Shown: positions 1 to 64,000 of the stretch, piece after piece
Position numbering within the stretch: position 1 is the stretch's first letter
How the letters are laid out: each line of letters opens with the position of its first letter
From: Methylotenera mobilis JLW8
Lineage (GTDB): Bacteria; Pseudomonadota; Gammaproteobacteria; Burkholderiales; Methylophilaceae
DNA length: 64,000 bases
Direction: 5' to 3'
Assembly: GCF_000023705.1 (NCBI RefSeq)
Contig: NC_012968.1
Location: 2,232,001 to 2,296,000 of the forward strand
Position numbers and translations under genes: made by a program
Notes under the pieces: generated by a model
Databases searched by the model: none
The model's input: the letters and a program-made list of their open reading frames with translations, nothing else
What the model was told of the DNA's origin: nothing

Positions 1-72
1 CATTCGGCTATGGAGGCTGGCACCACTTCAGCCTTAATCGCCGCGACTGAGAAATTTAAAAATTTAGATTAA
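1..72 (+). CDS. C-terminal end of an unidentified gene (cut by window edge)
   Basis: Frame 1 is open from the first base to a TAA at 70-72 and would encode the last 23 residues of a protein ending in KFKNLD. The stretch is too short to assign a family. It lies in the same direction as the next gene, about 95 bases upstream. It could be a chance open frame. Confidence 0.35.
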   Translation, partial: HSAMEAGTTSALIAATEKFKNLD

Positions 73-167
73 TCAGTCAATCATATAAGAAAGTAGTGCT
101 AAGATTCTTACTGGATATTTGGCTTATACTTTCTTAAATATCGGTACGCCAAGCTTACTGTACCGTA

Positions 168-1535
168 GTGCCTGCATATGGAAAATTAAGCGTCATGCCG
201 ATCCATCAGGATTTGGCTCAACACAGCATGAAGAAAATCACTTTCAGCCCAAAACCAAATTTAGCGATACGCGACAACTTACGTAAAGCGATTAATATGC
301 CTGGTGAGGTTTACGCTAACCAGCGCTATAACACACCGCTATTTGTGTTTCACGAGATGTTTAAGGCGTTTCAGCGGCACAATGCATTGGGGTTATCGGC
401 ATCTTTATCTTTTTATGCGATGTTTGCATTGATTCCTTTAGTGCTTCTCATGTTCTTTCTATTGAGCCAGCTTATTTTCAGCTCTGACTACGCCATAGTT
501 AAACTGGCGATTATTACCAGCAATTTAGTTCCGCAATTCAGCAACGCCATCATGACCGAGGTTTACAGTACGGCCAAACACCAAGTGGCATGGGGCGCAC
601 TCGGCCTATTTATACTACTTTGGACCGTGACCCCACTGGCTAGCGCAATGCGCGCCGCTTTCTACAGCATAGCGAGCTTGGTGGAGGCACCTTCGTTTGT
701 TAAGAGAAAGATCAAAGATATTTTTGCCATTATCGGCATGTTACTGCTCTTCTTTTTATTTACTTTTGCCGGCCTGATGCTGGAGAAGGTGATTATCTTC
801 GTAGGTGCCAGCAACCATTTCATACACAACGAAGTGTTCACGACGTTAACTTCCTTAGGCTTAACCACACTACTCATCAGCGCCTTTTACTTTGTGTTCT
901 TTCCTGCGCGTTTATATATTAAGCACATCTTCATCGGCGCCTTATTCACGGCCATACTCTGGCTGCTCATGCGCCCAGCCTTTACCTTATTTCTATCAAT
1001 GAACGAATCATATAGTTCGATTTTTGGCAGCATGAAAAACCTGTTCATCTCCATTACTTGGCTGTATGTGAACTTTGCTGTGTTTTTACTCGGTACGGAG
1101 CTGATAGCTACTTTAAGAAAAAAAGATGTTTTGCTGCTAAAAGGGCTGTTTGACGAACCATTAGAGCATCACATCACCACACAATCGCACTATGTAACGA
1201 AGCTGATGCAGCGCTATGGCAAGGTATATGCGCAAAGTGAGACCATCTTTCAGCATGGCGAAGCCACCGATCGCCTCTATTACCTAGTTTCGGGCGTGGT
1301 GCATATTATTAAATACGGCAAAGTATTACGCACTGTGCATGCCGGTGAGTATTTTGGTGAAATCGCAATGCTATCCAACACGCCGACCGTTGCCGAAGCA
1401 AAAGCAGCCTCAAGCCAGGTAGAAATCATTACAATGAGCACAGATAATATTGAAACATTACTGCTGGACGAGCCTAGAGTCGCCATGAAATTTTTACGCA
1501 GATTAGCAATGCGCCTACAGCAACAGGACGAATAA
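168..1535 (+). CDS. YihY/BrkB-family inner-membrane protein with C-terminal cyclic-nucleotide-binding-like domain
   Basis: The first ~340 residues form a YihY/BrkB (UPF0761) membrane domain with about six hydrophobic segments (for example around residues 75-100, 140-165, 190-215, 240-265, 275-300 and 305-325). The last ~110 residues resemble a cNMP-binding beta-roll, with GEYFGEIAML close to the phosphate-binding cassette. The cassette continues PTVAEA where cAMP/cGMP binders normally have an Arg-Thr/Ser-Ala, so nucleotide binding is doubtful. Many YihY proteins lack this appendage. The start is uncertain: GTG at 168 gives 455 aa, and ATGs at 195 and 228 are in frame; none has a clear ribosome-binding site. 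The function of the family is not settled; a role in envelope or transport is an inference. Confidence 0.8.
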   Translation: MPAYGKLSVMPIHQDLAQHSMKKITFSPKPNLAIRDNLRKAINMPGEVYANQRYNTPLFVFHEMFKAFQRHNALGLSASLSFYAMFALIPLVLLMFFLLSQLIFSSDYAIVKLAIITSNLVPQFSNAIMTEVYSTAKHQVAWGALGLFILLWTVTPLASAMRAAFYSIASLVEAPSFVKRKIKDIFAIIGMLLLFFLFTFAGLMLEKVIIFVGASNHFIHNEVFTTLTSLGLTTLLISAFYFVFFPARLYIKHIFIGALFTAILWLLMRPAFTLFLSMNESYSSIFGSMKNLFISITWLYVNFAVFLLGTELIATLRKKDVLLLKGLFDEPLEHHITTQSHYVTKLMQRYGKVYAQSETIFQHGEATDRLYYLVSGVVHIIKYGKVLRTVHAGEYFGEIAMLSNTPTVAEAKAASSQVEIITMSTDNIETLLLDEPRVAMKFLRRLAMRLQQQDE

Positions 1536-1585
1536 TAAACAAAGCAATCTGAACGCAATACAGAATTTGATACAGATTAGGACAA

Positions 1586-3118
1586 ATGATGGCAAAGCAA
1601 GCACCTTTCACCCCTCAACCCAGTCAGGCAGAAATGCAGCCAGTTCTGCATTTATTCAACTCAGGCAAAATGGCCGAGGCTGAACAGGCTGCAAACAAGC
1701 TGGTGAAACGCTACCCTCATACATTTATCCTGTACCAGATTTTAGGCATCGCTCAAGATAGTTTATCTAAGCCGCAAGCGGCAATTGAGAGCTATAAAAA
1801 AGCGCTATCTATCCAGCCCAATACGCCAGACCTGCATTTCAATTTAGGCATAGCCCTCGCCAATACCGGCGAGATACAAACGGCTAGCCAGCATTATCAG
1901 CAGGCGATTGCACTGCAGCCTAACTTCTTTGAAGCCTATGGCAACTTAGGCGCACTCTTGCAAAAACAAGGGTTATTAGAAGATGCGATTCAGAACTACC
2001 AGACCGCACTGAATATTAATGAAGATGCGCGCGGCCATTTCAACATGGGCACCGCGTTACGTGATCAAGGCAAACTGGATGACGCCATTCAGCATTTTAA
2101 GCATGCGATTCGGATGTTTCCTAATTATGCCGATGCCCATAATTACCTAGGTGAATGCTTGCGTGATCAAGGCAATATGGAAGATGCGGTAAAAAGCTAT
2201 TTGGATACCCTTCAGCTCAACCCTGAACACGCTGGCGCCAATTACAATATGGGTGAGTTTTTGTATCTAGCCAATCGCCACGATGAGGCAGTTGCTTACT
2301 TTGAGCGCTCACGCCTAGATGATTGGCAAGAGCGCGCCTTGTATTGCACCTACAAGGCTGAGCATTTTGATGAATTTAAAACCAAGCTGGATGAAATTGT
2401 ACGCACGCACAAAAAACATGACGCGCCATTTCTCGCCACCTTATCCTCACATTACGCCCGCAACTTTGGGGTAGAGGACAACTACAATTTTTGTAAAAAC
2501 GGCTTTGATTTTGTTTACCAAAACAGCATTACAGAGCTTGCCGAGCCGAACAGCCAATTTCTTAAAGATTTACTGAGTGACATCGACAACACGGCGATTG
2601 AAGTGCGCGCGCAGGGCATGATCATCAACGGCAAACAATCTGCCGGCAACTTATTTAAGCGCCCAGAGGCGTCATTTAGGAAGCTAGGAGAGTTAGTTAA
2701 ACAAGAGTTCATTAACTATAAGAACCGATTCGCTGGCGCCGACTGTGAGCTGATTAAATCCTTCCCGGATGAACTGGAGTTTACCAGTTCATGGTATGTG
2801 CGCTTGCGCCGTGCGGGTTATGTAGACCGTCACATCCATGAAGTTGGCTGGATTAGCGGCGCGGTGTACCTAGTATTGCCTAAAGATAGAAAAGACCCGT
2901 TAGAGGGTTGCTTCGAGTATGGGCTGCATGGTGACAACTACCCACAAAAGCATGACGACTTTCCGGTGGGGGTAGCATCGCCTAATGTCGGCGATATCGT
3001 ACTGTTCCCATCTTCACTATTTCACCGCACCATTCCATTTAACTCCAATGAAGAGCGGATTTGCATTGCCTTTGACTTAAAACCACAAGGTGATATTTTT
3101 AGACGGTCTAACTATTGA
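1586..3118 (+). CDS. TPR-repeat protein with C-terminal 2OG-Fe(II) oxygenase domain
   Basis: 510 aa. The N-terminal ~280 residues are tandem tetratricopeptide repeats of about 34 residues (recurring patterns such as AYGNLGALLQKQG). The C-terminal ~110 residues match the putative 2OG-Fe(II) oxygenase group: R415-H416-I-H418-E region, a distal His at about 480 (SSLFHRTIPF) and Arg at about 491 (NEERICIAF) that would hold 2-oxoglutarate. This suggests a hydroxylase that picks up a protein partner through its TPRs; the substrate is unknown. The gene starts 50 bases after the preceding one and ends opposite the convergent cyclase gene. No terminator is evident between them. Confidence 0.85.
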   Translation: MMAKQAPFTPQPSQAEMQPVLHLFNSGKMAEAEQAANKLVKRYPHTFILYQILGIAQDSLSKPQAAIESYKKALSIQPNTPDLHFNLGIALANTGEIQTASQHYQQAIALQPNFFEAYGNLGALLQKQGLLEDAIQNYQTALNINEDARGHFNMGTALRDQGKLDDAIQHFKHAIRMFPNYADAHNYLGECLRDQGNMEDAVKSYLDTLQLNPEHAGANYNMGEFLYLANRHDEAVAYFERSRLDDWQERALYCTYKAEHFDEFKTKLDEIVRTHKKHDAPFLATLSSHYARNFGVEDNYNFCKNGFDFVYQNSITELAEPNSQFLKDLLSDIDNTAIEVRAQGMIINGKQSAGNLFKRPEASFRKLGELVKQEFINYKNRFAGADCELIKSFPDELEFTSSWYVRLRRAGYVDRHIHEVGWISGAVYLVLPKDRKDPLEGCFEYGLHGDNYPQKHDDFPVGVASPNVGDIVLFPSSLFHRTIPFNSNEERICIAFDLKPQGDIFRRSNY

Positions 3119-3327
3119 TTTTTTGATAATTAACAACCCTTCTTCTACTGGCCGCACGCGCGAAATCAGTTGGAAGAAGCTTGCACTCACTTGCAGAGTT
3201 AGTCTGAATCAGACGCTACATAAGTCTTATATGAATAAGCCAGACTCTCACCGAACTGCTCGTATTCATCTGACCAACACCGTACTTTTAAAATCTCTCA
3301 GCAAGGTCTGCGTATATGCCAGTGCAA

Positions 3328-4857
3328 TTAATGGTGCGTTGCCTTTTGCTGGTACATGGCGGTATCTGCCGACTTTAGCAGCTGATTGATGGTTTTTTCA
3401 TTGCCTTTGAACAAGGTGATACCCATACTGACCGTCACTTGGTAATCAAAGAGCTGCAGCTTATAAGGCTGCTCCACTGCGGCGCGAATCTTATCTGCGA
3501 CCTGCATCGTCGCAGCGCTCGCCTCGGCAGGATTAACCCCTAACTCGCTTAATATCACGACGAACTCATCCCCACCTAAACGAGCGGCCGTATCCACATC
3601 CCGTACGCAACTCTTAATCCTTTTTGCCACCTCAATTAACAACAAATCTCCGGCATCGTGTCCTTTGGTGTCATTCAACCCTTTAAAGTTATCAATATCC
3701 AGAAAAATAACCGCACCATATTGGCCGCTTCGCTCACTCACAGCCATAGCTTGTTCTAGCCTATCCAACATCAGTATCCGGTTAGGGATTCCTGTCAACC
3801 CATCCTGATTGGCAAGTTTCCACAGCATATTTTGGTGACTAATATGTTTAAGTCGACCACGCTGAATAGAGCGTAGATACCGATACAGAATTGCCGAAGA
3901 GGCTAATGACAATACAGCCATTAGCCCTATTAAGCCAAAGCTCAAGTCATTCCAGCCGGCTTGCCTAGTCATTACAATTAAAAATGGCTCACCCATGCTA
4001 GCTAATGATTTCTGATGTTTAAAAATCGGGAATATCGCCACTTCAATTGCGCTGCGTGCACGCCCAGCAACAGAAAATAGCTGACCTTTGGGATCTTGCG
4101 CATTAAAGTCTTTATGATAAACCGTCGCACTAAAACCGTCTCTCATCAGATTTTCGCCCGGTCTTTGCAGCTTATCTGCATCGACAATCATATCAACGAT
4201 CATGTTTTCTTCTGACCTTATCGGGCAAAAAACCACATAAGCAAGATTACCCTGTATCAATCTGAATGGATGACTCGCGACTGGGCGCTGCAGTGTAATT
4301 GCCTGTGTGACTGCACTTTCAAGAAAAGGGACACTAGACACATCCAAGCCAATAATTTCATTTGAGCTAGATGACAGTGACTCCATATAAATGACAGGAT
4401 AATAGAATGGCTTATCTTGAGGATGTTCCCACCCTCTGTGCCCACCAAAAGAAAATGCTTTAAGCATAAAGTCAGGCGTACCACTGAGTCGCCTACTAAC
4501 AATAAAATCTTGGAGTTGTTTTTTCGCTACTTTTTGTATGATTTCTAATGCAAAAATTTGATCATTAGTACCAATTACACTTCTCACATACACCGATACT
4601 TTTTCAGGATTAGTATTACCAATGGCTGCAAACAGGGCAGAAAACCCCTTAAGAACGGTTTCGCTACTCACCATACTTCTGTTGAGCTTATCAACGTAGT
4701 CCTCACCATGCTCGGTGAAGCTTTTTTCAGCATCGCGCAGATTGAGATTAACCACAGCCCACAGAGCCACTAAGCAAAGCGACACCCAGACCACTAAAGC
4801 CATCAGGATAGCTATGGTCGAAATTGGTTTAATGTCATCTAACTTAGCGTTCATCAT
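3328..4857 (-). CDS. Membrane diguanylate cyclase, CHASE-GGDEF
   Basis: 509 aa. A transmembrane segment at about residues 15-37, a periplasmic CHASE-type sensor domain (about 60-300, with the YYPV.YME motif), a second membrane helix at about 305-330, then a GGDEF domain. The active site reads RLGGDEF (G428-F432), so it should make cyclic di-GMP. An RxxD inhibitory site (R419-D422) sits five residues before GGDEF, implying product feedback inhibition. CHASE domains sense small extracellular ligands; the ligand here is unknown. ATGATG at the start gives two possible first codons. A GAF/HD-GYP protein lies upstream in the same orientation. Confidence 0.92.
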   Translation of the reverse strand: MMNAKLDDIKPISTIAILMALVVWVSLCLVALWAVVNLNLRDAEKSFTEHGEDYVDKLNRSMVSSETVLKGFSALFAAIGNTNPEKVSVYVRSVIGTNDQIFALEIIQKVAKKQLQDFIVSRRLSGTPDFMLKAFSFGGHRGWEHPQDKPFYYPVIYMESLSSSSNEIIGLDVSSVPFLESAVTQAITLQRPVASHPFRLIQGNLAYVVFCPIRSEENMIVDMIVDADKLQRPGENLMRDGFSATVYHKDFNAQDPKGQLFSVAGRARSAIEVAIFPIFKHQKSLASMGEPFLIVMTRQAGWNDLSFGLIGLMAVLSLASSAILYRYLRSIQRGRLKHISHQNMLWKLANQDGLTGIPNRILMLDRLEQAMAVSERSGQYGAVIFLDIDNFKGLNDTKGHDAGDLLLIEVAKRIKSCVRDVDTAARLGGDEFVVILSELGVNPAEASAATMQVADKIRAAVEQPYKLQLFDYQVTVSMGITLFKGNEKTINQLLKSADTAMYQQKATHH

Positions 4858-5055
4858 ATCCCGCTAACTAATCAAGATTAAGGCAAAGCTAACCTATTTA
4901 TCGCTCAAGGCCTTTGCAACAAGTATCCTCGCGGCAACCCAGTTTTGCAACCACCCTAAAGCATGTATAACACCACCTTTCTACCAAACGAATTGAATGG
5001 GGGAGACGGGATAAATACACATGCACAAACGAATAAACCTTAATCCAACTCTCTT

Positions 5056-6180
5056 TTAATTATGTATATCCTGATATTTATTAACAATCGCCTGTATTTC
5101 CGCGTGTTGCTCTAACACTACATCAACACAATTTGCATCCAATTTACCCATTTCTACCATGTGCTTTAACTCAGCAAATGCAGCGTCTAATGACCAACCT
5201 AGCTTATATGGTCTAGTGCTCACCAGCGCATCTAACACATCGGCTGTCGTAACAATACGCCCCTCGATTGGAATGGCATCGCCTTTAATTCCGTTAGGAT
5301 ATCCTGACCCATCCATCAACTCATGATGAAACGCCACAATATTACGCATCACTTTAGATTCGGCCAGCTGCTCTAAATTAAAATCCCCTAAAATTTTTTC
5401 GATAATCTCAATCCCCTTATCAACATGCGTTTGCATGATGATTTTTTCATCAGGGTCCAATCTGCCTTCTTTTAGAAGTATTTTGTCCGGAATGCCAATC
5501 TTGCCTATATCATGTAGTGGGGCGAATAAATACACATGCTCCACAAACTCATCACCCAACCCGCGCTTATGAGCCACGCCTTTGGCAATCACCCTAGAGT
5601 AACGCGCCATTCTTTCTATGTGCGCACCGGTTTCAAAATCCCTAAGGTTCGTCAGTTCTTTCGCCATTTCCACAGAAGCAATCACTGTTCGTAATGCTGC
5701 CATCTCGGACGATAACGTCATATTAATTAAGCTGGAAAACAACAATAAATCCCGCTGGGTCTGGGGAGTAAACGCAGCCTGCACTATCGAATCAAAGAAC
5801 AAGAAACCTAATAACACTCCTTGGTCATACATTGGAATCGTATACGACGATTGGTAGCCTTGTTCTAGCAGCCACGCAGAGTGCTGATTACTTGGCTGAA
5901 TTGACTCCTGAATAGAGTCAATCACACGAGGGCTACCACTTGACGCAATCTCCGATAAAGACACACTATCGCCAAGCTTAATTTCATAGCCTGAAATCGG
6001 CATGCCCTGCCTAGTGCTATTCACAAAAGTTTTTAGCGTATCTTCTTTTGCATCATAAATCGCACATCCAATACGATCCACCACAGGCACGGACTCAAGC
6101 ATGCGCTCATGCAAATGGCTCAAACGCTCATTTAAGGTATCACCATGTTTTGTTACATCAAGGATTTGGGGTCTTATCAT
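5056..6180 (-). CDS. GAF-HD-GYP domain protein (putative cyclic-di-GMP phosphodiesterase)
   Basis: 374 aa. The N-terminal ~165 residues look like a GAF sensor domain. The C-terminal half is an HD-GYP domain: H223-D224 in LHDIGKIGIPDK, then HHELMDGSGYPNG and the downstream TTADVLDAL helix. The family hydrolyses cyclic di-GMP with a two- or three-metal centre. The protein has no membrane helix, so it is probably cytosolic. It lies upstream of the CHASE-GGDEF cyclase on the same strand, separated by about 200 bases, so the two may be linked functionally but are probably not one tight operon. Confidence 0.9.
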   Translation of the reverse strand: MIRPQILDVTKHGDTLNERLSHLHERMLESVPVVDRIGCAIYDAKEDTLKTFVNSTRQGMPISGYEIKLGDSVSLSEIASSGSPRVIDSIQESIQPSNQHSAWLLEQGYQSSYTIPMYDQGVLLGFLFFDSIVQAAFTPQTQRDLLLFSSLINMTLSSEMAALRTVIASVEMAKELTNLRDFETGAHIERMARYSRVIAKGVAHKRGLGDEFVEHVYLFAPLHDIGKIGIPDKILLKEGRLDPDEKIIMQTHVDKGIEIIEKILGDFNLEQLAESKVMRNIVAFHHELMDGSGYPNGIKGDAIPIEGRIVTTADVLDALVSTRPYKLGWSLDAAFAELKHMVEMGKLDANCVDVVLEQHAEIQAIVNKYQDIHN

Positions 6181-6210
6181 ATATTCTTAATATTATTGGC
6201 CAATAGAACA

Positions 6211-6405
6211 TTACTGTGGAGTAGGCTTTTTCGCAAACATCAGGCAATTTTTACCAGACGCCTCATACACCTCGCTGCATGGCAAGCGCCTACTTTTAAA
6301 ATTTAAGGCTTTACACCCGTAAGGAAAATTTGGCTGATATGTAATAAAGTAATGAACACAACGAGAGCATAACTTAGTATCTAAATGTGTTGAGTCATTA
6401 GTCAT
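6211..6405 (-). CDS. Small conserved Cys-rich protein
   Basis: 64 aa with CxxC at the N-terminus (LCSRCVHYFIT), a PYGC motif, a PCSEV segment and a final CLMF. Small proteins of this pattern are common in betaproteobacteria, often labelled hypothetical or, wrongly, uracil-DNA glycosylase. The spaced cysteines suggest metal binding. It ends 31 bases before the HD-GYP gene on the same strand and starts just after the terminator that follows fae. No function can be given. Confidence 0.75.
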   Translation of the reverse strand: MTNDSTHLDTKLCSRCVHYFITYQPNFPYGCKALNFKSRRLPCSEVYEASGKNCLMFAKKPTPQ

Positions 6406-6418
6406 AGATTTTATTTAC

Positions 6419-6444
6419 AAAAAAATAGCTACCTCTCAGTAGCC
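6419..6444 (-). terminator. Rho-independent terminator after fae
   Basis: On the minus strand GCTAC-TGAGAG-GTAGC is followed by TATTTTTTT. It lies about 155 bases after the fae stop and just before the Cys-rich gene. The stem is short (5-6 bp), so strength is moderate. Confidence 0.6.
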
Positions 6445-6455
6445 AGAACCGGCGA

Positions 6456-6474
6456 GTATCATGACGCATGATAC
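6456..6474. repeat. Perfect 8-bp inverted repeat in the fae 3' region
   Basis: GTATCATG-ACG-CATGATAC, lying in the ~155-base transcribed tail of fae upstream of its terminator. It could be an RNA hairpin that stabilises the message or a protein-binding palindrome. Only the symmetry is seen. Confidence 0.5.
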
Positions 6475-6597
6475 CGCACCTGGCAAATCACTCCAATCAC
6501 TGTCCGCAACATGCAAAGCAGCGACCTACCACCCCAGCGCAAGTGAGAAACTCACCTGCGACGCAAAAAAACAACTCACGCAAAATCAACCATCAAC

Positions 6598-7152
6598 TCA
6601 GGCTCTACGTCTGAGATCAAAAGCAGTTTTTTGATAATCATGTGCTGCTAATGGATGGTGTAGTGTGCCTTCTTGCAACACTACGTCCTCAGGCAAAGGC
6701 AACTCGTTAATTGCACGTTGCAATGCGAGTTTAGTTGCCTCGTAATTCCAGTCTTGGATTTTGGTGTCGTCTGCAGCATCCCAATGAATAAAAACACCAA
6801 CACAGATGAACAAGTCGTTGGCTTCGCCAATAGGAATCAAGCCCTCTTTCACACTATCCGCCACTGCCTGTGCCACACCACACTGGGCTGGTCCGAACAT
6901 CTGCACGGCTTGTTTAGCATTTTTGATATCCACTTTATTAAACATCACGGTGGCTGGTTTTGCCATCATATTAGGCGCAAGCACTGCCAATAAACCATTC
7001 ACACCACGTTTTTGATTAGTAAGTGTATTACAAAACGCTGTTTCAGCTGGGCTACCGCGTGGACCGATAATTAAGTCGACATGGGCAACCTCATTGCCTT
7101 CACCATACAAGGCCTCGCCGACAAATACCTTGTTAATTTTCATCGCGTTCAT
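6598..7152 (-). CDS. fae: Formaldehyde-activating enzyme
   Basis: 184 aa. Fae condenses formaldehyde with tetrahydromethanopterin to methylene-H4MPT in the cytoplasm, the entry to the H4MPT-linked oxidation pathway of methylotrophs. The sequence carries the family core: [17 protein letters not shown] with His24 matching the catalytic His of the Methylobacterium enzyme, [28 protein letters not shown] and [12 protein letters not shown]. The start is the ATG at 7152 because GGAGAGG lies 7 bases upstream; longer in-frame options lack a site. The C-terminus ([14 protein letters not shown]...) is somewhat longer than in the best-known Fae. Methylotenera-type genomes often carry several fae homologues, so whether this is the main copy is not known. 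No other H4MPT gene is in the window. Confidence 0.93.
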
Positions 7153-7338
7153 GATAAACCTCTCCTCATCTGCTATCAGTAAGCACATTGAAAGATTTAT
7201 CGTTCGTTATCGCTAGCTACAGTCAGTATTGCGGTCAGGAGCATTTAGGTAGCTATCGACCAATTTCAATCACTTACCTCAAGCTATCTCCTATTAGCTA
7301 AGACTAGTATTCAGCAAGAGAGTTCTAGTTAAGCTAAC

Positions 7339-7485
7339 ATGCTACGCTCAAAACCAGTGGCGATTAAACCACCCATTACTGAACTACTCCAAATTGATAC
7401 AAAACCTTCGCAGGATGAGTTCGCTATTGTTTTTGCAGTAATTAGTGACGCTAAAAATGAGGACCTGTATTTGCCATTTTTTTAG
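7339..7485 (+). CDS. Possible 48-aa ORF of unknown function
   Basis: ATG at 7339 to TAG at 7485 gives a 48-residue peptide beginning MLRSKPVAIKPP and ending EDLYLPFF. It lies in the otherwise empty 437-base gap between fae and the tRNA-derived repeat. No ribosome-binding site is visible and no family is recognised. It may be a chance ORF; apart from it I see nothing clear between 7153 and 7549. Confidence 0.2.
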   Translation: MLRSKPVAIKPPITELLQIDTKPSQDEFAIVFAVISDAKNEDLYLPFF

Positions 7486-7549
7486 GATAAATTTAAATAA
7501 CACCATAAAAATCCCCTAAGGATAAAGCAGCTCATACAAATAGCCACAA

Positions 7550-7584
7550 AACAAAAACGACCTAGAGAGTTCTCTCTAAGTCGT
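7550..7584 (-). terminator. Displaced terminator of the tRNA-Ile gene
   Basis: On the minus strand a near-perfect hairpin (ACGAC-x-TAGAGAG / CTCTCTA-x-GTCGT) is followed by TTTTTGTTTTG. It directly follows the orphan tRNA 3' fragment at 7590-7636. It was therefore probably the original terminator of the tRNA gene before the island split the two. Confidence 0.75.
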
Positions 7585-7589
7585 CTTAT

Positions 7590-7636
7590 TTGGTGGCCCC
7601 CCTGTGAGTCGAACACAGCACCAACGGATTATGAGT
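7590..7636 (-). repeat. Left attachment repeat (orphan tRNA-Ile2 3' half)
   Basis: 47 bp identical to 11518-11564, covering the CCA end, acceptor 3' strand, T-arm, variable loop and anticodon region of tRNA-Ile(CAU). After ATGAGT the sequence departs from the tRNA (ACAAG instead of CCGCT), so no cloverleaf can form here. Confidence 0.9.
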
Positions 7637-7802
7637 ACAAGTTAGCACTCTCTAACAACGCAGAAAGCTGCAGAATTTTAAGTAGTTTTTTTGGCTAGGT
7701 TTTGATGCGCCCGACAAACTGAACCTATGCCGAACCTTTTTGTACAAATACACAGTTTGTTGTGACGTAAAAATCATTAAAATCAATCTGTTACGACTAG
7801 CT

Positions 7803-8243
7803 TCATCCGAACCGAACCCGATCTGGTGTTGAAGTAAAGGGGTGCATACCAGTTGACGTCAAAACACTCTGGCTAATAGCAATCTTTCTGGAGCGCTTCG
7901 AGTGTCTATACATCATGCATAGATTCCACTTCCCTTTCTCAAGCCTGTTGGTAACGTAATGTTTGTAGGAGACAGGGTCTTTTGGTGACTTACATTGGTG
8001 ACGTTTCTGATTACAGTAATGACAAGCTGCAACAATATTACTTTCATGATCTTTGCCACCATCCTGCTTGGCCTCCAAATGTTCTGCTGTACACTGGAAC
8101 GGTTTAGCTTGCTTGGTAGTAATTTTGTATTTCTTCGCAAACGATTCAGGATCATCTGACCACATCGGTAATTCACAATAGATACAGCGACCTTGTTGAA
8201 GGTTGAAAGCTTTGAGGCGGGACTTGATTAAGGTTGTCGGCAT
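7803..8243 (-). CDS. HNH endonuclease of the tRNA island
   Basis: 146 aa from the chosen start. It has a zinc-ribbon HNH core: C20-x2-C23 (RCIYCELPM), A-E-H55-L, GGKDHESN69, then C74-x2-C77-N (AACHYCNQKRH). This is the pattern of small HNH nucleases that cut DNA with a single metal ion. The start at ATG 8243 is preferred because GGAG lies six bases upstream; ATG 8255 and a TTG at 8339 (178 aa) are in frame and the extra N-terminus looks partly protein-like, so a longer form is possible. It is divergent from the beta-CASP gene. Whether it is a defence, restriction or homing-type nuclease cannot be told. Confidence 0.8.
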   Translation of the reverse strand: MPTTLIKSRLKAFNLQQGRCIYCELPMWSDDPESFAKKYKITTKQAKPFQCTAEHLEAKQDGGKDHESNIVAACHYCNQKRHQCKSPKDPVSYKHYVTNRLEKGKWNLCMMYRHSKRSRKIAISQSVLTSTGMHPFTSTPDRVRFG

Positions 8244-8554
8244 AGCGAGCTCCATAAAATTAAGGGAAGCCCACTTGCCTGTAGCAGGACAATCTGGGAA
8301 CCAGTCGAGATGCTCGTATCTGGCCAAAACAGTACGCAACTAATGAGACGCACTGATCACAATAATATGTAAATTTATCGCGCTTCACAAGGATTACTTT
8401 TAAGATTAGCGAATTCAGCACGACAGTGTGGCTAAATCAATATCTGAAAACAATGGTTATAGAAATACCTACAAAATGGATGAATATTGATCTAGCAAGT
8501 TTTTACTACTCAGATTAGAGTACCGGTACAAATAAAAAGAAAAGGTAACACAAT

Positions 8555-10567
8555 ATGCGATTTAGATTTGTTGGAGCATGCGGTGGCTCAGTCACGGGCT
8601 CATGCACACACTTCTCTTATAACAGAACGAATATTCAATTCTTAGTCGACTGCGGCCTTATTCAGGGTGAAGGTGATGAGTCAATTGTAAACTCAAAACC
8701 CTTCCCATTTCGTCCGTCAGAAATTGAGTTTATACTTCTTACCCATGCACATCTGGATCATTGTGGATTAATCCCTCGTTTGTACAAAGAAGGATTTACC
8801 GGGAAAGTGATATGTACAACAGCTACTGCACGAATGGCAAAAATATCACTCACAGATTCAGCTAAACATCTCAAAGACATATACTCTGAAAATGATGTAA
8901 AAAAGATTCGATTTGAGTGTATTGATCAACGTAAGGAGTTTGGACTCTCTCGACTGCTGCCAATTCACACGGATTTATTTGCCTCTTTCTCAAGAACTGC
9001 GCATATTTTAGGTTCAGCCACAATTACAGTTAGCTGGATAAATGATGCCGACGAAAAAGCAAGCGTTGTCATGAGCGGAGACCTTGGAAACAACACTAAA
9101 GAAAATCCATATCAACCCTTGCTGGCTTCACGGCAGGGAGTTTTTGGGTACCCAGATGCAATTGTAGTTGAGTCGACCTATGGAGCTGGAGTGCGTGATA
9201 GCGAGTGTTCAGACTACGACGCTAGACTTTCGGCATTACATAAAGTTATTCAAGATGAAGTATTTAACAAAAAATCTTTGCTTATCATTCCTGCATTCTC
9301 TATACAACGAACCCAAGAGTTATTAGTCGATATTTACTGTGTATTTAATCAGTTCTATTCGACAAATGACTCAATACAATCACCAATCCACATTATTAAC
9401 CAATTCTATGACGAGTTTGAATCTGGGTGCTGGGGCTTTATTGTTCAAAAGTCATTAAAAAATGCAATTGATAAATTACCTATTAATGAGCAAGAAAAGT
9501 GGCTCAAATCAATAAAGCAAATTGATGAGGTAAATAAGGCTGAAAGTAAGTCAAATTTTTCATTATCTGAAAATGCTGAAATTTCAATAGCTGATATCAA
9601 AAAGTTAATAACTAGCACTACAAACTCCTACCCCATCGACATCAAGCTTGACTCAGGATTAGCAAGAGAAATGTCGACTGTTTATCATGAAGAACTTTGT
9701 AGACCACAAATAAAGAAACCAGAGGAGACTCTTTATAGAAACCGTAAAATGGCATCTAGGCTTGGAGTTGAAGATGGCGTTCAGGTAGATGAGTTCATTA
9801 AATCTATCTTCCCTAATAATTCAACGACAGATATTGAGATACCATTAGGTGAGCATAAAATTCAATATGTAACTACACCTAAAACTCCAAGAGTAGCCGA
9901 ACTTCAAGAGCGTGGCGGTATATTGATAACGGGTGGTGGAATGTGTAATGGAGGCCCAGTTGTATCGCACATTGAAAAAGTGATTGATGCAAAGCGTAAT
10001 TCAACAATTTTGCTCACTGGTTATATGGCAAAGAACTCTGTAGGTGAAAAGTTGATGAAGCATAGTCAAGCTACTCCTAAAGAAATTGAAGCATCGACTG
10101 AATCATGGGTTTTGGGAAGTAAAGAGGTTTTGCAGAAAAACATTACGACCAATATTATCCAGCTACAAGGCTTTTACTCTGGACATGCAGATCAAAGCGG
10201 ACTGCTTGATTTTATATTTGAAATAGTCGGTGAGCAAAAGCAGGAAACTCAAACTAAGCCCTCAGCAGTTTTTATTAACCATGGACAACCTAAAGCAAGA
10301 GCTGAGCTTAAAGATGCGATAGAAGCTAGGCTAAATAGTGGTAACGAAGGTGATCGCAATCCAAATGAAATCTACCTGCCAGATAGCCGACAACAATGGT
10401 ATGACTTCAATTCAAAAAAATGGATAGCACCAGTCCCTAACACAAGAACAGAGGATTTGCTTCAGGATCTGCTTTCCGAACAACTTAAAACCAATGTCTT
10501 ACTTCAACGACTGGTGGATCAATTAGCTAGTAATAAATATGCAAATAACAATATAAAGAAAAAATAA
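8555..10567 (+). CDS. Beta-CASP metallo-beta-lactamase-fold nuclease with large insertion
   Basis: 670 aa. The metallo-beta-lactamase motifs are complete: H64-A-H66-L-D68-H69, H150 (AHILGSA) and D176 (SGDLG). Beta-CASP motifs follow: E206 in VESTYG, IPAFSIQR, LDSGLAREMSTVY, H544 in GFYSGHAD and H576 in INHGQPKA. The family (CPSF73/YSH1-like) cleaves RNA, or DNA in the SNM1 branch, with two zincs. Between IPAFSIQR and LDSGLARE there are roughly 85 more residues than usual, so the cap is enlarged. AAAGG about 10 bases before the ATG serves as ribosome-binding site, and a GTACCGGTAC palindrome lies at 8520-8529. It stands alone in an AT-rich island beside an HNH gene, not among housekeeping RNases. 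Confidence 0.88.
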   Translation: MRFRFVGACGGSVTGSCTHFSYNRTNIQFLVDCGLIQGEGDESIVNSKPFPFRPSEIEFILLTHAHLDHCGLIPRLYKEGFTGKVICTTATARMAKISLTDSAKHLKDIYSENDVKKIRFECIDQRKEFGLSRLLPIHTDLFASFSRTAHILGSATITVSWINDADEKASVVMSGDLGNNTKENPYQPLLASRQGVFGYPDAIVVESTYGAGVRDSECSDYDARLSALHKVIQDEVFNKKSLLIIPAFSIQRTQELLVDIYCVFNQFYSTNDSIQSPIHIINQFYDEFESGCWGFIVQKSLKNAIDKLPINEQEKWLKSIKQIDEVNKAESKSNFSLSENAEISIADIKKLITSTTNSYPIDIKLDSGLAREMSTVYHEELCRPQIKKPEETLYRNRKMASRLGVEDGVQVDEFIKSIFPNNSTTDIEIPLGEHKIQYVTTPKTPRVAELQERGGILITGGGMCNGGPVVSHIEKVIDAKRNSTILLTGYMAKNSVGEKLMKHSQATPKEIEASTESWVLGSKEVLQKNITTNIIQLQGFYSGHADQSGLLDFIFEIVGEQKQETQTKPSAVFINHGQPKARAELKDAIEARLNSGNEGDRNPNEIYLPDSRQQWYDFNSKKWIAPVPNTRTEDLLQDLLSEQLKTNVLLQRLVDQLASNKYANNNIKKK

Positions 10568-10804
10568 ATACCCAGATAAACTTAAGCTCAATGCTAGTTT
10601 ATTGTGTCTTTATATGAGAATAATTAGTTCCAGAATAAAGCAACATAATGGACTTTACCCGCTTTAGTAAACGTTTTTTTAACTTCCACTTTGTAACTTC
10701 GAAATTTATAGTTAATGAACATTATAGATTAAGCTATATTTTTGAAGAGCAATATAGCTATTTCCGATCTACATGTTCCTTTTCATACTTTAAGAATAAA
10801 AATT

Positions 10805-11060
10805 ATGCCTACATACATCAAACCCTATGGCCGTTCTCAAACTGAAGGTTGGGAATGGGACGGAAAAACCTTATGGCCTCGGACCAAGCAAAGGCTGGGA
10901 GTTGGATGGAAAAATATTGAAACCATACGCTGGCTCATTAACAAATGGATGGGAATGGGATGGGGCAATATTGAAACCGTATGGACGTTCGGTGCTGGAA
11001 GGTTGGGAGTGGGATGGCGCAATGCTTAAACCGCACGGAAGCTCAATGCATGGTTTGTAA
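10805..11060 (+). pseudogene. Frameshifted gene of 18-residue GWEWDG...LKPYG repeats
   Basis: From ATG 10805 the frame reads MPTYIKPYGRSQTEGWEWDGK and then loses the pattern. The +1 frame from about 10866 carries it on to a TAA at 11058-11060. Repeats such as LKPYAGSLTNGWEWDGAI recur with an 18-residue (54-base) period, about four to five copies. Joined, the two frames would make a protein of about 80 residues. Compared with the other units, the junction at GGAAAAACC (10862-10870) lacks 8 bases, which fits a small deletion between short A-rich direct repeats. It could also be a +1 frameshift site on the A run or a sequencing error. Such Trp/Gly-rich repeats are probably beta-strand units; no function is known to me. 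Confidence 0.6.
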
Positions 11061-11092
11061 AACATTATCCAGGTTCAGAAGTAATAAATGTA

Positions 11093-11332
11093 ATGATACA
11101 TCCAACAAATGCATTACAGAGTGCTGGAAGCTTTTTACAAAAAGTTGAAATAATGAGAGTAAACGAGCTGAAGCATTTTATAAGTCGAGTGCGTATATTT
11201 TTCAAACAATTTGAAAATCAAGATTTCACGAACTTATCAGCTTCACATGTACAGATGTTGTTAAACAGGCACTCACTTTCAAATAAAGACTTACTGAAAG
11301 ATGTGACTAAGTCTGTAAAAAACAATAAGTAA
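11093..11332 (+). CDS. Small hypothetical protein of the island
   Basis: 79 aa from the ATG at 11093, or 59 aa from an ATG at 11153. It is Lys/Phe-rich and probably helical (VNELKHFISRVRIFFKQF, then LSASHVQMLLNRHS). Neither start has a good ribosome-binding site. It is the last ORF before the right attachment repeat and follows the broken repeat gene on the same strand. I do not recognise it; it could be a small regulatory or immunity-type protein or a chance ORF. Confidence 0.4.
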   Translation: MIHPTNALQSAGSFLQKVEIMRVNELKHFISRVRIFFKQFENQDFTNLSASHVQMLLNRHSLSNKDLLKDVTKSVKNNK

Positions 11333-11475
11333 TTCTCGCACTCAACCACATTTTATTAGTAGAGAAACAATTGGCATTCAAGATTGAATCCACTTTTGAA
11401 GCTAAATTATTCATTGTAATAATTATTAACAGTCGCGTTTGAACCTCCTTAGCGGCTACTATACGGCTACTAATG

Positions 11476-11510
11476 AATAAAAAAAGGGTTACGAATTAAC
11501 GTAACCCTTT
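11476..11510 (-). terminator. Terminator of tRNA-Ile, supplied by the island
   Basis: On the minus strand AAAGGGTTACG-TTAATT-CGTAACCCTTT is followed by TTTT. It lies directly after the tRNA 3' end and inside the island boundary, so the element brought its own replacement terminator for the tRNA it occupies. Confidence 0.85.
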
Positions 11511-11517
11511 GATTTTA

Positions 11518-11597
<80 letters not shown>

Positions 11598-11623
11598 TAA
11601 ACTTTTGAAGCCGTTATTTTAAA

Positions 11624-13564
11624 CTAGTCTTGCCCAGTTTCTAAGAAACTTCTCAATCTTTCTGAGCGAGTCGGATGACGCAGCTTACGTAGCGCCTTCG
11701 CTTCAATTTGTCTAATACGCTCACGCGTTACATCAAATTGCTTACCCACTTCTTCCAAGGTATGGTCTGTGTTCATTTCAATACCAAAACGCATACGCAA
11801 CACTTTAGCTTCACGCGGTGTTAATGATTCCAACACTTCAGAAGTCGCATCACGCAAGCTTGCATAAACCGCAGCATCTACTGGTGCCAAGGTTGTGCTG
11901 TCTTCGATGAAGTCACCTAAATGTGAATCTTCATCATCACCAATTGGCGTTTCCATTGAAATTGGCTCTTTGCTGATTTTCAAGATTTTACGAATCTTGT
12001 CTTCAGGCATTTCCATTTTCTCAGCCAGCAATGCTGGATCCGGCTCAATACCGGTTTCTTGCAAGATTTGACGGCTGATACGATTCATCTTATTAATCGT
12101 TTCAATCATATGCACAGGAATACGGATGGTACGCGCCTGGTCAGCGATAGAACGTGTAATTGCCTGACGAATCCACCATGTTGCATAGGTTGAGAATTTA
12201 AAGCCACGACGGTATTCAAACTTGTCCACCGCTTTCATCAAGCCGATGTTACCTTCTTGAATCAAGTCAAGAAATTGCAAGCCACGGTTAGTGTATTTCT
12301 TAGCGATAGAAATCACCAAACGCAAGTTGGCCTCAATCATCTCACGTTTAGCACGGCGCGCACGCGCCTCGCCTGTGGTCATTTGTTTATTGATTTCTTT
12401 CAGCTCTTTAGCTGAAATACCCACTTTGGTTTCTAAATCAATAATACGTTGCTGTTGATCTAAAATGGAGTGATTAAAGCGCGCCAGTTTTTCATTGTAC
12501 GGATTGTCTAGCTTCAGCTCATCGTCCAACCAAGCTAGATTACTTTCATTGCCTGGGAATGATTTAATAAAGTATGGGCGTGGCATACCTGCTTTTTCTA
12601 CGCAGAAGTCCAGCACTTTCCGCTCATGGCCGCGCACAGTTTCAACCAAACCGCGCACTTGGTCACATAGCGTTTCTACTTGTTTTGGTGAAAAACGGAA
12701 TGCCGTTAACTCAACCAGAATTTCAGACAGCAATGCGAGGTATACAGGGTCTTGCGAACCTTTGACTGGCAAAATCACTGTCATCTTTTGGTGTGCTGCA
12801 CGCACTACTTCAAAGCGTTTCAGTAATTCTTCTTTAAGTTTAGCTAAAGCTTCTGCAGAAATAGCTGCGGCTTTAGCACCGTCTTCATCACCTTCGTCTT
12901 CATCTTCGTCAACTTCTGGCTCTTCATCATCTTGCGTATCTTCCGTCATTGCGTCATCTAGACCAATGTCAGAGTCAATCAAGCCGTCAACCAAGTCATC
13001 TACGCTCAGTTCATCACGCTCAACTTTGTCCACCATTTCCAGCAAAGCGGCAATGGTAGTTGGGCAAGCGGCAATCGCCTGCACCATGTGTTTCAGGCCA
13101 TCTTCAATACGGCGTGCAATCTCAATTTCGCTTTCGCGTGTGAGCAAATCAACCGTACCCATTTCACGCATATACATACGCACAGGGTCGGTAGTACGGC
13201 CAAACTCAGAGTCTACTGTGGCAAGAGCTTGCTCAGCTTCTTCCACCGCATCATCGTCGGTCACTGCCGGAGGCGCATCAGACATTAACAACGCTTCGGC
13301 ATCTGGCGTCTCTTCATACACCTGAATGCCCATGTCGTTAATCATACCGATGATGCCGTCGATCTGTTCAGAACCCTGAACATCATCAGGCAAGTGATCG
13401 TTAATCTCAGCATAGGTTAGGTAGCCACGCTCCTTACCTAATACGATTAAGCTTTTTAGACGAATGCGGCGCTCTTCCGCGCTAACTTCTTGCAGCTGTT
13501 CTGTGTGAACATAATCTTCTGCATTTTTTTCAGCTTGTTGATCACTTTTCTTTGGTCTTGCCAT
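11624..13564 (-). CDS. rpoD: RNA polymerase primary sigma factor RpoD (sigma-70)
   Basis: 646 aa. The protein has sigma region 1.1 at the N-terminus, an acidic non-conserved stretch around residues 205-225 ([18 protein letters not shown]), region 1.2 ([11 protein letters not shown]), region 2 ([29 protein letters not shown]), region 3 and region 4 ([20 protein letters not shown]). It directs RNA polymerase to housekeeping promoters. It follows dnaG by about 90 bases as the last gene of the macromolecular synthesis operon. The tRNA-Ile2 gene begins 26 bases after its stop. Confidence 0.98.
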
Positions 13565-13657
13565 GTCTTACCTCTAGAATTTTAGCTCAGCCACCATACC
13601 TACATCACAGATGGCGAATAAGATTACCGTAACCGTGCATTATAACAGAAAATAGCC

Positions 13658-15397
13658 TTATTTTGGCTGGGGTTTACTGCCTACAGATTTCAACAATGCG
13701 ATTTCATCTGCAGTTAAAGCGCTCAAAGGTTTTTCGCTAATACGCGCCAGCAGTGACGCGCTTTGCCGCTGCGTATGCACTGCCTGCAATTGCTGACGCG
13801 CCCCTGCAAGCTCTTGCGCGTGATCCAACGTATCATCCAGCAACGTTAACTCTCGCTGCAACTCAGGCAACACATTGGCATCAATTTTACTTTCCAGTTC
13901 GCGTAACAATACCGCAGGTTTAGAATGGGGATGCAGTAAGCAGATTTCAATCACTTGCCGCAACAAAGCATCTGCATCGTCACGCTCACTCAACAACTCC
14001 AAATCATCCTCTTGCGCCAACTCAGGGTGCATCAGCAACATTAAGCCAAAGCGCTTTTGCAGCGACATTGTAGTGCGGGTCAGTTTAGGCTTAGCCTTCA
14101 TCGGCGCTTTATTCAAATTAGGCAATTTTAATAGCGCCTGCATTTCATCCGCTGACAGCTGCGCCAACTCAGCCACCTTTTTACGCAGATACATGGCGCT
14201 ACGCGGCGCACTGATCTGTTGCATAATGGGCTCAGCTTCATTCAGGAAACGCACTCGATCTTCCTGACTCTGCAAAGGGTTATCTTCACTTAAGTGCTGC
14301 AGTATGTATTGAGACAACGGCATGGCCGATTTAATTTCAGCCTCAAATTTTTCTTTTCCAAACTCGCGCACATAAGAGTCCGGATCGTGCTCTTTAGGCA
14401 AAAACAGGAACGATAGCTTCAGGCCATCAGTCAATGCCGGCAACGCATTCATGGCAGCACGCCACGCAGCGGTACGCCCCGCATTATCGCCATCAAAGCA
14501 AAATACAATTTCATCAGCCTGGCGCGTCAGCTTAGTGATATGGTAAGGCGTAGTCGCGGTACCGAGCGCCGCCACGGCATACTCAATACCGTATTGTGCT
14601 AACGCCACCACGTCCATATACCCTTCAACCACCAGCGCGCGACCTGCATCGCGGATGGCACGACGTGCCAAAAACAAGCCATATAACTCGTGACCTTTTT
14701 GAAACAACGGCGTTTCTGGTGAGTTGTAATATTTAGGGGTATCTTCCGGGTTAATGACGCGGCCACCAAAACCGATCACTTGCCCCTTCTGGTCATGAAT
14801 CGGGAACATGATGCGGTCACGAAAGCGGTCATAACGCCGGCCTTGCTCATTCTCCACCACCAAACCCGCTACAGTTAACGCCTCATTCTCATACTGCGGG
14901 AACACGCTTTGTAAATTCTGCCAGCCCGCTGGCGCATAGCCGACCTGGAACTTAGCAGCCACTTGCCCACTCAGGCCACGCGCTTTCAAGTACTCAATCG
15001 CACGCGGCGACTTTTTCAGCTCAGCCTTATAGAAATTGGCCGCCTGCTGCAACGCCTCCTGCAAGCCAACAACCACTTTAGGCGCAGGCTTATCGCTATC
15101 ACGCACCTCTTGCGGCACCGTCATCCCCACCATTTTAGCGAGGTCATGAATCGCATCCACAAAGCTAAGACCTTGATATTCCATAATAAAACCGACGGAA
15201 GTACCATGCGCACCGCAGCCAAAGCAATGATAAAACTGCTTGGTGGGGCTTACAGTAAAACTGGGGGACTTTTCATTATGAAACGGACAGCAAGCAGAAT
15301 AATTGGCACCTGCTTTTTTGAGCGGTACGCTTTTATCAATCACATCGACAATATCAACGCGATTTAGCAACTCTTGAATAAAGCTCTCAGGTATCAA
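13658..15397 (-). CDS. dnaG: DNA primase
   Basis: 579 aa from the chosen start. An N-terminal zinc-binding domain (CPFHNEKSPSF, FHCFGCG-type CHCC site read as YHCFGCGAHG), the catalytic TOPRIM core (VVEGYMDVVAL, CFDGDNAGRTAAWRA) and a C-terminal DnaB-binding region are all present. It makes RNA primers for replication. The start is the TTG at 15397, giving MIPESFIQELLNRVDIVD as in other DnaG proteins; the frame is open 16 codons further, to another TTG at 15445, without homology. No strong ribosome-binding site is seen, so a low translation rate is plausible. A terminator separates it from yqeY upstream. Confidence 0.96.
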   Translation of the reverse strand: MIPESFIQELLNRVDIVDVIDKSVPLKKAGANYSACCPFHNEKSPSFTVSPTKQFYHCFGCGAHGTSVGFIMEYQGLSFVDAIHDLAKMVGMTVPQEVRDSDKPAPKVVVGLQEALQQAANFYKAELKKSPRAIEYLKARGLSGQVAAKFQVGYAPAGWQNLQSVFPQYENEALTVAGLVVENEQGRRYDRFRDRIMFPIHDQKGQVIGFGGRVINPEDTPKYYNSPETPLFQKGHELYGLFLARRAIRDAGRALVVEGYMDVVALAQYGIEYAVAALGTATTPYHITKLTRQADEIVFCFDGDNAGRTAAWRAAMNALPALTDGLKLSFLFLPKEHDPDSYVREFGKEKFEAEIKSAMPLSQYILQHLSEDNPLQSQEDRVRFLNEAEPIMQQISAPRSAMYLRKKVAELAQLSADEMQALLKLPNLNKAPMKAKPKLTRTTMSLQKRFGLMLLMHPELAQEDDLELLSERDDADALLRQVIEICLLHPHSKPAVLLRELESKIDANVLPELQRELTLLDDTLDHAQELAGARQQLQAVHTQRQSASLLARISEKPLSALTADEIALLKSVGSKPQPK

Positions 15398-15463
15398 AGT
15401 GTCTGCTTTAGCTAAAATAACTACGTGAATAGAATTTGCTAGCAATTCTAGCGCAATCTTTTA

Positions 15464-15490
15464 AAAACAAAAAAGGAGCTAGCGCTCCTT
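15464..15490 (-). terminator. Intra-operon terminator between yqeY and dnaG
   Basis: On the minus strand AAGGAGC-GCTA-GCTCCTT is followed by TTTTGTTTTT. It is placed like the terminator between rpsU and dnaG in the E. coli macromolecular synthesis operon, which lowers primase expression relative to S21. The regulatory role here is inferred from position. Confidence 0.75.
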
Positions 15491-15520
15491 GTCTTGTCTA
15501 CTTGCATTTACCGCTACGGG

Positions 15521-15964
15521 CTAACCTAGACGAGTTTTAATCAATCCAGAGATTTTACCCATATCAGCACGGCCAGCGACTAACGGCTTAATTTCAGCCA
15601 TTACCTTGCCCATGTCTTTAATACCAGCAGCACCTGTATCAACCACAACCTTTTCCAAGATGGCTTTAATCTCATCTTCAGTCAGTTGTTGTGGCAAATA
15701 CGTTTGCAACACGGTAACTTCAAACTTTTCTACATCAGCTAAATCATGACGATTCGCTGATTCATACGCAGCAATAGAATCCCGACGCTGTTTGAGCATT
15801 TTTTCGATGACAGCAATTACATTGCTATCATCCAATTCAACACGCTCATCTACTTCGCGCTGCTTAATAGCAGCTTGTAGCAAGCGAATTGTACCCAAAC
15901 GCGCGCTGTCTTTAGCGCGCATCGCGGTCTTCATGTCCTCAGATATCTGAGCTTTTAACGACAT
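15521..15964 (-). CDS. yqeY: GatB/YqeY domain-containing protein
   Basis: 147 aa, the usual length of stand-alone YqeY proteins. The family resembles the tail domain of the GatB amidotransferase subunit, a helical tRNA-interacting module; the cellular role of free YqeY is not settled. Typical features are the N-terminal RLGTIRLLQAAIKQREVDER and the C-terminal KDMGKVMAEIKPLVAGRADM. It lies between rpsU (24 bases upstream) and dnaG, the normal order in betaproteobacteria, and would be co-transcribed with rpsU. Confidence 0.93.
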   Translation of the reverse strand: MSLKAQISEDMKTAMRAKDSARLGTIRLLQAAIKQREVDERVELDDSNVIAVIEKMLKQRRDSIAAYESANRHDLADVEKFEVTVLQTYLPQQLTEDEIKAILEKVVVDTGAAGIKDMGKVMAEIKPLVAGRADMGKISGLIKTRLG

Positions 15965-15988
15965 GCTAATAACTCTACTTAGCAGCTA

Positions 15989-16201
15989 TTAGTATAATTT
16001 TGCTGGCAATGTTTGCTTCATCAAGCGACGATATTGACGCTTAACAGCAGCAGCAGCTTTACGTTTACGTTCCCATGTTGGTTTCTCGTAAAATTCGCGA
16101 GCGCGAAGATCATTCAACAAACCAGTTTTTTCAATCAGGCGCTTAAAGCGACGTAGAGCAACGTCAAACGGCTCATTTTCTTTTACGCGTACACTAGACA
16201 T
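15989..16201 (-). CDS. rpsU: 30S ribosomal protein S21
   Basis: 70 aa, very basic, with the family pattern [20 protein letters not shown] and [12 protein letters not shown]21 binds near the anti-Shine-Dalgarno end of 16S rRNA and helps initiation. It is the first gene of the rpsU-yqeY-dnaG-rpoD unit and is divergent from tsaD. Confidence 0.97.
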
Positions 16202-16286
16202 TTATTCTCTCTTATCTGCAACAAATTTAATTAGGTGATGCTCAAGTTCGCCCAACAAAGGCTCATAAACTTGAGAAAAGTCCACC

Positions 16287-16315
16287 ATTTTAATCGTATA
16301 ATTACTTTTATTCAA
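16287..16315 (-). promoter_or_regulatory. Candidate sigma-70 promoter of rpsU
   Basis: On the minus strand TTGAAT (16315-16310), a 17-base spacer and TAAAAT (16292-16287), about 85 bases before the S21 start codon. Four and five of six bases match the consensus. Confidence 0.45.
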
Positions 16316-16374
16316 TTACTTTTATAGTTTTGTACTATAAAAATGCACTTTAAGACAAAAATGGAACAAAACAA

Positions 16375-17397
16375 ATGTTAGTTTTAGGCGTTGAATCCTC
16401 CTGTGACGAAACCGGCATCGCCCTATATGACACCGAACACGGCTTACTATCGCACACCCTGCACTCACAAGTAGAAATGCATGCAGAATATGGCGGCGTG
16501 GTACCGGAACTTGCATCACGTGATCATATCCGCCGCGTACTGCCCTTGACTGAACTAGCTCTTAAAGATGCCAATAAAACATTGCAAGACATTGACGCCA
16601 TTGCCTACACGCAAGGCCCCGGTCTGTCTGGCGCGCTACTGGTAGGCACCAGCTTTGCCGAGTCACTGGCATTTAGCCTACAAATCCCTACCATCAACGT
16701 ACATCACCTTGAAGGGCATTTATTAGCGCCGTTATTAGAAGACAACCCGCCTGCATTTCCATTTGTGGCCTTATTAGTTTCCGGTGGCCATAGCCAGTTG
16801 ATGCGCGTAGATGGCATCGGCCAATATGAACTACTGGGAGATACGTTAGACGATGCTGCCGGCGAAGCGTTTGATAAAACCGCTAAACTATTAGGTTTGG
16901 GCTACCCAGGCGGACCAGCGCTTTCCAACTTAGCAAAAACAGGTAAGCCGCGCTTTAAACTGCCGCGCCCACTGCTGAATAGCGGTGACTTAAACTTTAG
17001 CTTTAGTGGCCTAAAAACCTCGGTCTTAACATTGGTGAGCCAACATCAACCATTGGACGCAGAAACCAAAGCCGACATCGCCTATGAGTTTCAAGAAGCA
17101 GTCACCGAAGTATTAACCACCAAGTGCATGAGTGCACTGCGTGAAACGCGACTAGATAATCTGATTGTATCTGGCGGGGTGGGCGCCAACGCAAGGCTGC
17201 GTGAAAAACTCAATGCCGCCACAAAACGTAAGCTATGCAAGGTGAGCTACCCACGTTTGGAGTTTTGCACAGACAATGGCGCCATGATTGCATTTGCAGG
17301 GGCCATGCGCCTGAAAGCCATGCAAAACAACGCGGATAAGAATTATAGCTTTAGCGTGAAGCCTCGCTGGAATTTAAGTGAACTAGAAGCGCCTTAA
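16375..17397 (+). CDS. tsaD: tRNA N6-adenosine threonylcarbamoyltransferase TsaD
   Basis: 340 aa. TsaD (Gcp/YgjD) transfers threonylcarbamoyl from TC-AMP to A37 of tRNAs that read ANN codons. Visible motifs are [14 protein letters not shown] (ATPase fold), HLEGH metal ligands, [20 protein letters not shown] and the C-terminal [11 protein letters not shown]. Length equals that of the E. coli protein. It is divergent from rpsU, as in many proteobacteria, with GGAAC about eight bases before the ATG. Confidence 0.97.
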
Positions 17398-17443
17398 CCA
17401 TCATCACCCTCAACACAAGGCTATGATGATAGCAGGGCCGCAC

Positions 17444-18085
17444 TTATTTCTTCTTGCCAAATCCGGCTTCAGTACCGTTTAGCAGTTTTCTGATATTGCT
17501 ACGATGGCGCCAGATCAAAAATACGGACATCACTAACACTGTTTGCACATAATCTGACAGGCCAATGGCATTATCAGCATTAGCCAGTAAATACCATGCA
17601 TACACCGGCGCCAGCGCAGCAGCCACCAGCGCTGCTAGTGATGAATAGCGCGACACCGCAAACACCGCAATCCAAGTCAACACAGCAGCGAAAGCCAGCA
17701 TAGGGGAAATTGCCAACATCACACCCAAGGCAGTCGCCACCCCTTTACCGCCTTTAAAGCCATAGTAAATCGGGTACAAATGGCCAAAAAATACCGCCAA
17801 GCCCACCGCGCTGATTACCCACATCACATCAATTGACTGCAAGGCCAGCCACACCGGAAACCAGCCTTTAAACACATCACCTAGCAAGGTTAGAATCGCA
17901 GCCGACTTTTTACCACTGCGCGCTACGTTGGTTGCTCCGATATTGCCACTACCCACTGTGCGCGGGTCAGGCAAACCAAACAACCTACTCACCAAAATAC
18001 CAAAAGCAATTGACCCTAACAGATACGCTGCAACAATCCACACAACAGGTACTAAGGTAACCGGAATAAAACCTAAATCACTCAT
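17444..18085 (-). CDS. plsY: Glycerol-3-phosphate acyltransferase PlsY
   Basis: 213 aa inner-membrane protein with about five hydrophobic segments. It acylates glycerol-3-phosphate from acyl-phosphate, the first step of phospholipid synthesis. Family motifs are [34 protein letters not shown] and the C-terminal [14 protein letters not shown]. It faces tsaD convergently and is divergent from folB, which is a common arrangement. Confidence 0.96.
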
Positions 18086-18180
18086 TTAATCACTCTCTCT
18101 ATTGTGACACCCTCTTACAGGAAGTCCATTTCTTATTCGCGCAACACCACAATGAATTGTGGTTTAATATTCAGGATATT

Positions 18181-18214
18181 ACTGGATTACCGCCTTGGCG
18201 GGAACGACGACATA
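18181..18214. repeat. REP-like repeat, copy 1
   Basis: ACTGGATTACCGCCTTGGCGGGAACGAC contains a short GC inverted repeat (CCGCC/GGCGG). It closely resembles the second copy at 18631-18664. It lies immediately before folB. Confidence 0.55.
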
Positions 18215-18227
18215 CAAATAAGGCATT

Positions 18228-18584
18228 ATGGATACCATTTTCTTAAGCGAAGTTAAAGTACAAACCAAACTCGGCGTACCCGAGTGGGAGCGCATGACCC
18301 CCCAGACCATTATCCTAGACATAGAAATTGGCTACGACCTCAGCCGCGCCTGCCAAAGCGATGATGTGAATGACACAATAGACTACGGCGCTGTGGTTGG
18401 CCGCGTGCGTGACACCCTGCAAGAAAACAGCTTTCAACTGGTTGAAAAACTCGCAGAACACCTTTGCCAGCTGATATTAAAAGAATTTAGTGCGTTAAGC
18501 GTGAAGATAAAAGTGGCTAAACCTACGATATTGCCTGGATTAAAGGCGCTAGGCGTAGTGATTGAGAGAAAGAAACAACCTTGA
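18228..18584 (+). CDS. folB: Dihydroneopterin aldolase
   Basis: 118 aa, normal length. FolB converts 7,8-dihydroneopterin to 6-hydroxymethyldihydropterin and glycolaldehyde in folate synthesis. Motifs visible are the N-terminal TKLGVPEWER, the NDTIDYGAVVGRV segment with the conserved Tyr, FQLVEKLAEHL and the KVAKPTILPG loop. AAGG lies six bases before the ATG. It is flanked on both sides by REP-like repeats. Confidence 0.95.
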   Translation: MDTIFLSEVKVQTKLGVPEWERMTPQTIILDIEIGYDLSRACQSDDVNDTIDYGAVVGRVRDTLQENSFQLVEKLAEHLCQLILKEFSALSVKIKVAKPTILPGLKALGVVIERKKQP

Positions 18585-18630
18585 ATGAAGTTGTAAAAAT
18601 ATGACTTTCGCCAAAAAACAAGATAAATCA

Positions 18631-18664
18631 AACTGGATTCCCGCCTACGCGGGAATGACAGATT
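18631..18664. repeat. REP-like repeat, copy 2
   Basis: ACTGGATTCCCGCCTACGCGGGAATGAC with the palindrome ATTCCCG...CGGGAAT. The layout is like the dispersed ATTCCC-N-GGGAAT repeats known from Neisseria and other betaproteobacteria. It lies between folB and xerD. Confidence 0.65.
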
Positions 18665-18782
18665 AAGTAGCGCGTCACCCTATTTAGGCACTCCGAGTAG
18701 CAAAACCTGCGTGAGCAGTTTCGTCAATCAGCAGTTTGAACACTGCGACAAGCCACTAAATTTCGCGCATAGCGCGGAGTGA

Positions 18783-19691
18783 CTAGCCTCTCGGATGATG
18801 CGCCGCATGTAACTTCTTCAGGCGCTCGCGTGCCACATAGGTATAGATCTGCGTTGTCGAAATATCAGAATGCCCAAGCAACATCTGCACTACCCTCAAA
18901 TCTGCACCGTGATTAAGCAAGTGTGTGGCAAAGGCATGGCGCAGTACATGCGGCGACATATGCTTAGTAATACCCGCTAGCAAAGCATAACGCTTAATCA
19001 TGTGCCAAAACGTTTGGCGCGTCATGGCATCACCGCGGTTGGTAACAAACAAGGCATCGCTCAGACGGTTTTGTAGAATCTGCGGCCGAGCTGCCTTTAA
19101 ATAATGTGAAATCCACTCTACCGCATTCTCGCCCATCGGCACTAAACGCGTTTTGCTGCCCTTACCCGTAACGCGCACCACGCTATCACTCATGCTTACT
19201 TCGCTGGTTTTTATCGAAACCAACTCTGAAACACGTAAACCACTGGCGTATAACAACTCAAGCATGGCTTTATCACGCAAACCTACAACATCATCCACAT
19301 TTGGCGCATTCAACAGGGCCATCACTTCTTCCTCATTCAAACTCTTAGGTAAGCTACGCGGCAGTTTGGGTGATTCAATCTGCAATGTGGGGTCTATTGC
19401 TATCAGGTTCTCACGCAGGTTATAGCGATAAAAACGCCTTAAGCTGGCGATTAGACGACCAATACTACGCGGCTTACTGAGCGGGAACTTAACCGCCAAA
19501 TACTGTTGTACATCGGCTTTATCTATGGTGAGCAATTGTTTATGTTGTGAGCTTGCCCAAATAGCAAATGCGGTTAAATCTAAGCGGTAACTGTCTAATG
19601 TATTTTTAGACAACCCATCTTCCAACCAAATCGCATCAAGAAAAGAGTCTATAGCTGCCGCATCTTCTGGCGCAAGTGTATACTCACTCAT
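18783..19691 (-). CDS. xerD: Site-specific tyrosine recombinase XerD
   Basis: 302 aa. XerD acts with XerC at the dif site to resolve chromosome dimers. Catalytic elements are visible: Arg in ASGLRVSELVSI, the HVLRHAFATH box, His in LLGHSDISTTQIYTY and the nucleophile Tyr in that same segment. The start is the ATG at 19691, which overlaps the end of ogt and has GAAGG upstream; a GTG at 19709 would add six residues. Overlap with ogt implies co-translation. Confidence 0.95.
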   Translation of the reverse strand: MSEYTLAPEDAAAIDSFLDAIWLEDGLSKNTLDSYRLDLTAFAIWASSQHKQLLTIDKADVQQYLAVKFPLSKPRSIGRLIASLRRFYRYNLRENLIAIDPTLQIESPKLPRSLPKSLNEEEVMALLNAPNVDDVVGLRDKAMLELLYASGLRVSELVSIKTSEVSMSDSVVRVTGKGSKTRLVPMGENAVEWISHYLKAARPQILQNRLSDALFVTNRGDAMTRQTFWHMIKRYALLAGITKHMSPHVLRHAFATHLLNHGADLRVVQMLLGHSDISTTQIYTYVARERLKKLHAAHHPRG

Positions 19692-20223
19692 GCAAGCTGC
19701 CTTCAGCACTTGTTAACTCATTCTGCAACAACCACTGCTTAATCAGCCAACCATTGTGCGTGCCTTGCATAAAGCCACCTAAGCCATTTTTAGCAACAAC
19801 GCGATGGCATGGAATCACCAACGGTAAACGATTAGCACCACAGGCGTTAGCAACCGCACGTGGCCCCGAGCCAATTTGCAACGCAAGCTCGCTATAGGTA
19901 CGCGTTTGCCCGCGTGGTATGGCTGCGATGGCCTGCCACACTTTTTGCTGAAAACTGGTGCCAACTTGCTCTACGGGCAAGCTAAAATCATAACTGGCTT
20001 GCTGCAAATACTGCAGCACTTGCTTAGTAGCACTATCCACCAATGAATGTGTAGAAGCCACTTCGAGCGCGATCTCTCTTTGCGGCGGCAATGCCTGCAC
20101 GCTTGCCGGTAGCGCCAACAGCTCTATCATTAACTGATGATCATGGATAGCAATGCGCACCCCACCAAAAGGCGCACGGATGAAAGCATCATCACACAAG
20201 TTTTGAGGGTTGGTATTCATCAT
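19684..20223 (-). CDS. ogt: Methylated-DNA--protein-cysteine methyltransferase
   Basis: 179 aa. It repairs O6-alkylguanine by moving the alkyl group to its own cysteine, the Cys of LVIPCHRVVAKNG. Also present are the helix-turn-helix region (SELALQIGSGPRAVANACGANR) and the FQQKVWQAIAAIPRGQT motif. The N-terminal Ada-type regulatory domain is absent, so it is of the Ogt type. It overlaps xerD by eight bases. ATGATG at the start leaves two adjacent start codons possible. Confidence 0.94.
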   Translation of the reverse strand: MMNTNPQNLCDDAFIRAPFGGVRIAIHDHQLMIELLALPASVQALPPQREIALEVASTHSLVDSATKQVLQYLQQASYDFSLPVEQVGTSFQQKVWQAIAAIPRGQTRTYSELALQIGSGPRAVANACGANRLPLVIPCHRVVAKNGLGGFMQGTHNGWLIKQWLLQNELTSAEGSLHE

Positions 20224-20372
20224 GTCATATTAAACCAAAGCCAAAAGAAACCCAAAGGAAACCAAAGCCTGCTTAAACATAGGCAAGGTGGTAGAAACAA
20301 CGAGTATCAGTGATGTGCATACCTAGCTTAAAACTAGCGTAGAAACGAATCAATACTATCAGGCGCACATAA

Positions 20373-20405
20373 CAAAAAACCCCAATGATTTTCATCAATT
20401 GGGGC
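20373..20405 (-). terminator. Rho-independent terminator after rplS
   Basis: On the minus strand CCCCAATTGATGAAAATCATTGGGG followed by TTTTTTG closes the rpsP-rimM-trmD-rplS operon 27 bases after the L19 stop. Confidence 0.88.
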
Positions 20406-20433
20406 TTTAAGTGTATTACGCTAAAACTAAGTA

Positions 20434-20829
20434 TTACGCTTTTTCTACTGGCGCCATTACTTCTTTGTCGCGTGCTACTAATTTCTCTTTAATACGTGCT
20501 GATTTACCTGAACGCTCACGTAGGTAGTACAGTTTCGCACGACGTACATCACCACGACGTTTCAATTCAATTGAAGCGATTAATGGTGAGTAAGTTTGGA
20601 ATGTACGCTCAACGCCTTCACCTGAAGAGATTTTACGCACGATGAATGATGAGTTCAAACCACGGTTACGTTTAGCAATAACAACGCCTTCGTATGACTG
20701 CACACGTTTACGTGTACCTTCAACTACGTTTACGCCAACCACCACGGTGTCGCCTGGCGCAAATTCTGGGATTGTTTTGTTTAAGCGGGCAATTTCTTCC
20801 TGCTCTAACATTTTAATAATATCTGCCAT
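20434..20829 (-). CDS. rplS: 50S ribosomal protein L19
   Basis: 131 aa, slightly longer than E. coli L19 (115). L19 sits at the 30S-50S interface. The sequence has [36 protein letters not shown] and [21 protein letters not shown], followed by a short charged tail. It is last in the operon with trmD about 65 bases upstream. Confidence 0.97.
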
Positions 20830-20894
20830 CTTCTTTATCTCTTTCGGTTGCCCGTCGGAGTTCCTTTTAATTGTGAAGAAACTTGTTCCTGCTA

Positions 20895-21632
20895 CTAATC
20901 TTCTTGCAGCAGCCGTGTTTCCTCTTTCGTCAACGGCCTTGCGGCCAATAAATCGGGACGTTGATCCCGGGTTCTATGCAATGACATTTTCAAACGCCAC
21001 TGCTTAATCTTGGCATGATTACCAGACATTAACACCGCCGGTACCTTCACACCTTTATATTCCTCTGGTCTTGTGTAGTGTGGGCAGTCTAATAAGCCAT
21101 CAACGAATGAATCTTCAATCGCAGAGTCAATATCGCCCAACGCACCTGGCAACTGACGAATAATCGCATCCATCAATGCCATGGCAGGTAACTCACCACC
21201 ACTTAACACATAATCACCAATCGATATTTCTTCATCTACCTCAGCATCAATTAAACGCTGATCGACACCCTCATATCGACTGGCAAGCAATACCAATCCT
21301 TGCTTTTTACTTAACTCCATCACTTTCTGATGGGTTAACGGCTTACCGGCTGGAGACAAATGCACCACCCAACTGCCACTCTGTTCCGTAGATTGCGCTG
21401 CTTTCGCGGCGCCTATCGCCTGCTCTAACGGCTGCACCAGCATAACCATGCCAGGACCACCACCATACGGCCTATCATCAACGGTTTTATGATTGTCGCT
21501 AGTGAAGTCACGCGGATTCCAAAAGCCAATCTCATAAATACCCTGCTGCATTGCCCTGCTTGTAATGCCATGCTTAGTGATGGCATCAAACATTTCAGGA
21601 AACAGGGTCACAATGTCAAATTTAAACGCCAT
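20895..21632 (-). CDS. trmD: tRNA (guanine-N1)-methyltransferase
   Basis: 245 aa. TrmD methylates G37 of tRNAs with S-adenosylmethionine and prevents +1 frameshifting. The trefoil-knot SPOUT fold motifs are clear: [42 protein letters not shown] and [12 protein letters not shown]. It lies between rimM and rplS in the standard order. Confidence 0.97.
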
Positions 21633-21665
21633 AACTCAATTTTAATGGTTGGATGTTAACGAAAA

Positions 21666-22256
21666 CTAAAAGTCTTCATCCCAATCAACCAGCATTGATT
21701 TAGCCTCTAAATCAACCGTCAATACAACATCTGCAACAAACGGGATCAAGCGCTCTTGCGGCTTATCTTTGCCTGCTTCTACCGGCACTGCATCGGACTT
21801 AGCTTTACTGTCTGCTTTAGCACTACTATCTGGCTTAACTAGAGCATCAGGTTTAACTACAAGCACATCATTTGCACCTGTTTCAAACACTTCGGTAATT
21901 ACACCAAAATCAACACCTTGACTGTTAGTCACACGTAAACCGACTAAGTCTGACCAGTAGTATTCGTTCTCATCAGGCTCAGGCAATTGCGCTCTAGGCA
22001 CAGCAATCTGTTTACCCTTGCAAGCAAACGCAGCATCACGGTCATCGATACCTACTAATTTCACAACAATCACATCGTTATGAATTTTAGCGGTTTCTAC
22101 CACCATTTCGCGCCAGTCATCACCCTTACCCAGCCACCAAGAATCGTAATCAAATAGACCGTCGATTGCTTCTGTATCGGGCACCACTTTGAGCCAACCA
22201 TAAACGCCGTAGGGCGCAACTATGCGCCCCATTACCACCATGTTATCCACAGCCAT
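21666..22256 (-). CDS. rimM: Ribosome maturation factor RimM
   Basis: 196 aa. RimM helps assemble the 30S head near S19 and 16S helix 33. The N-terminal RimM fold (MGRIVAPYGVYGWLKV) and the C-terminal PRC-barrel are present. Between them, after NDVLVVKPD, there is an extra Ala/Lys/Ser/Asp-rich stretch of about 30 residues ahead of ERLIPFVADVVLTVD. This insertion looks disordered and resembles in composition the tail of the neighbouring S16. Confidence 0.95.
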   Translation of the reverse strand: MAVDNMVVMGRIVAPYGVYGWLKVVPDTEAIDGLFDYDSWWLGKGDDWREMVVETAKIHNDVIVVKLVGIDDRDAAFACKGKQIAVPRAQLPEPDENEYYWSDLVGLRVTNSQGVDFGVITEVFETGANDVLVVKPDALVKPDSSAKADSKAKSDAVPVEAGKDKPQERLIPFVADVVLTVDLEAKSMLVDWDEDF

Positions 22257-22291
22257 TTTAATGGCTCAGGCTAACGCCTAAGCCTTTTAAA

Positions 22292-22729
22292 TTAAGCGTC
22301 TGCAGCAGGTGTTTCAGCTTCAGCAGCTTTAGCCGCGGCAGCAGCTTCTGCGGCTTGAGCATCAGCTTCTGCCTTAGCAGCTTCAGCGGCTGCTTTTAAT
22401 TTTGCAGCTTCTGCAGCATCAGCTTTAGCTTTAGCAGCTTCAACTTTAGCAGCGTCTTTTGCCTTAGCAGCGATAGCAGCTTCTGGGCCTTTAGCGTGGA
22501 ATTTAACCAAACGTGCAACTGTTTCTGACAATTGCGCGCCGTTATTTTGCCAGTGAGTAACACGAGCTAAATCAATACGTAAACCTTCAGCATTTGCGCT
22601 AGCTGATGGGTTGTAAAAACCAACACGCTCAATAAAGCGGCCATCACGACGGTTGCGTGAATCAGCTACAACTACGTTGTAGAAAGGAGTTTTTTTCGCG
22701 CCACCACGAGCTAAACGAATAATAACCAT
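22292..22729 (-). CDS. rpsP: 30S ribosomal protein S16 with long Ala/Lys-rich tail
   Basis: 145 aa, of which the first ~80 are normal S16 ([36 protein letters not shown]). The remaining ~65 residues are almost only Ala, Lys, Glu and Asp in near-periodic [15 protein letters not shown] runs, predicted helical. E. coli S16 has 82 residues. The tail should not affect the conserved fold; its role is unknown. It is the first gene of the rpsP-rimM-trmD-rplS operon. Confidence 0.95.
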
Positions 22730-22889
22730 AATCTTTGTTCTCTTTTGAAAAATTTAAAGCAGAAAGGCGCGGATTTTACGTTATTTCTGCACCACTTGGC
22801 AAGCTATTTATCGATATTTCTTATCAACCAATAGTTTGTATCAAAAGGTTTATATAAGAAACAATACGAAAGATGCTTAACCGCCAACT

Positions 22890-23570
22890 TTATGCATGCA
22901 TTTTATAACGGGTAGGGTCTGCCAACCCTGCGGCAAAGAAGCCGTCGCGCCGCAAGCGGCACGAGTCACACAAACCACAGGCTTCACCTTCACTATCAGC
23001 CTGATAGCATGAAACCGTCATGGCATAATCAACACCAAGCTCTGTACCCAGCGTAACGATTTGCGCCTTGGTCATATCGATCAATGGCGCATGTATCGTA
23101 ATGGTTTTGCCCTCCACCGCACTTTTGGTGGCAAGGTTAGCCATATCCTGAAACGCCTTAACGTACTCACCGCGGCAATCCGGATAACCAGAATAATCCA
23201 AAGCATTCACGCCAATAAATATATCCTGCGCCTGCAACACCTCCGCCCAAGCCAACGCTAGCGACAACATAATCGTATTGCGCGCTGGTACATAAGTAAT
23301 AGGGATGCCCTCTGTAGCACTAACTGGCACTGCAATTGCATCATCCGTGAGCGCAGAACCACCAAACAGCGACAAATCTAGCTGCGCCGTTTTATGCGCG
23401 GCAGCGCCCATGACCTTTGCTACATTTTTAGCAGCCTGTAATTCCGCGATATGGCGCTGATGGTAATCCAAGCTCAGGCAATAACACTCAAACCCTTGAC
23501 TGCGTGCATAAGCCAGCACGGTCGCAGAATCTAAACCACCGGAAAGTAAAACAACTGCGTTTTTCGTCAT
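22890..23570 (-). CDS. queC: 7-cyano-7-deazaguanine synthase
   Basis: 226 aa. QueC makes preQ0 from 7-carboxy-7-deazaguanine, ammonia and ATP for queuosine biosynthesis. It has the PP-loop [13 protein letters not shown] and a C-terminal zinc site ([17 protein letters not shown]). It overlaps queE by four bases (ATGA), so the two are translationally coupled and act in successive steps. Confidence 0.97.
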
Positions 23571-24205
23571 TTACCAGGCACCTCGCCCCATAAAATCTTA
23601 TGCAACTGCAATTGCATGCGCACAGGCAATTTATCCGCCAACACCCAATCTGCCAAATCTGCCGGCGCTAACTGGCTATACACCGGTGAAAACAGTACCG
23701 AGCATTTTGCTGTGAGCTGTTCTTTTGCCAGAAAATCCTTTGCCCACTCATAATCTGCGCGGCTGCATAGCACGAACTTTACTTCGTCGGCCTTTTTAAG
23801 ATGGGCTAAATTACCCCATAGATTGTTCTTCAGCTCTCCAGAATCCGGTGTTTTAACATCGAGTATCACAGATACACGAGGGTCTACGGGAGCAATATCT
23901 ATCGCGCCACCAGTTTCCAAAGAAACACTATAGCCCTGATCACATAAAGCTTTGAGCAAGACGTGGCAATCTTTTTGCGCAAGCGGCTCACCACCGGTCA
24001 CGGTGACGTATGGCGTAGCGTACTCGGCCACTTTGGTGATGATGTCTTCAACCTCCATATTACTGCCGCCGCTAAATGCATAGGCGGTATCGCAATACAC
24101 GCAACGCATTGGGCAGCCGGTAAGGCGCACAAATACCGTAGGCAGCCCGACACGTGAGGACTCACCTTGGAGCGAATAGAAAATTTCGTGGATTTTAAGT
24201 TTCAT
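23567..24205 (-). CDS. queE: 7-carboxy-7-deazaguanine synthase (radical SAM)
   Basis: 212 aa from [15 protein letters not shown]. QueE rearranges carboxytetrahydropterin to CDG. The radical-SAM cysteines are in [14 protein letters not shown] (Cx3Cx2C), followed by [11 protein letters not shown]. The ATG at 24205 is chosen because the family starts here; an upstream in-frame ATG at 24253 would add a hydrophobic stretch not typical of the family. It lies just after the terminator that ends the tol-pal operon. Confidence 0.95.
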
Positions 24206-24235
24206 CGAATACTTTGCACACCAACAATAAATAAC

Positions 24236-24275
24236 GCAAAAAAATAGCGCCAATTAACCAATGGCGCTATTTTAA
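24236..24275 (-). terminator. Terminator after cpoB
   Basis: On the minus strand AAAATAGCGCCA-loop-TGGCGCTATTTT runs into a T tract. It ends the tol-pal operon ahead of queE. Confidence 0.85.
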
Positions 24276-24327
24276 CTTAAAAGCTTTATTTACCTAAACA
24301 TAGGCAAACAAACAACTTTTCCTAGAC

Positions 24328-25137
24328 TTACTTAATCGCCTCTAGTGCTTTTAGGCGCTTCTGCGCAGCAGGCGTTAACTCACTGTTAGGAAACTTGGCA
24401 ATTAAATCACGTAATGTTTTTTTAGCGCCTGGCACTAAACCCAACTGAATCTGGCTATTGGCCATATTAAACATCGCATCCGGCACCTTAGGGCTATCCG
24501 CATAGGTATCAATCAGCTTTTGCTGCGTAGCAATCGACGACTTATAGTTCTTTAACGCAAACTGCGAGTAACCTAAGCCGTACATCGCTTCAGATGCGGA
24601 ACTACTATTAGGATAATCCTTTAGGAATTTATCGTAGGTGTTAAAAGCATCTTTATGCTTAGACTCTTTTGACAAGCCATTGGCTAATTCCAACAACTGG
24701 TATTCTTGTGTGTTTTTTTCAGCCACCGCTGCCACAGGTGCTGCAGCCGCAGCTGGTGCAGACTCCAGTTTACGCAAGCGTTCGTCGCTATCTGTGTATA
24801 AATCCTTTTGACGCTGCAGTGCAGTTTCAACTTTATGGTTGGCGATTTCTAAATCACCCTTCAACCTGGCGTTCTCTTGCTTTAATGCATCGATTTGCGA
24901 TTGCATATCAGCAAAGCCATTTTTGGTAATAGCTTCTAACGTTGTCAGCCTGGAATCATGCGACTGCTTTAAGTCTTTCAGTGCTGACTGCGTTGCCTGA
25001 TTCTGGCTTTGCGCAGTTTTCTCAACCTCTAATATTTTCTTGCGCGCCTCATCGTCATCAAATAATGCCGAGTGACCGCTTATGGAAAATAATTGCGTTG
25101 TTAAAAACAGGCTAGACAGAATCAGGTTTTTCATCAT
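24328..25137 (-). CDS. cpoB: Cell division coordinator CpoB (YbgF)
   Basis: 269 aa periplasmic protein. It has a signal peptide (cleavage after HSA, about residue 24), a coiled-coil region (about 30-120), an Ala/Pro linker and TPR repeats from about 145 to the end (YQLLELANGLSKESKHKDAF...). In E. coli CpoB links PBP1B activity to Tol-Pal constriction. It is the last gene of the ybgC-tolQRAB-pal-cpoB unit, 23 bases after pal. Confidence 0.94.
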   Translation of the reverse strand: MMKNLILSSLFLTTQLFSISGHSALFDDDEARKKILEVEKTAQSQNQATQSALKDLKQSHDSRLTTLEAITKNGFADMQSQIDALKQENARLKGDLEIANHKVETALQRQKDLYTDSDERLRKLESAPAAAAAPVAAVAEKNTQEYQLLELANGLSKESKHKDAFNTYDKFLKDYPNSSSASEAMYGLGYSQFALKNYKSSIATQQKLIDTYADSPKVPDAMFNMANSQIQLGLVPGAKKTLRDLIAKFPNSELTPAAQKRLKALEAIK

Positions 25138-25160
25138 TTTTTAAAGTAATACCTAAAAAA

Positions 25161-25736
25161 TTAATCGTTTTCGTAAACTACTTCAACACGACGGTTTTGT
25201 TGATGGCAAGCTTCATCTGCGCAATTTGCTGATGCTTTTTCTTCGCCCAAGCTTACTGTTTCGATTTGTTTATCTTGCACGCCCAGCAAGTTAAATGATT
25301 TTTTAACTGAAACTGCACGACGTTGACCCAATGAAACGTTGTACTCACGTGTACCGCGCTCATCCGTGTTACCTTGCAATACTACTTTAGCGTTGCTGTT
25401 AGCAAGCAAGTATTTAGCGTGTGCTTCCACGATTGGGCGGTATTCCGCTTTTACTGAGTCGCTATCAAAGTCAAAGTAGATGTTTCTTTTTGACAAGATA
25501 TTGTTTGGATCTTTTAGTGGGTTGTTGCCATTGTTAGCATTGCTATCAATCACCACTTCTTTCACGCCTGAAGTATCTGCCGCACTGTTTGCAGATGATT
25601 GTGTAGACGCGCCTGCTGGGCTTTTATCTTGCACAGCTGCTGGTTTGTCTGTCATTGGTGTGCTTTTACAAGCAGATAACATTGCTGCCAATACTAATGC
25701 ACCCAATACTTTTTTATTAAACATTCCCTTATTCAT
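25161..25736 (-). CDS. pal: Peptidoglycan-associated lipoprotein Pal
   Basis: 191 aa. The lipobox LAAMLSAC gives an acylated Cys; a low-complexity linker leads to an OmpA-like peptidoglycan-binding domain (IYFDFDSDSVKAEY, GNTDERGTREYNVSLGQRR). It anchors the outer membrane to peptidoglycan and recruits Tol. The start is the ATG at 25736 because AAAGGAGAG lies six to seven bases upstream. It follows tolB by 42 bases. Confidence 0.97.
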   Translation of the reverse strand: MNKGMFNKKVLGALVLAAMLSACKSTPMTDKPAAVQDKSPAGASTQSSANSAADTSGVKEVVIDSNANNGNNPLKDPNNILSKRNIYFDFDSDSVKAEYRPIVEAHAKYLLANSNAKVVLQGNTDERGTREYNVSLGQRRAVSVKKSFNLLGVQDKQIETVSLGEEKASANCADEACHQQNRRVEVVYEND

Positions 25737-25778
25737 TACACTCTCCTTTAGTAAAAACAAATCTATCTATACATACCA

Positions 25779-27080
25779 CTAATTCAGTAACGGGCCCCAC
25801 GCCGGCTCGCGGATATCTCCGCCAGACTCACTCAAGCGCTGTTTCACGCGACCATCTGCAGACACAGCAGCAAGTGCACCACGACCCGCTGACCTAGTGG
25901 CATATAGCACCACACGGCCATTAGGCGCAAAGCTAGGCGACTCATCCTGATTACCTTCGCTGAGAATCTGCACTTGTCCGGTTGCTAGATTTTGCAATGC
26001 AACACGGTACCTTCCACCATCATTGCGGATCATTGCCAGCGACTTACCATCCGGTGAAAAACGCGGGCTTAAGTTGTAAGTGCCATCAAACGTCACGCGC
26101 TGTGCGTCGCCACCGAGAGAAGACACTTTGTAAATTTGCGGGCTGCCGCCGCGGTCTGAGCTGAAATACACCCATTTCGCATCTGGCGACCAAACCGGTT
26201 CGGTATCAATAGCGCTACTTTTGCTCAGCTGCTTAAGGCCACTGCCATCGGCATTAATCAAGTAAAGCTGTGAGTTGGCGGCATGCGTTAATACAATAGC
26301 CAGTTTACTGCCATCTGGTGCCCAGGCCGGCGCACTGTTATTACCTTTAAAGCTGGCCAATGTGATGCGCTGACCTGTCATTAGTGACTGCACAAAAATG
26401 ATTGGTTTTTTCTTCTCAAATGAAACATAAGCGATTTTAGTACCATCCGGTGACCATGCCGGAGAGATAATCGGCTCGTTAGACGAAACCACGGTTTGCG
26501 GATTAACACCATCAGCATCCGCTACTTGTAGCGCATAACGCCCTTTGGATTTATTAATGTAGGCAATACGACTGGCAAAGATTGCTGACTCACCGGTCAG
26601 CTTCTGGTAAATCACGTCCGCGATTTTATGCGCTGTCATCCGTAATTGGCTAGGCGTAATGTTGTAGTCCATATCCGCCAACTGGGTTTGCTTCAGCACA
26701 TCACCCAACTGGAAACTAACCTTAAGGCGATTGCCAGGCAGCGCTTCGACTTTACCAACGGCAATGGCTTGCGCCTGCAAACTTGCCCAATCACTGTACT
26801 TTACTTGTGCGATAGTGCTAGGCTTACTCGCCACGCCTGCGGTTTCCAACACGCGAAACATGCCACTACGGCGCAAGTCTGCGCTAATAATGTTGGCAAT
26901 ATTTTCTTGGTTTTTAACTGCATCCTGATTAAACGGCACAATGGCGATTGGCAATTGCTGCGCATTACCGCCGCTAATTTCAATCTCTAAAGCAGCATGA
27001 CTTACTGAGGTCATCATTGCGGATACGGTGAGTGTGCAAGCAAGCAGCACCCTCTGAAATAAACTAGGCATTTTTTTCAT
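25779..27080 (-). CDS. tolB: Tol-Pal system protein TolB
   Basis: 433 aa periplasmic protein with signal peptide (cleavage after SHA near residue 29), an N-terminal alpha/beta domain and a six-bladed beta-propeller marked by repeated SPDGTKIAY / APDGSKLAI / SPDAKWVYF motifs. It binds Pal and is released by TolA. It lies between tolA and pal. Confidence 0.97.
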   Translation of the reverse strand: MKKMPSLFQRVLLACTLTVSAMMTSVSHAALEIEISGGNAQQLPIAIVPFNQDAVKNQENIANIISADLRRSGMFRVLETAGVASKPSTIAQVKYSDWASLQAQAIAVGKVEALPGNRLKVSFQLGDVLKQTQLADMDYNITPSQLRMTAHKIADVIYQKLTGESAIFASRIAYINKSKGRYALQVADADGVNPQTVVSSNEPIISPAWSPDGTKIAYVSFEKKKPIIFVQSLMTGQRITLASFKGNNSAPAWAPDGSKLAIVLTHAANSQLYLINADGSGLKQLSKSSAIDTEPVWSPDAKWVYFSSDRGGSPQIYKVSSLGGDAQRVTFDGTYNLSPRFSPDGKSLAMIRNDGGRYRVALQNLATGQVQILSEGNQDESPSFAPNGRVVLYATRSAGRGALAAVSADGRVKQRLSESGGDIREPAWGPLLN

Positions 27081-27186
27081 ATATCGTTATGGTCAGCAAG
27101 GTCTTAAAAAAGTTCATGAAATTTTACTGTAATCTGCAATAGATGCCAGCGCATTTACACTTGCTTACATTTTACTTGCCCCATAT

Positions 27187-27993
27187 TTAGTCCTTGCTGG
27201 GGTGGAAAGTCAGCTTCAATGTCCGGAACTGCGGGAATAAAGTTTTATCTTCAGGCAGCGGTAACGGCTCAGACGCACGAATCGCCCGCTCCACCGCATC
27301 GTCACATCCAGCGATACCGCTAGATTTGGTTAACTTAGGCGCCGCACCCAGCTCACCGGTAGGCAGCAAAGTAATTTCAAACCTCACCTCCGGGTTACCG
27401 TCGCCGCATGATGATTTAATCACGTTGTTACGGATTTTCGCCTGTATCTTGGCTTTAAATTCATCCACCACACCTGCTTTAGCCGCACTAGCCTTAGGCT
27501 CAGCTGAGGTACCAGTGTCACCCAAGCTCTCCTGCTGCAGCTTTTTCAGTGCATCGTTGACCGGTGGTTTTTTAGGCTTTTCTGCGGGCTCTTGCAGCAA
27601 CTGCTTTTGTAGCTCGGCTAGCTGGTCAGTTTTTTTGACCGGCTTAGCTGGCTCTTTGGGCGGCTCTTTAATTGCTACCTTTTTTAGCGGCTCTTTTTTT
27701 TCAGGCTTTTTTTGTGCCTCGTGTTTAATCGCGATTTCCGGCTCGGGCTTAGGTTCTGGCTTCGGTTCGAGTTTGGGCTCAGGCTTAGGAATTTCCTTTA
27801 CCACAGGCGTAGTAACAACAGGCGCGCTGGCTGCCGGCAAACTATCCCACAACTCAACCTCAGCAACGCTGACAGGATGCGTAGTTTTCCAGTTAAATGA
27901 AATCAACAAGGCACCCAGCAAAATAGCGTGCACGCTGATAGAGAGCACCCCTGCCTTGAATGAGTCTGGATTTTCGCGCTGACGTAACATCAT
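27187..27993 (-). CDS. tolA: Tol-Pal system protein TolA
   Basis: 268 aa. One N-terminal transmembrane segment (about residues 15-35), a long Pro/Lys/Glu-rich spacer (repeated EPKPEPK units around 70-170) and a C-terminal TonB/TolA-like domain (VRFEITLLPTGELG ... AIRASEPLPLPED). It transmits inner-membrane energy from TolQR to TolB-Pal. It follows tolR closely. Confidence 0.95.
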   Translation of the reverse strand: MMLRQRENPDSFKAGVLSISVHAILLGALLISFNWKTTHPVSVAEVELWDSLPAASAPVVTTPVVKEIPKPEPKLEPKPEPKPEPEIAIKHEAQKKPEKKEPLKKVAIKEPPKEPAKPVKKTDQLAELQKQLLQEPAEKPKKPPVNDALKKLQQESLGDTGTSAEPKASAAKAGVVDEFKAKIQAKIRNNVIKSSCGDGNPEVRFEITLLPTGELGAAPKLTKSSGIAGCDDAVERAIRASEPLPLPEDKTLFPQFRTLKLTFHPSKD

Positions 27994-28012
27994 GAAAAAT
28001 TAGCCTACTATC

Positions 28013-28411
28013 TTAAACAGGCTTAAGCAGCAAACCAACTTTGTCGACCTTGTTGGTTTTAAGTAGATCCATCACGCCAATCACGTCTTCGTATTTAACG
28101 TTCTTATCCGCCGCAATGACCACAGAGCGCTCAGGTGATTTGCTTAGCGTGGCCCGCACCGCCACCAGCAGCTCATCGCGCTGCATGGCTTGGCTATCCA
28201 ACTCTATGCTGCCGTTTTTCTTTACCGTCACCACCACCGGTGGCAATTTAGGTTGATTCAACGCCTGCCCAGCGCCCGGTAGCTCAACGATGCCAGGGTT
28301 GGTCATGGGTGCGGTGACCATAAAAATCACCAATAACACCAAGGTCACGTCGATATAAGGCACGACGTTGATTTGATTCATCATGCGGCGTTTACGTGTT
28401 CTGCTCATCAC
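28013..28411 (-). CDS. tolR: Tol-Pal system protein TolR
   Basis: 132 aa, one N-terminal membrane helix with the conserved Asp (NVVPYIDVTLVLLVIFMV) that forms part of the proton path, then the periplasmic ExbD/TolR domain. It lies between tolQ and tolA. Confidence 0.96.
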   Translation of the reverse strand: MMSRTRKRRMMNQINVVPYIDVTLVLLVIFMVTAPMTNPGIVELPGAGQALNQPKLPPVVVTVKKNGSIELDSQAMQRDELLVAVRATLSKSPERSVVIAADKNVKYEDVIGVMDLLKTNKVDKVGLLLKPV

Positions 28412-28462
28412 GCAACTCCTGTTGAAATCGGTTTAATAGTAAACATCAAAGACATCGCCATA

Positions 28463-29137
28463 TTAAGATTTGCGCTGCAAAATGTTAGTAAACTCTTCCA
28501 TAAAGCTTTCATAGCGCACAGAAAGTCTGTCAACAGAGCTGGCAAATCGGTTATAGGCAATCACCGCTGGAATCGCTGCAAACAAGCCAATCGCGGTTGC
28601 CACTAGCGCTTCTGCAATGCCAGGAGCCACTTGGGTAAGGGTGGCTTGTCCAACACTGGATAAGCCTCTAAATGCATTCATAATGCCCCATACCGTACCG
28701 AATAAACCGATATACGGGCTGACAGAGCCTACGGATGCTAGAAACGGCAAATGTGCATCCAACTCGTCCATCTCACGGTTGTAAGCAGCACGCATAGCAC
28801 GACGCGCACCTTCCATCACGTCGGACACGTCCATACGTGTTTGTTGCTTATGGCGTGCATACTCTTTGAATCCTGCTTCAAAAATGCTCGCCATGCCCTG
28901 CGGTTTACGGCGATGAGCAGTGATGCTGTCATATAGCTTATTGAGGTCGCCACCGCTCCAGAATGTGTCTTCAAAATCTTCTGCGTCACGCTCCGCACGT
29001 TTAACGGTAGCCACTTTGATAAAAATATACCACCAAGAAAATAGAGAGGTGATGATCAGAATAAGCATCACCAGCTGCACTGGCAAACTTGCACCTGCCA
29101 CTAGGCTGAAAAAAGACATATCACTACTAGCGTTCAT
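28463..29137 (-). CDS. tolQ: Tol-Pal system protein TolQ
   Basis: 224 aa with three membrane helices (about 15-40, 130-155 and 165-190). The MotA/TolQ/ExbB signature SVGSVSPYIGLFGTVWGI is present. With TolR it forms the proton-driven motor of the Tol complex. It follows ybgC by about 135 bases. Confidence 0.96.
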   Translation of the reverse strand: MNASSDMSFFSLVAGASLPVQLVMLILIITSLFSWWYIFIKVATVKRAERDAEDFEDTFWSGGDLNKLYDSITAHRRKPQGMASIFEAGFKEYARHKQQTRMDVSDVMEGARRAMRAAYNREMDELDAHLPFLASVGSVSPYIGLFGTVWGIMNAFRGLSSVGQATLTQVAPGIAEALVATAIGLFAAIPAVIAYNRFASSVDRLSVRYESFMEEFTNILQRKS

Positions 29138-29272
29138 AACTTCTCCACTGTTTATCTACTGCTCTTTTGGTCTAATATACTGTTAAGCAATGTGCTTGCA
29201 TCAGCGCTGCTTAACCGCAGATGCCAAGATTTTAATCTATTAACCACGCCAATCCGCACGCTGTTAACAACG

Positions 29273-29677
29273 TTAATTAAGCATTGCTTGTTTTATTTGT
29301 GCTGGAATCCCTACAGGCTTGAAGGTTGCGGCATTTACAAAAGCCGCTTTCACATGTGCGTTAACCAGTTGCTCACCATTACGCGTAATGGTTTGCGCTA
29401 ACTCTATACTGCCGTGGCCGATTTTAACGATATCGCAATGAATTTCAAGCATGTCATTAAAATATGCAGGCTTCTTAAAGCCGATAGACAAGCTGTGCAC
29501 CACGATAATCACGCCATGACTGTCCTTTACTTCCGTTTGCTCAAAACCCAAAGCGCGCAACCACTCAGTGCGTGCACGCTCCATAAAGTTCAAATAATTA
29601 GAGTGATACACCACGCCACCCGCATCTGTGTCTTCATAATACACGCGTACCGGCCACGTAAATTTAGCTAAAACCAT
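29273..29677 (-). CDS. ybgC: Acyl-CoA thioesterase YbgC
   Basis: 134 aa hotdog-fold thioesterase of the 4-hydroxybenzoyl-CoA type; the active-site Asp is in YYEDTDAGGVVYHSNYLNFMERAR. E. coli YbgC acts on acyl-CoAs and is usually the first tol-pal gene. The start is ATG 29677, overlapping the ruvB stop as TAATG with AGGAG just upstream inside ruvB, so it is translationally coupled to ruvB. Confidence 0.95.
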   Translation of the reverse strand: MVLAKFTWPVRVYYEDTDAGGVVYHSNYLNFMERARTEWLRALGFEQTEVKDSHGVIIVVHSLSIGFKKPAYFNDMLEIHCDIVKIGHGSIELAQTITRNGEQLVNAHVKAAFVNAATFKPVGIPAQIKQAMLN

Positions 29678-30717
29678 TACTGCTCCTGCCATGATGCGCC
29701 GTTGGCAATCGCGCCCGGCACCGGCAAGCCAAAGTGCTGGTATGACTGGCTGGTGGCCACCCTGCCGCGTGGGGTGCGCATCAAGAAGCCTTGCTGAATC
29801 AAATACGGCTCCAGCACGTCCTCTATCGTATCGCGCTCTTCACCTATCGCAGCAGCCAGGTTATCCAAGCCTACTGGCCCGCCACCAAACTTCTCCAACA
29901 CCGCAAGCAGCAGCTTTCTGTCCATCACATCAAAACCTAGCTTGTCCACATCTAACATTCTTAGCGCAGCATCGGCAATATTGGCATTTACCTTACCATC
30001 TGCTTTCACCTGCGCGTAGTCACGTACCCGGCGCAGCAAGCGGTTAGCAATACGGGGTGTACCGCGGGAACGTCTGGCAATCTCCAGTGCGCCACTATCT
30101 ACCATCTCCACATCAAGTAAACCGGCCGAGCGTTGTACAATACGGCCCAACTCTTCTGAGGTATAGAACTCCAATCTGGACACGATACCAAAACGATCGC
30201 GCAAAGGATTAGTTAGCATGCCGGCGCGAGTCGTTGCGCCCACTAGGGTAAATGGCGGCAAATCCAGACGCACACTACGTGCGGCTGGCCCTTCGCCGAT
30301 CATGATGTCCAGACGGTAATCCTCCATCGCCGGGTATAGAATCTCTTCCACCACGGGGGACAACCTGTGTATTTCATCAATAAACAGCACATCATTGGGC
30401 TCTAGGTTGGTCAGCAGCGCCGCCAAATCACCCGCGCGCTCCAGCACAGGCCCTGAGGTCTGGCGCATATTAACGCCCATTTCCTTGGCAATGATATGTG
30501 CCAACGTGGTTTTACCCAAGCCAGGTGGGCCAAACAGCAGCACATGGTCTAACGCTTCGCTGCGGCCACGGGCAGCATTAATAAATATCTCCAGCTGCGC
30601 TCGGGCTTTTTCCTGACCGATATACTCATCCAGCACTTTAGGGCGCAGTGCGCGCTCCAGCGCATCCTCTTGCGGGCTCACAACGTCCGGGGCGATTAAA
30701 CGGTCAGTTTCTATCAT
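29677..30717 (-). CDS. ruvB: Holliday junction helicase RuvB
   Basis: 346 aa AAA+ motor that drives branch migration with RuvA. Walker A is [13 protein letters not shown], Walker B is DEIHRL, sensor motif [18 protein letters not shown], and the C-terminal winged helix ends in a RTPRGRVAT segment. It overlaps the upstream AI-2E-type gene by four bases (ATGA). Confidence 0.98.
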
Positions 30718-31769
30718 ACAACTTCATCTGCTCTCTTATTTTGCAAAGTTACCCAATGTGACACGAGTGTTAAACCAACGGCTAGTAGCGTTGGCCCTAA
30801 AAAAATGCCGATAAAACCAAACGCCAAAATGCCACCTAACACCCCTAATACCACCAACAATAGCGGCAAGTGTGATGAGTGGCTAATCAAGATGGGCTTA
30901 ACAATATTATCCACCATGCTAATCACCAGCAACCCATAGACCAACAGGAAAATCGCCCAGCCTTGGTCACCATGATTAAATAACCACAATGAAGCGCCAC
31001 CCCACACCAAAGGCGGGCCGACAGGAATCACCGATAAGAAAAAAGTAGCTAGCGCCAGCAATAGCGGCGCAGGAGCGCCCGCCAGCCAAAATCCAAACAG
31101 CCCGACACTGGCTTGCGCTAACGCAGTGCCGAACACGCCTAGCATCACACCTTTCACCGTATTACATGACAACACCAGCATCTCCTGCCCTAGCTCGCCA
31201 CCCAGTCGTCGTACCATGCTCGTGACTGCAGCCACGAGCTTGGTGCCATCCCGATAAAAGAAAAATGCCACAAACACCACGAGCACCAATTGCACAAACC
31301 CGCCCATGACCATCTGTACTACCTTCAATAGAAATACGCGTATCGGCTCTGCATACTGATTAAGCAGGTGCATCAACTCCTCATGGCTCGCCATCACACG
31401 CTGCCAAGACTCAGCTAATGACTCACCGATAATGGGCAGGTTTTTTAGCCATGTGGGCGCTACCGGCTGCATGCTTTGCAACACAGCCTGCGCCTCATCC
31501 AACATGAGCGTAGCAGAGTCTGCTAGATTTGCCGCCAAATAGGCCATAGGCATAATCATCGCAAACAGCAAAAGCAGCGTCATCATGGCCGCGGCCAGCA
31601 TATCGCGCTTGCCAAACAACAGCCAAACGCGCTGGTATAACGGCCAGGTAAACACACAAATAATGGCCGCAAACAGCATGGCCGCCATGAATGGATACAA
31701 CACAAAAACGCAGCCTACTATCAGTAGCGATATCGAAGCGATGCGTGCGATTTGGTTGGTGTTAATCAT
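30714..31769 (-). CDS. AI-2E family transporter (PerM/YdiK-like)
   Basis: 351 aa with about seven to eight hydrophobic segments, including the paired N-terminal helices, a central soluble loop (about 65-145) and the C-terminal [23 protein letters not shown] motif typical of the family. Members export small molecules or act as Na+(Li+)/H+ antiporters; the substrate here is unknown. It is inserted between ruvA and ruvB and overlaps ruvB by four bases. Confidence 0.88.
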
Positions 31770-31833
31770 ATTGAGTACTCAAGTGATGGGTGAGATATCT
31801 ATTAAAGCAACCACCCTTACATCATACTGCATC

Positions 31834-32412
31834 CTACTTTGAAAGTAATTTTAATGCTTGTTTAATGCCGTCAGTGACACTGATTTCTTTATCCAGCAAC
31901 TTAACCGCAGCCACTGCCTCACGCTCGTTGTAACCCAGTGCCAGCAAGGCATTAAGCACATCACTAGTGGCAGATTTGGTTTGCGGTTCATTCATTGCCG
32001 CCACACCATCAATCGTAAACTTATCTTTGAGTTCCAACAGTAAACGTTCCGCCGTTTTTTTACCAACACCAGGCACACGCGTCAGCATGCTGGGCTCTTG
32101 CAGGGCAACGGCCTGCACCAAATCATCGATAGATAAGCCGCTTAAAATAGACAAGGCTGATTTAGCACCAATACCATTTACTTTTAGCAACTGGCGAAAA
32201 GTTGCACGCTCTTGGCTGGTACCAAAACCATACAGCAACTGTGCGTCCTCGCGTACTACAAAGTGTGTGAGCATCACGACTTTATCGCCAATCGCCGGCA
32301 GATTGTAAAACGTGCTCATCGGCACCTCACACTCGTAACCTACCCCATTACAATCAATCAAGATCAATGGAGGTGTTTTTTCTAACAAGGTACCGCTTAA
32401 TCGACCAATCAT
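31834..32412 (-). CDS. ruvA: Holliday junction-binding protein RuvA
   Basis: 192 aa from [12 protein letters not shown]. An OB-fold N-terminus, two helix-hairpin-helix motifs ([32 protein letters not shown]) and a C-terminal RuvB-binding domain are visible. The ATG at 32412 fits the family start and has GGAA upstream; an ATG at 32424 would add four residues. Confidence 0.96.
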
Positions 32413-32665
32413 CAGAGATTCCATTACAAAATAATAACGAACAATAACGCATGGCTGCGTATCCCAGCAAGCCTAGATTACAGACTGTAGATGCAGAATA
32501 CGGTGAGCATTTTAAAACCAAAGGCACAGACTAATCGCAACGTACAAAAACAAGGAGAGATGACATAAGAAAACTAACAGGCAATTATTGCCTAGGCAAA
32601 ATTACTAAGTTAGGTAATTTAATAGACTGCGTAATTAATCCACAGGATAATTAGCCAGACAGCAA

Positions 32666-33232
32666 TCAACCAACTAGACGCCCGCCGCGTACACGGAAAC
32701 CGGCAGTCGCCATCAAACCTAAGCCCTGCCCGCCATGCGCATGACAAATCGCACAAGCAAGCGCATCCGCAGAGTCTGGCTTGGGTGCAGCGGGTAATTT
32801 AAGCAGACGCTTTACCATCTCCTGCACCTGTTCTTTTTGTGCATGACCATTACCAACCACCGCCTGTTTGACTTGCAACGCGGTATATTCGGCAACGCTT
32901 AAATTGCGGATGACGGCAGCGCTAATGGCCGCACCACGCGCTTGCCCTAACAGTAGGGTGGATTGCGGATTAACGTTTACAAATACTTTCTCAATCGCCA
33001 CTTGATGCGGCTGGTAGGTATCAATCACCTCAAACAAGCCATCCAAGATGACTTTCAGGCGCGCCGGCAACTCTTCACGCTCGGGGTCACCCTCTACCTT
33101 GCTTTTTTTGGCACTCGCGGTTTTGATGGTGCCACTGGAGACGTAGGTGATTTTCTCACCTATTTTTTCAATCACACCGAAACCGGTGAGGCGCAAGCCC
33201 GGGTCTATACCGAGTATCCGGATAGCACTCAA
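32666..33232 (-). CDS. ruvC: Holliday junction resolvase RuvC
   Basis: 188 aa. RuvC cuts Holliday junctions; its acidic residues lie in [15 protein letters not shown], the VAIEKVFVN segment and the C-terminal [15 protein letters not shown]. The start is taken as the TTG at 33232 ([12 protein letters not shown]); another TTG at 33244 is in frame and there is no in-frame ATG, so expression is probably low. About 250 bases without a clear gene separate it from ruvA. Confidence 0.94.
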
Positions 33233-33264
33233 AGCATACCCCAAGCTGCTTGCACCATGCAGAT

Positions 33265-33990
33265 CTACTCTTCAATCACCGCAGAGGTGTAAACATCCTG
33301 CACATCATCTAGGTCTTCCAATGCGTCCAGAATTTTTTGCATTTTGATTGCATCGTCGCCAGTGAACACAACCTCAGCATCAGGCTTCATGGTTACTTCG
33401 CCCATCACCGCTTTGAGACCTGCCGCTTCTAGCGCTTCCTTCACCGCTATAAAGTCAGCTGGTGGCGTAATCACTTCAATACTGCCGTCATCGTTGGTCA
33501 CCACGTCTTCCGCACCCGCTTCAAGCGCAACTTCCATCACTTTATCTTCTGAGGTACCAGGCTCATACACCAAGCTACCACAGTGCTTAAACATAAACGC
33601 AACGGAACCATCCGTACCCAAGTTACCGCCGTGCTTGCTTAAGGCATGACGCACGTCCATTACTGCGCGCTGCTTATTGTCGGTTAAACAATCAATAATG
33701 ATCGCAGCACCGTTGATGCCATAGCCTTCGTAACGAATTTCCTCGTAGCTCACACCCTCCAACTCACCCGTACCTTTTTTGATGGCACGTGTGATGTTGT
33801 CTGATGGCATGTTTTCTTCTTTTGCCAAGGCAACGGCCGCACGTAGGCGTGGGTTCATATTGGGGTCACCGCCACCAAGACGGGCTGACACCGTGATTTC
33901 TTTGATGATTTTAGTAAAAATCTTACCGCGTTTTGCGTCTTGACGACCTTTGCGGTGTTGAATATTTGCCCACTTACTATGACCTGCCAT
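33265..33990 (-). CDS. yebC: YebC/PmpR-family protein
   Basis: 241 aa. The family signature [22 protein letters not shown] opens the protein, and [16 protein letters not shown] and [15 protein letters not shown] follow. Family members were first described as DNA-binding regulators, and recent work ties bacterial YebC to ribosome stalling relief; which applies here cannot be seen. It precedes ruvC, as is usual. Confidence 0.95.
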
Positions 33991-34137
33991 GTTTAGATCC
34001 TAAATTCCAACTAAATAAGGCGGATTTTATCACATGCGTTTACCCAAATTACAGGCTTTTAAATGGTGAGGCTTGAGGGAAATGACTGGTGTCAATCGCA
34101 TCTAGGCACTAAACCTAGATGCGATGAACTGATGCCG

Positions 34138-35055
34138 CTACTCTTGCCCGATTGCCGGGTCAACAGGGGCATGCTTTTTAATGCTAACGAAAGAAATAAT
34201 CACTAACGATAATGCGATTAACACCATGCCAATCAACTCCATACGATTAGGCACTTCGTTTAACTGTATCCATGCTGCTAGGACGCCAATCACCGGTGCC
34301 AACATAGATGCCATACTGGCGACGCCTGCAGGTAAAATCTGTAAAGCATACAGCCAAAGTAGCCAAGCCAGCGCGCCGCTCAAAAACACATTAAACAATA
34401 CAGAGCCGATAAAGTAACCCGTCCATTGAATCGGCGGTGCCGGCACAATAAATGCAATTGCCAGCATAGGAACAGAGCCTAGCAACATCGGCCAGGCCGT
34501 CAAGTTTAATAAATCCAGATGCGGGCTGCGCTGATGCAACTTTTTAGAAATAATGGCGGACAGCGCCCAGGATACGCCGGAAATAATGGCCAAAAACATG
34601 CTAAAACCATCGGCTCTGATATGTAGCGGATCAAAGATCAGCAACATACCGAACACAGCAGAGATGACAGCCAACCACTGCCAGCCTTGCACTTTTTCAC
34701 CCAGCATTGGCCACGCAAACAACATTACCCAAAATGGCATGGTGTAAGTAAGCACAGCGGTTTTACCTGCTCCACCTTCCACTAAAGCCCAAATCAGTAA
34801 ACCGGTAAAACCTACTGTTTGCAGCAAGCCTAATACCAGCATAGTGGGGAACTCTTTTAGCCCCAAAGGGCGCTTGGTGGCATAGATAACGACGAACAGC
34901 ACAACCGCCCCAAAGAACACACGCATTGCGGCAAATTGGAACGGGCCTGCATATTGCAATGCGCTCTTCATCACCACCCAGTTGTAGCCCCAAATAATGG
35001 TGAGTACGATTAGCGCAACAAATGCGCTAATGATTTTTTTTGTACTATTTTCCAT
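34138..35055 (-). CDS. EamA/DMT-superfamily transporter
   Basis: 305 aa with ten hydrophobic segments in two EamA halves (first half WGYNWVVMKSALQYAGPF, second half ISGVSWALSAIISKKL). These permeases export amino acids or other metabolites. It lies 55 bases after the SnoaL-like gene downstream of marR on the same strand, so it may be the efflux gene controlled by that regulator. The substrate is unknown. Confidence 0.88.
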   Translation of the reverse strand: MENSTKKIISAFVALIVLTIIWGYNWVVMKSALQYAGPFQFAAMRVFFGAVVLFVVIYATKRPLGLKEFPTMLVLGLLQTVGFTGLLIWALVEGGAGKTAVLTYTMPFWVMLFAWPMLGEKVQGWQWLAVISAVFGMLLIFDPLHIRADGFSMFLAIISGVSWALSAIISKKLHQRSPHLDLLNLTAWPMLLGSVPMLAIAFIVPAPPIQWTGYFIGSVLFNVFLSGALAWLLWLYALQILPAGVASMASMLAPVIGVLAAWIQLNEVPNRMELIGMVLIALSLVIISFVSIKKHAPVDPAIGQE

Positions 35056-35110
35056 CTATTTTCTATGCCTTAATTAATTTGCTCGCGCATCATAGACCCG
35101 CTCAAACCGC

Positions 35111-35488
35111 TTAGTTCCAAATATGCGTCACTGCTTTCCAAACACCATCTGCTTGTTTGCGATAAACCAAATGCACGTTGCCACCAAACGTTTGTTTCTC
35201 GCCTTCTGCATTTAACATTGCACCAGCCCAGTTACCGCGCTGATATGCCAAGTTGCCATCTTCTACTGCATCTAACAATCTAAGTTGATGCTCAATCACC
35301 CCTGCCTCAATCAGACCAGCAAAAAACGCTTGGATTGCAGCTGCACCTATCACCGGCTCACCTGCCGGCGCTGGCATCACCACAGCATTTTCAGCATAGA
35401 GCACGCCTATCGCAGCCGCATTTTTAGTATTGAACGCATGGTCAAAACTTTGGTTAATTGCATTAATTTGTTGTTGAATACTGCTCAT
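35111..35488 (-). CDS. SnoaL/DUF4440-like NTF2-fold protein
   Basis: 125 aa. It begins SSIQQQINAINQSFDHAFN and carries the short alpha+beta pattern of the SnoaL-like/ketosteroid-isomerase-like superfamily (VLYAENAVVMPAPAGEPVIG, ending KAVTHIWN). The start at 35488 is fixed by AGGAG seven bases upstream. It lies 33 bases after marR and is probably co-transcribed with it. The substrate is unknown. Confidence 0.82.
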   Translation of the reverse strand: MSSIQQQINAINQSFDHAFNTKNAAAIGVLYAENAVVMPAPAGEPVIGAAAIQAFFAGLIEAGVIEHQLRLLDAVEDGNLAYQRGNWAGAMLNAEGEKQTFGGNVHLVYRKQADGVWKAVTHIWN

Positions 35489-35521
35489 GTGATCTCCTAA
35501 TTTCATGAAAATAAGTTACTT

Positions 35522-36028
35522 CTATTTGGTTAATTCCGGAATACCTAAATTAATTAAATCGAGCATCTGGTGCATCTGCTCACGCTGCGCTTCACCAAGC
35601 CCTTGCATGCACAGCCTTAATCTATGATAGTAATCCGGCATCACCACATCTAGCTTAGCCTGCCCAGCAGTAGTCAAGTGTATCGACACGCTACGCCTGT
35701 CATTTTTGCTATACACACGCTCTACCAAACCGCTTTGTTCCAACCCGTCGATAAGCCCAGTCATGGTGGCACGGCTAACACCGGCTTTATCTGCCAGCAC
35801 CGATGGCGTTGAAGTTTGCGTCTCTTCCCGCATCAGCAAAATGAGCACCCACCAGCGCCCCTGCAGCAAACCATGCTTACTCAAGCAGGCATCTAAGGCG
35901 ATGGATAAGTCAGTTGCCACGCGCAGCAAATGTAAAAAGCTCGACACTGCCGTGATATCCGCATCGGGATATCGTTCGGCAAACTTTTGGAGCACCCCAG
36001 TTGTAGGTAAGTCTTTTAGCTCTAGCAT
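35522..36028 (-). CDS. MarR-family transcriptional regulator
   Basis: 168 aa winged-helix regulator: DLSIALDACLSKHGL, the recognition helix VLADKAGVSRATMTGLIDGLE and the wing ERVYSKNDRRSVSIHLT. The first codon is taken as ATG 36028 because a consensus promoter ends about 10 bases upstream; upstream in-frame ATGs overlap the -10 box or lie before it. The mRNA would then be nearly leaderless. An operator-like palindrome fills the promoter spacer, so autorepression is likely. It heads a unit with a SnoaL-like protein and a DMT exporter. Confidence 0.9.
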   Translation of the reverse strand: MLELKDLPTTGVLQKFAERYPDADITAVSSFLHLLRVATDLSIALDACLSKHGLLQGRWWVLILLMREETQTSTPSVLADKAGVSRATMTGLIDGLEQSGLVERVYSKNDRRSVSIHLTTAGQAKLDVVMPDYYHRLRLCMQGLGEAQREQMHQMLDLINLGIPELTK

Positions 36029-36038
36029 AATTAGGAAC

Positions 36039-36066
36039 ATTATAGTTAGCTGGCTAACTATGTCAA
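36039..36066 (-). promoter_or_regulatory. Consensus promoter with SlyA/MarR-type operator in the spacer
   Basis: On the minus strand TTGACA (36066-36061), 16 bases, TATAAT (36044-36039). Positions 36043-36060 form the perfect palindrome TAGTTAGC-CA-GCTAACTA, whose core TTAGCCAGCTAA is one base from the SlyA consensus TTAGCAAGCTAA. A bound dimer would block RNA polymerase. Confidence 0.85.
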
Positions 36067-36371
36067 GAAAATACTTCAGTCTTAATAATCTGTTATCCAT
36101 TTGCAGCTACCTTTCAACCGTATTATTTATGCTGAGAAGAAGGAATAGCAGCTCATCTACAAGCCCAAACGCATGTATCAGAGAGCATGGTAGGAAAAAA
36201 GGTGCCTAGATACGCTACTCAGGCATGGGTAACATAAAATTAAATTGATAAATAAGTTTTTCATTTAAACTAACGCAGCTAAAAACTGACAAAATCCACT
36301 GTAAAATGCACGTAGAGTAAGTTATTTGTTGGCAGTAGTTTTCTATTTTTATCGGTTGAATAAGGAACGTA

Positions 36372-37184
36372 ATGAAACGCTTTTTGATGTTATTAATGGT
36401 TGCAATTACTTGTGTAAGTTTTATGTCTTCAATAGCAGAAGCAAAACGTTTTGGCGGCGGCAGCAGCTTTGGCAAAAGCAGACCAGCACCGGCCAAGCAG
36501 TCACAAAAAGCACCAGAATCTACACCTAACAAACCAGCACAATCTGGCGCAAGCAAATGGCTAGGCCCATTAGCAGGGCTGGCAGTTGGCGCAGCTCTCG
36601 CCAGCATGTTTACCGGATCAGGCATCGGTGATGCCATGGGCTCAATCTTGATAGCGCTAGCCGTTGCCGCCGCCGTGATGTTCCTAATCTCAAGATTCAG
36701 GAAACCGCAGCAGCCGAATATGCAATATGCAGGTGCTGGCAACGCATACCAAACACCAAGCACTGAGCCAGTGTTAAGCAGTGGTAACGCAACAAGAAGC
36801 AGCCAACCAATTCCAAATGATTTTCCGGTAGATAGCTTTTTGAGAAATGCAAAGGCGTCCTTTATTCGCCTGCAAGCAGCTAATGACAGAAAAGACATCA
36901 ACGATGTGCGCGAATATACAACGCCGGAAGTATTTGCAGAAATCTCTATGCAAATGCAAGAGCGCGGTAGCAGCGTGCAAACCACAGAAGTGGTTGCGAT
37001 CAACGCAGAACTGCTAGAAGTGGCAAATGAAGATGCCTACACGATTGCCAGCGTGCGCTTTACGGGTCAACTGCGTGAAAACAATGGTGCACTGGAAAGC
37101 ATAGACGAGGTATGGCACATACAAAAAGATACGACCAATACCCAAGAAAAATGGTTACTGGCAGGAATTCAGCAACTGAATTAA
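36372..37184 (+). CDS. Tim44-like domain protein
   Basis: 270 aa. A signal peptide (cleavage after AEA near residue 23) is followed by a Gly/Ser/Pro-rich region, two hydrophobic segments (about 58-75 and 88-108) and a C-terminal Tim44-like domain (about 150-270: FLRNAKASFIRLQAANDRKDINDVREYTTPEVFAEI split here for brevity at FIRLQAAND and YTTPEVF). Bacterial Tim44-like proteins are common and of unknown function; the mitochondrial domain binds lipids and import motors. It is a single-gene unit. Confidence 0.88.
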   Translation: MKRFLMLLMVAITCVSFMSSIAEAKRFGGGSSFGKSRPAPAKQSQKAPESTPNKPAQSGASKWLGPLAGLAVGAALASMFTGSGIGDAMGSILIALAVAAAVMFLISRFRKPQQPNMQYAGAGNAYQTPSTEPVLSSGNATRSSQPIPNDFPVDSFLRNAKASFIRLQAANDRKDINDVREYTTPEVFAEISMQMQERGSSVQTTEVVAINAELLEVANEDAYTIASVRFTGQLRENNGALESIDEVWHIQKDTTNTQEKWLLAGIQQLN

Positions 37185-37442
37185 GCATGGCATGAATTTA
37201 ATTGCCAATTGAAAAATCAGCATGCAGCAGCAATGGTAACGACTTAGCTAGCTGCTGCTGATTAACCTGGTGCTGATTAGCTAGGTACGCAGACTAAGCA
37301 CCTTGCGATTGCTCCGCAAAGCTATTACTATCCAGTCCGGTTAGTATCCAATCTATGGGGAATTAGCAGCCTCCCCGTTTCAAGACACTCACGTCCAAGG
37401 CCTGCTCAAAATCTTATGGCATAATGCCTTAGAGGAGAAGCT

Positions 37443-38795
37443 ATGGACGCTCATAACAATAACAATCTAAACTCAGCCCCTAACCCAATACCGTTTGTAG
37501 AAGCGGTTTTTTACTGGCTCAAGCTTGGCTTTATCAGCTTTGGCGGTCCCGCCGGGCAAATCGCCATCATGCACAACGACTTAGTTGAAAAGAAGCGCTG
37601 GATTTCAGAAAAGCGCTTTTTACATGCACTGAACTATTGCATGCTACTGCCAGGCCCAGAAGCGCAGCAACTGGCTACCTACATCGGCTGGCTCATGCAC
37701 CGCACTTGGGGCGGTATCGTGGCTGGCACCTTATTTTTTCTGCCCTCGTTCTTTATTCTGGTCGGCCTAGCCTATATTTATATGGCCTATGGCGCGGTGC
37801 CTGCGGTTGCTGGGGTGCTGTATGGCATTAAACCAGCGGTAGTTGCCATTGTTATGTTTGCCGCGTATAGAATCGGCCTACGCACCCTCAAAAACAAGGT
37901 CATGTGGGGCATTGCTGCTGCAGCCTTCTTGGCAATCTTTGCGCTTAAACTACCCTTCCCTGTCATCGTACTGACGGCAGGCCTGATAGGTTATATCGGC
38001 GGCAACTATTACCCCAAGTATTTTAAATTAGGCGGTGGTCACGGCGCTGCACAGAAAAGTTTTGGCGCAGCCATTATTGATGATGACACACCAACCCCGG
38101 CGCATGCATTATTTAGCTGGCGTAGACTACGGCAAGTGGCCATCGGCGGCATCACACTATGGTTGCTTGCCATGGCTATACTCATGGCCAATTATGGCTG
38201 GCAAGGCGCCTTTACGCAGATGGGCTGGTTTTTCACCAAAGCCGCGTTGCTGACTTTTGGCGGCGCTTATGCCGTGCTGCCTTATGTTTACCAAGGGGCG
38301 GTGGAACACTACCAATGGCTGAACCCTACACAAATGATAGACGCATTAGCGCTGGGGGAAACCACGCCTGGCCCGCTGATTATGGTGGTGACTTTTGTCG
38401 GCTTTGTCGGCGGCTGGGTGACGCAGACATTTGGCGCTGACGCACTTTTCGCCTCGGCCTTTGTTGCCGCAACAGTGGTCACTTTCTTTACGTTCCTGCC
38501 TAGTTTTGTATTTATCTTACTAGGTGGCCCCTTCATCGAAACCACGCATGGCAATCTTAAATTTACGGCGCCGTTAAGCGCGATTACAGCAGCGGTGGTC
38601 GGCGTGATCGTGAACTTAGCGCTGTTCTTTGCCTACCATGTATTTTCGCCACAAGGACTAACGGGCGCAATAGACTGGCTCTCAGTTGCACTGACCGCTT
38701 TAGCTAGTGTTGCGATATTCAAGTACAAAGCCAATGTTATTTTAGTAATCTTAGCTGGGGGTATACTAGGCATGGCCTGGCAACTACTTGCGTAA
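37443..38795 (+). CDS. chrA: Chromate transporter ChrA
   Basis: 450 aa with two homologous halves of the CHR family and about ten membrane helices. The signature FISFGGPAGQIAIMH opens the first half and LLTFGGAYAVLPYVY the second; ALALGETTPGPLIMV is also typical. ChrA pumps chromate out. GGAG lies seven bases before the ATG. No ChrB regulator is near, so regulation is not evident. Confidence 0.93.
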   Translation: MDAHNNNNLNSAPNPIPFVEAVFYWLKLGFISFGGPAGQIAIMHNDLVEKKRWISEKRFLHALNYCMLLPGPEAQQLATYIGWLMHRTWGGIVAGTLFFLPSFFILVGLAYIYMAYGAVPAVAGVLYGIKPAVVAIVMFAAYRIGLRTLKNKVMWGIAAAAFLAIFALKLPFPVIVLTAGLIGYIGGNYYPKYFKLGGGHGAAQKSFGAAIIDDDTPTPAHALFSWRRLRQVAIGGITLWLLAMAILMANYGWQGAFTQMGWFFTKAALLTFGGAYAVLPYVYQGAVEHYQWLNPTQMIDALALGETTPGPLIMVVTFVGFVGGWVTQTFGADALFASAFVAATVVTFFTFLPSFVFILLGGPFIETTHGNLKFTAPLSAITAAVVGVIVNLALFFAYHVFSPQGLTGAIDWLSVALTALASVAIFKYKANVILVILAGGILGMAWQLLA

Positions 38796-39002
38796 CCGCC
38801 TCAAACAACGCCAGCTAAAACTAATATAGCTGGCTATATACACCAATAATTCAAGCCGTACCTTATGTGATGGCAACACCAATCGAGTTTAGCCTCTAAT
38901 ACCCTTGGTAAAAGTAATTATTGGTGTATATTTACTATTTATACAGTATTTTTTGCACGACACTTTTTGGACGTATTTTTACGCATCACAAGGGAGAGCA
39001 GC

Positions 39003-39434
39003 ATGAAAACACTACAACAATTACTAGATGGTAAAAAGTATAAAGAGGTCATTTCCATCGCCCCACACCGCCCGGTATTTGACGCACTAGTCGTTTTGGC
39101 TGAATACAAAATTGGCGCATTAATCGTACTAGAAGGGCAAAGCTTAGTTGGTATTTTTTCTGAACGCGATTACGCGCGTGAGGTGATACTTAAAGGCCGT
39201 TCATCCAAAACCACATCAATTCACGAAGTAATGACCAGCAAGGTGTTGACTGCCACCCCCAGCGACTCGGTAGAGTACGCATTGTCACTCATGACAGAGC
39301 ATCGCATCAGACACTTACCTGTAGTGGTGGACGGAAAGGTAGTAGGCGTACTCTCGATCGGCGATTTAGTGAAAGAAACCATCGCCTATCAGCAAGAGCT
39401 GATTAAGCAGCTACAAAGCTACATTAAGAACTAA
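39003..39434 (+). CDS. CBS-domain protein
   Basis: 143 aa made of two CBS domains: the first around residues 10-60 (GALIVLEGQSLVGIFSERDYA), the second around 75-135 (HRIRHLPVVVDGKVVGVLSIGDLV). Stand-alone CBS pairs bind adenine nucleotides and act as energy sensors; the partner is unknown. The start is the ATG at 39003, with AGGGAG seven bases upstream. Confidence 0.9.
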   Translation: MKTLQQLLDGKKYKEVISIAPHRPVFDALVVLAEYKIGALIVLEGQSLVGIFSERDYAREVILKGRSSKTTSIHEVMTSKVLTATPSDSVEYALSLMTEHRIRHLPVVVDGKVVGVLSIGDLVKETIAYQQELIKQLQSYIKN

Positions 39435-39477
39435 GATGCCAATAGTGGAGCTAAAGATAACCTCGGCATCACCGTGA

Positions 39478-39969
39478 TTATTTACCGCGAATCATGGCGC
39501 TGATTAAGTTCTTGCCCTGCCATTTAGACAATAACGTCACCGCCAGCAGATGCAGCACAACCATGCCTTGTAAACAGTAGGACAAGGCTTCGTGCAAATC
39601 GACCGGCCAGTCCTCACCCCACAATTCATCGGTGCGACTTAGCCAGCCTGTAAGCGCTAGCAATAAAATCAAGGTCCACATCACGTAAACCGCGTACTGC
39701 CCTAAAGGGTTGTGTCCAACGTAATCGTGCGTCTCTCGCTTTAACAGCGATTGAAGATGTGACTTAATCGCCTTCACCCCAGGCAAATGCAGCGTTGAAG
39801 CTTCTATACGCGCAAAGCAGAAGCCATTGACTAAACGTAACAGCACCAATGCAGCGCAGACGTAGCCTATGAAGCGATGCGCATAGCCAGATTCATTAAA
39901 GAAATTAACAATCACCCCTGCTGCCACTAGCCAATGGGTTAGCCGCACGATTAATGTCCACTTCATCAT
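39478..39969 (-). CDS. Cytochrome b561-family membrane protein
   Basis: 163 aa with four membrane helices and four His suited to two b-type haems: RLTHWLV, YAHRFIGY, DLHEALSY and VLHLLAV. The family passes electrons from or to quinols. It is last in the group PepSY - PKHD hydroxylase - FMN oxidase - b561, 58 bases after the oxidase. It may take electrons from that oxidase or feed a haem or iron reductase; this is inference. Confidence 0.85.
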   Translation of the reverse strand: MMKWTLIVRLTHWLVAAGVIVNFFNESGYAHRFIGYVCAALVLLRLVNGFCFARIEASTLHLPGVKAIKSHLQSLLKRETHDYVGHNPLGQYAVYVMWTLILLLALTGWLSRTDELWGEDWPVDLHEALSYCLQGMVVLHLLAVTLLSKWQGKNLISAMIRGK

Positions 39970-40027
39970 ATTAGGGAGCTACCAAGCTGTAATAATAGGC
40001 ACAACAATACTGAAAACAATTGCATCT

Positions 40028-41116
40028 TTATCTTCCTAGCGCGCTGTCACTTAAACTACTTAGTTTAATATCAGCCAGAGTAGCGGCACCAGAAAGCGCC
40101 ATGGTCATTTCGAGCTCGTCTCGCATCAAACGTATTACATGAGCAACACCTAGTGCACCCGCAACAGAAAGCCCCCAAATGTAAGGCCGGCCTATCATCA
40201 CAGCATCTGCACCTAATGCCAGCGCTTTAAATGCATCTTGCCCGCGGCGAATGCCACTGTCAAAAAGCAGGCAAGCTTTGCCGGCAACCATATTGGCAAT
40301 TTCAGGCAGCACAGCAAGGCTGGTAGGTACGCCATCCAACACACGTCCACCATGGTTGGACACCACAAGCCCATCGCACCCCAGACGCAAGGTATTTGCA
40401 ACATCATCAGTATGCAATAAACCCTTCACTAACAGTGGCACTTTGATTTGATCTCGCAACCAAGCGACATCATCCCAACTCGGCGCCTGTGTCATCCAGC
40501 CATCAAACACCAAGCTTTGGTTGGCCTGTACCGGCGGCTGAGATAACGGAGACTCCAGATTCACCGCGCGTACATCGTCAGGCAATGCCATCACTGCTTG
40601 CTTTACCGGCGCATCTACAGTAAACATCACTGCGTTGTAACCTGCGGATAACGCACGATTGAGCAAACGCAAAGTACGTGGCCTATCACCCTGCCAGTAC
40701 AACTGAAACCATAAGGGCTGACCTGCCGCCTCGATAATTTCCTCCAGTGATTGGCTGGCTAAGCTGCTGACGACCATTTGCCCGGTTTGTGCATTGGCAG
40801 CCATGGCAGCCACACTCTCACCGTGATCGTGAAACAAGCGCTGGTAAGCGATTGGCGCTAGCAATAGAGGATGCTCAAAGTTTTGGCCGAATAAATTAAT
40901 ACGCGTGTGGCCGCATCTCACGTCTGTCAACGGCCTAGACATCAATTGCACCCCATCAAACGCATCTAAATTGGCTTTTAAGCTGATACCTTTACCTGAG
41001 CCCCCTTCAAGATAATGTAAAACTTCTGGGCTTAATCTTGGCTGAGCATGTGCAAGATAATCTTCTGCAGTTTGAATGCCGGGCGGAATCGCTGTCAACT
41101 TGCTGAGTAAAGCCAT
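40028..41116 (-). CDS. FMN-dependent alpha-hydroxy-acid dehydrogenase/oxidase
   Basis: 362 aa TIM-barrel enzyme of the lactate/glycolate oxidase family. The catalytic His and Arg lie in VVSNHGGRVLDG, FMN contacts in LFDSGIRRGQDAFKALALGADAV (read as DSGIRRGQDAF and LGADAVMIGRP). It should oxidise a 2-hydroxy acid to the 2-oxo acid; lactate is one option. Its ATG overlaps the stop of the PKHD hydroxylase gene (TAATG), so the two are translationally coupled. Confidence 0.9.
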   Translation of the reverse strand: MALLSKLTAIPPGIQTAEDYLAHAQPRLSPEVLHYLEGGSGKGISLKANLDAFDGVQLMSRPLTDVRCGHTRINLFGQNFEHPLLLAPIAYQRLFHDHGESVAAMAANAQTGQMVVSSLASQSLEEIIEAAGQPLWFQLYWQGDRPRTLRLLNRALSAGYNAVMFTVDAPVKQAVMALPDDVRAVNLESPLSQPPVQANQSLVFDGWMTQAPSWDDVAWLRDQIKVPLLVKGLLHTDDVANTLRLGCDGLVVSNHGGRVLDGVPTSLAVLPEIANMVAGKACLLFDSGIRRGQDAFKALALGADAVMIGRPYIWGLSVAGALGVAHVIRLMRDELEMTMALSGAATLADIKLSSLSDSALGR

Positions 41117-41796
41117 TACTCAGCCCATAGCCGCAAAAGATTATGGTAAACACCGGTTAGATGCACAACGGCCTCAGACTCCCCCACCGTTTGGCGTAGC
41201 TGTGCGAGCGAGATATCCATATCGTACAGCAGGCGACGTTTTTCAGCGTCACGCACCATGCTCTGAATAAACATAAAACAAGCTACGCGCGCACCTTTGG
41301 TTACAGGCGTTACCTGATGCACAGACGAAGATGGATACACCACCATGCTCCCGGCTTTGAACTTGAAGGCGTGGCGACCGAAGGTATCCTCTATCATCAG
41401 TTCACCGCCTTCATATTCGTCCGGTTCGGATAAAAACAAAGTGGCTGACACATCCGCGCGCACGTAGCCGCTGCCATCCGGCATCATGCGCATGGCGTTA
41501 TCAACATGGAAGCCATAGTGATTGGTATCGCCAATATAGCGGTTAAAAAATGGTGGCAGGATTCTAGAAGGTAGCGCCGTAGAGAAAAACAGCGGATTGC
41601 GGCTAAGCGCCATGTGCACCAACTGCCTAAGGGCGCGGATTTCAGGCGCATTCTCCGGCAGCTGCTGATTATTCTTTACAATTGCAGCCTGCGTCCCCGC
41701 AGTGACTCGGCCATCGACCCAGCTTGCCTTAGCGAGCAAACGGCGGGCCTCTGCCAACTCTTCAGCGGTTAACACATCAGGCACATGCTGCAACAT
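41116..41796 (-). CDS. PKHD-type Fe(II)/2OG hydroxylase (PiuC/YbiX-like)
   Basis: 226 aa. The Fe(II) ligands are the HVD motif in GFHVDNAMRM and the His of SSVHQVTPVT; the Arg that holds 2-oxoglutarate follows in GARVACFMF. PiuC/YbiX genes regularly stand beside Fiu-type siderophore receptors in iron-regulated loci, as here. The substrate is unknown. AAGGAAA upstream of ATG 41796 is a fair ribosome-binding site. Confidence 0.92.
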   Translation of the reverse strand: MLQHVPDVLTAEELAEARRLLAKASWVDGRVTAGTQAAIVKNNQQLPENAPEIRALRQLVHMALSRNPLFFSTALPSRILPPFFNRYIGDTNHYGFHVDNAMRMMPDGSGYVRADVSATLFLSEPDEYEGGELMIEDTFGRHAFKFKAGSMVVYPSSSVHQVTPVTKGARVACFMFIQSMVRDAEKRRLLYDMDISLAQLRQTVGESEAVVHLTGVYHNLLRLWAE

Positions 41797-41812
41797 ATGA
41801 TTTCCTTAAATT

Positions 41813-41849
41813 GCTGTAGTTAATTACTACGGTTAATTACTGTAGTTAA
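41813..41849. repeat. Short tandem repeat between PKHD and PepSY genes
   Basis: Three near-identical units of about 13 bases (CTGTAGTTAATTAC, TACGGTTAATTAC, TGTAGTTAAT). The array includes the PepSY stop codon and may have grown by slippage. Confidence 0.5.
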
Positions 41850-42109
41850 TCCCTAAGACCTTCGGCCTTAATGATAGCCAATGTTTTTGTATCGAAATAG
41901 ATTTCTACTTTTTTGCCGTCTTTATTACGGCCGTACATCTCATAGCAGTTACCATCAACTTTAAACTTCTTGATAGTATAACCTTCATCCGTTAATGCTT
42001 TTTTCAGGGTATCTTCTGATGCCCACTCTTCTTTTGGATGCACAGGGCAATCTGCTGACGCATGTGCGTAAATAGGGAGTAAAGCTAATAGTGCGAATAA
42101 TATGCGCAT
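41846..42109 (-). CDS. Periplasmic PepSY-domain protein
   Basis: 87 aa. A signal peptide (MRILFALLALLPIYAHASA) leads to a single PepSY domain ending in KKVEIYFDTKTLAIIKAEG. Two Cys in the mature part may pair. ATG 42109 is preferred because AGGAA lies at the right distance; ATG 42115 is too close to it. PepSY proteins often partner membrane reductases, which fits the b561 gene of the same group. Confidence 0.85.
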   Translation of the reverse strand: MRILFALLALLPIYAHASADCPVHPKEEWASEDTLKKALTDEGYTIKKFKVDGNCYEMYGRNKDGKKVEIYFDTKTLAIIKAEGLRD

Positions 42110-42179
42110 ATTCATTTCCTTTATCAGTTCTTTATCGATTTAAGTTCAGCCCACAGTTGAGCAAGGTTGTAATAATTGC

Positions 42180-42195
42180 AGTGATTTAGGTCACA
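42180..42195. promoter_or_regulatory. CRP-like palindrome upstream of the PepSY gene
   Basis: AGTGA-TTTAGG-TCACA matches nine of ten conserved bases of TGTGA-N6-TCACA. It lies about 70 bases before the PepSY start. It may be chance. Confidence 0.3.
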
Positions 42196-42297
42196 GCTAT
42201 GCTATCGACTACTTGTAGGCTAAATTAATTCAGTAATTGGACGCATAAAAGAAAACCATGCGACCTTGGGCAACACTCTAGTAGTAAATAATAAACA

Positions 42298-42330
42298 GAA
42301 AAAGCCATGAGGGCTACTCATGGCTTTTTT
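42298..42330 (-). terminator. Terminator after the siderophore receptor gene
   Basis: On the minus strand AAAGCCATGAG-TAGCC-CTCATGGCTTT followed by TTC. It separates the receptor from the PepSY group. Confidence 0.85.
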
Positions 42331-42341
42331 AACGTTACAAC

Positions 42342-44543
42342 TTAGAACTTGATTTCAGTTGTTAAGATTGCGGTTCTGCTGTTGCCAGGCGTCAAGAAGG
42401 CGCCGTTATCATATACATCGCCGTAATAGACTTTATTAAACAAATTTTTCACATTTAAACGTACTGCCCATTTTTTAGCTTCATAAGCTGCCATGGCATC
42501 CCAGCGCGTATAGCCAGGCACCACATTAGGCTTGAATGCACCATTCACGAAGTTAGTACCTGCACCACCACTTGGGTTATAACCGGTACGTTCGCCTTTA
42601 GCCTCAAAACCGCCACCGATTTTCCAGTTGCCGGCGATGGTATAGGTTGTCCACAAATTGGCAGTCATAGCTGGTGTATTACGTGCACGTTGGCCTTTAT
42701 ACCCTGAGTAAGCTTTTGTAATCACGCCAGTGCTTGCATTCACGTTCTCTGCGACTTCCAGAATTTTGGCATCCATAAATGCAACGCCACCAAATACCTC
42801 CCAGTTGTCTGTCAAATGACCTGCCACTTCAAACTCTAAGCCATCAGTGCGACGCTTTTTAGTCAGAATACTTGCGGTAGCCTCTAAATCAGTGCTACGT
42901 TCCCAGTCTTTAGTTGTACGATATAGCGCGGTACGGAACGATAAATCTCCGTCCAAGAATAACCATTTCGCACCCAACTCAACAGTTTTACTTCTTTCTG
43001 GCGGCAATGGTGCTACTGTCAACTGATACAAATCCGCGGTGGGGCTGAATGAATCACTATAACTCACATAGTAGTGACTGTCTGGTGTTTGATGCCATGA
43101 CAAACCGGTACGATAACTATTTTCACCGTAGCTAAGTTTTGGCGATGTAGCACTTGAGTAGTCAGCGCGTAATTCATCGCGGCGGAGACCAACTAACAGG
43201 TCCCAGTTTTTTACAAACTCAATCGTATCTTGTGCATAAACTGCATAGTTATCTGCATCGAATTTAGTTGGAGTTCCTGTTACCTGACTCTCTGTATAAC
43301 CAGGCACAGATGCAGTTCCTATGTTCCGCAAACTCTGACGGTATGAGTCCTCTTTCAAATACTCAACGCCCGCCAATACTTGATGCTTCATTCCTGCCAA
43401 ATCTAACTTGGTGCTGAAGTCTGATTGCAAATTCAATGTATCGTAGCTTGATTTTCTTGCCTGATTTTGACCAAGCACTAATGATGCGTTTGTAGGCACT
43501 GCATTTGCGGCTGTTTGGTGTGGTGTTTTTGCCCAATATGCACGGTCATAACTTGCACTTCTCAACTGCGTACGCAACTGCGTATCTTCGGAAAACTTAT
43601 GAGTGAAGATACCTGTAGTGACTCGCGTATCACTATTGTCAAAGTTTTGATTACCACCATAGAAAGTCTTGTCGTCAATTTTACCAGTTGCAACAGTACG
43701 ATTGGCTGGACGCTTATTGAAGAATGAAATACCAAAATCTGGCACATCTCGCGTTTGCGTGTACACGTGGTTTAGATAAAACTCATTATCCGTACCGATA
43801 CCCGTACCAAAGCTAACTGCAATACCTTGACGATCAATCTCTGGCCTATCACCAGTCGCTGGATTTTGACGGTAGTTTTCCTCGTGTCTATCCATCACAT
43901 TAACGCGAATTGCGGTAGTTTCCCCCAGCTTTTTATTGAAATCGCCAGTCATTTGATGGTAAGAGTAACTACCTAAGCTACCTGTAACGATATTTTTGTC
44001 TTCAAGCTTAGCCATTTTAGTCACTTGGTTAATCACACCACCAGCCTGACCACGGCCAAACAACATAGCTGCAGAACCTCGCAATACGTCTACTTGCTCC
44101 AAGTTATATGTTTCACGATAGTATTGTGCGGTATCACGCATATTATCGAGATAGATATCACCGAATGTGTAGAAACCACGTAGATTGAAGTTATCGCCGC
44201 CACGGCCACCTTCAGCCGCGTTAAAGGTTAAGCCTGAAACGTTACGCAGTGCATCGCGTAGTGAGCTGATTTGCTGATCGTGCATCAAGTCATGCGTCAC
44301 TGAGGTAATCGCTTGTGGGACGTCTTGTGGATCTTGCAGTACTTTACCTACGCGGGTTTTTGTAGCTTGGTAGCCACCAATCTCTTTAACTGCAGCGGCT
44401 TTTACATTCACTTCTTCTAGCGTCTGTTGCGGCGCGGCTTCTGCCGTTTTTTCTTCTGCAATTGCGTTTATTGCCGGTAAGGCTAACATCACTGCTAAAT
44501 ACAGTGATTTTTGTGTCAGTGATTTATGTTGTGTCAACATCAT
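42342..44543 (-). CDS. TonB-dependent siderophore receptor (Fiu-like)
   Basis: 733 aa outer-membrane receptor. A signal peptide (cleavage after IAE/EEK near residue 30) is followed by a plug domain (VPQAITSVTHDLMHDQQ, RGFYTFGDIYLDNMRD, VDVLRGSAAMLFGRGQAGG) and a beta-barrel ending in ...TEIKF with the terminal Phe needed for barrel assembly. The neighbouring PKHD hydroxylase is the usual companion of the catecholate receptor Fiu, so catecholate-type siderophores are likely substrates. A Fur-like site covers its promoter about 140 bases upstream. Confidence 0.94.
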   Translation of the reverse strand: MMLTQHKSLTQKSLYLAVMLALPAINAIAEEKTAEAAPQQTLEEVNVKAAAVKEIGGYQATKTRVGKVLQDPQDVPQAITSVTHDLMHDQQISSLRDALRNVSGLTFNAAEGGRGGDNFNLRGFYTFGDIYLDNMRDTAQYYRETYNLEQVDVLRGSAAMLFGRGQAGGVINQVTKMAKLEDKNIVTGSLGSYSYHQMTGDFNKKLGETTAIRVNVMDRHEENYRQNPATGDRPEIDRQGIAVSFGTGIGTDNEFYLNHVYTQTRDVPDFGISFFNKRPANRTVATGKIDDKTFYGGNQNFDNSDTRVTTGIFTHKFSEDTQLRTQLRSASYDRAYWAKTPHQTAANAVPTNASLVLGQNQARKSSYDTLNLQSDFSTKLDLAGMKHQVLAGVEYLKEDSYRQSLRNIGTASVPGYTESQVTGTPTKFDADNYAVYAQDTIEFVKNWDLLVGLRRDELRADYSSATSPKLSYGENSYRTGLSWHQTPDSHYYVSYSDSFSPTADLYQLTVAPLPPERSKTVELGAKWLFLDGDLSFRTALYRTTKDWERSTDLEATASILTKKRRTDGLEFEVAGHLTDNWEVFGGVAFMDAKILEVAENVNASTGVITKAYSGYKGQRARNTPAMTANLWTTYTIAGNWKIGGGFEAKGERTGYNPSGGAGTNFVNGAFKPNVVPGYTRWDAMAAYEAKKWAVRLNVKNLFNKVYYGDVYDNGAFLTPGNSRTAILTTEIKF

Positions 44544-44681
44544 GCTTTAGTATCCTAATGATAAATGTCAATCGCTGGCTAACTAAGTCTATTGCATGTG
44601 CAACACTTACTGGCTGGCTAAAAATTGGAGTTAAGCTTTACATAAGCCATGCAAATGTAAAACTAGGTAAATTCAGCTGCT

Positions 44682-44711
44682 AATGATAACTGTTCTCATT
44701 TACAATTGCAA
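44682..44711 (-). promoter_or_regulatory. Fur box over the promoter of the siderophore receptor
   Basis: The 19-mer AATGATAACTGTTCTCATT (44682-44700) is Fur-like. On the minus strand TTGCAA (44711-44706), 17 bases and TATCAT (44688-44683) make a promoter whose spacer and -10 lie inside the box. It might also influence the divergent exporter genes. Confidence 0.75.
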
Positions 44712-44833
44712 CTATTATGTATGATTAGCTTCATAATCATTAATCAGTCACTTTCAGCAATATTGATATTGACTGCTTAAGGATAAAGTTAACAACATGC
44801 ACTCCAACCTTAAAGACGACTCAGCATAACATT

Positions 44834-46336
44834 GTGCTAAAAACTCATATAAACATGCGCTTATGTGTAGCCAGCCTATTACTGACTGCCAACCAAGCTT
44901 TTGCTGAAGGTAGCATTTGGTACCAGGATCAACATGCCCAACAAAACGATCCGCTGCAAACCCAGTTTTTTGCGTTGCCCAAACTGACAGATGATTATCA
45001 GTCACCTGACGGACCGTGTGCTCAGCAGCCATCTACTGCAGACTTTGCCAAACCGCTCACATTGGCTGAAGTTGCCAATGCCAGCCTGTGCAACAACCCG
45101 CAAACCAGTGAGGTGTGGGCTAGTGCGCGCGTGCAGGCCGCACAACTAGGCATTGCCAAATCAGCATACCTACCCTCATTAACCGACAATATTGGCGGCA
45201 ACCTTAGCGTGTTGCACCCGGAATCTGCTACCCGAAGCAACCCCAACCTGAACTTAAGCAATAGTCTGGTAGCTAGCTACCTGTTATATGACTTTGGGAA
45301 CCGCAATGCCAATTTAGAAAGTGCGCGTCAATTATTGCTCTCAGCCAGTGCAAGCCAAAGCAGCACAGTGCAGAGTGTGCTGCTCGCCGCCACCGTGGCC
45401 TTCTACCAAGTGCAAGCTAAGATTGCTGCGGTAGATGCGGCATTAGAAGCAGAGCGCGCCAGCAGTGAGAGTTTTAAAGCCGCCGAGGCAAGATACAACG
45501 CCGGTGTAGCTACCCCCGCAGATAAATTGCAGGCGCAAACCGCTTATGCACAACTCACGCTGACCCGCATTACTAACGAAGGTAATTTACAAACCGCGTA
45601 CGGCACCCTAGCTAACGTGATGGGTTTACCTGCTAATCAGAAAATAAGTCTAGTGAGCAGTACAGCCACAACACCTGCCAACATGCCTACATCCGCTAGC
45701 ATACTAAGCGATGTCAACTTACTGATAGCGCAAGCCAGCGCAAGCCGCCCAGACCTGATTGCCAGCGAGGCGCAGCTTAAAGCAGCCCAAGCCAGCATTG
45801 ATGCCAGTAAAGCCGCGGCAAAACCTACCATCTCGGTTTCAATGTCTAACAACCTACAGGATGGCTCCAGCTTGGCAACCAGCAACAACTCTACTTTGGG
45901 GCTGACGGTAGCAATCCCATTATTTAGCGGCTATGCGCCAACTTATAAAATCCGTGCAGCCGAAGCAACTGCAGACTTACGCGCCGCACAACGCGACCGC
46001 TTACGCTTACAGATTTCATTGGATGTATGGACCGCCTACCAGAATCTACGCACCGCACTGCAATCCGTCAGTGCTAGCGAGGCGTTGCTAGCCAGTGCTG
46101 AACAATCTTACAAAGTTGCACTCGGGCGTTACAAAGCCGGTGTCGGCAACATTATTGACACACTGAATGCGCAAAGTGCATTAGCCAATGCACAGCAACA
46201 GAAGATTCAGGCCGCACTTAACGCCAACATTACTCGCGCTACGCTCGCCCAAGCCATGGGGTCCTTAGATAATGCCATGATCCAATCACTGCCTAGCGCC
46301 AACGTTAATGCACTGCCTGCCTCCAATACCCCATAA
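44834..46336 (+). CDS. TolC-family outer-membrane efflux protein
   Basis: 500 aa with a signal peptide ending in NQAFA and two OEP repeats of long helices (NLESARQLLLSASASQ; ALGRYKAGVGNIIDTLNAQ). It forms an outer-membrane/periplasm duct. The start may be GTG 44834 or ATG 44855; neither has a clear ribosome-binding site, but both retain the signal peptide. It is 15 bases upstream of the membrane-fusion gene and divergent from the Fur-controlled receptor. Confidence 0.9.
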   Translation: MLKTHINMRLCVASLLLTANQAFAEGSIWYQDQHAQQNDPLQTQFFALPKLTDDYQSPDGPCAQQPSTADFAKPLTLAEVANASLCNNPQTSEVWASARVQAAQLGIAKSAYLPSLTDNIGGNLSVLHPESATRSNPNLNLSNSLVASYLLYDFGNRNANLESARQLLLSASASQSSTVQSVLLAATVAFYQVQAKIAAVDAALEAERASSESFKAAEARYNAGVATPADKLQAQTAYAQLTLTRITNEGNLQTAYGTLANVMGLPANQKISLVSSTATTPANMPTSASILSDVNLLIAQASASRPDLIASEAQLKAAQASIDASKAAAKPTISVSMSNNLQDGSSLATSNNSTLGLTVAIPLFSGYAPTYKIRAAEATADLRAAQRDRLRLQISLDVWTAYQNLRTALQSVSASEALLASAEQSYKVALGRYKAGVGNIIDTLNAQSALANAQQQKIQAALNANITRATLAQAMGSLDNAMIQSLPSANVNALPASNTP

Positions 46337-46351
46337 ATAAATTAGCCCACT

Positions 46352-47566
46352 ATGAAACTATTTAAAAACATCATCCTGATTATTGTGCTGATTGCGTTAG
46401 CTGCTGGTGCCTATTTTTATTATCAGTACACACACCAAGCCGACCCAGCAGACACCTATCGCTTAGCGGAAATCACTCAGGGCGAAATAGAACAGACCGT
46501 ATCCGCTAACGGGACCCTTAACCCAGTGACACTGGTGAGCGTGGGTACACAGATTTCCGGTATCGTTAAAAAATTGTACGTAGACTTCAATGATGCAGTG
46601 AAAAAAGATCAGGTGCTACTAGAGCTGGATAACTCCCTATTTATGGCACAAATAAGCCAATCGCAAGCCAGCGTGCGAAACAACCAAGCTTCGGTGGAAT
46701 TGGCACAAGCCAATGAAAAACGCATACGCCAACTATACACACAGGAGTTTGTATCCAAACAGGAATTAGATACCGCGGCGCAGGCATTAAAGTCAGCCAA
46801 GGCACAACTGGACAGCGCACGCGGCTTGCTGGCGCGTGACCAGACCAACCTTAACTTCACCATTATCCGCTCGCCGGTATCAGGCGTGGTGGTAGATCGC
46901 GTGGTGGACGTGGGGCAAACCGTAGCAGCCAGCTTCCAGACCCCGACCCTGATTAAAATTGCGCAGGATTTATCCAAAATGCAAATCAACTCCAGCTTTG
47001 CCGAGGCCGATATTGGCAATATCAAAGTGGGGCAAGTCACCAAGTTTAATGTGGACGCATACCCTAACCGTAACTTTGAGGGGGTGGTCAAACAAGTGCG
47101 CCTCAACCCTACCAACACCTCTAATGTAGTGACTTACGATGTGGTCATTTCTGTAGATAACAACGAGCAATTGCTACTGCCAGGCATGACAGCCTACGTC
47201 AATATTGGAGTCGCCAAGCGTGAACAGGCATGGCTGGTGCCGAATGCCGCATTACGCTACAAACCTAAATCAAACGATAGCAATGCCGACAGCGCGAAAA
47301 AAGAAGCGCGTAAAAATGCAAATGGGCACAAAAGAGGCAATAAAGGTGGCGACCTCAACACTGGCAGCATTTATATCTTAAAAGATGGCAAACCTTTAGC
47401 GGTTAAAGTACATACCGGCATTACCGACGGGCGCTATACCGAGATTACCGGCAAAGACTTAAATACGCATGGCATCAATATCGGCACGCAGGTGATTGTG
47501 GCAGAGCTGCAAAACAATGGACAAACACAATCAGGCGGCAATATGCGCGGGCCTAGAATGTTCTAG
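46352..47566 (+). CDS. MacA-like periplasmic adaptor (membrane fusion protein)
   Basis: 404 aa. One N-terminal membrane anchor (about 5-24), a lipoyl/barrel-sandwich domain split by a coiled-coil hairpin (about 105-165), and a beta-barrel region (SFAEADIGNIKVGQVTKFNV). A Lys/Asn-rich insert sits around residues 305-335. It bridges the MacB-type ABC permease and the TolC-like duct encoded on either side. Confidence 0.9.
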   Translation: MKLFKNIILIIVLIALAAGAYFYYQYTHQADPADTYRLAEITQGEIEQTVSANGTLNPVTLVSVGTQISGIVKKLYVDFNDAVKKDQVLLELDNSLFMAQISQSQASVRNNQASVELAQANEKRIRQLYTQEFVSKQELDTAAQALKSAKAQLDSARGLLARDQTNLNFTIIRSPVSGVVVDRVVDVGQTVAASFQTPTLIKIAQDLSKMQINSSFAEADIGNIKVGQVTKFNVDAYPNRNFEGVVKQVRLNPTNTSNVVTYDVVISVDNNEQLLLPGMTAYVNIGVAKREQAWLVPNAALRYKPKSNDSNADSAKKEARKNANGHKRGNKGGDLNTGSIYILKDGKPLAVKVHTGITDGRYTEITGKDLNTHGINIGTQVIVAELQNNGQTQSGGNMRGPRMF

Positions 47567-47580
47567 ATTGGAATAAGGCT

Positions 47581-48312
47581 ATGCAAAAAACTGTGATTGA
47601 GGTTCGTCAGCTATACAAAGACTACCAAACGGCGGCAGGGCCATTCCCCGTGCTGAAAGATGTGAACCTCAGCATTGAGAATGGTGACTACGTGGCCATT
47701 ATGGGGCAATCTGGCTCAGGTAAATCCACATTTATGAACATACTAGGCTGCCTGGACAAACCCAGCAAAGGCGAATACATATTAGATGGCCATCCCGTTG
47801 CCAATATGGAACAAAACGCCGTGGCACAAGTGCGTAACAAAACCATAGGCTTTGTGTTTCAGGGCTTCAATTTATTGGCGCGTTCCAGCCTGCTGGATAA
47901 CGTAGCGTTGCCGCTGGTATATGCCGGTGTCGATAAAGCAGAGCGCCACGCCCGTGCCAAGCTGCTGCTAGAAAAAGTAGGTTTGGCTAAATACCTAAAT
48001 TCACGCCCCAACCAAATCTCCGGCGGCCAGCAGCAACGCGTTGCCATTGCACGCGCCTTGGTGAACAAACCCAGACTCATTTTAGCGGATGAGCCCACTG
48101 GCAATCTGGATAGCGCAACTAGCGAAGAAATCATGGCGCTATTTTCTGAACTCAATCAAGAAGGTATTACCATCGTGCTAGTAACACATGAACCTGACAT
48201 TGCCGAACATGCTAGCCGCCAAGTGCGATTTTTAGACGGACGAATCGTGCAAGACACGCGTACCAAAGAAATTGGCATGACCACCACGCAACCGACTAGC
48301 GAGGTTATTTGA
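47581..48312 (+). CDS. MacB-type ABC transporter ATPase
   Basis: 243 aa. Walker [10 protein letters not shown], signature [15 protein letters not shown] and Walker [14 protein letters not shown] are intact. In E. coli MacB this ATPase is fused to the permease; here it is a separate gene, overlapping the permease by four bases (ATGA). Confidence 0.93.
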
Positions 48313-49535
48313 TGTTTACTGCAATGCTAGGTGAAGCGTGGCACGCCATGGGCGCCAATCGGCTACGCACGTTCTTAACCATGTTAGGCATGGTGATAGG
48401 CGTAAGCGCCGTGGTATTGATGATGGCGATTGGTCAGGGAGCTGAAGCGGCAGTAAAGCGCTCGATTAGCGCCATGGGTAGCAACCTGTTTGTGGTACTG
48501 TCCGGGCCACCTATGGCTGGAGGTGCCAGATCCGCCACTGGCAACGCGCCATCACTGAATGTGAAAGACGCCAATGCCGTAGCTGAGTTGGACGGTGTGA
48601 TTGGCGTGGCACCGGTCACCATGGGTAAGGCGCAAATCGTGTTCGGCAGTAACAACTGGAACACTGACATTATCGGCACCACCCCCAGTTATTTAGAAAT
48701 ACGTGGCTGGAGTTTAAGTGACGGCTATGCTTTTTCTGAATCAGACCTGCGCTCAGCCACCCGCGTGGCATTGATAGGCAAAACTATCGTACAAAATATG
48801 TTTGGCGACAATATAGACCCGATTGGCAAAACCATTCGCATCAAACAGAGCCCTTTTGTGATTTTAGGCGTACTGGATAGCAAAGGCCAAACTTTAGATG
48901 GCCGTGATCAGGACGACACCATTATCGTGCCACTCACCACCGCACAGCGTAAACTGTTTGGCAACCAGCTGCCGGGCAGCGTCAGACAAATCATGGTACA
49001 AGCCGAATCTGACAACACCATGACCATGGTGGAAGAGGGCTTAAATAGCCTGCTTAATCAACGCCACAATATCCGTGAAGGTGCAGACAGTGACTTCTCG
49101 GTGCGCAACCTAACCGCAATTGCCAATTCGGCTGCAGAAACCACACGTACTATGTCGCTACTACTAGGCGCGATTGCTTCGGTATCCTTACTGGTGGGCG
49201 GCATCGGCATCATGAACATCATGCTGGTTTCAGTGACAGAGCGCACCCGTGAAATCGGCATACGCATGGCCATAGGCGCACGTCAGCGTGACATCTTGCT
49301 GCAATTCCTATTAGAGGCCATTGTGATTTCTATTGTTGGCTGCTTAATCGGCATTGCCATCGGTGTGAGCGGTGCCATCATGGTGAACACCATCACCAAG
49401 GCGGAGATTATTATTTCGGTAAACTCAGTAGCTATCGCCTTTGGTGTTGCCGCCAGCATAGGCGTATTCTTTGGTTTTTACCCGGCACGCAAGGCGGCAA
49501 GGCTCAACCCTATTGAGGCATTACGTTATCAGTAA
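48309..49535 (+). CDS. MacB-type ABC transporter permease
   Basis: 408 aa. An N-terminal membrane helix (about 20-42), a large periplasmic MacB core domain (about 50-275) and three C-terminal helices in the FtsX domain (SVSLLVGGIGIMNIMLVSV, TERTREIGIRMAIGARQ). With the ATPase, MacA-like adaptor and TolC-like protein it forms a tripartite efflux system. Related pumps export macrolides, peptides or siderophores such as pyoverdine; the iron context favours a siderophore, but this is inference. Confidence 0.92.
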   Translation: MMFTAMLGEAWHAMGANRLRTFLTMLGMVIGVSAVVLMMAIGQGAEAAVKRSISAMGSNLFVVLSGPPMAGGARSATGNAPSLNVKDANAVAELDGVIGVAPVTMGKAQIVFGSNNWNTDIIGTTPSYLEIRGWSLSDGYAFSESDLRSATRVALIGKTIVQNMFGDNIDPIGKTIRIKQSPFVILGVLDSKGQTLDGRDQDDTIIVPLTTAQRKLFGNQLPGSVRQIMVQAESDNTMTMVEEGLNSLLNQRHNIREGADSDFSVRNLTAIANSAAETTRTMSLLLGAIASVSLLVGGIGIMNIMLVSVTERTREIGIRMAIGARQRDILLQFLLEAIVISIVGCLIGIAIGVSGAIMVNTITKAEIIISVNSVAIAFGVAASIGVFFGFYPARKAARLNPIEALRYQ

Positions 49536-49688
49536 ACCAACATGACAAGAGATCCATCAATACCCAAGTTTTCTATTTGAATAAACTTAGGCTAGAATAT
49601 TTTTATGAGATGCTTTGTCTCTACGTTGATAATTTGATACAGAGGCAAATAAGTAGTCGGAAGCAGGAGTAAACGGGAGACCTAAGCC

Positions 49689-50426
49689 ATGCATCTGAAA
49701 TATTTAACTATCAATTTAGAGCAGTTGCACCCTACAATTAGCATTAGGCTCCTTATACGCATCGGATTGACAGTTCTTTTACTTCTCGTTGCAGCGCTAT
49801 CATTGCTTAGCCACGCAGAGGCAATGTGTCCCACCCATATTCATAACTACCATGACTGCTCTGCTTACCACGAGCCTGCAATTCTCCAAACCTACCCTCA
49901 GTTATTTCTTCGAAAAGACAATCTACTCACCGTACGACTACTAAACGGAAAATCTGTACACTTCAAAGATGTTCCCGCAGACAGTGAAGGCAAGAACGCC
50001 GACGATGTCGTTTTGTATTCGGTACAAAAATATTTCCCTGAAATCAATTACGCCTTGATTTCTCTCGCATACGGGGAGGGGCACTCCGCGTACTTACTTA
50101 ACCTTACCAATGGGCTCAAGACTTTAGTGACTGGTGATGCAATTTTGTCTCCAGACAAGCGAAGGCTCGTGGTTTGGAATATGGAAATAGAGGCAGACTA
50201 TTCTCCCAATATTCTCAGCGTATACCGCATCACCAACAAAGGATTAATTCTAGAGTTTCTGATAGAGCCGAATGATTGGGGAACAAAAACGGCAACTTGG
50301 CGGAATAATAAAACCATTGAATTTTCGAAGACTTCTTTGATGTATGGTGGCTATCAAACCCAGACGCATGTTCTTCGTTTTACTGGGAAAAGTCTTAATT
50401 TAGGTGGCTCATGGCAAATCGAATAG
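49689..50426 (+). CDS. Hypothetical secreted or anchored protein
   Basis: 245 aa. A basic N-terminus and a hydrophobic stretch (about residues 28-45, VLLLLVAALSLLSHAEA) form a signal peptide or anchor. The mature part has two early Cys (CPTHIHNYHDC) and is beta-rich, with an ILSPDKRRLVVWNME segment like those of beta-propeller proteins. GGGAG lies before the ATG. I do not recognise a family. It sits between the exporter and the exbD terminator. Confidence 0.7.
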   Translation: MHLKYLTINLEQLHPTISIRLLIRIGLTVLLLLVAALSLLSHAEAMCPTHIHNYHDCSAYHEPAILQTYPQLFLRKDNLLTVRLLNGKSVHFKDVPADSEGKNADDVVLYSVQKYFPEINYALISLAYGEGHSAYLLNLTNGLKTLVTGDAILSPDKRRLVVWNMEIEADYSPNILSVYRITNKGLILEFLIEPNDWGTKTATWRNNKTIEFSKTSLMYGGYQTQTHVLRFTGKSLNLGGSWQIE

Positions 50427-50475
50427 ATGCGGACATTACAAAATCTATTGTGGCTCAAGACCTAAGTAATACACA

Positions 50476-50508
50476 AAAAAATGGCGCAGTATTCACTGCG
50501 CCATTTTA
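50476..50508. terminator. Bidirectional terminator between the secreted-protein gene and exbD
   Basis: AAAATGGCGCAGT-ATTC-ACTGCGCCATTTT with A/T runs on both sides serves the convergent genes. Confidence 0.88.
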
Positions 50509-50530
50509 AACTCACTTACCAAGTAAGCAA

Positions 50531-50950
50531 CTACTTACTCTCGCTTACAAAGCCTAATTTACTCACTCCTGCATTTTGTGCATCTGCCATCAGCTCAGCC
50601 AAGAGCTGATAACGCGTTTCTTTGTCTGCACGAATATTAAGCTCAGGCTGCGGTTTCTTTTGCGCCACTTCCTGCAATTTCACTTTTAACTCACCATCCA
50701 CCAGCGGGGCATCATTCCAGTACATTTTACCTGCGGCATCAATCGCAATTGAAATCACTTCAGGTTTTTCAGGGATAGGCTGACTGCTGGTTTGTGGCAA
50801 ATCAATCTTCACCGCATGCGTGAGTAAAGGTGCTGTGATAATAAAGATCACCAACAACACCAGCATCACATCCACCAATGGCGTGGTATTAATCTCAGAC
50901 ATAGGCGCTGAGTGCGAGGTAACCCCTGCGTTATTGCCTGACCCTATCAT
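50531..50950 (-). CDS. exbD: Biopolymer transport protein ExbD
   Basis: 139 aa with one N-terminal membrane helix bearing the conserved Asp (NTTPLVDVMLVLLVIFII) and a periplasmic domain. With ExbB it energises TonB. It overlaps exbB by four bases and ends the hemP-tonB-exbB-exbD unit. Confidence 0.95.
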   Translation of the reverse strand: MIGSGNNAGVTSHSAPMSEINTTPLVDVMLVLLVIFIITAPLLTHAVKIDLPQTSSQPIPEKPEVISIAIDAAGKMYWNDAPLVDGELKVKLQEVAQKKPQPELNIRADKETRYQLLAELMADAQNAGVSKLGFVSESK

Positions 50951-51699
50951 GCTGATGCACCTACTACATGCATCGTTTGTTGCACTGCATCATGTGGCTT
51001 TGCATCACGCTTAGTATTAATTACCGCACCGGTAATAATCAAAGTATGCAACTCGTAGCCAAATTTTTCTAACTCTGCTGATAACGCACGGTTGCTACGC
51101 ACAATTGCGTTGTAAGCCAGCACAGCAGGAATCGCTACTGCCAAACCAAACGCCGTCATAATCAAAGCCTCACCTACCGGGCCTGCCACTTTATCTAAAG
51201 TAGCCTGACCGCTTAAGCTGATGCTTGCCAATGCGTGGTAAATACCCCACACCGTACCAAACAAACCCACAAACGGAGACACACTACCCACAGATGCCAA
51301 CACGGTAAGACCACCCTCCATGTTTGCTGCTTCTTCAGTGATGCTGCGGTTCATGGCACGTGCTACAAACTCGTCTTGTGCCACAATGTCTACTGCCTTT
51401 GCAGCATGCGATTTATGATGCTCAGCGGCTTGCACTGCTTTTTCTGCCAATCTCGCCATACCTGTTGCTGAAACCTGTTGACCTTGTTTTACCGCAGCAG
51501 CCAAACTTGGCGCTTGCCAAAATGCAGCTAGGTAAGCTTTATAAGCACTACGTGTACGCCAAACAGCGATGCTTTTTGTCACAATAAAATACCAGCTAGC
51601 CACTGACATGACTAACAAGATCAAAGCCACCAGCATAGAAACTGGGCCGCCAGCCGTGATAAATTCCCAACTATTAAATTCATACCCGTTTTGCATCAT
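50947..51699 (-). CDS. exbB: Biopolymer transport protein ExbB
   Basis: 250 aa with three membrane helices and the SVGSVSPFVGLFGTVWGIY signature shared with TolQ and MotA. It forms the proton channel of the TonB motor. GAGG precedes ATGATG. It follows tonB by 54 bases. Confidence 0.95.
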   Translation of the reverse strand: MMQNGYEFNSWEFITAGGPVSMLVALILLVMSVASWYFIVTKSIAVWRTRSAYKAYLAAFWQAPSLAAAVKQGQQVSATGMARLAEKAVQAAEHHKSHAAKAVDIVAQDEFVARAMNRSITEEAANMEGGLTVLASVGSVSPFVGLFGTVWGIYHALASISLSGQATLDKVAGPVGEALIMTAFGLAVAIPAVLAYNAIVRSNRALSAELEKFGYELHTLIITGAVINTKRDAKPHDAVQQTMHVVGASA

Positions 51700-51753
51700 T
51701 TACCTCGTTTCATTTGTAATTTGTTTATCACCTTACGGCTTAAATCTTATGGC

Positions 51754-52584
51754 CTAACTATTTAGTGAAAAATTGATAGGCACTAATACGTACGCGCTCA
51801 TAGGCTTATTGCTGCGCTTTGCTGGTACAAAGCTCCATTTTTTAACCGCTTCAACTGCAGCTTCATCTAACTTGCTGTGACCACTGCTTCTGTCCACTTG
51901 TACAGTGGTAGCTTTACCATCTTCTGACACTAATACCTTGAGCAATACTTTACCCTGTTCGCCCATACGTCGTGCGGACATCGGATAAGTTGGAGCGGGG
52001 TTATTCAAATAAGCTGCACCAAAACTCGGCGGCTCTATCGCTGGCTCAGGCACCGCTTTTGCTTTAGCTACCTCCGCTACGGTTTCCGTAGCCTTCGCAG
52101 CAGGCTGCGCCTCAGTTGGGGTGTTCTCAGCAACAACTGGAGTTTCTACCTTCTCGGTTGTTACTGGCTCTTTTTGTTCAATTTTTCTGGCCGCATCATC
52201 GTTGATCACGCGTGGTTGCTCTACTACTTTTTGCGGCTTAACCACGGCTTTTTTCACTACCGGCTTTTGCTCTACCACTGGCAACGGTTTTTCTACCGGC
52301 ATATTTTCCACATGGCTCACCAGGCTCACCATCATCGGTTCTGGCGGCTTTACCGGCTCCACGGTTTCTGGTTTAGCATAAAGAATACCAACCAAGCCCG
52401 TCATATGCAGCGCGACCACCAAAGCCAACATCCTGTAAGAAACTGTTCGCTCTTCGGCAGACGTTGCATTAGCTGCTTTCAGCGGAGCAGATTTTACATT
52501 TAACTTATTAGCAGCTTCCACACTACGCACAGCAGGGTCCAAGAAGAAGTGTGGATTCGCCACCAGCTCTGAATTTGACACCAT
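51754..52584 (-). CDS. tonB: Energy transducer TonB
   Basis: 276 aa. A cytoplasmic stretch, one membrane helix at about residues 50-70 (MLALVVALHMTGLVGILYA), a Pro/Glu/Lys/Val-rich periplasmic spacer and a C-terminal TonB domain (APTYPMSARRMGEQGKVLL, DEAAVEAVKKWSFVPAK). It passes energy to outer-membrane receptors such as the Fiu-like one nearby. A strong AGGAGG site lies before the ATG. Confidence 0.95.
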   Translation of the reverse strand: MVSNSELVANPHFFLDPAVRSVEAANKLNVKSAPLKAANATSAEERTVSYRMLALVVALHMTGLVGILYAKPETVEPVKPPEPMMVSLVSHVENMPVEKPLPVVEQKPVVKKAVVKPQKVVEQPRVINDDAARKIEQKEPVTTEKVETPVVAENTPTEAQPAAKATETVAEVAKAKAVPEPAIEPPSFGAAYLNNPAPTYPMSARRMGEQGKVLLKVLVSEDGKATTVQVDRSSGHSKLDEAAVEAVKKWSFVPAKRSNKPMSAYVLVPINFSLNS

Positions 52585-52603
52585 ATCTTCCTCCTATCCT
52601 ATT

Positions 52604-52633
52604 GCAAAAAACCAACTGTCATCGCTGACAGTC
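52604..52633 (-). terminator. Attenuator-like terminator between hemP and tonB
   Basis: On the minus strand ACTGTCA-GCGA-TGACAGT then TGGTTTTTTG. It would let hemP be transcribed more than tonB-exbB-exbD. Confidence 0.7.
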
Positions 52634-52651
52634 AGCACTACTTATCGGGTG

Positions 52652-52822
52652 TTACTTCGTTAAAATCAACTTACCTTGGTTGGTGAGTCTTAACCGGTAA
52701 TCCTCACCTACATGCTTAATCACCAACTCACGTGCGCCAGCAAACAAAGTCTCACTCGTGATTTCTTTCACAGGAGAAAGCGGCTCTGGTTTAGGTGCAC
52801 TTTTCTTGTCAGTAAACATCAT
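52652..52822 (-). CDS. hemP: Hemin uptake protein HemP
   Basis: 56 aa (or 55 from the second ATG of ATGATG). The C-terminus DYRLRLTNQGKLILTK is the HemP/HmuP hallmark. Members are small proteins encoded in iron- or haem-regulated operons and are reported to act as activators of haem-uptake genes in Rhizobiales and Burkholderia. Here it is the first gene behind a Fur-controlled promoter and upstream of tonB-exbB-exbD. No haem receptor or hmu transporter is in the window. Confidence 0.88.
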   Translation of the reverse strand: MMFTDKKSAPKPEPLSPVKEITSETLFAGARELVIKHVGEDYRLRLTNQGKLILTK

Positions 52823-52895
52823 TTATCTAACTTAAGTATTACTTTAATATTGGGTTAAGTTTTAAGATGCTTACACACCAACAAACTCAAAGCAC

Positions 52896-52926
52896 AATGA
52901 TAATTGTTATCATTTAGATTTGTCAA
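52896..52926 (-). promoter_or_regulatory. Fur box over the hemP-tonB promoter
   Basis: AATGATAATTGTTATCATT (52896-52914) has perfect 8-bp arms. On the minus strand TTGACA (52926-52921), 18 bases and TATCAT (52902-52897) place spacer and -10 inside the box. Confidence 0.85.
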
Positions 52927-52980
52927 TAAATTTATTAGCTAATTAACCGCTATGTTATTGATTTTATTTAATTGAGTGTG

Positions 52981-53253
52981 TCAGTGAACGTTATAATTAA
53001 CCGCTGTTTGCTTGGCATACACAGCCTGCTCTTGTTGATATAACGTCAACCTAGTCGCCGCATCTGCCAGCAGCATTTTTAACGTGTTCAGTGCGCTACC
53101 CTCTATACGCAAACTAATAGCACCAATCTCTAGTTCAGCTACGCTACAGCCTTCACAAAACACAATGCTGCCTATTTCATTTTTTGATAGCAGCACGCGT
53201 GAGCATGTCGCTTCATTGTTCATGGCTAAGTCCGGTTTATGATTATTTTCCAT
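52981..53253 (-). CDS. Small protein of the iron operon, paralogue of 54658-54864
   Basis: 90 aa with two Cys in VFCEGCSVAELEIG... (shown here in part). The segment AELEIGAISLRIEGSAL followed by a helix matches VELEIGDTSLRLEARNF in the 68-aa protein encoded at 54658-54864, so the two are paralogues. It is the last gene of the Fur-controlled unit, eight bases after the HemP-like gene. No function is known to me. Confidence 0.7.
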   Translation of the reverse strand: MENNHKPDLAMNNEATCSRVLLSKNEIGSIVFCEGCSVAELEIGAISLRIEGSALNTLKMLLADAATRLTLYQQEQAVYAKQTAVNYNVH

Positions 53254-53260
53254 GTCGCAC

Positions 53261-53482
53261 CTATTTAGTGAGTATCAATTTATTTTGTTTGGTCACGCGT
53301 AAAATGTAAGTCTCGTTTTCGTGGTCTATCATGACCTCTTTCACGTTGGTAAATAACCTATCGCTGTGCAAGCGCTTAATCCTTGTAATCTTAATATCCT
53401 CTTGGGTATGCTCCGAGTCTGTCACAATTGCTATATCAAAACTCATGTGCTCTTTAGAAGTTAAATTCGTAATAATTTTCAT
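53261..53482 (-). CDS. Second HemP-like protein
   Basis: 73 aa. Its C-terminus ETYILRVTKQNKLILTK matches the HemP end at 52652-52822, while the N-terminus is longer and different. ATG 53482 is chosen because GGGTGGG lies about five bases upstream; a GTG at 53491 is in frame. It lies between the S4 paralogue and the 90-aa protein. A role parallel to HemP in iron or haem control is an inference. Confidence 0.75.
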   Translation of the reverse strand: MKIITNLTSKEHMSFDIAIVTDSEHTQEDIKITRIKRLHSDRLFTNVKEVMIDHENETYILRVTKQNKLILTK

Positions 53483-53650
53483 GATGCCCACCCAATTGAT
53501 ACGTCAATGAAAAAGATGGCCGGCTGACATAAGCGTTTAAGCCTAATGCGACCATTAAATGACCAATTACGATCAAGGAGACGCATGTTTCCATGCAGTT
53601 ACTACATTTAAGCCACTGTTAGGAGCGACCTAAATTCTGTTGCCACCGCG

Positions 53651-54268
53651 CTACACGCGGTTAGCGTAATACTCAACCACCAATTGCACATCCACCGGGA
53701 ACGGCACATCGGTAATGGCAGGTAAGTGTGCAACTTTAGCCAATTGCTTATCTGCTTCCCAAGCCAACCACTCCGGACGCTCTAATGCTGGCTGTTTAAT
53801 CGTTTCTACCACCATCGGGATATTCTTACTTTTCGCCTTAATGCTAATTTCATCCCCTACATTTAGACGAATCGAAGGAATATTGGCTGGCTTGCCATTC
53901 AGCATCAAATGCCCATGACTGACCAACTGACGCGCTGCAATCACGGTAGGTGCAAAGCCGGCGCGAAATACCACGTTATCCATGCGGCGCTCCAGCAGCT
54001 GCAACAAGCGCTCACCGGTTGGCTCTTTACCTTTACGCGCATCCAAAATCAATCTGCGCATTTGTGTTTCGGTCAAACCATAGTTAAAGCGGATTTTCTG
54101 TTTCTCCAGCAATTTCACACCAAAGTCAGAGCGGCGCTTGCGTGATGCCTTATTGCCATGCTGCCCTGGTGGCGTTGGGCGTGCCTCTATGGTTTTACGT
54201 GATAACCCAGGCAAATCAATACCTAGTGCGCGCATCACTTTTAATCTAGGGCCAATAAATCGTGACAT
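53651..54268 (-). CDS. rpsD: Ribosomal protein S4 paralogue without N-terminal cysteines
   Basis: 205 aa with a full S4 fold: PGQHG near residue 34, FGVKLLEKQKIRFNYGL, the S4 RNA-binding domain (LERRMDNVVFRAGF, ARQLVSHGHLMLNGKPANIP) and C-terminal VQLVVEYYANRV. It has no Cys in the N-terminal region where zinc-binding S4 forms carry four. It is not in a ribosomal-protein operon (where rpsD normally sits between rpsK and rpoA) but in a Fur-controlled unit of small proteins. It may replace the main S4 when metal is scarce. Confidence 0.9.
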   Translation of the reverse strand: MSRFIGPRLKVMRALGIDLPGLSRKTIEARPTPPGQHGNKASRKRRSDFGVKLLEKQKIRFNYGLTETQMRRLILDARKGKEPTGERLLQLLERRMDNVVFRAGFAPTVIAARQLVSHGHLMLNGKPANIPSIRLNVGDEISIKAKSKNIPMVVETIKQPALERPEWLAWEADKQLAKVAHLPAITDVPFPVDVQLVVEYYANRV

Positions 54269-54326
54269 CTTAATTCCTTATCTATTTGATATTAATTAAC
54301 TTATTGCAATGATTTATTGCAATAAA

Positions 54327-54626
54327 TCATTGCAAAGTTCCGTGTGTTTCCAGCATCCAGCTATCATCACTACCGTACTCGCTTACGATACGCTCCCATT
54401 GCTTGACCAAGCGCTCAGCAATGTCTTCAATTAACTTTGTCTCTGCATATTCTGGCGCAGTCAGTTTCTTAGCTAAATCACCGGCCAGTATTGCCAACTC
54501 TTGCGTAGGTTTAAGTGCGTACTGCGTGGCAACGCAGCAGATTGCCGCCATTAGCTCTTTCGCAGTTGGTAACTCTGGGTCAAATAACTCGCTAGGTGTC
54601 TGTAATGCTGAAACTTGTTTTTGCAT
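54327..54626 (-). CDS. Hypothetical protein of the iron operon
   Basis: 99 aa, acidic and mostly helical, with two adjacent Cys (AAICCVATQYAL) and the end DDSWMLETHGTLQ. It lies between the 68-aa protein (31 bases) and the S4 paralogue (58 bases) on the same strand, so it is probably co-transcribed. I do not recognise a family. Confidence 0.65.
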   Translation of the reverse strand: MQKQVSALQTPSELFDPELPTAKELMAAICCVATQYALKPTQELAILAGDLAKKLTAPEYAETKLIEDIAERLVKQWERIVSEYGSDDSWMLETHGTLQ

Positions 54627-54657
54627 ATTTTTGTTCTCTTATTTCTTACTTTTACGC

Positions 54658-54864
54658 TTACGCCTGATGCAACTCAGTTTGCATCACCAATTTCGCTACC
54701 GCTTTGCGCATCATTTCACTCATCATAAAAAAATTGCGCGCTTCAAGCCGTAAAGAAGTATCACCAATCTCCAGCTCCACAATGTCTTTGGCTTTGTTGT
54801 ACAGTACTTTGCAATCTTCATTGCCGACGAGTTTTGCTTGGCTAATAACTAATTGCTTGCTCAT
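54658..54864 (-). CDS. Small first protein of the Fur-controlled S4 operon
   Basis: 68 aa. VELEIGDTSLRLEARNFFMM followed by a helical SEMMRKAVAKLVMQ tail, paralogous to the 90-aa protein at 52981-53253. GGAG precedes the ATG. It lies about 28 bases below the -10 of a Fur-box promoter, so it should be strongly induced in iron starvation. No function is known to me. Confidence 0.72.
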   Translation of the reverse strand: MSKQLVISQAKLVGNEDCKVLYNKAKDIVELEIGDTSLRLEARNFFMMSEMMRKAVAKLVMQTELHQA

Positions 54865-54891
54865 GATTTACTCCAATCGAGAAGTTAATTA

Positions 54892-54921
54892 AATGATAAT
54901 GATTCTCATTTAATAAGTCAA
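54892..54921 (-). promoter_or_regulatory. Fur box over the promoter of the S4/HemP-like operon
   Basis: AATGATAATGATTCTCATT (54892-54910) is a good Fur-like 19-mer. On the minus strand TTGACT (54921-54916), 17 bases and TATCAT (54898-54893) give the same promoter layout as at 44.70 and 52.91 kb. Confidence 0.85.
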
Positions 54922-55085
54922 CAGTTAATTTCGACTAAATTAGTAGGGTATTTTTATTTCATTATTGATGACGTAGGAAATTCACGAATAAACCTTGTAA
55001 ATACCAAGTGCGCCAAGGGCTAACGCTATGCACAATTTGGGTTTACACGGGAGAAATTGATGCTAGCAGGACTGAGACAGGCAAT

Positions 55086-55115
55086 AAAAAAGGGAGCTAA
55101 CGCTCCCTTTTTTTA
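55086..55115. terminator. Terminator after trhP
   Basis: AAAAGGGAGC-TAAC-GCTCCCTTTT flanked by A and T runs on either side; it serves trhP on the minus strand. Confidence 0.9.
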
Positions 55116-55128
55116 TGATGCTAAACAG

Positions 55129-56478
55129 TTATAGATACTTCACTATCATGGCATTACTTAAATCCGCCGCTGCAATTGGCAGTTTCACATAATAGCCACT
55201 GCCTGAAGCCTCTTGTATCGGCTCACCTTTTTTATTGAATAGGCTTTCCACCACAATATCTTGATTTCCCGTTGGGTGAATCACCTGCAAGCGATCACCC
55301 ACGCCAAATTTATTACGCGCCTCAACATCAGCTAAACCGTTCTCTGCGTCGTAAGCTACTACGTCACCTACATACTGACTGCGGTTAGAGCTAGAGTAGC
55401 CTTGCTTATAATTTTGGTGCTCAGCGGTATGATGGCGCTGATAAAAGCCATCGGTATAGCCGCGATTAGCCAAGTTCTCCAAATCACCCAACAGATTCCA
55501 GTCAAATGGGCGACCAGCCAGCGCATCATCAATTGCTTTACGGTAATTTTGTGCAGTACGCGCTACGTAATAGCGTGACTTAGTGCGGCCTTCAATCTTG
55601 AGCGAATCCACACCCATTTTAATCAAGCGCTCCACATGCTCAATCGCACGCAAATCCTTACTGTTCATGATATACGTGCCGTGCTCATCCTCTTCAATTG
55701 GCAGCAACTCACCCGGACGGCCTTTTTCTTCTATCAGGTAGACTTTATCCGCCAGTGGATGGCGCGGCAGACTGCCACAACCAGATAAGCTGGATTTCTC
55801 CATCTCGGCTTTAAAATCAAACTCATCTAGACGAATCACGCCAGCAGCATCTTCTGCCGCATCATGCACTTTATAATCCCAACGACAGCTATTGGTGCAA
55901 GTGCCTTGATTCGGGTCGCGCTGGTTAAAGTAACCTGAGAGCAGACAACGCCCCGAGTAAGCAATGCATAAAGCGCCATGCACGAAAACTTCCAACTCCA
56001 TATCCGGGCATTGCTGACGAATATCCTCAATTTCATCTAACGATAACTCGCGCGATAGAATCACACGTGTAAGGCCTAGCGCCTGCCAGAACTTCACCGT
56101 GGCATAATTCACCGTATTAGCCTGTACAGAAAGATGCACCGGCACTTCAGGCCACTTCTCACGCACCATCATAATCAGACCTGGGTCAGACATAATCAGC
56201 GCATCAGGACGCATGGCAATCACTGGCGCCATATCTGCCATGTAGGTTTTAATTTTTGCGTTATGCGGTGCAATATTACTCGCCACAAAAAACTTCTTAC
56301 CGCGTGCATGCGCTTCTTTAATGCCAATTTCAAGGTTGGCCATTGTAAAATCATTATTGCGCGCGCGTAAGCTGTAGCGTGGCTGACCTGCATAAACTGC
56401 ATCTGCACCATAATCAAACGCAGTACGCATACGGTCTAAATCGCCGGCGGGGGCTAAAAGTTCAGGTATCTTCATCAT
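55129..56478 (-). CDS. trhP: Prephenate-dependent tRNA uridine(34) hydroxylase TrhP (YegQ, U32 family)
   Basis: 449 aa. The N-terminal U32 domain has PELLAPAGDLDRMRTAFDYGADAVY, HLSVQANTVNYATVKFW and the cysteine group of VHGALCIAYSGRCLLSGY plus GTCTNSCRW. TrhP starts formation of 5-hydroxyuridine at tRNA position 34. The family was formerly annotated as peptidase U32; no protease activity is implied. ATGATG at the start gives two options. Confidence 0.93.
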   Translation of the reverse strand: MMKIPELLAPAGDLDRMRTAFDYGADAVYAGQPRYSLRARNNDFTMANLEIGIKEAHARGKKFFVASNIAPHNAKIKTYMADMAPVIAMRPDALIMSDPGLIMMVREKWPEVPVHLSVQANTVNYATVKFWQALGLTRVILSRELSLDEIEDIRQQCPDMELEVFVHGALCIAYSGRCLLSGYFNQRDPNQGTCTNSCRWDYKVHDAAEDAAGVIRLDEFDFKAEMEKSSLSGCGSLPRHPLADKVYLIEEKGRPGELLPIEEDEHGTYIMNSKDLRAIEHVERLIKMGVDSLKIEGRTKSRYYVARTAQNYRKAIDDALAGRPFDWNLLGDLENLANRGYTDGFYQRHHTAEHQNYKQGYSSSNRSQYVGDVVAYDAENGLADVEARNKFGVGDRLQVIHPTGNQDIVVESLFNKKGEPIQEASGSGYYVKLPIAAADLSNAMIVKYL

Positions 56479-56538
56479 CTTTACTTCACTTAATCTCTTA
56501 AAATCAAAACAACAACGCCATGCGGTGTTATTTTGGCT

Positions 56539-56958
56539 TTATTCACCTATAATTTTCACAAGCACGCGCTTTTTGCGTCTGCCATCAAATTCACCGTAAA
56601 AAATCTGTTCCCATGGGCCAAAATCCAAATCGCCGTTTGTTACAGCAACGACCACTTCACGCCCCATGATTTGGCGCTTCATATGCGCATCTGCGTTATC
56701 TTCACCAGTATCATTATGGCGATAGCTACTGACCGGCTCATGTGGTGCAAGCTTTTCCAGCCACTGCGTGTAATCATGGTGCAGGCCGCGCTCATCATCA
56801 TTGATAAACACACTGGCAGTAATATGCATCGCATTTACCAACACTAAACCTTCACGCACGCCGCTTTCGCGCAGGCATTCGCGAATTTGTTCAGTAATAC
56901 GGATAAATGCCACACGTGTTGGTGGGTTAAACCAGAGTTCTTTACGATAGCTTTTCAT
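56539..56958 (-). CDS. YjbQ-family protein (UPF0047)
   Basis: 139 aa. The family motif is [18 protein letters not shown] and the C-terminal GRREVVV-type region reads [20 protein letters not shown]. Some members have weak thiamine-phosphate synthase activity; the main function is uncertain. The ATG at 56958 has AAGGAA eight bases upstream; a longer in-frame start at 56979 lacks one. It is followed by trhP about 60 bases on. Confidence 0.9.
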
Positions 56959-57043
56959 CAAATATTCCTTAGTTTTCAATAGCCTAATTTTAACATTGCA
57001 TTATCCATTTCAGCCAAATAATTTCCACAAAATAAATATGGTC

Positions 57044-57075
57044 AAAAAAAAATGGCCCCACACCGGAGGCCATTT
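57044..57075 (-). terminator. Terminator after the SoxYZ-like carrier gene
   Basis: On the minus strand AAATGGCC-loop-GGCCATTT followed by eight T residues. Confidence 0.88.
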
Positions 57076-57099
57076 CATCACCATGCATAACAGTGAGGT

Positions 57100-57909
57100 T
57101 TATATTTTCACATCATATTGCTGACTAAAGGATTTACCCTCATTATCAGTTGCTACAGCTTGCAGTGCACCGGCTGAGGCTGGGGTAAAGTTAAATTTAA
57201 AATATGGATCTTCCGCTGTGCCGACACCTACATCCACCGTCATTAACGGTTTTCCATCATAAACAAAATCTACTTTATTGATATAAAACGCAGGTACAAA
57301 CCCTTGAGAAACTAGGTCACGCTGCAAACCTGTACGCATAATATGCTTGATATTAAAAGTTGCGGTAGTTGCTGTACCAAACTTGGCTGGCGTCTCTACA
57401 TTCATTTTGATGCGGCCTGCCGCAGCGCGAACTTCTGCCTCGTTATTTTCTACCATACCGCCACAGCCGCCTGCTGCGCGAATCACGCGCGATGCTAAGT
57501 AAAGCTTGCCATCTTCAGTTTCACCCACTAAGCGCACATAGGCATCTGTCTCGAATCTAATCCGTGTTGATAACTGAAAGTCGCCCAGCGCATCAGTCAG
57601 ATGGTAGGTCGCAGTTAGGGGAATCGGGTTTGCATCCACAAACGCATACAGTTTTTTAATCACCACACCATTGGCGGCTGCACGGTCTATGCTGTAGGTA
57701 ACCGGTACCTGAGCACCACTCTCGGCGCGCTTAGGAGCATCAATCTTGATAAAGTCGACCTCTTTCATGTCGCGCTTAGCGAAGAAGGCCTCTTTCATCA
57801 CCCCCCATAATTTAGGGTCAGCCTCTGCGTAAACATTTGTCATAAAAAATAATGACAAACCTAACGCCATCAGCACTTTGAACATCCGCAATTGAAATAG
57901 CATACTCAT
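57100..57909 (-). CDS. Quinoprotein dehydrogenase-associated SoxYZ-like carrier
   Basis: 269 aa. A signal peptide ends in NVYA (about residue 28). A SoxY-like domain with the carrier motif AGGCGG (around residue 150) is followed by a SoxZ-like immunoglobulin-fold domain. SoxY binds sulfur intermediates through this Cys; fused SoxYZ-like proteins occur beside PQQ alcohol dehydrogenases in methylotrophs, where their role is unclear. Here no xoxF, mxaF or sox gene is in the window, so it stands alone. The ATG at 57909 has GGGAG upstream. Confidence 0.88.
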   Translation of the reverse strand: MSMLFQLRMFKVLMALGLSLFFMTNVYAEADPKLWGVMKEAFFAKRDMKEVDFIKIDAPKRAESGAQVPVTYSIDRAAANGVVIKKLYAFVDANPIPLTATYHLTDALGDFQLSTRIRFETDAYVRLVGETEDGKLYLASRVIRAAGGCGGMVENNEAEVRAAAGRIKMNVETPAKFGTATTATFNIKHIMRTGLQRDLVSQGFVPAFYINKVDFVYDGKPLMTVDVGVGTAEDPYFKFNFTPASAGALQAVATDNEGKSFSQQYDVKI

Positions 57910-58041
57910 ATGACACACTCCCAATAAATATCAGATTTCACCACTATATACTTACCACTGCTACATATCACCACCGTAAGACACAACGATTTAGCAGATA
58001 GTTCTAGTTGCGCCGCGCCAGTCGGCACGGTTTAGCAAAAT

Positions 58042-58437
58042 TTATACCGCTTCATTTTCCATATAAAAGAACAACTCAATACCGTTACCCACAGGATCCT
58101 TAAAGTTGATTTGCCTGACGTTTAACACCGGCAAATCGCGTGTGGTGTAATGAACACCACGACTCTGCAAGTGCGCTTCCATTGCTGGCAGATCGGTGCA
58201 GGTAAATGAAATATGATCAATCGTGGTGAGCACATTGGTTAAAGGCTCACCCTCACCGCGATACTCTGCCAGATGCAGCACATGCGTATCACCGATATAC
58301 AGCCAAAACCCTCTACTGGTAAACCCCTCACGCGGCCCGACCGCTAAGCCGAGCACATCACAGTAAAAGTCCTTGAGCTTCAGCATCGTCTCGTAAGGCG
58401 TGCGTAGATTGTAATGATTAAGTTGGGTGACTGGCAT
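58042..58437 (-). CDS. VOC/glyoxalase-superfamily protein
   Basis: 131 aa single VOC module made of two beta-alpha-beta-beta-beta units. Likely metal ligands are His7 (QLNHYNLRT), a His in DHISFTCTD and the Glu in GIELFFYME. Substrate is unknown; members include dioxygenases, isomerases and resistance proteins. It is a single-gene unit. Confidence 0.85.
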   Translation of the reverse strand: MPVTQLNHYNLRTPYETMLKLKDFYCDVLGLAVGPREGFTSRGFWLYIGDTHVLHLAEYRGEGEPLTNVLTTIDHISFTCTDLPAMEAHLQSRGVHYTTRDLPVLNVRQINFKDPVGNGIELFFYMENEAV

Positions 58438-58566
58438 AATATGATTTCAATGAATTGATATAGCAAGCCGATGAGCTCTCGGCAACATTAGTTATGTCTA
58501 CATACTTTAACATTTTTATGAACATCTTTGTGGCATGGCGTAGCTAGCGCCCAAAGCTGCACGGGA

Positions 58567-59094
58567 TTAATCCCCTTCAAACTCGCATAACGAGAAAGGC
58601 ACCAAGCCAGCATCGCTTAAACGCTGAGCGCCACCTAAATCAGGCAAGTTAATCACAAACGCGCAGCCCAACACATCGGCTCCTAACTTTTGCAGCAAAG
58701 CCACTGTCGCCTCCGCCGTGCCACCCGTAGCAATCAGGTCATCCACCAATAACACGCGCTCACCTTGCGCAACAGCATCGGTGTGGATTTCTACGCGATC
58801 AGCGCCGTACTCCAAAGCATAATCATGTCCAATAGTTTCAGCCGGCAGCTTGCCAGATTTACGCACAGGCACAAAACCTACGCCCAATTTATAAGCCAAG
58901 GCTGCGCCAATAATAAAACCGCGCGCTTCTATGCCGGCGATTTTATCTACGTTGTGATTAGCATAATGCTGAGCGAATGCATCTATCACCATGCGAAAGC
59001 CTATCGGGTCTTTCAGTAAGGTAGTGATATCTCGGAATTGAATACCCGGTTTAGGGTAATGAGGGATAGTGCGGATAAGAGTTTTAATAGTCAT
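58567..59094 (-). CDS. apt: Adenine phosphoribosyltransferase
   Basis: 175 aa. Apt salvages adenine to AMP with PRPP. The PRPP-binding motif is VLLVDDLIATGGTAEA, and FRDITTLLKDP plus the GIEARGFIIGAALAY segment are typical. Length matches the family. Confidence 0.96.
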   Translation of the reverse strand: MTIKTLIRTIPHYPKPGIQFRDITTLLKDPIGFRMVIDAFAQHYANHNVDKIAGIEARGFIIGAALAYKLGVGFVPVRKSGKLPAETIGHDYALEYGADRVEIHTDAVAQGERVLLVDDLIATGGTAEATVALLQKLGADVLGCAFVINLPDLGGAQRLSDAGLVPFSLCEFEGD

Positions 59095-59142
59095 GACTGA
59101 GCTATTTAAATGGGCAAATCATTAAAAGGAGAATCGCGTAGC

Positions 59143-59202
59143 GCTAGCTAGAGGCGCACTCGAAGACAGTACGATTAGTACGGCAAGAGTGCGCTAGCTA
59201 GC
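59143..59202. repeat. Large inverted repeat between aspS and apt
   Basis: GCTAGCTA-gag-GCGCACTC and GAGTGCGC-TAGCTAGC pair over 16 bases, leaving a 25-base loop that has its own GTAC/GTAC symmetry. There is no T run, so it is not a typical terminator. It could be a mini-element or a binding site. Confidence 0.6.
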
Positions 59203-59217
59203 ACAAAGCGAGTTATC

Positions 59218-61005
59218 TTAAGCTGCTGGGTTTTGTGAACGAACACGGATGTGCAGCTCACGTAGTTGCTTCTCGTCCACTTCGTTCGGTGCGTTGGTCA
59301 TCAAGCACTGAGCACGTTGTGTTTTCGGGAACGCAATCACATCACGAATAGATTCTGCACCCGCCATCAGCGTTACCAATCGATCTAAACCGAATGCTAA
59401 GCCACCGTGCGGAGGCGCGCCGTATTGCAATGCGTCTAGCAAGAAGCCGAACTTCTCTTGTGCTTCTTCACGGCTGATTTTCAGCGCGTCGAATACTTTA
59501 GACTGCACGTCTTGTTTATGGATACGCACAGAACCGCCACCCACTTCCCAGCCATTTAACACCATGTCGTAGGCTTTAGATAAGCATGCACCTGGGTTAG
59601 AAACCAGCAAGTCTTCGTGACCGTCTTTTGGTGCAGTGAACGGATGGTGTAATGCTACCCAACGGTCGTTCTCTTCGTCGTGTTCAAACATTGGGAAGTC
59701 TACCACCCACAATGGCGCCCAAGCGCGGCCATCCACGTGACCTTTATCGTGACCCACTTTCAAGCGCAATGCACCCAAAGCCTCGTTCACCACTTTAGCT
59801 TTGTCTGCACCAAAGAACACGATGTCGCCATTTTGTGCGCCAGTACGCTCAATCACCGCTTGTAGTGCTGCAACATGAATGTTTTTAACGATCGGGCTTT
59901 GCAAGCCTTCTTCGTTCAGTTTGGTGATGTCGTTGATTTTGATATACGCCAAACCTTTAGCGCCGTAAATTTTAACGAACTCGGTGTACGCATCGATTTC
60001 TGAACGGCTAATTGCTGCACCGTTAGGTACACGTAACGCAGCTACACGACCACCTGCCATATTGGCTGCGCCGGCAAACACTTTAAAGTCTACGTCTTTC
60101 ATCACGTCTGACAGCTCGGTGATTTCTAAAGTCACGCGCATGTCTGGCTTGTCTGAACCGTAACGATTCATGGCTTCAGCAAATGGCATGCGTGGGAATT
60201 TAGCTGGCAGGTCTACGTTTTGTACATTTTTAAGCATTTGGCGGATCATTTCTTCCACCAAATCCATAATGTCATTTTCTTCCATAAACGATGTTTCGAT
60301 ATCCACTTGGGTGAATTCTGGCTGACGGTCAGCACGCAAGTCTTCATCACGGAAACATTTAGTGATTTGGAAGTAACGGTCAAAGCCTGACACCATCAAT
60401 AATTGTTTAAACAATTGTGGTGATTGTGGCAATGCAAAGAACTGGCCATGATGCACACGGCTAGGCACCAGGTAATCACGCGCACCCTCTGGGGTTGAGC
60501 GTGTCAGCATTGGTGTTTCCACCTCAATAAAGCCGTTTACATCCAAGTAGTCACGTAGTGTTTTAGCCACACGGTAACGCAACATCATGTTTTTTTGCAT
60601 CGCAGGACGGCGCAAATCAATATATCTGTGCTCTAAACGCACGGTTTCAGTCAGGTTTTCATCATCCAACATGAATGGTGGCGTAAGTGAAGCGTTTAGC
60701 ACCTCAATCTCGGTCGCTAACATTTCTACTTCACCGGTTGGCAGGTTAGGGTTAACCGTTCCTTCTGGACGTGCGCGCACTTTACATACTACTTTCAGCA
60801 CGAACTCACTACGCACAGTTTCTGCAACTTCAAATGCGCCTTTGGTATCCGGGTCAATTACGATTTGCGCCAAACCTTCACGGTCACGCAAATCGATAAA
60901 AATAACGCCACCGTGGTCACGGCGACGATGCGCCCAACCACATAATGTGACAGTTTGACCAATGTGTTCGCGGTTTAAATGGCCGCAGTAATGTGTACGC
61001 ATCAT
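59218..61005 (-). CDS. aspS: Aspartyl-tRNA synthetase
   Basis: 595 aa class II synthetase: an N-terminal OB-fold anticodon-binding domain ([27 protein letters not shown] quoted in part: [13 protein letters not shown]), motif 2 ([14 protein letters not shown]), a bacterial GAD insertion domain (about 290-420) and motif 3 ([13 protein letters not shown]). Length matches bacterial AspRS. Whether it also charges tRNA-Asn cannot be judged here. Its start abuts the DUF502 gene upstream (3 bases). Confidence 0.97.
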
Positions 61006-61008
61006 AAT

Positions 61009-61635
61009 TTAATCGTTTGAATATTGAGTTAAAAGTTTTGGAATTTTAGCTACGGGCGCAACCACGCCCATAGAAATAATATATTTAAGTGCTTCGTCTA
61101 CGGTCATGTCCAGCTCTATCACATCCGCCTTAGCCATCATTAAAAAATAACCGCTGGTTGGGTTAGGTGTGGTCGGCACAAACACACTGACATAATCACC
61201 GTGCAAGTGATTCACCACATCACCACCCGGGGTACCGGTTAAGAAGGCAATCGTCCATGCCCCCGTGTGCGGAAACTGCACCAATACCGCCTTACGAAAC
61301 GCATTGCCTGAGTCTGAAAACAGGGTATCAGACACCTGCTTGACGCTAGAGTAAATCGACTTCACCACCGGCAGATGGTTGAGCAACTGCTCCCATAACC
61401 GAATCAGTTGCATGCCAAAGAAATTGGTTGCAATTAAGCCCGTGGTCAACACGATTAGAATAGTTAAAATCGCACCGATACCCGGAATATCACGCCCTAA
61501 AAAAGTATGCGGATGCCAAGCCTCAGGCAACAGCAATAGGCTTTGATCCATCACGCCTATCAGTGACTTGAGCACCCAGATGGTAATCACCAACGGCACC
61601 AACACCAGCAAGCCTGTAATAAAATATTTTTTCAT
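61009..61635 (-). CDS. DUF502 inner-membrane protein
   Basis: 208 aa with two N-terminal membrane helices (about 5-27 and 55-80) and a soluble C-terminal domain (LFSDSGNAFRKAVLVQFPH, VFVPTTPNPTSGYFL). Function unknown. FmdB-DUF502-aspS is a common order in proteobacteria and the genes are nearly contiguous here. Confidence 0.92.
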   Translation of the reverse strand: MKKYFITGLLVLVPLVITIWVLKSLIGVMDQSLLLLPEAWHPHTFLGRDIPGIGAILTILIVLTTGLIATNFFGMQLIRLWEQLLNHLPVVKSIYSSVKQVSDTLFSDSGNAFRKAVLVQFPHTGAWTIAFLTGTPGGDVVNHLHGDYVSVFVPTTPNPTSGYFLMMAKADVIELDMTVDEALKYIISMGVVAPVAKIPKLLTQYSND

Positions 61636-61658
61636 TAGCGTGATTTATTCAGCCGCAA

Positions 61659-61946
61659 CTAGTGACAGGCACAGCCTGTAGCACAAGCGGCAGGCGCCGC
61701 ACTTGGTTCACTAGCAGTCTCAACGGCTGATGAATCAGCAGGTTTAGCCGATTTACTGCTACCACTACCTTTAAAATCGGTGGCATACCAGCCGGTACCG
61801 TTTAACTGAAAGCTCGGCGCTGACAACTGCTTGGAGAAAGTCTCTTTTGCACACTGCGGGCAGGCCTCTACGCTGGCAGCACTCACTTTGCGCATCACCT
61901 CTGCTTTGTGTCCGCAGCTACTACATTGATAATCGTAAATAGGCAT
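61659..61946 (-). CDS. FmdB-type zinc-ribbon protein
   Basis: 95 aa. The zinc ribbon is MPIYDYQCSSCGHKAE with a second CPQC, followed by a Ser/Ala/Lys-rich tail ending in CATGCACH. FmdB-like proteins are putative regulators, originally linked to formamidase and amidase operons; the role here is unknown. It is first in the group with the DUF502 gene and aspS. Confidence 0.9.
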   Translation of the reverse strand: MPIYDYQCSSCGHKAEVMRKVSAASVEACPQCAKETFSKQLSAPSFQLNGTGWYATDFKGSGSSKSAKPADSSAVETASEPSAAPAACATGCACH

Positions 61947-62057
61947 AGAAAATCACCGTTCTTAATACGTTAAATAACCCGCGATTATACCTGAATCCAC
62001 TAGATTTTTATGCCGGTCTAAACCGCCCGAAATTTAAGCTGTAAAGACTACCGCGCC

Positions 62058-63152
62058 TCACTCATCACTATCATCATCTTGCTGATTTTTAAGACGACGC
62101 GCTTTCACGCTCTCAGCCAACATATCCAACAACGGCAAGGTCTCTTCCCAGCCTAAACACGCATCGGTAATCGATTGACCGTAGGTCAATTCGCAGCCTG
62201 GCGCATGGTCCTGACGCCCTGCTTTCAGGTGTGACTCAATCATCAAGCCCATAATACGGTCATCGCCCGCGTGCAACTGCTCTGCCACGTGTGCTGCTAC
62301 TTGCGCTTGCAACTGGTATTGGCGCTGACTATTGGCATGTGAGCAATCAATCATCAATTTAGCATTTAAGCCAGATTGCGCCAGCTCAACCGCCGCCGCC
62401 TCTACACTCGCCGCATCATAGTTAGGGGTTTTACCGCCGCGTAAAATCACGTGGCAATCTTCATTACCCGTAGTAGAAATAATGGCCGAGCGGCCTTCTT
62501 TGGTTACAGACAAAAAGTGGTGCGGACTAGCCGCTGCTTTAATCGCATCTACGGCGATACGGATATTGCCATCGGTACCATTCTTGAAACCAACTGGGCA
62601 AGATAAGCCTGATGCCAACTCGCGATGAATCTGGGATTCTGTCGTGCGTGCACCAATGGCGCCCCAGCTCACCAAGTCTGCCGTATATTGCGGTGTAATC
62701 GTATCCAAAAACTCGGTAGCAGCCGGCAAGCCTAGCTCATTCACCTCTAGCAAGAAGCGACGCGCCAACTCTAAACCAGCATTAATATTAAAGCTGCCAT
62801 CCAGATGCGGATCGTTAATCAGGCCTTTCCAGCCCACCGTGGTGCGTGGTTTTTCAAAATACACACGCATTACAATCAATAGTTCGTTACTGTATTTGTG
62901 GTATTGCTCCAGCAGGCGTTTTGCATACTCGATGCCAGCTGCATAATCATGAATGGAGCACGGCCCTATCACGACTAGCAAACGATCATTGGCACTATGC
63001 AAGATACGGTGGATATCGGCACGGGTTCTCACGATCATATCAGTCGTGGCCGCACTAGGCTCGAGCTTATTCACCAGCACAGACGGCAGCGTCAACTCTT
63101 TGATTTCGATGATGCGCACATCATCAGTAATAATTTTATGGACTGGGCTCAT
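62058..63152 (-). CDS. aroG: 3-deoxy-7-phosphoheptulonate synthase, class I (AroFGH type)
   Basis: 364 aa. It condenses phosphoenolpyruvate with erythrose-4-phosphate, the entry of the shikimate pathway. Motifs include VVIGPCSIHDYAAGIEYAKRL, YFEKPRTTVGWKG, PVGFKNGTDGN and DCSHANS. It is one of the feedback-inhibited class I forms by length and motifs; which aromatic amino acid controls it cannot be told. The symbol is given by family only. Confidence 0.92.
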   Translation of the reverse strand: MSPVHKIITDDVRIIEIKELTLPSVLVNKLEPSAATTDMIVRTRADIHRILHSANDRLLVVIGPCSIHDYAAGIEYAKRLLEQYHKYSNELLIVMRVYFEKPRTTVGWKGLINDPHLDGSFNINAGLELARRFLLEVNELGLPAATEFLDTITPQYTADLVSWGAIGARTTESQIHRELASGLSCPVGFKNGTDGNIRIAVDAIKAAASPHHFLSVTKEGRSAIISTTGNEDCHVILRGGKTPNYDAASVEAAAVELAQSGLNAKLMIDCSHANSQRQYQLQAQVAAHVAEQLHAGDDRIMGLMIESHLKAGRQDHAPGCELTYGQSITDACLGWEETLPLLDMLAESVKARRLKNQQDDDSDE

Positions 63153-63468
63153 TTAGATAACTCATGGGTTGCCGCAAAAAGCATGCAGCAACAAAACTCA
63201 CAAACAACAAAGCCCGTATAGCGCGGGCTTATCAACAGTAAAACGATGGGGGGTTCTCGACAACTGCAGTTCGCTACGGCTTTATCCGTTAGCGCCAGCA
63301 AAATTAACGGCTAATTTTTCGCATTTTCTGCTTTTTTGTCTTTAAAACCAATCGTCTTGTACGATTTTAACACTTTACAGCGCACTTGATACAATTTAGT
63401 GGCTTTAACGCAACCATAGCCGAATCTAGTGCCACCAACCTATAGCCTGCTTGAGTTTTAGCCGTAAA
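63153..63468. other. Intergenic region between the EAL gene and DAHP synthase
   Basis: About 316 bases without a convincing ORF. It contains a GC hairpin on the minus strand at about 63210-63230 (AAGCCCG...CGGGCTT) followed by TTTGTTGTTTG, which may be a weak terminator for the EAL gene or a leader structure of the DAHP synthase gene. Nothing else stands out. Confidence 0.45.
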
Positions 63469-64000
63469 TTAGAGCAATGCTTCAAACGCATCAATTGGCA
63501 CAGGCTCACTAAACAAATAACCTTGATAGTGCATGCAGCCGCTATCTAACAAGATGCCCTGCTGCACTTGCGTTTCCACCCCTTCAGCAATCACGTTCAG
63601 GTTTAGGGTATGCGCCATGGCAATAATCGTGCGCACAATGGCCTGATTGCCGATACTGCTTGCGATATCACGTACAAATGAGCGATCTATCTTCAATTGG
63701 TACAATGGCAACAATCGCAGATACTGCAAGGAGGAATATCCGGTACCAAAGTCATCCAACGAGAATCTGATACCGATATCCTTCAGCGCATTCATGATGG
63801 CAACGGCGTCTTCAATATGATCCAACAGCGCACTCTCGGTTAGCTCCAGCTTCAGCAGCATAGGGTTAATGCCATGCCGTGCAATCGCAGTTGTGACCTG
63901 CTCGACAAAATCCGCCTGGCGGAACTGTTTGGCGCTCACATTCACCGAAAGGGTCAGGCTGCGCGTGCGCTCACTTTGCTCCCAACGTTTTAATTGTGCG
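63469..64000 (-). CDS. EAL-domain protein, C-terminal part (cut by window edge)
   Basis: The open frame runs off the right edge; about 176 residues are visible. It is the C-terminal part of an EAL cyclic-di-GMP phosphodiesterase: LSVNVSAKQF, LELTESALL, DDFGTGYSSLQYLRLLP, KIDRSFVRDI and EGVETQVQQGIL with the catalytic acidic residues present. Many such proteins also carry PAS and GGDEF domains upstream; these would lie outside the window. Confidence 0.92.
   Translation of the reverse strand, partial: AQLKRWEQSERTRSLTLSVNVSAKQFRQADFVEQVTTAIARHGINPMLLKLELTESALLDHIEDAVAIMNALKDIGIRFSLDDFGTGYSSLQYLRLLPLYQLKIDRSFVRDIASSIGNQAIVRTIIAMAHTLNLNVIAEGVETQVQQGILLDSGCMHYQGYLFSEPVPIDAFEALL

Follow-up and report, generated by a model that had tools for sequence, protein, structure and literature searches.

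A Cys-free paralogue of ribosomal protein S4 in a putative Fur-controlled operon of Methylotenera mobilis JLW8 and its possible role in iron sparing

The DNA analysed here (the window) is a 64-kb stretch of the chromosome of Methylotenera mobilis JLW8, which is a single contig of 2.55 Mb. Along the minus strand, a Fur box and promoter are followed by the genes of p68, p99, a paralogue of ribosomal protein S4 (S4'), HemP-A, and p90; a second Fur box then precedes those of HemP-B, TonB, ExbB, and ExbD (Table 1). A sequence-only reading of this DNA had described the first five genes as one set behind a single Fur-box promoter, with a Cys-less S4 among them. All of these parts were located where it had placed them, on the minus strand, and S4' contains no Cys in its 205 residues. 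The two HemP-type proteins that it had assigned to the adjacent units both lie above the PF10636 cut-off. HemP-A is listed with a GTG start, although translation may in fact begin at the in-frame ATG at 53482. The gene families and Fur-box promoters are those of hemP and tonB-exbB-exbD iron uptake operons in general. The present unit differs from such operons in that members of the p68/p90 and p99 families and a ribosomal protein are encoded in it as well.

Table 1. Features of the S4' unit and of the adjacent iron uptake unit (window positions)
Feature	Position	Strand	Basis
Putative Fur box (54892-54910) over the -10 of a sigma-70-like promoter, TTGACT-17-TATCAT (54921-54893)	54892..54921	-	pattern and promoter scans
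p68, 68 aa, paralogue of p90	54658..54864	-	no Pfam/NCBIfam match
p99, 99 aa, small protein, predicted helical	54327..54626	-	predicted structure
S4', 205 aa, Cys-free C-(IV)-type paralogue of ribosomal protein uS4	53651..54268	-	Pfam Ribosomal_S4 and S4, TIGR01017
HemP-like protein A, 76 aa, PF10636	53261..53491	-	60.6 bits, cut-off 25
p90, 90 aa, conserved C17, C33, C36 (CEGC)	52981..53253	-	weak DUF6686 match below cut-off
Second putative Fur box (52896-52914) over promoter TTGACA-18-TATCAT (52926-52897)	52896..52926	-	pattern and promoter scans
HemP-like protein B, PF10636	52652..52822	-	64.2 bits, cut-off 25
TonB	51754..52584	-	PF03544
ExbB (TolQ/ExbB family)	50947..51699	-	PF01618
ExbD (ExbD/TolR family)	50531..50950	-	PF02472

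The pattern AATGATAATNATTNTCATT, with up to three mismatches, marks positions 44682, 52896, and 54892 of the window. Counted over both strands, these three places give six matches, against a chance mean of 0.29. The strict 19-mer GATAATGATAATCATTATC gave no match in the window at up to three mismatches. The sites at 54892 and 52896 overlap the -10 elements of sigma-70-like promoters; in the promoter scan overall, predicted promoters were no more numerous than in shuffles. The site at 44682 precedes a gene that we take, by eye, to resemble that of a TonB-dependent receptor. It should be mentioned that a general Fur consensus was used for scoring, and that the overlap with promoters is an observation from the window only.

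The paralogy of p68 and p90, suggested earlier from a shared core, was borne out by profile-profile comparison (probability 98%, E 2.8e-13). The accompanying idea of a duplicated module is correct only in part: p68 has no adjacent HemP gene, and 14 of the 22 relatives compared have no p68. The named relatives of p90/p68 (best 120 of 398) and of p99 (best 120 of 217) are hypothetical proteins, mostly from Methylophilaceae. The p90 family resembles DUF6686 (PF20391): 21 of 39 members match it at E <= 0.5, the best at 1.5e-5, and one Methylotenera relative (P0051) is so named by a source. The p90 of the window, at 17.4 bits, scores below the curated cut-off of 23.9. In the predicted model of p90, a long helix accompanies four strands (pLDDT 81, pTM 0.56); that of p99 is helical (pLDDT 75, pTM 0.60). 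Neither model had a PDB match at E <= 0.001, so that no function could be assigned to p90 or p99 from the fold. The dN/dS of p68 against three relatives was 0.03-0.08.

S4' is a full-length S4, with matches to PF00163 (67.4 bits), PF01479 (54.4 bits), and TIGR01017 (218.7 over a cut-off of 177.2). Elsewhere in the genome a single further S4 is encoded, in the usual rpsM-rpsK-rpsD-rpoA cluster (gene names from sequence). This housekeeping form has Cys at positions 9, 12, 26, and 31, and in the alignment the spacing is that of Thermus thermophilus S4. In T. thermophilus uS4 the four-Cys site holds an Fe4S4 cluster, which was confirmed by long-wavelength data (PMC6555806) and is also described in PMC10450194. 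The cluster in S4 has been shown for one thermophile, and the site was formerly termed a Zn-finger, a term still used in the text of PMC6555806. By analogy with Thermus, the four-Cys (C+) S4 of the present bacteria may carry Fe4S4. The sequence-only reading had described S4' as Cys-less but had not connected this with the Fe4S4 site of the housekeeping S4.

Pairs of this kind are described by Chen, Roberts and Luthey-Schulten 2009 (PMC3087516), in whose C-(IV) type a Cys-free S4 likewise lies outside the alpha operon and a C+ S4 inside it. S4' conforms to that type: the four-Cys motif is absent, the PGQHG motif is kept, and the gene is outside the alpha operon with a C+ copy inside. Nitrosomonas europaea and Sorangium are among the organisms listed there with C-(IV) paralogues. 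Absence of Cys is common to the group: over residues 1-45 it holds for 96 of the 98 parsed S4' loci (of 102, some being one genome twice), and L200 and L205 each carry a single Cys there. In S4'-bearing genomes, every second S4 that was read proved to be C+ (30/30 in L208-L237; L240; 4/4 in L256-L259, with L257 probably repeating a genome of the other sets; and the 16 that were read among the 18 genomes with both forms). Among genomes with at least two S4 matches, 31 of 36 were read, and three of the five left out were Sorangium. The second S4 of Sorangium is 55-56% identical to the C+ S4 of the present genome.

In a tree of 90 S4 proteins, S4' forms one group (100/100) and the C+ proteins another (100/100). 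The S4' group includes S4 proteins from Myxococcota, an Oligoflexales MAG, and others. S4' and the C+ S4 of the same genome are identical at 76 of 202 positions. A recent duplication of the genome's own rpsD was ruled out by this identity and by the separate groups, and transfer is the likely origin of S4' as judged from the tree. The S4' of the window and that of Methylotenera oryzisoli share 98% identity. Against five relatives the dN/dS of the window S4' was 0.016-0.032; synonymous sites were saturated or nearly so in these comparisons.

S4' was found at >=62% identity in 23 of the 121 genomes searched, the present one included, and 18 of the 23 also had a second S4 match. Within the genus, 40 of 52 genomes, many of them incomplete, gave no S4'. 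A survey of the order gave S4' in 11 of 300 genomes at E <= 1e-60. The sequence-only reading had named absence of the gene set from related genomes as a finding that would speak against it; the set is present in relatives. Among the 22 relatives, tonB-exbB-exbD lies downstream of S4' on the same strand in 13, p99 lies upstream in 17, and p68 in 8. The combination of p68 with two HemP genes was seen in five (L034-L038), and the L039 contig stops short of this region. Outside the family, S4' stands beside hemP in Dechloromonas (L161), Uliginosibacterium (L162 and L165), and L252, and beside tonB-exbBD of the opposite strand in Azoarcus (L192) and L203. In L176, feoB and a TonB-dependent receptor gene lie no more than about 3 kb away from it, and L187 and Nitrosomonas L148 have a receptor gene in the same range. 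L156, L188, and L195 had no iron gene among the neighbours tested. These cases are examples rather than rates, as 30 of 172 ORFs were scanned, mostly picked for receptor-like size.

The patchy occurrence of S4' (the 11 genomes of the order survey) and its horizontal movement are what would be expected if S4' had been transferred by chance into an iron operon and its control were physiologically meaningless. This explanation seems extremely unlikely, because S4' accompanies iron genes in several gene orders (hemP, feoB, receptor, and tonB-exbBD), the family retains the predicted Fur boxes, and S4' is released from them where it is the only S4, as described below.

For the relatives, a Fur-like site was counted when it scored at least 14/16 within 800 bp upstream of S4'. 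In Methylophilaceae loci from genomes with both S4 forms, such a site was found in 28 of 29, compared with 36 of 1328 control windows, some of which are other real Fur boxes. The exception, L054 (G061), also has no p99 in the locus. The Nitrosomonas and gammaproteobacterial loci had the site in 4/4 cases (controls 0/167). Only 4 of 20 Rhodocyclales-like loci reached 14/16 (controls 16/871), and among five further loci from outside Methylophilaceae, L255 did and L251-L254 did not. No site was found in the 800 bp upstream of S4' in the 23 Myxococcota-type loci (controls 0/881), nor in Sorangium (L186, L194, and L196). It should be mentioned that the locus groups compared here were chosen after the S4 copy counts were known. 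The pattern had been relaxed after a trial of the strict 19-mer, which marked the same places in most both-forms loci but scored often equally high in the control windows. By its conserved predicted Fur box over a promoter, the S4' unit is a putative member of the Fur regulon.

These sites bear on the metal that is concerned. If the housekeeping four-Cys site held zinc, S4' would be an ordinary C- paralogue, standing by chance in an iron operon and sparing zinc. Chen et al. describe the C+ and C- forms of S4 as zinc and non-zinc forms, and PMC6555806 uses the name Zn-finger for the uS4 site. However, no Zur-like site scoring at least 11/14 with a general Zur consensus was found upstream of S4' in any of the 29 both-forms Methylophilaceae loci (controls 35/1328), or near the operon of the window. 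For this reason Zur control of S4' was rejected: on the predicted sites, S4' lacks the Zur box of a Zur-controlled zinc-sparing ribosomal protein. Chen et al. likewise found no Zur sites near the S4 paralogues, although the pair is treated there as a matter of zinc economy. L31 and L36, the two zinc-type ribosomal proteins searched for, are single copies in the genome, which means that it has no zinc-type spare set for those two. Together with the conserved Fur boxes and the Fe4S4 cluster of T. thermophilus uS4 (PMC6555806), these results make zinc sparing unlikely.

Six genomes provide a natural experiment. In G052, G060 (Methylobacillus arboreus), G066, M. glycogenes, M. rhizosphaerae, and G193, S4' is the only S4 found; G052, G060, G066, and G193 are listed as 100% complete. 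The alpha operon of the first five reads rpsM-rpsK-rpoA-rplQ without rpsD. Their S4' proteins form one clade (98/98) inside the both-forms group, which indicates that the C+ gene was probably lost once. Upstream of S4', over the same 800 bp, none of the six has a Fur-like site of 14/16 (0/5 for the first five loci; controls 4/235). In five of the six such a site lies downstream of S4', before p90-tonB, and in four of the first five there is a 17/20 Fur box between S4' and p90-tonB. In G052, neither p90 nor tonB was found in the 14 kb that were fetched.

The region upstream of S4' in the first five genomes has a conserved TATAAT-type element, recognised by eye, and a leader with conserved hairpins, in which four pairs change on both sides. 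A model of this leader built from these five detected that of G193 and nothing else in 55 sources, so that all six share a conserved RNA leader before S4'. The leader had no match to an Rfam family at the gathering cut-off. G193, which is of the genus of G060, came from the order survey and was met after the pattern had been written down. It fits the pattern: it has the leader, no Fur-like site upstream, one before p90-tonB, no second S4, and no rpsD in the alpha operon.

A Fisher test of the upstream site (28/29 versus 0/6) gave 4e-6; as the six are kin, this amounts to about one event, and the S4'-only genomes probably represent a single evolutionary event. A Chromatiales MAG (L155/L241) does not fit, having no rpsD in its alpha operon yet a Fur-like site of 14/16 at -93 of S4'. 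G017 and G023 were not counted as S4'-only genomes: rpsK was not found in them either, so that their assemblies probably lack the cluster. Methylophaga L160, the Thauera MAG L178, and Azoarcus L191, each with a single S4 match and no rpsK found, were also left uncounted. Within Methylophilaceae, the predicted Fur boxes upstream of S4' track the presence of the C+ S4. The gene content of these genomes indicates that S4' can serve as the only S4 of a cell, a statement that concerns these relatives rather than the copy in the window.

This ability is difficult to reconcile with an extraribosomal role, in which S4' would regulate the iron operon, for example as an S4-like antiterminator or mRNA binder, and would not be a subunit protein. 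S4 proteins do have regulatory roles, and S4' departs from the housekeeping form at 24 of the 70 columns with at least 95% invariance in the latter. On the other hand, S4' is the sole S4 found in six genomes, and in these it appears to be out of Fur control, behind a leader that resembles those of autoregulated ribosomal protein genes. A purely extraribosomal S4' is considered very unlikely. From the presence of S4 in an iron-starvation operon, ribosome remodelling or a signalling role had been proposed earlier. Nothing was found in favour of signalling, and remodelling is supported at the level of sequence by the six S4'-only genomes and by the Fur box of 28 of the 29 both-forms loci. The Fe4S4 site of the housekeeping S4 would give remodelling its reason.

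We consider, with some confidence, that S4' replaces the housekeeping S4 so as to spare iron, in a ribosomal protein switch under Fur. When iron is replete, the S4 of the alpha operon (C9-C12-C26-C31) would be used, and Fur would repress both the p68-p99-S4'-hemP-p90 and the hemP-tonB-exbB-exbD units by acting on their putative boxes. When iron is scarce, Fur would be released, iron uptake would rise, and the Cys-free S4' would be made. S4' is expected to enter ribosomes under this condition, and with S4' in place, assembly of the 30S subunit would be free of the need for an iron-sulfur cluster.

The same anatomy would fit tolerance of damage, in which oxidants or NO destroy the cluster of the C+ S4 and derepression of Fur signals a damaged iron economy rather than scarcity. 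Fur is inactivated also under oxidative stress. The genes recognised in the two units, however, are hemP, tonB, exbB, and exbD and not those of oxidant defence, and this explanation seems improbable.

A part in the iron-sparing switch might be played by p99. Its profile matched in 41 of 108 loci, including 28 of the 29 both-forms Methylophilaceae loci, where p99 is beside S4', and those of Nitrosomonas L148 and the gammaproteobacterial L154. Neither the six S4'-only genomes nor the Chromatiales MAG nor Rhodocyclales gave a match in their S4' loci, though p99 may lie elsewhere in these genomes. Such a distribution might reflect a partner of S4' in the exchange. The fuller version of the switch, in which Fur drives the change from an Fe4S4-bearing to a cluster-free S4 with p99 as a dedicated partner, is put forward tentatively, as somewhat less probable than its opposite.

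C+/C- pairs of S4, seen as a zinc matter, and zinc-controlled swaps of ribosomal proteins are already known. The Zur-controlled C- ribosomal proteins include paralogues of S14, S18, L28, L31, L32, and L33 (PMC3087516). As is proposed here, they are metal-free paralogues under a sensor of the Fur family, which take the place of a metal-binding ribosomal protein at metal scarcity. The present case differs from them in having a Fur-like box and iron uptake genes as neighbours, and in concerning S4, which in Thermus binds Fe4S4 and not zinc. The loss of the C+ S4 in Methylobacillus flagellatus is already reported in PMC3087516. A link between Fur and S4 was not found in full-text searches of the open-licence literature. 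The main text of PMC3087516 has no match for 'iron' or 'tonb', and 12 word-start matches for 'fur' as a bare term count. By term look-up only, neither 'ribosomal' nor 'rpsD' occurs in the main text of the N. europaea Fur paper (PMC3050691) or of the M. xanthus paper (PMC9973013).

If the proposal is correct, an iron-controlled swap would tie the composition of the ribosome to the iron economy of the cell, and would provide a context in which the cluster seen in Thermus S4 is of consequence. It would also account for the absence of Zur sites near the S4 paralogues noted by Chen et al. (PMC3087516). The switch is directly testable in methylotrophs grown in the laboratory, and Methylobacillus would be the natural case, in which the change is now permanent.

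A structured leader is conserved 5' of the gene for S4', the Cys-free paralogue of ribosomal protein uS4, in all six Methylophilaceae relatives in which S4' is the sole S4 found. No Rfam family reached its gathering cut-off with this leader. It may be an autoregulatory site for S4 binding.

Coordinates of the RNA features and the third Fur-like site
Feature	Sequence	Coordinates	Strand
S4' leader	L041	6745-6900	
S4' leader	L042	6838-6998	
S4' leader	L046	7376-7530	(-)
S4' leader	L138	6864-7000	
S4' leader	L140	6857-7000	
S4' leader	L250	6855-7016	
chrB-b RNA (RF03086)	window	37356-37405	
Third Fur-like site	window	44682-44700	

In the window, the chrB-b RNA is directly 5' of the gene at 37443, which by eye looks like a putative chromate transporter gene. 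The third Fur-like site is flanked by the genes at 44543-42342 (-) and 44834-46336 (+); judged by eye, the former is receptor-like and the latter is an efflux-type outer membrane gene.

Three S4 matches were found in the Azoarcus MAG BE2011_69_25 (G158): two differing S4' genes (L177, L187) and one four-Cys S4. Directly 3' of S4' in Azospira oryzae is the start of a MotA/ExbB-family gene (L167:7623-8156). A Polyangia MAG has a weak match (L200:5365-5667, 6.5e-5) to the family of p90, the 90-aa protein of the S4' operon, approximately 1.3 kb from an S4'-type gene.

The alpha operon of a Chromatiales MAG (L155 and L241) lacks rpsD, and S4' was the sole S4 detected there. The MAG may thus far be read as a possible second case of replacement, independent of the first.
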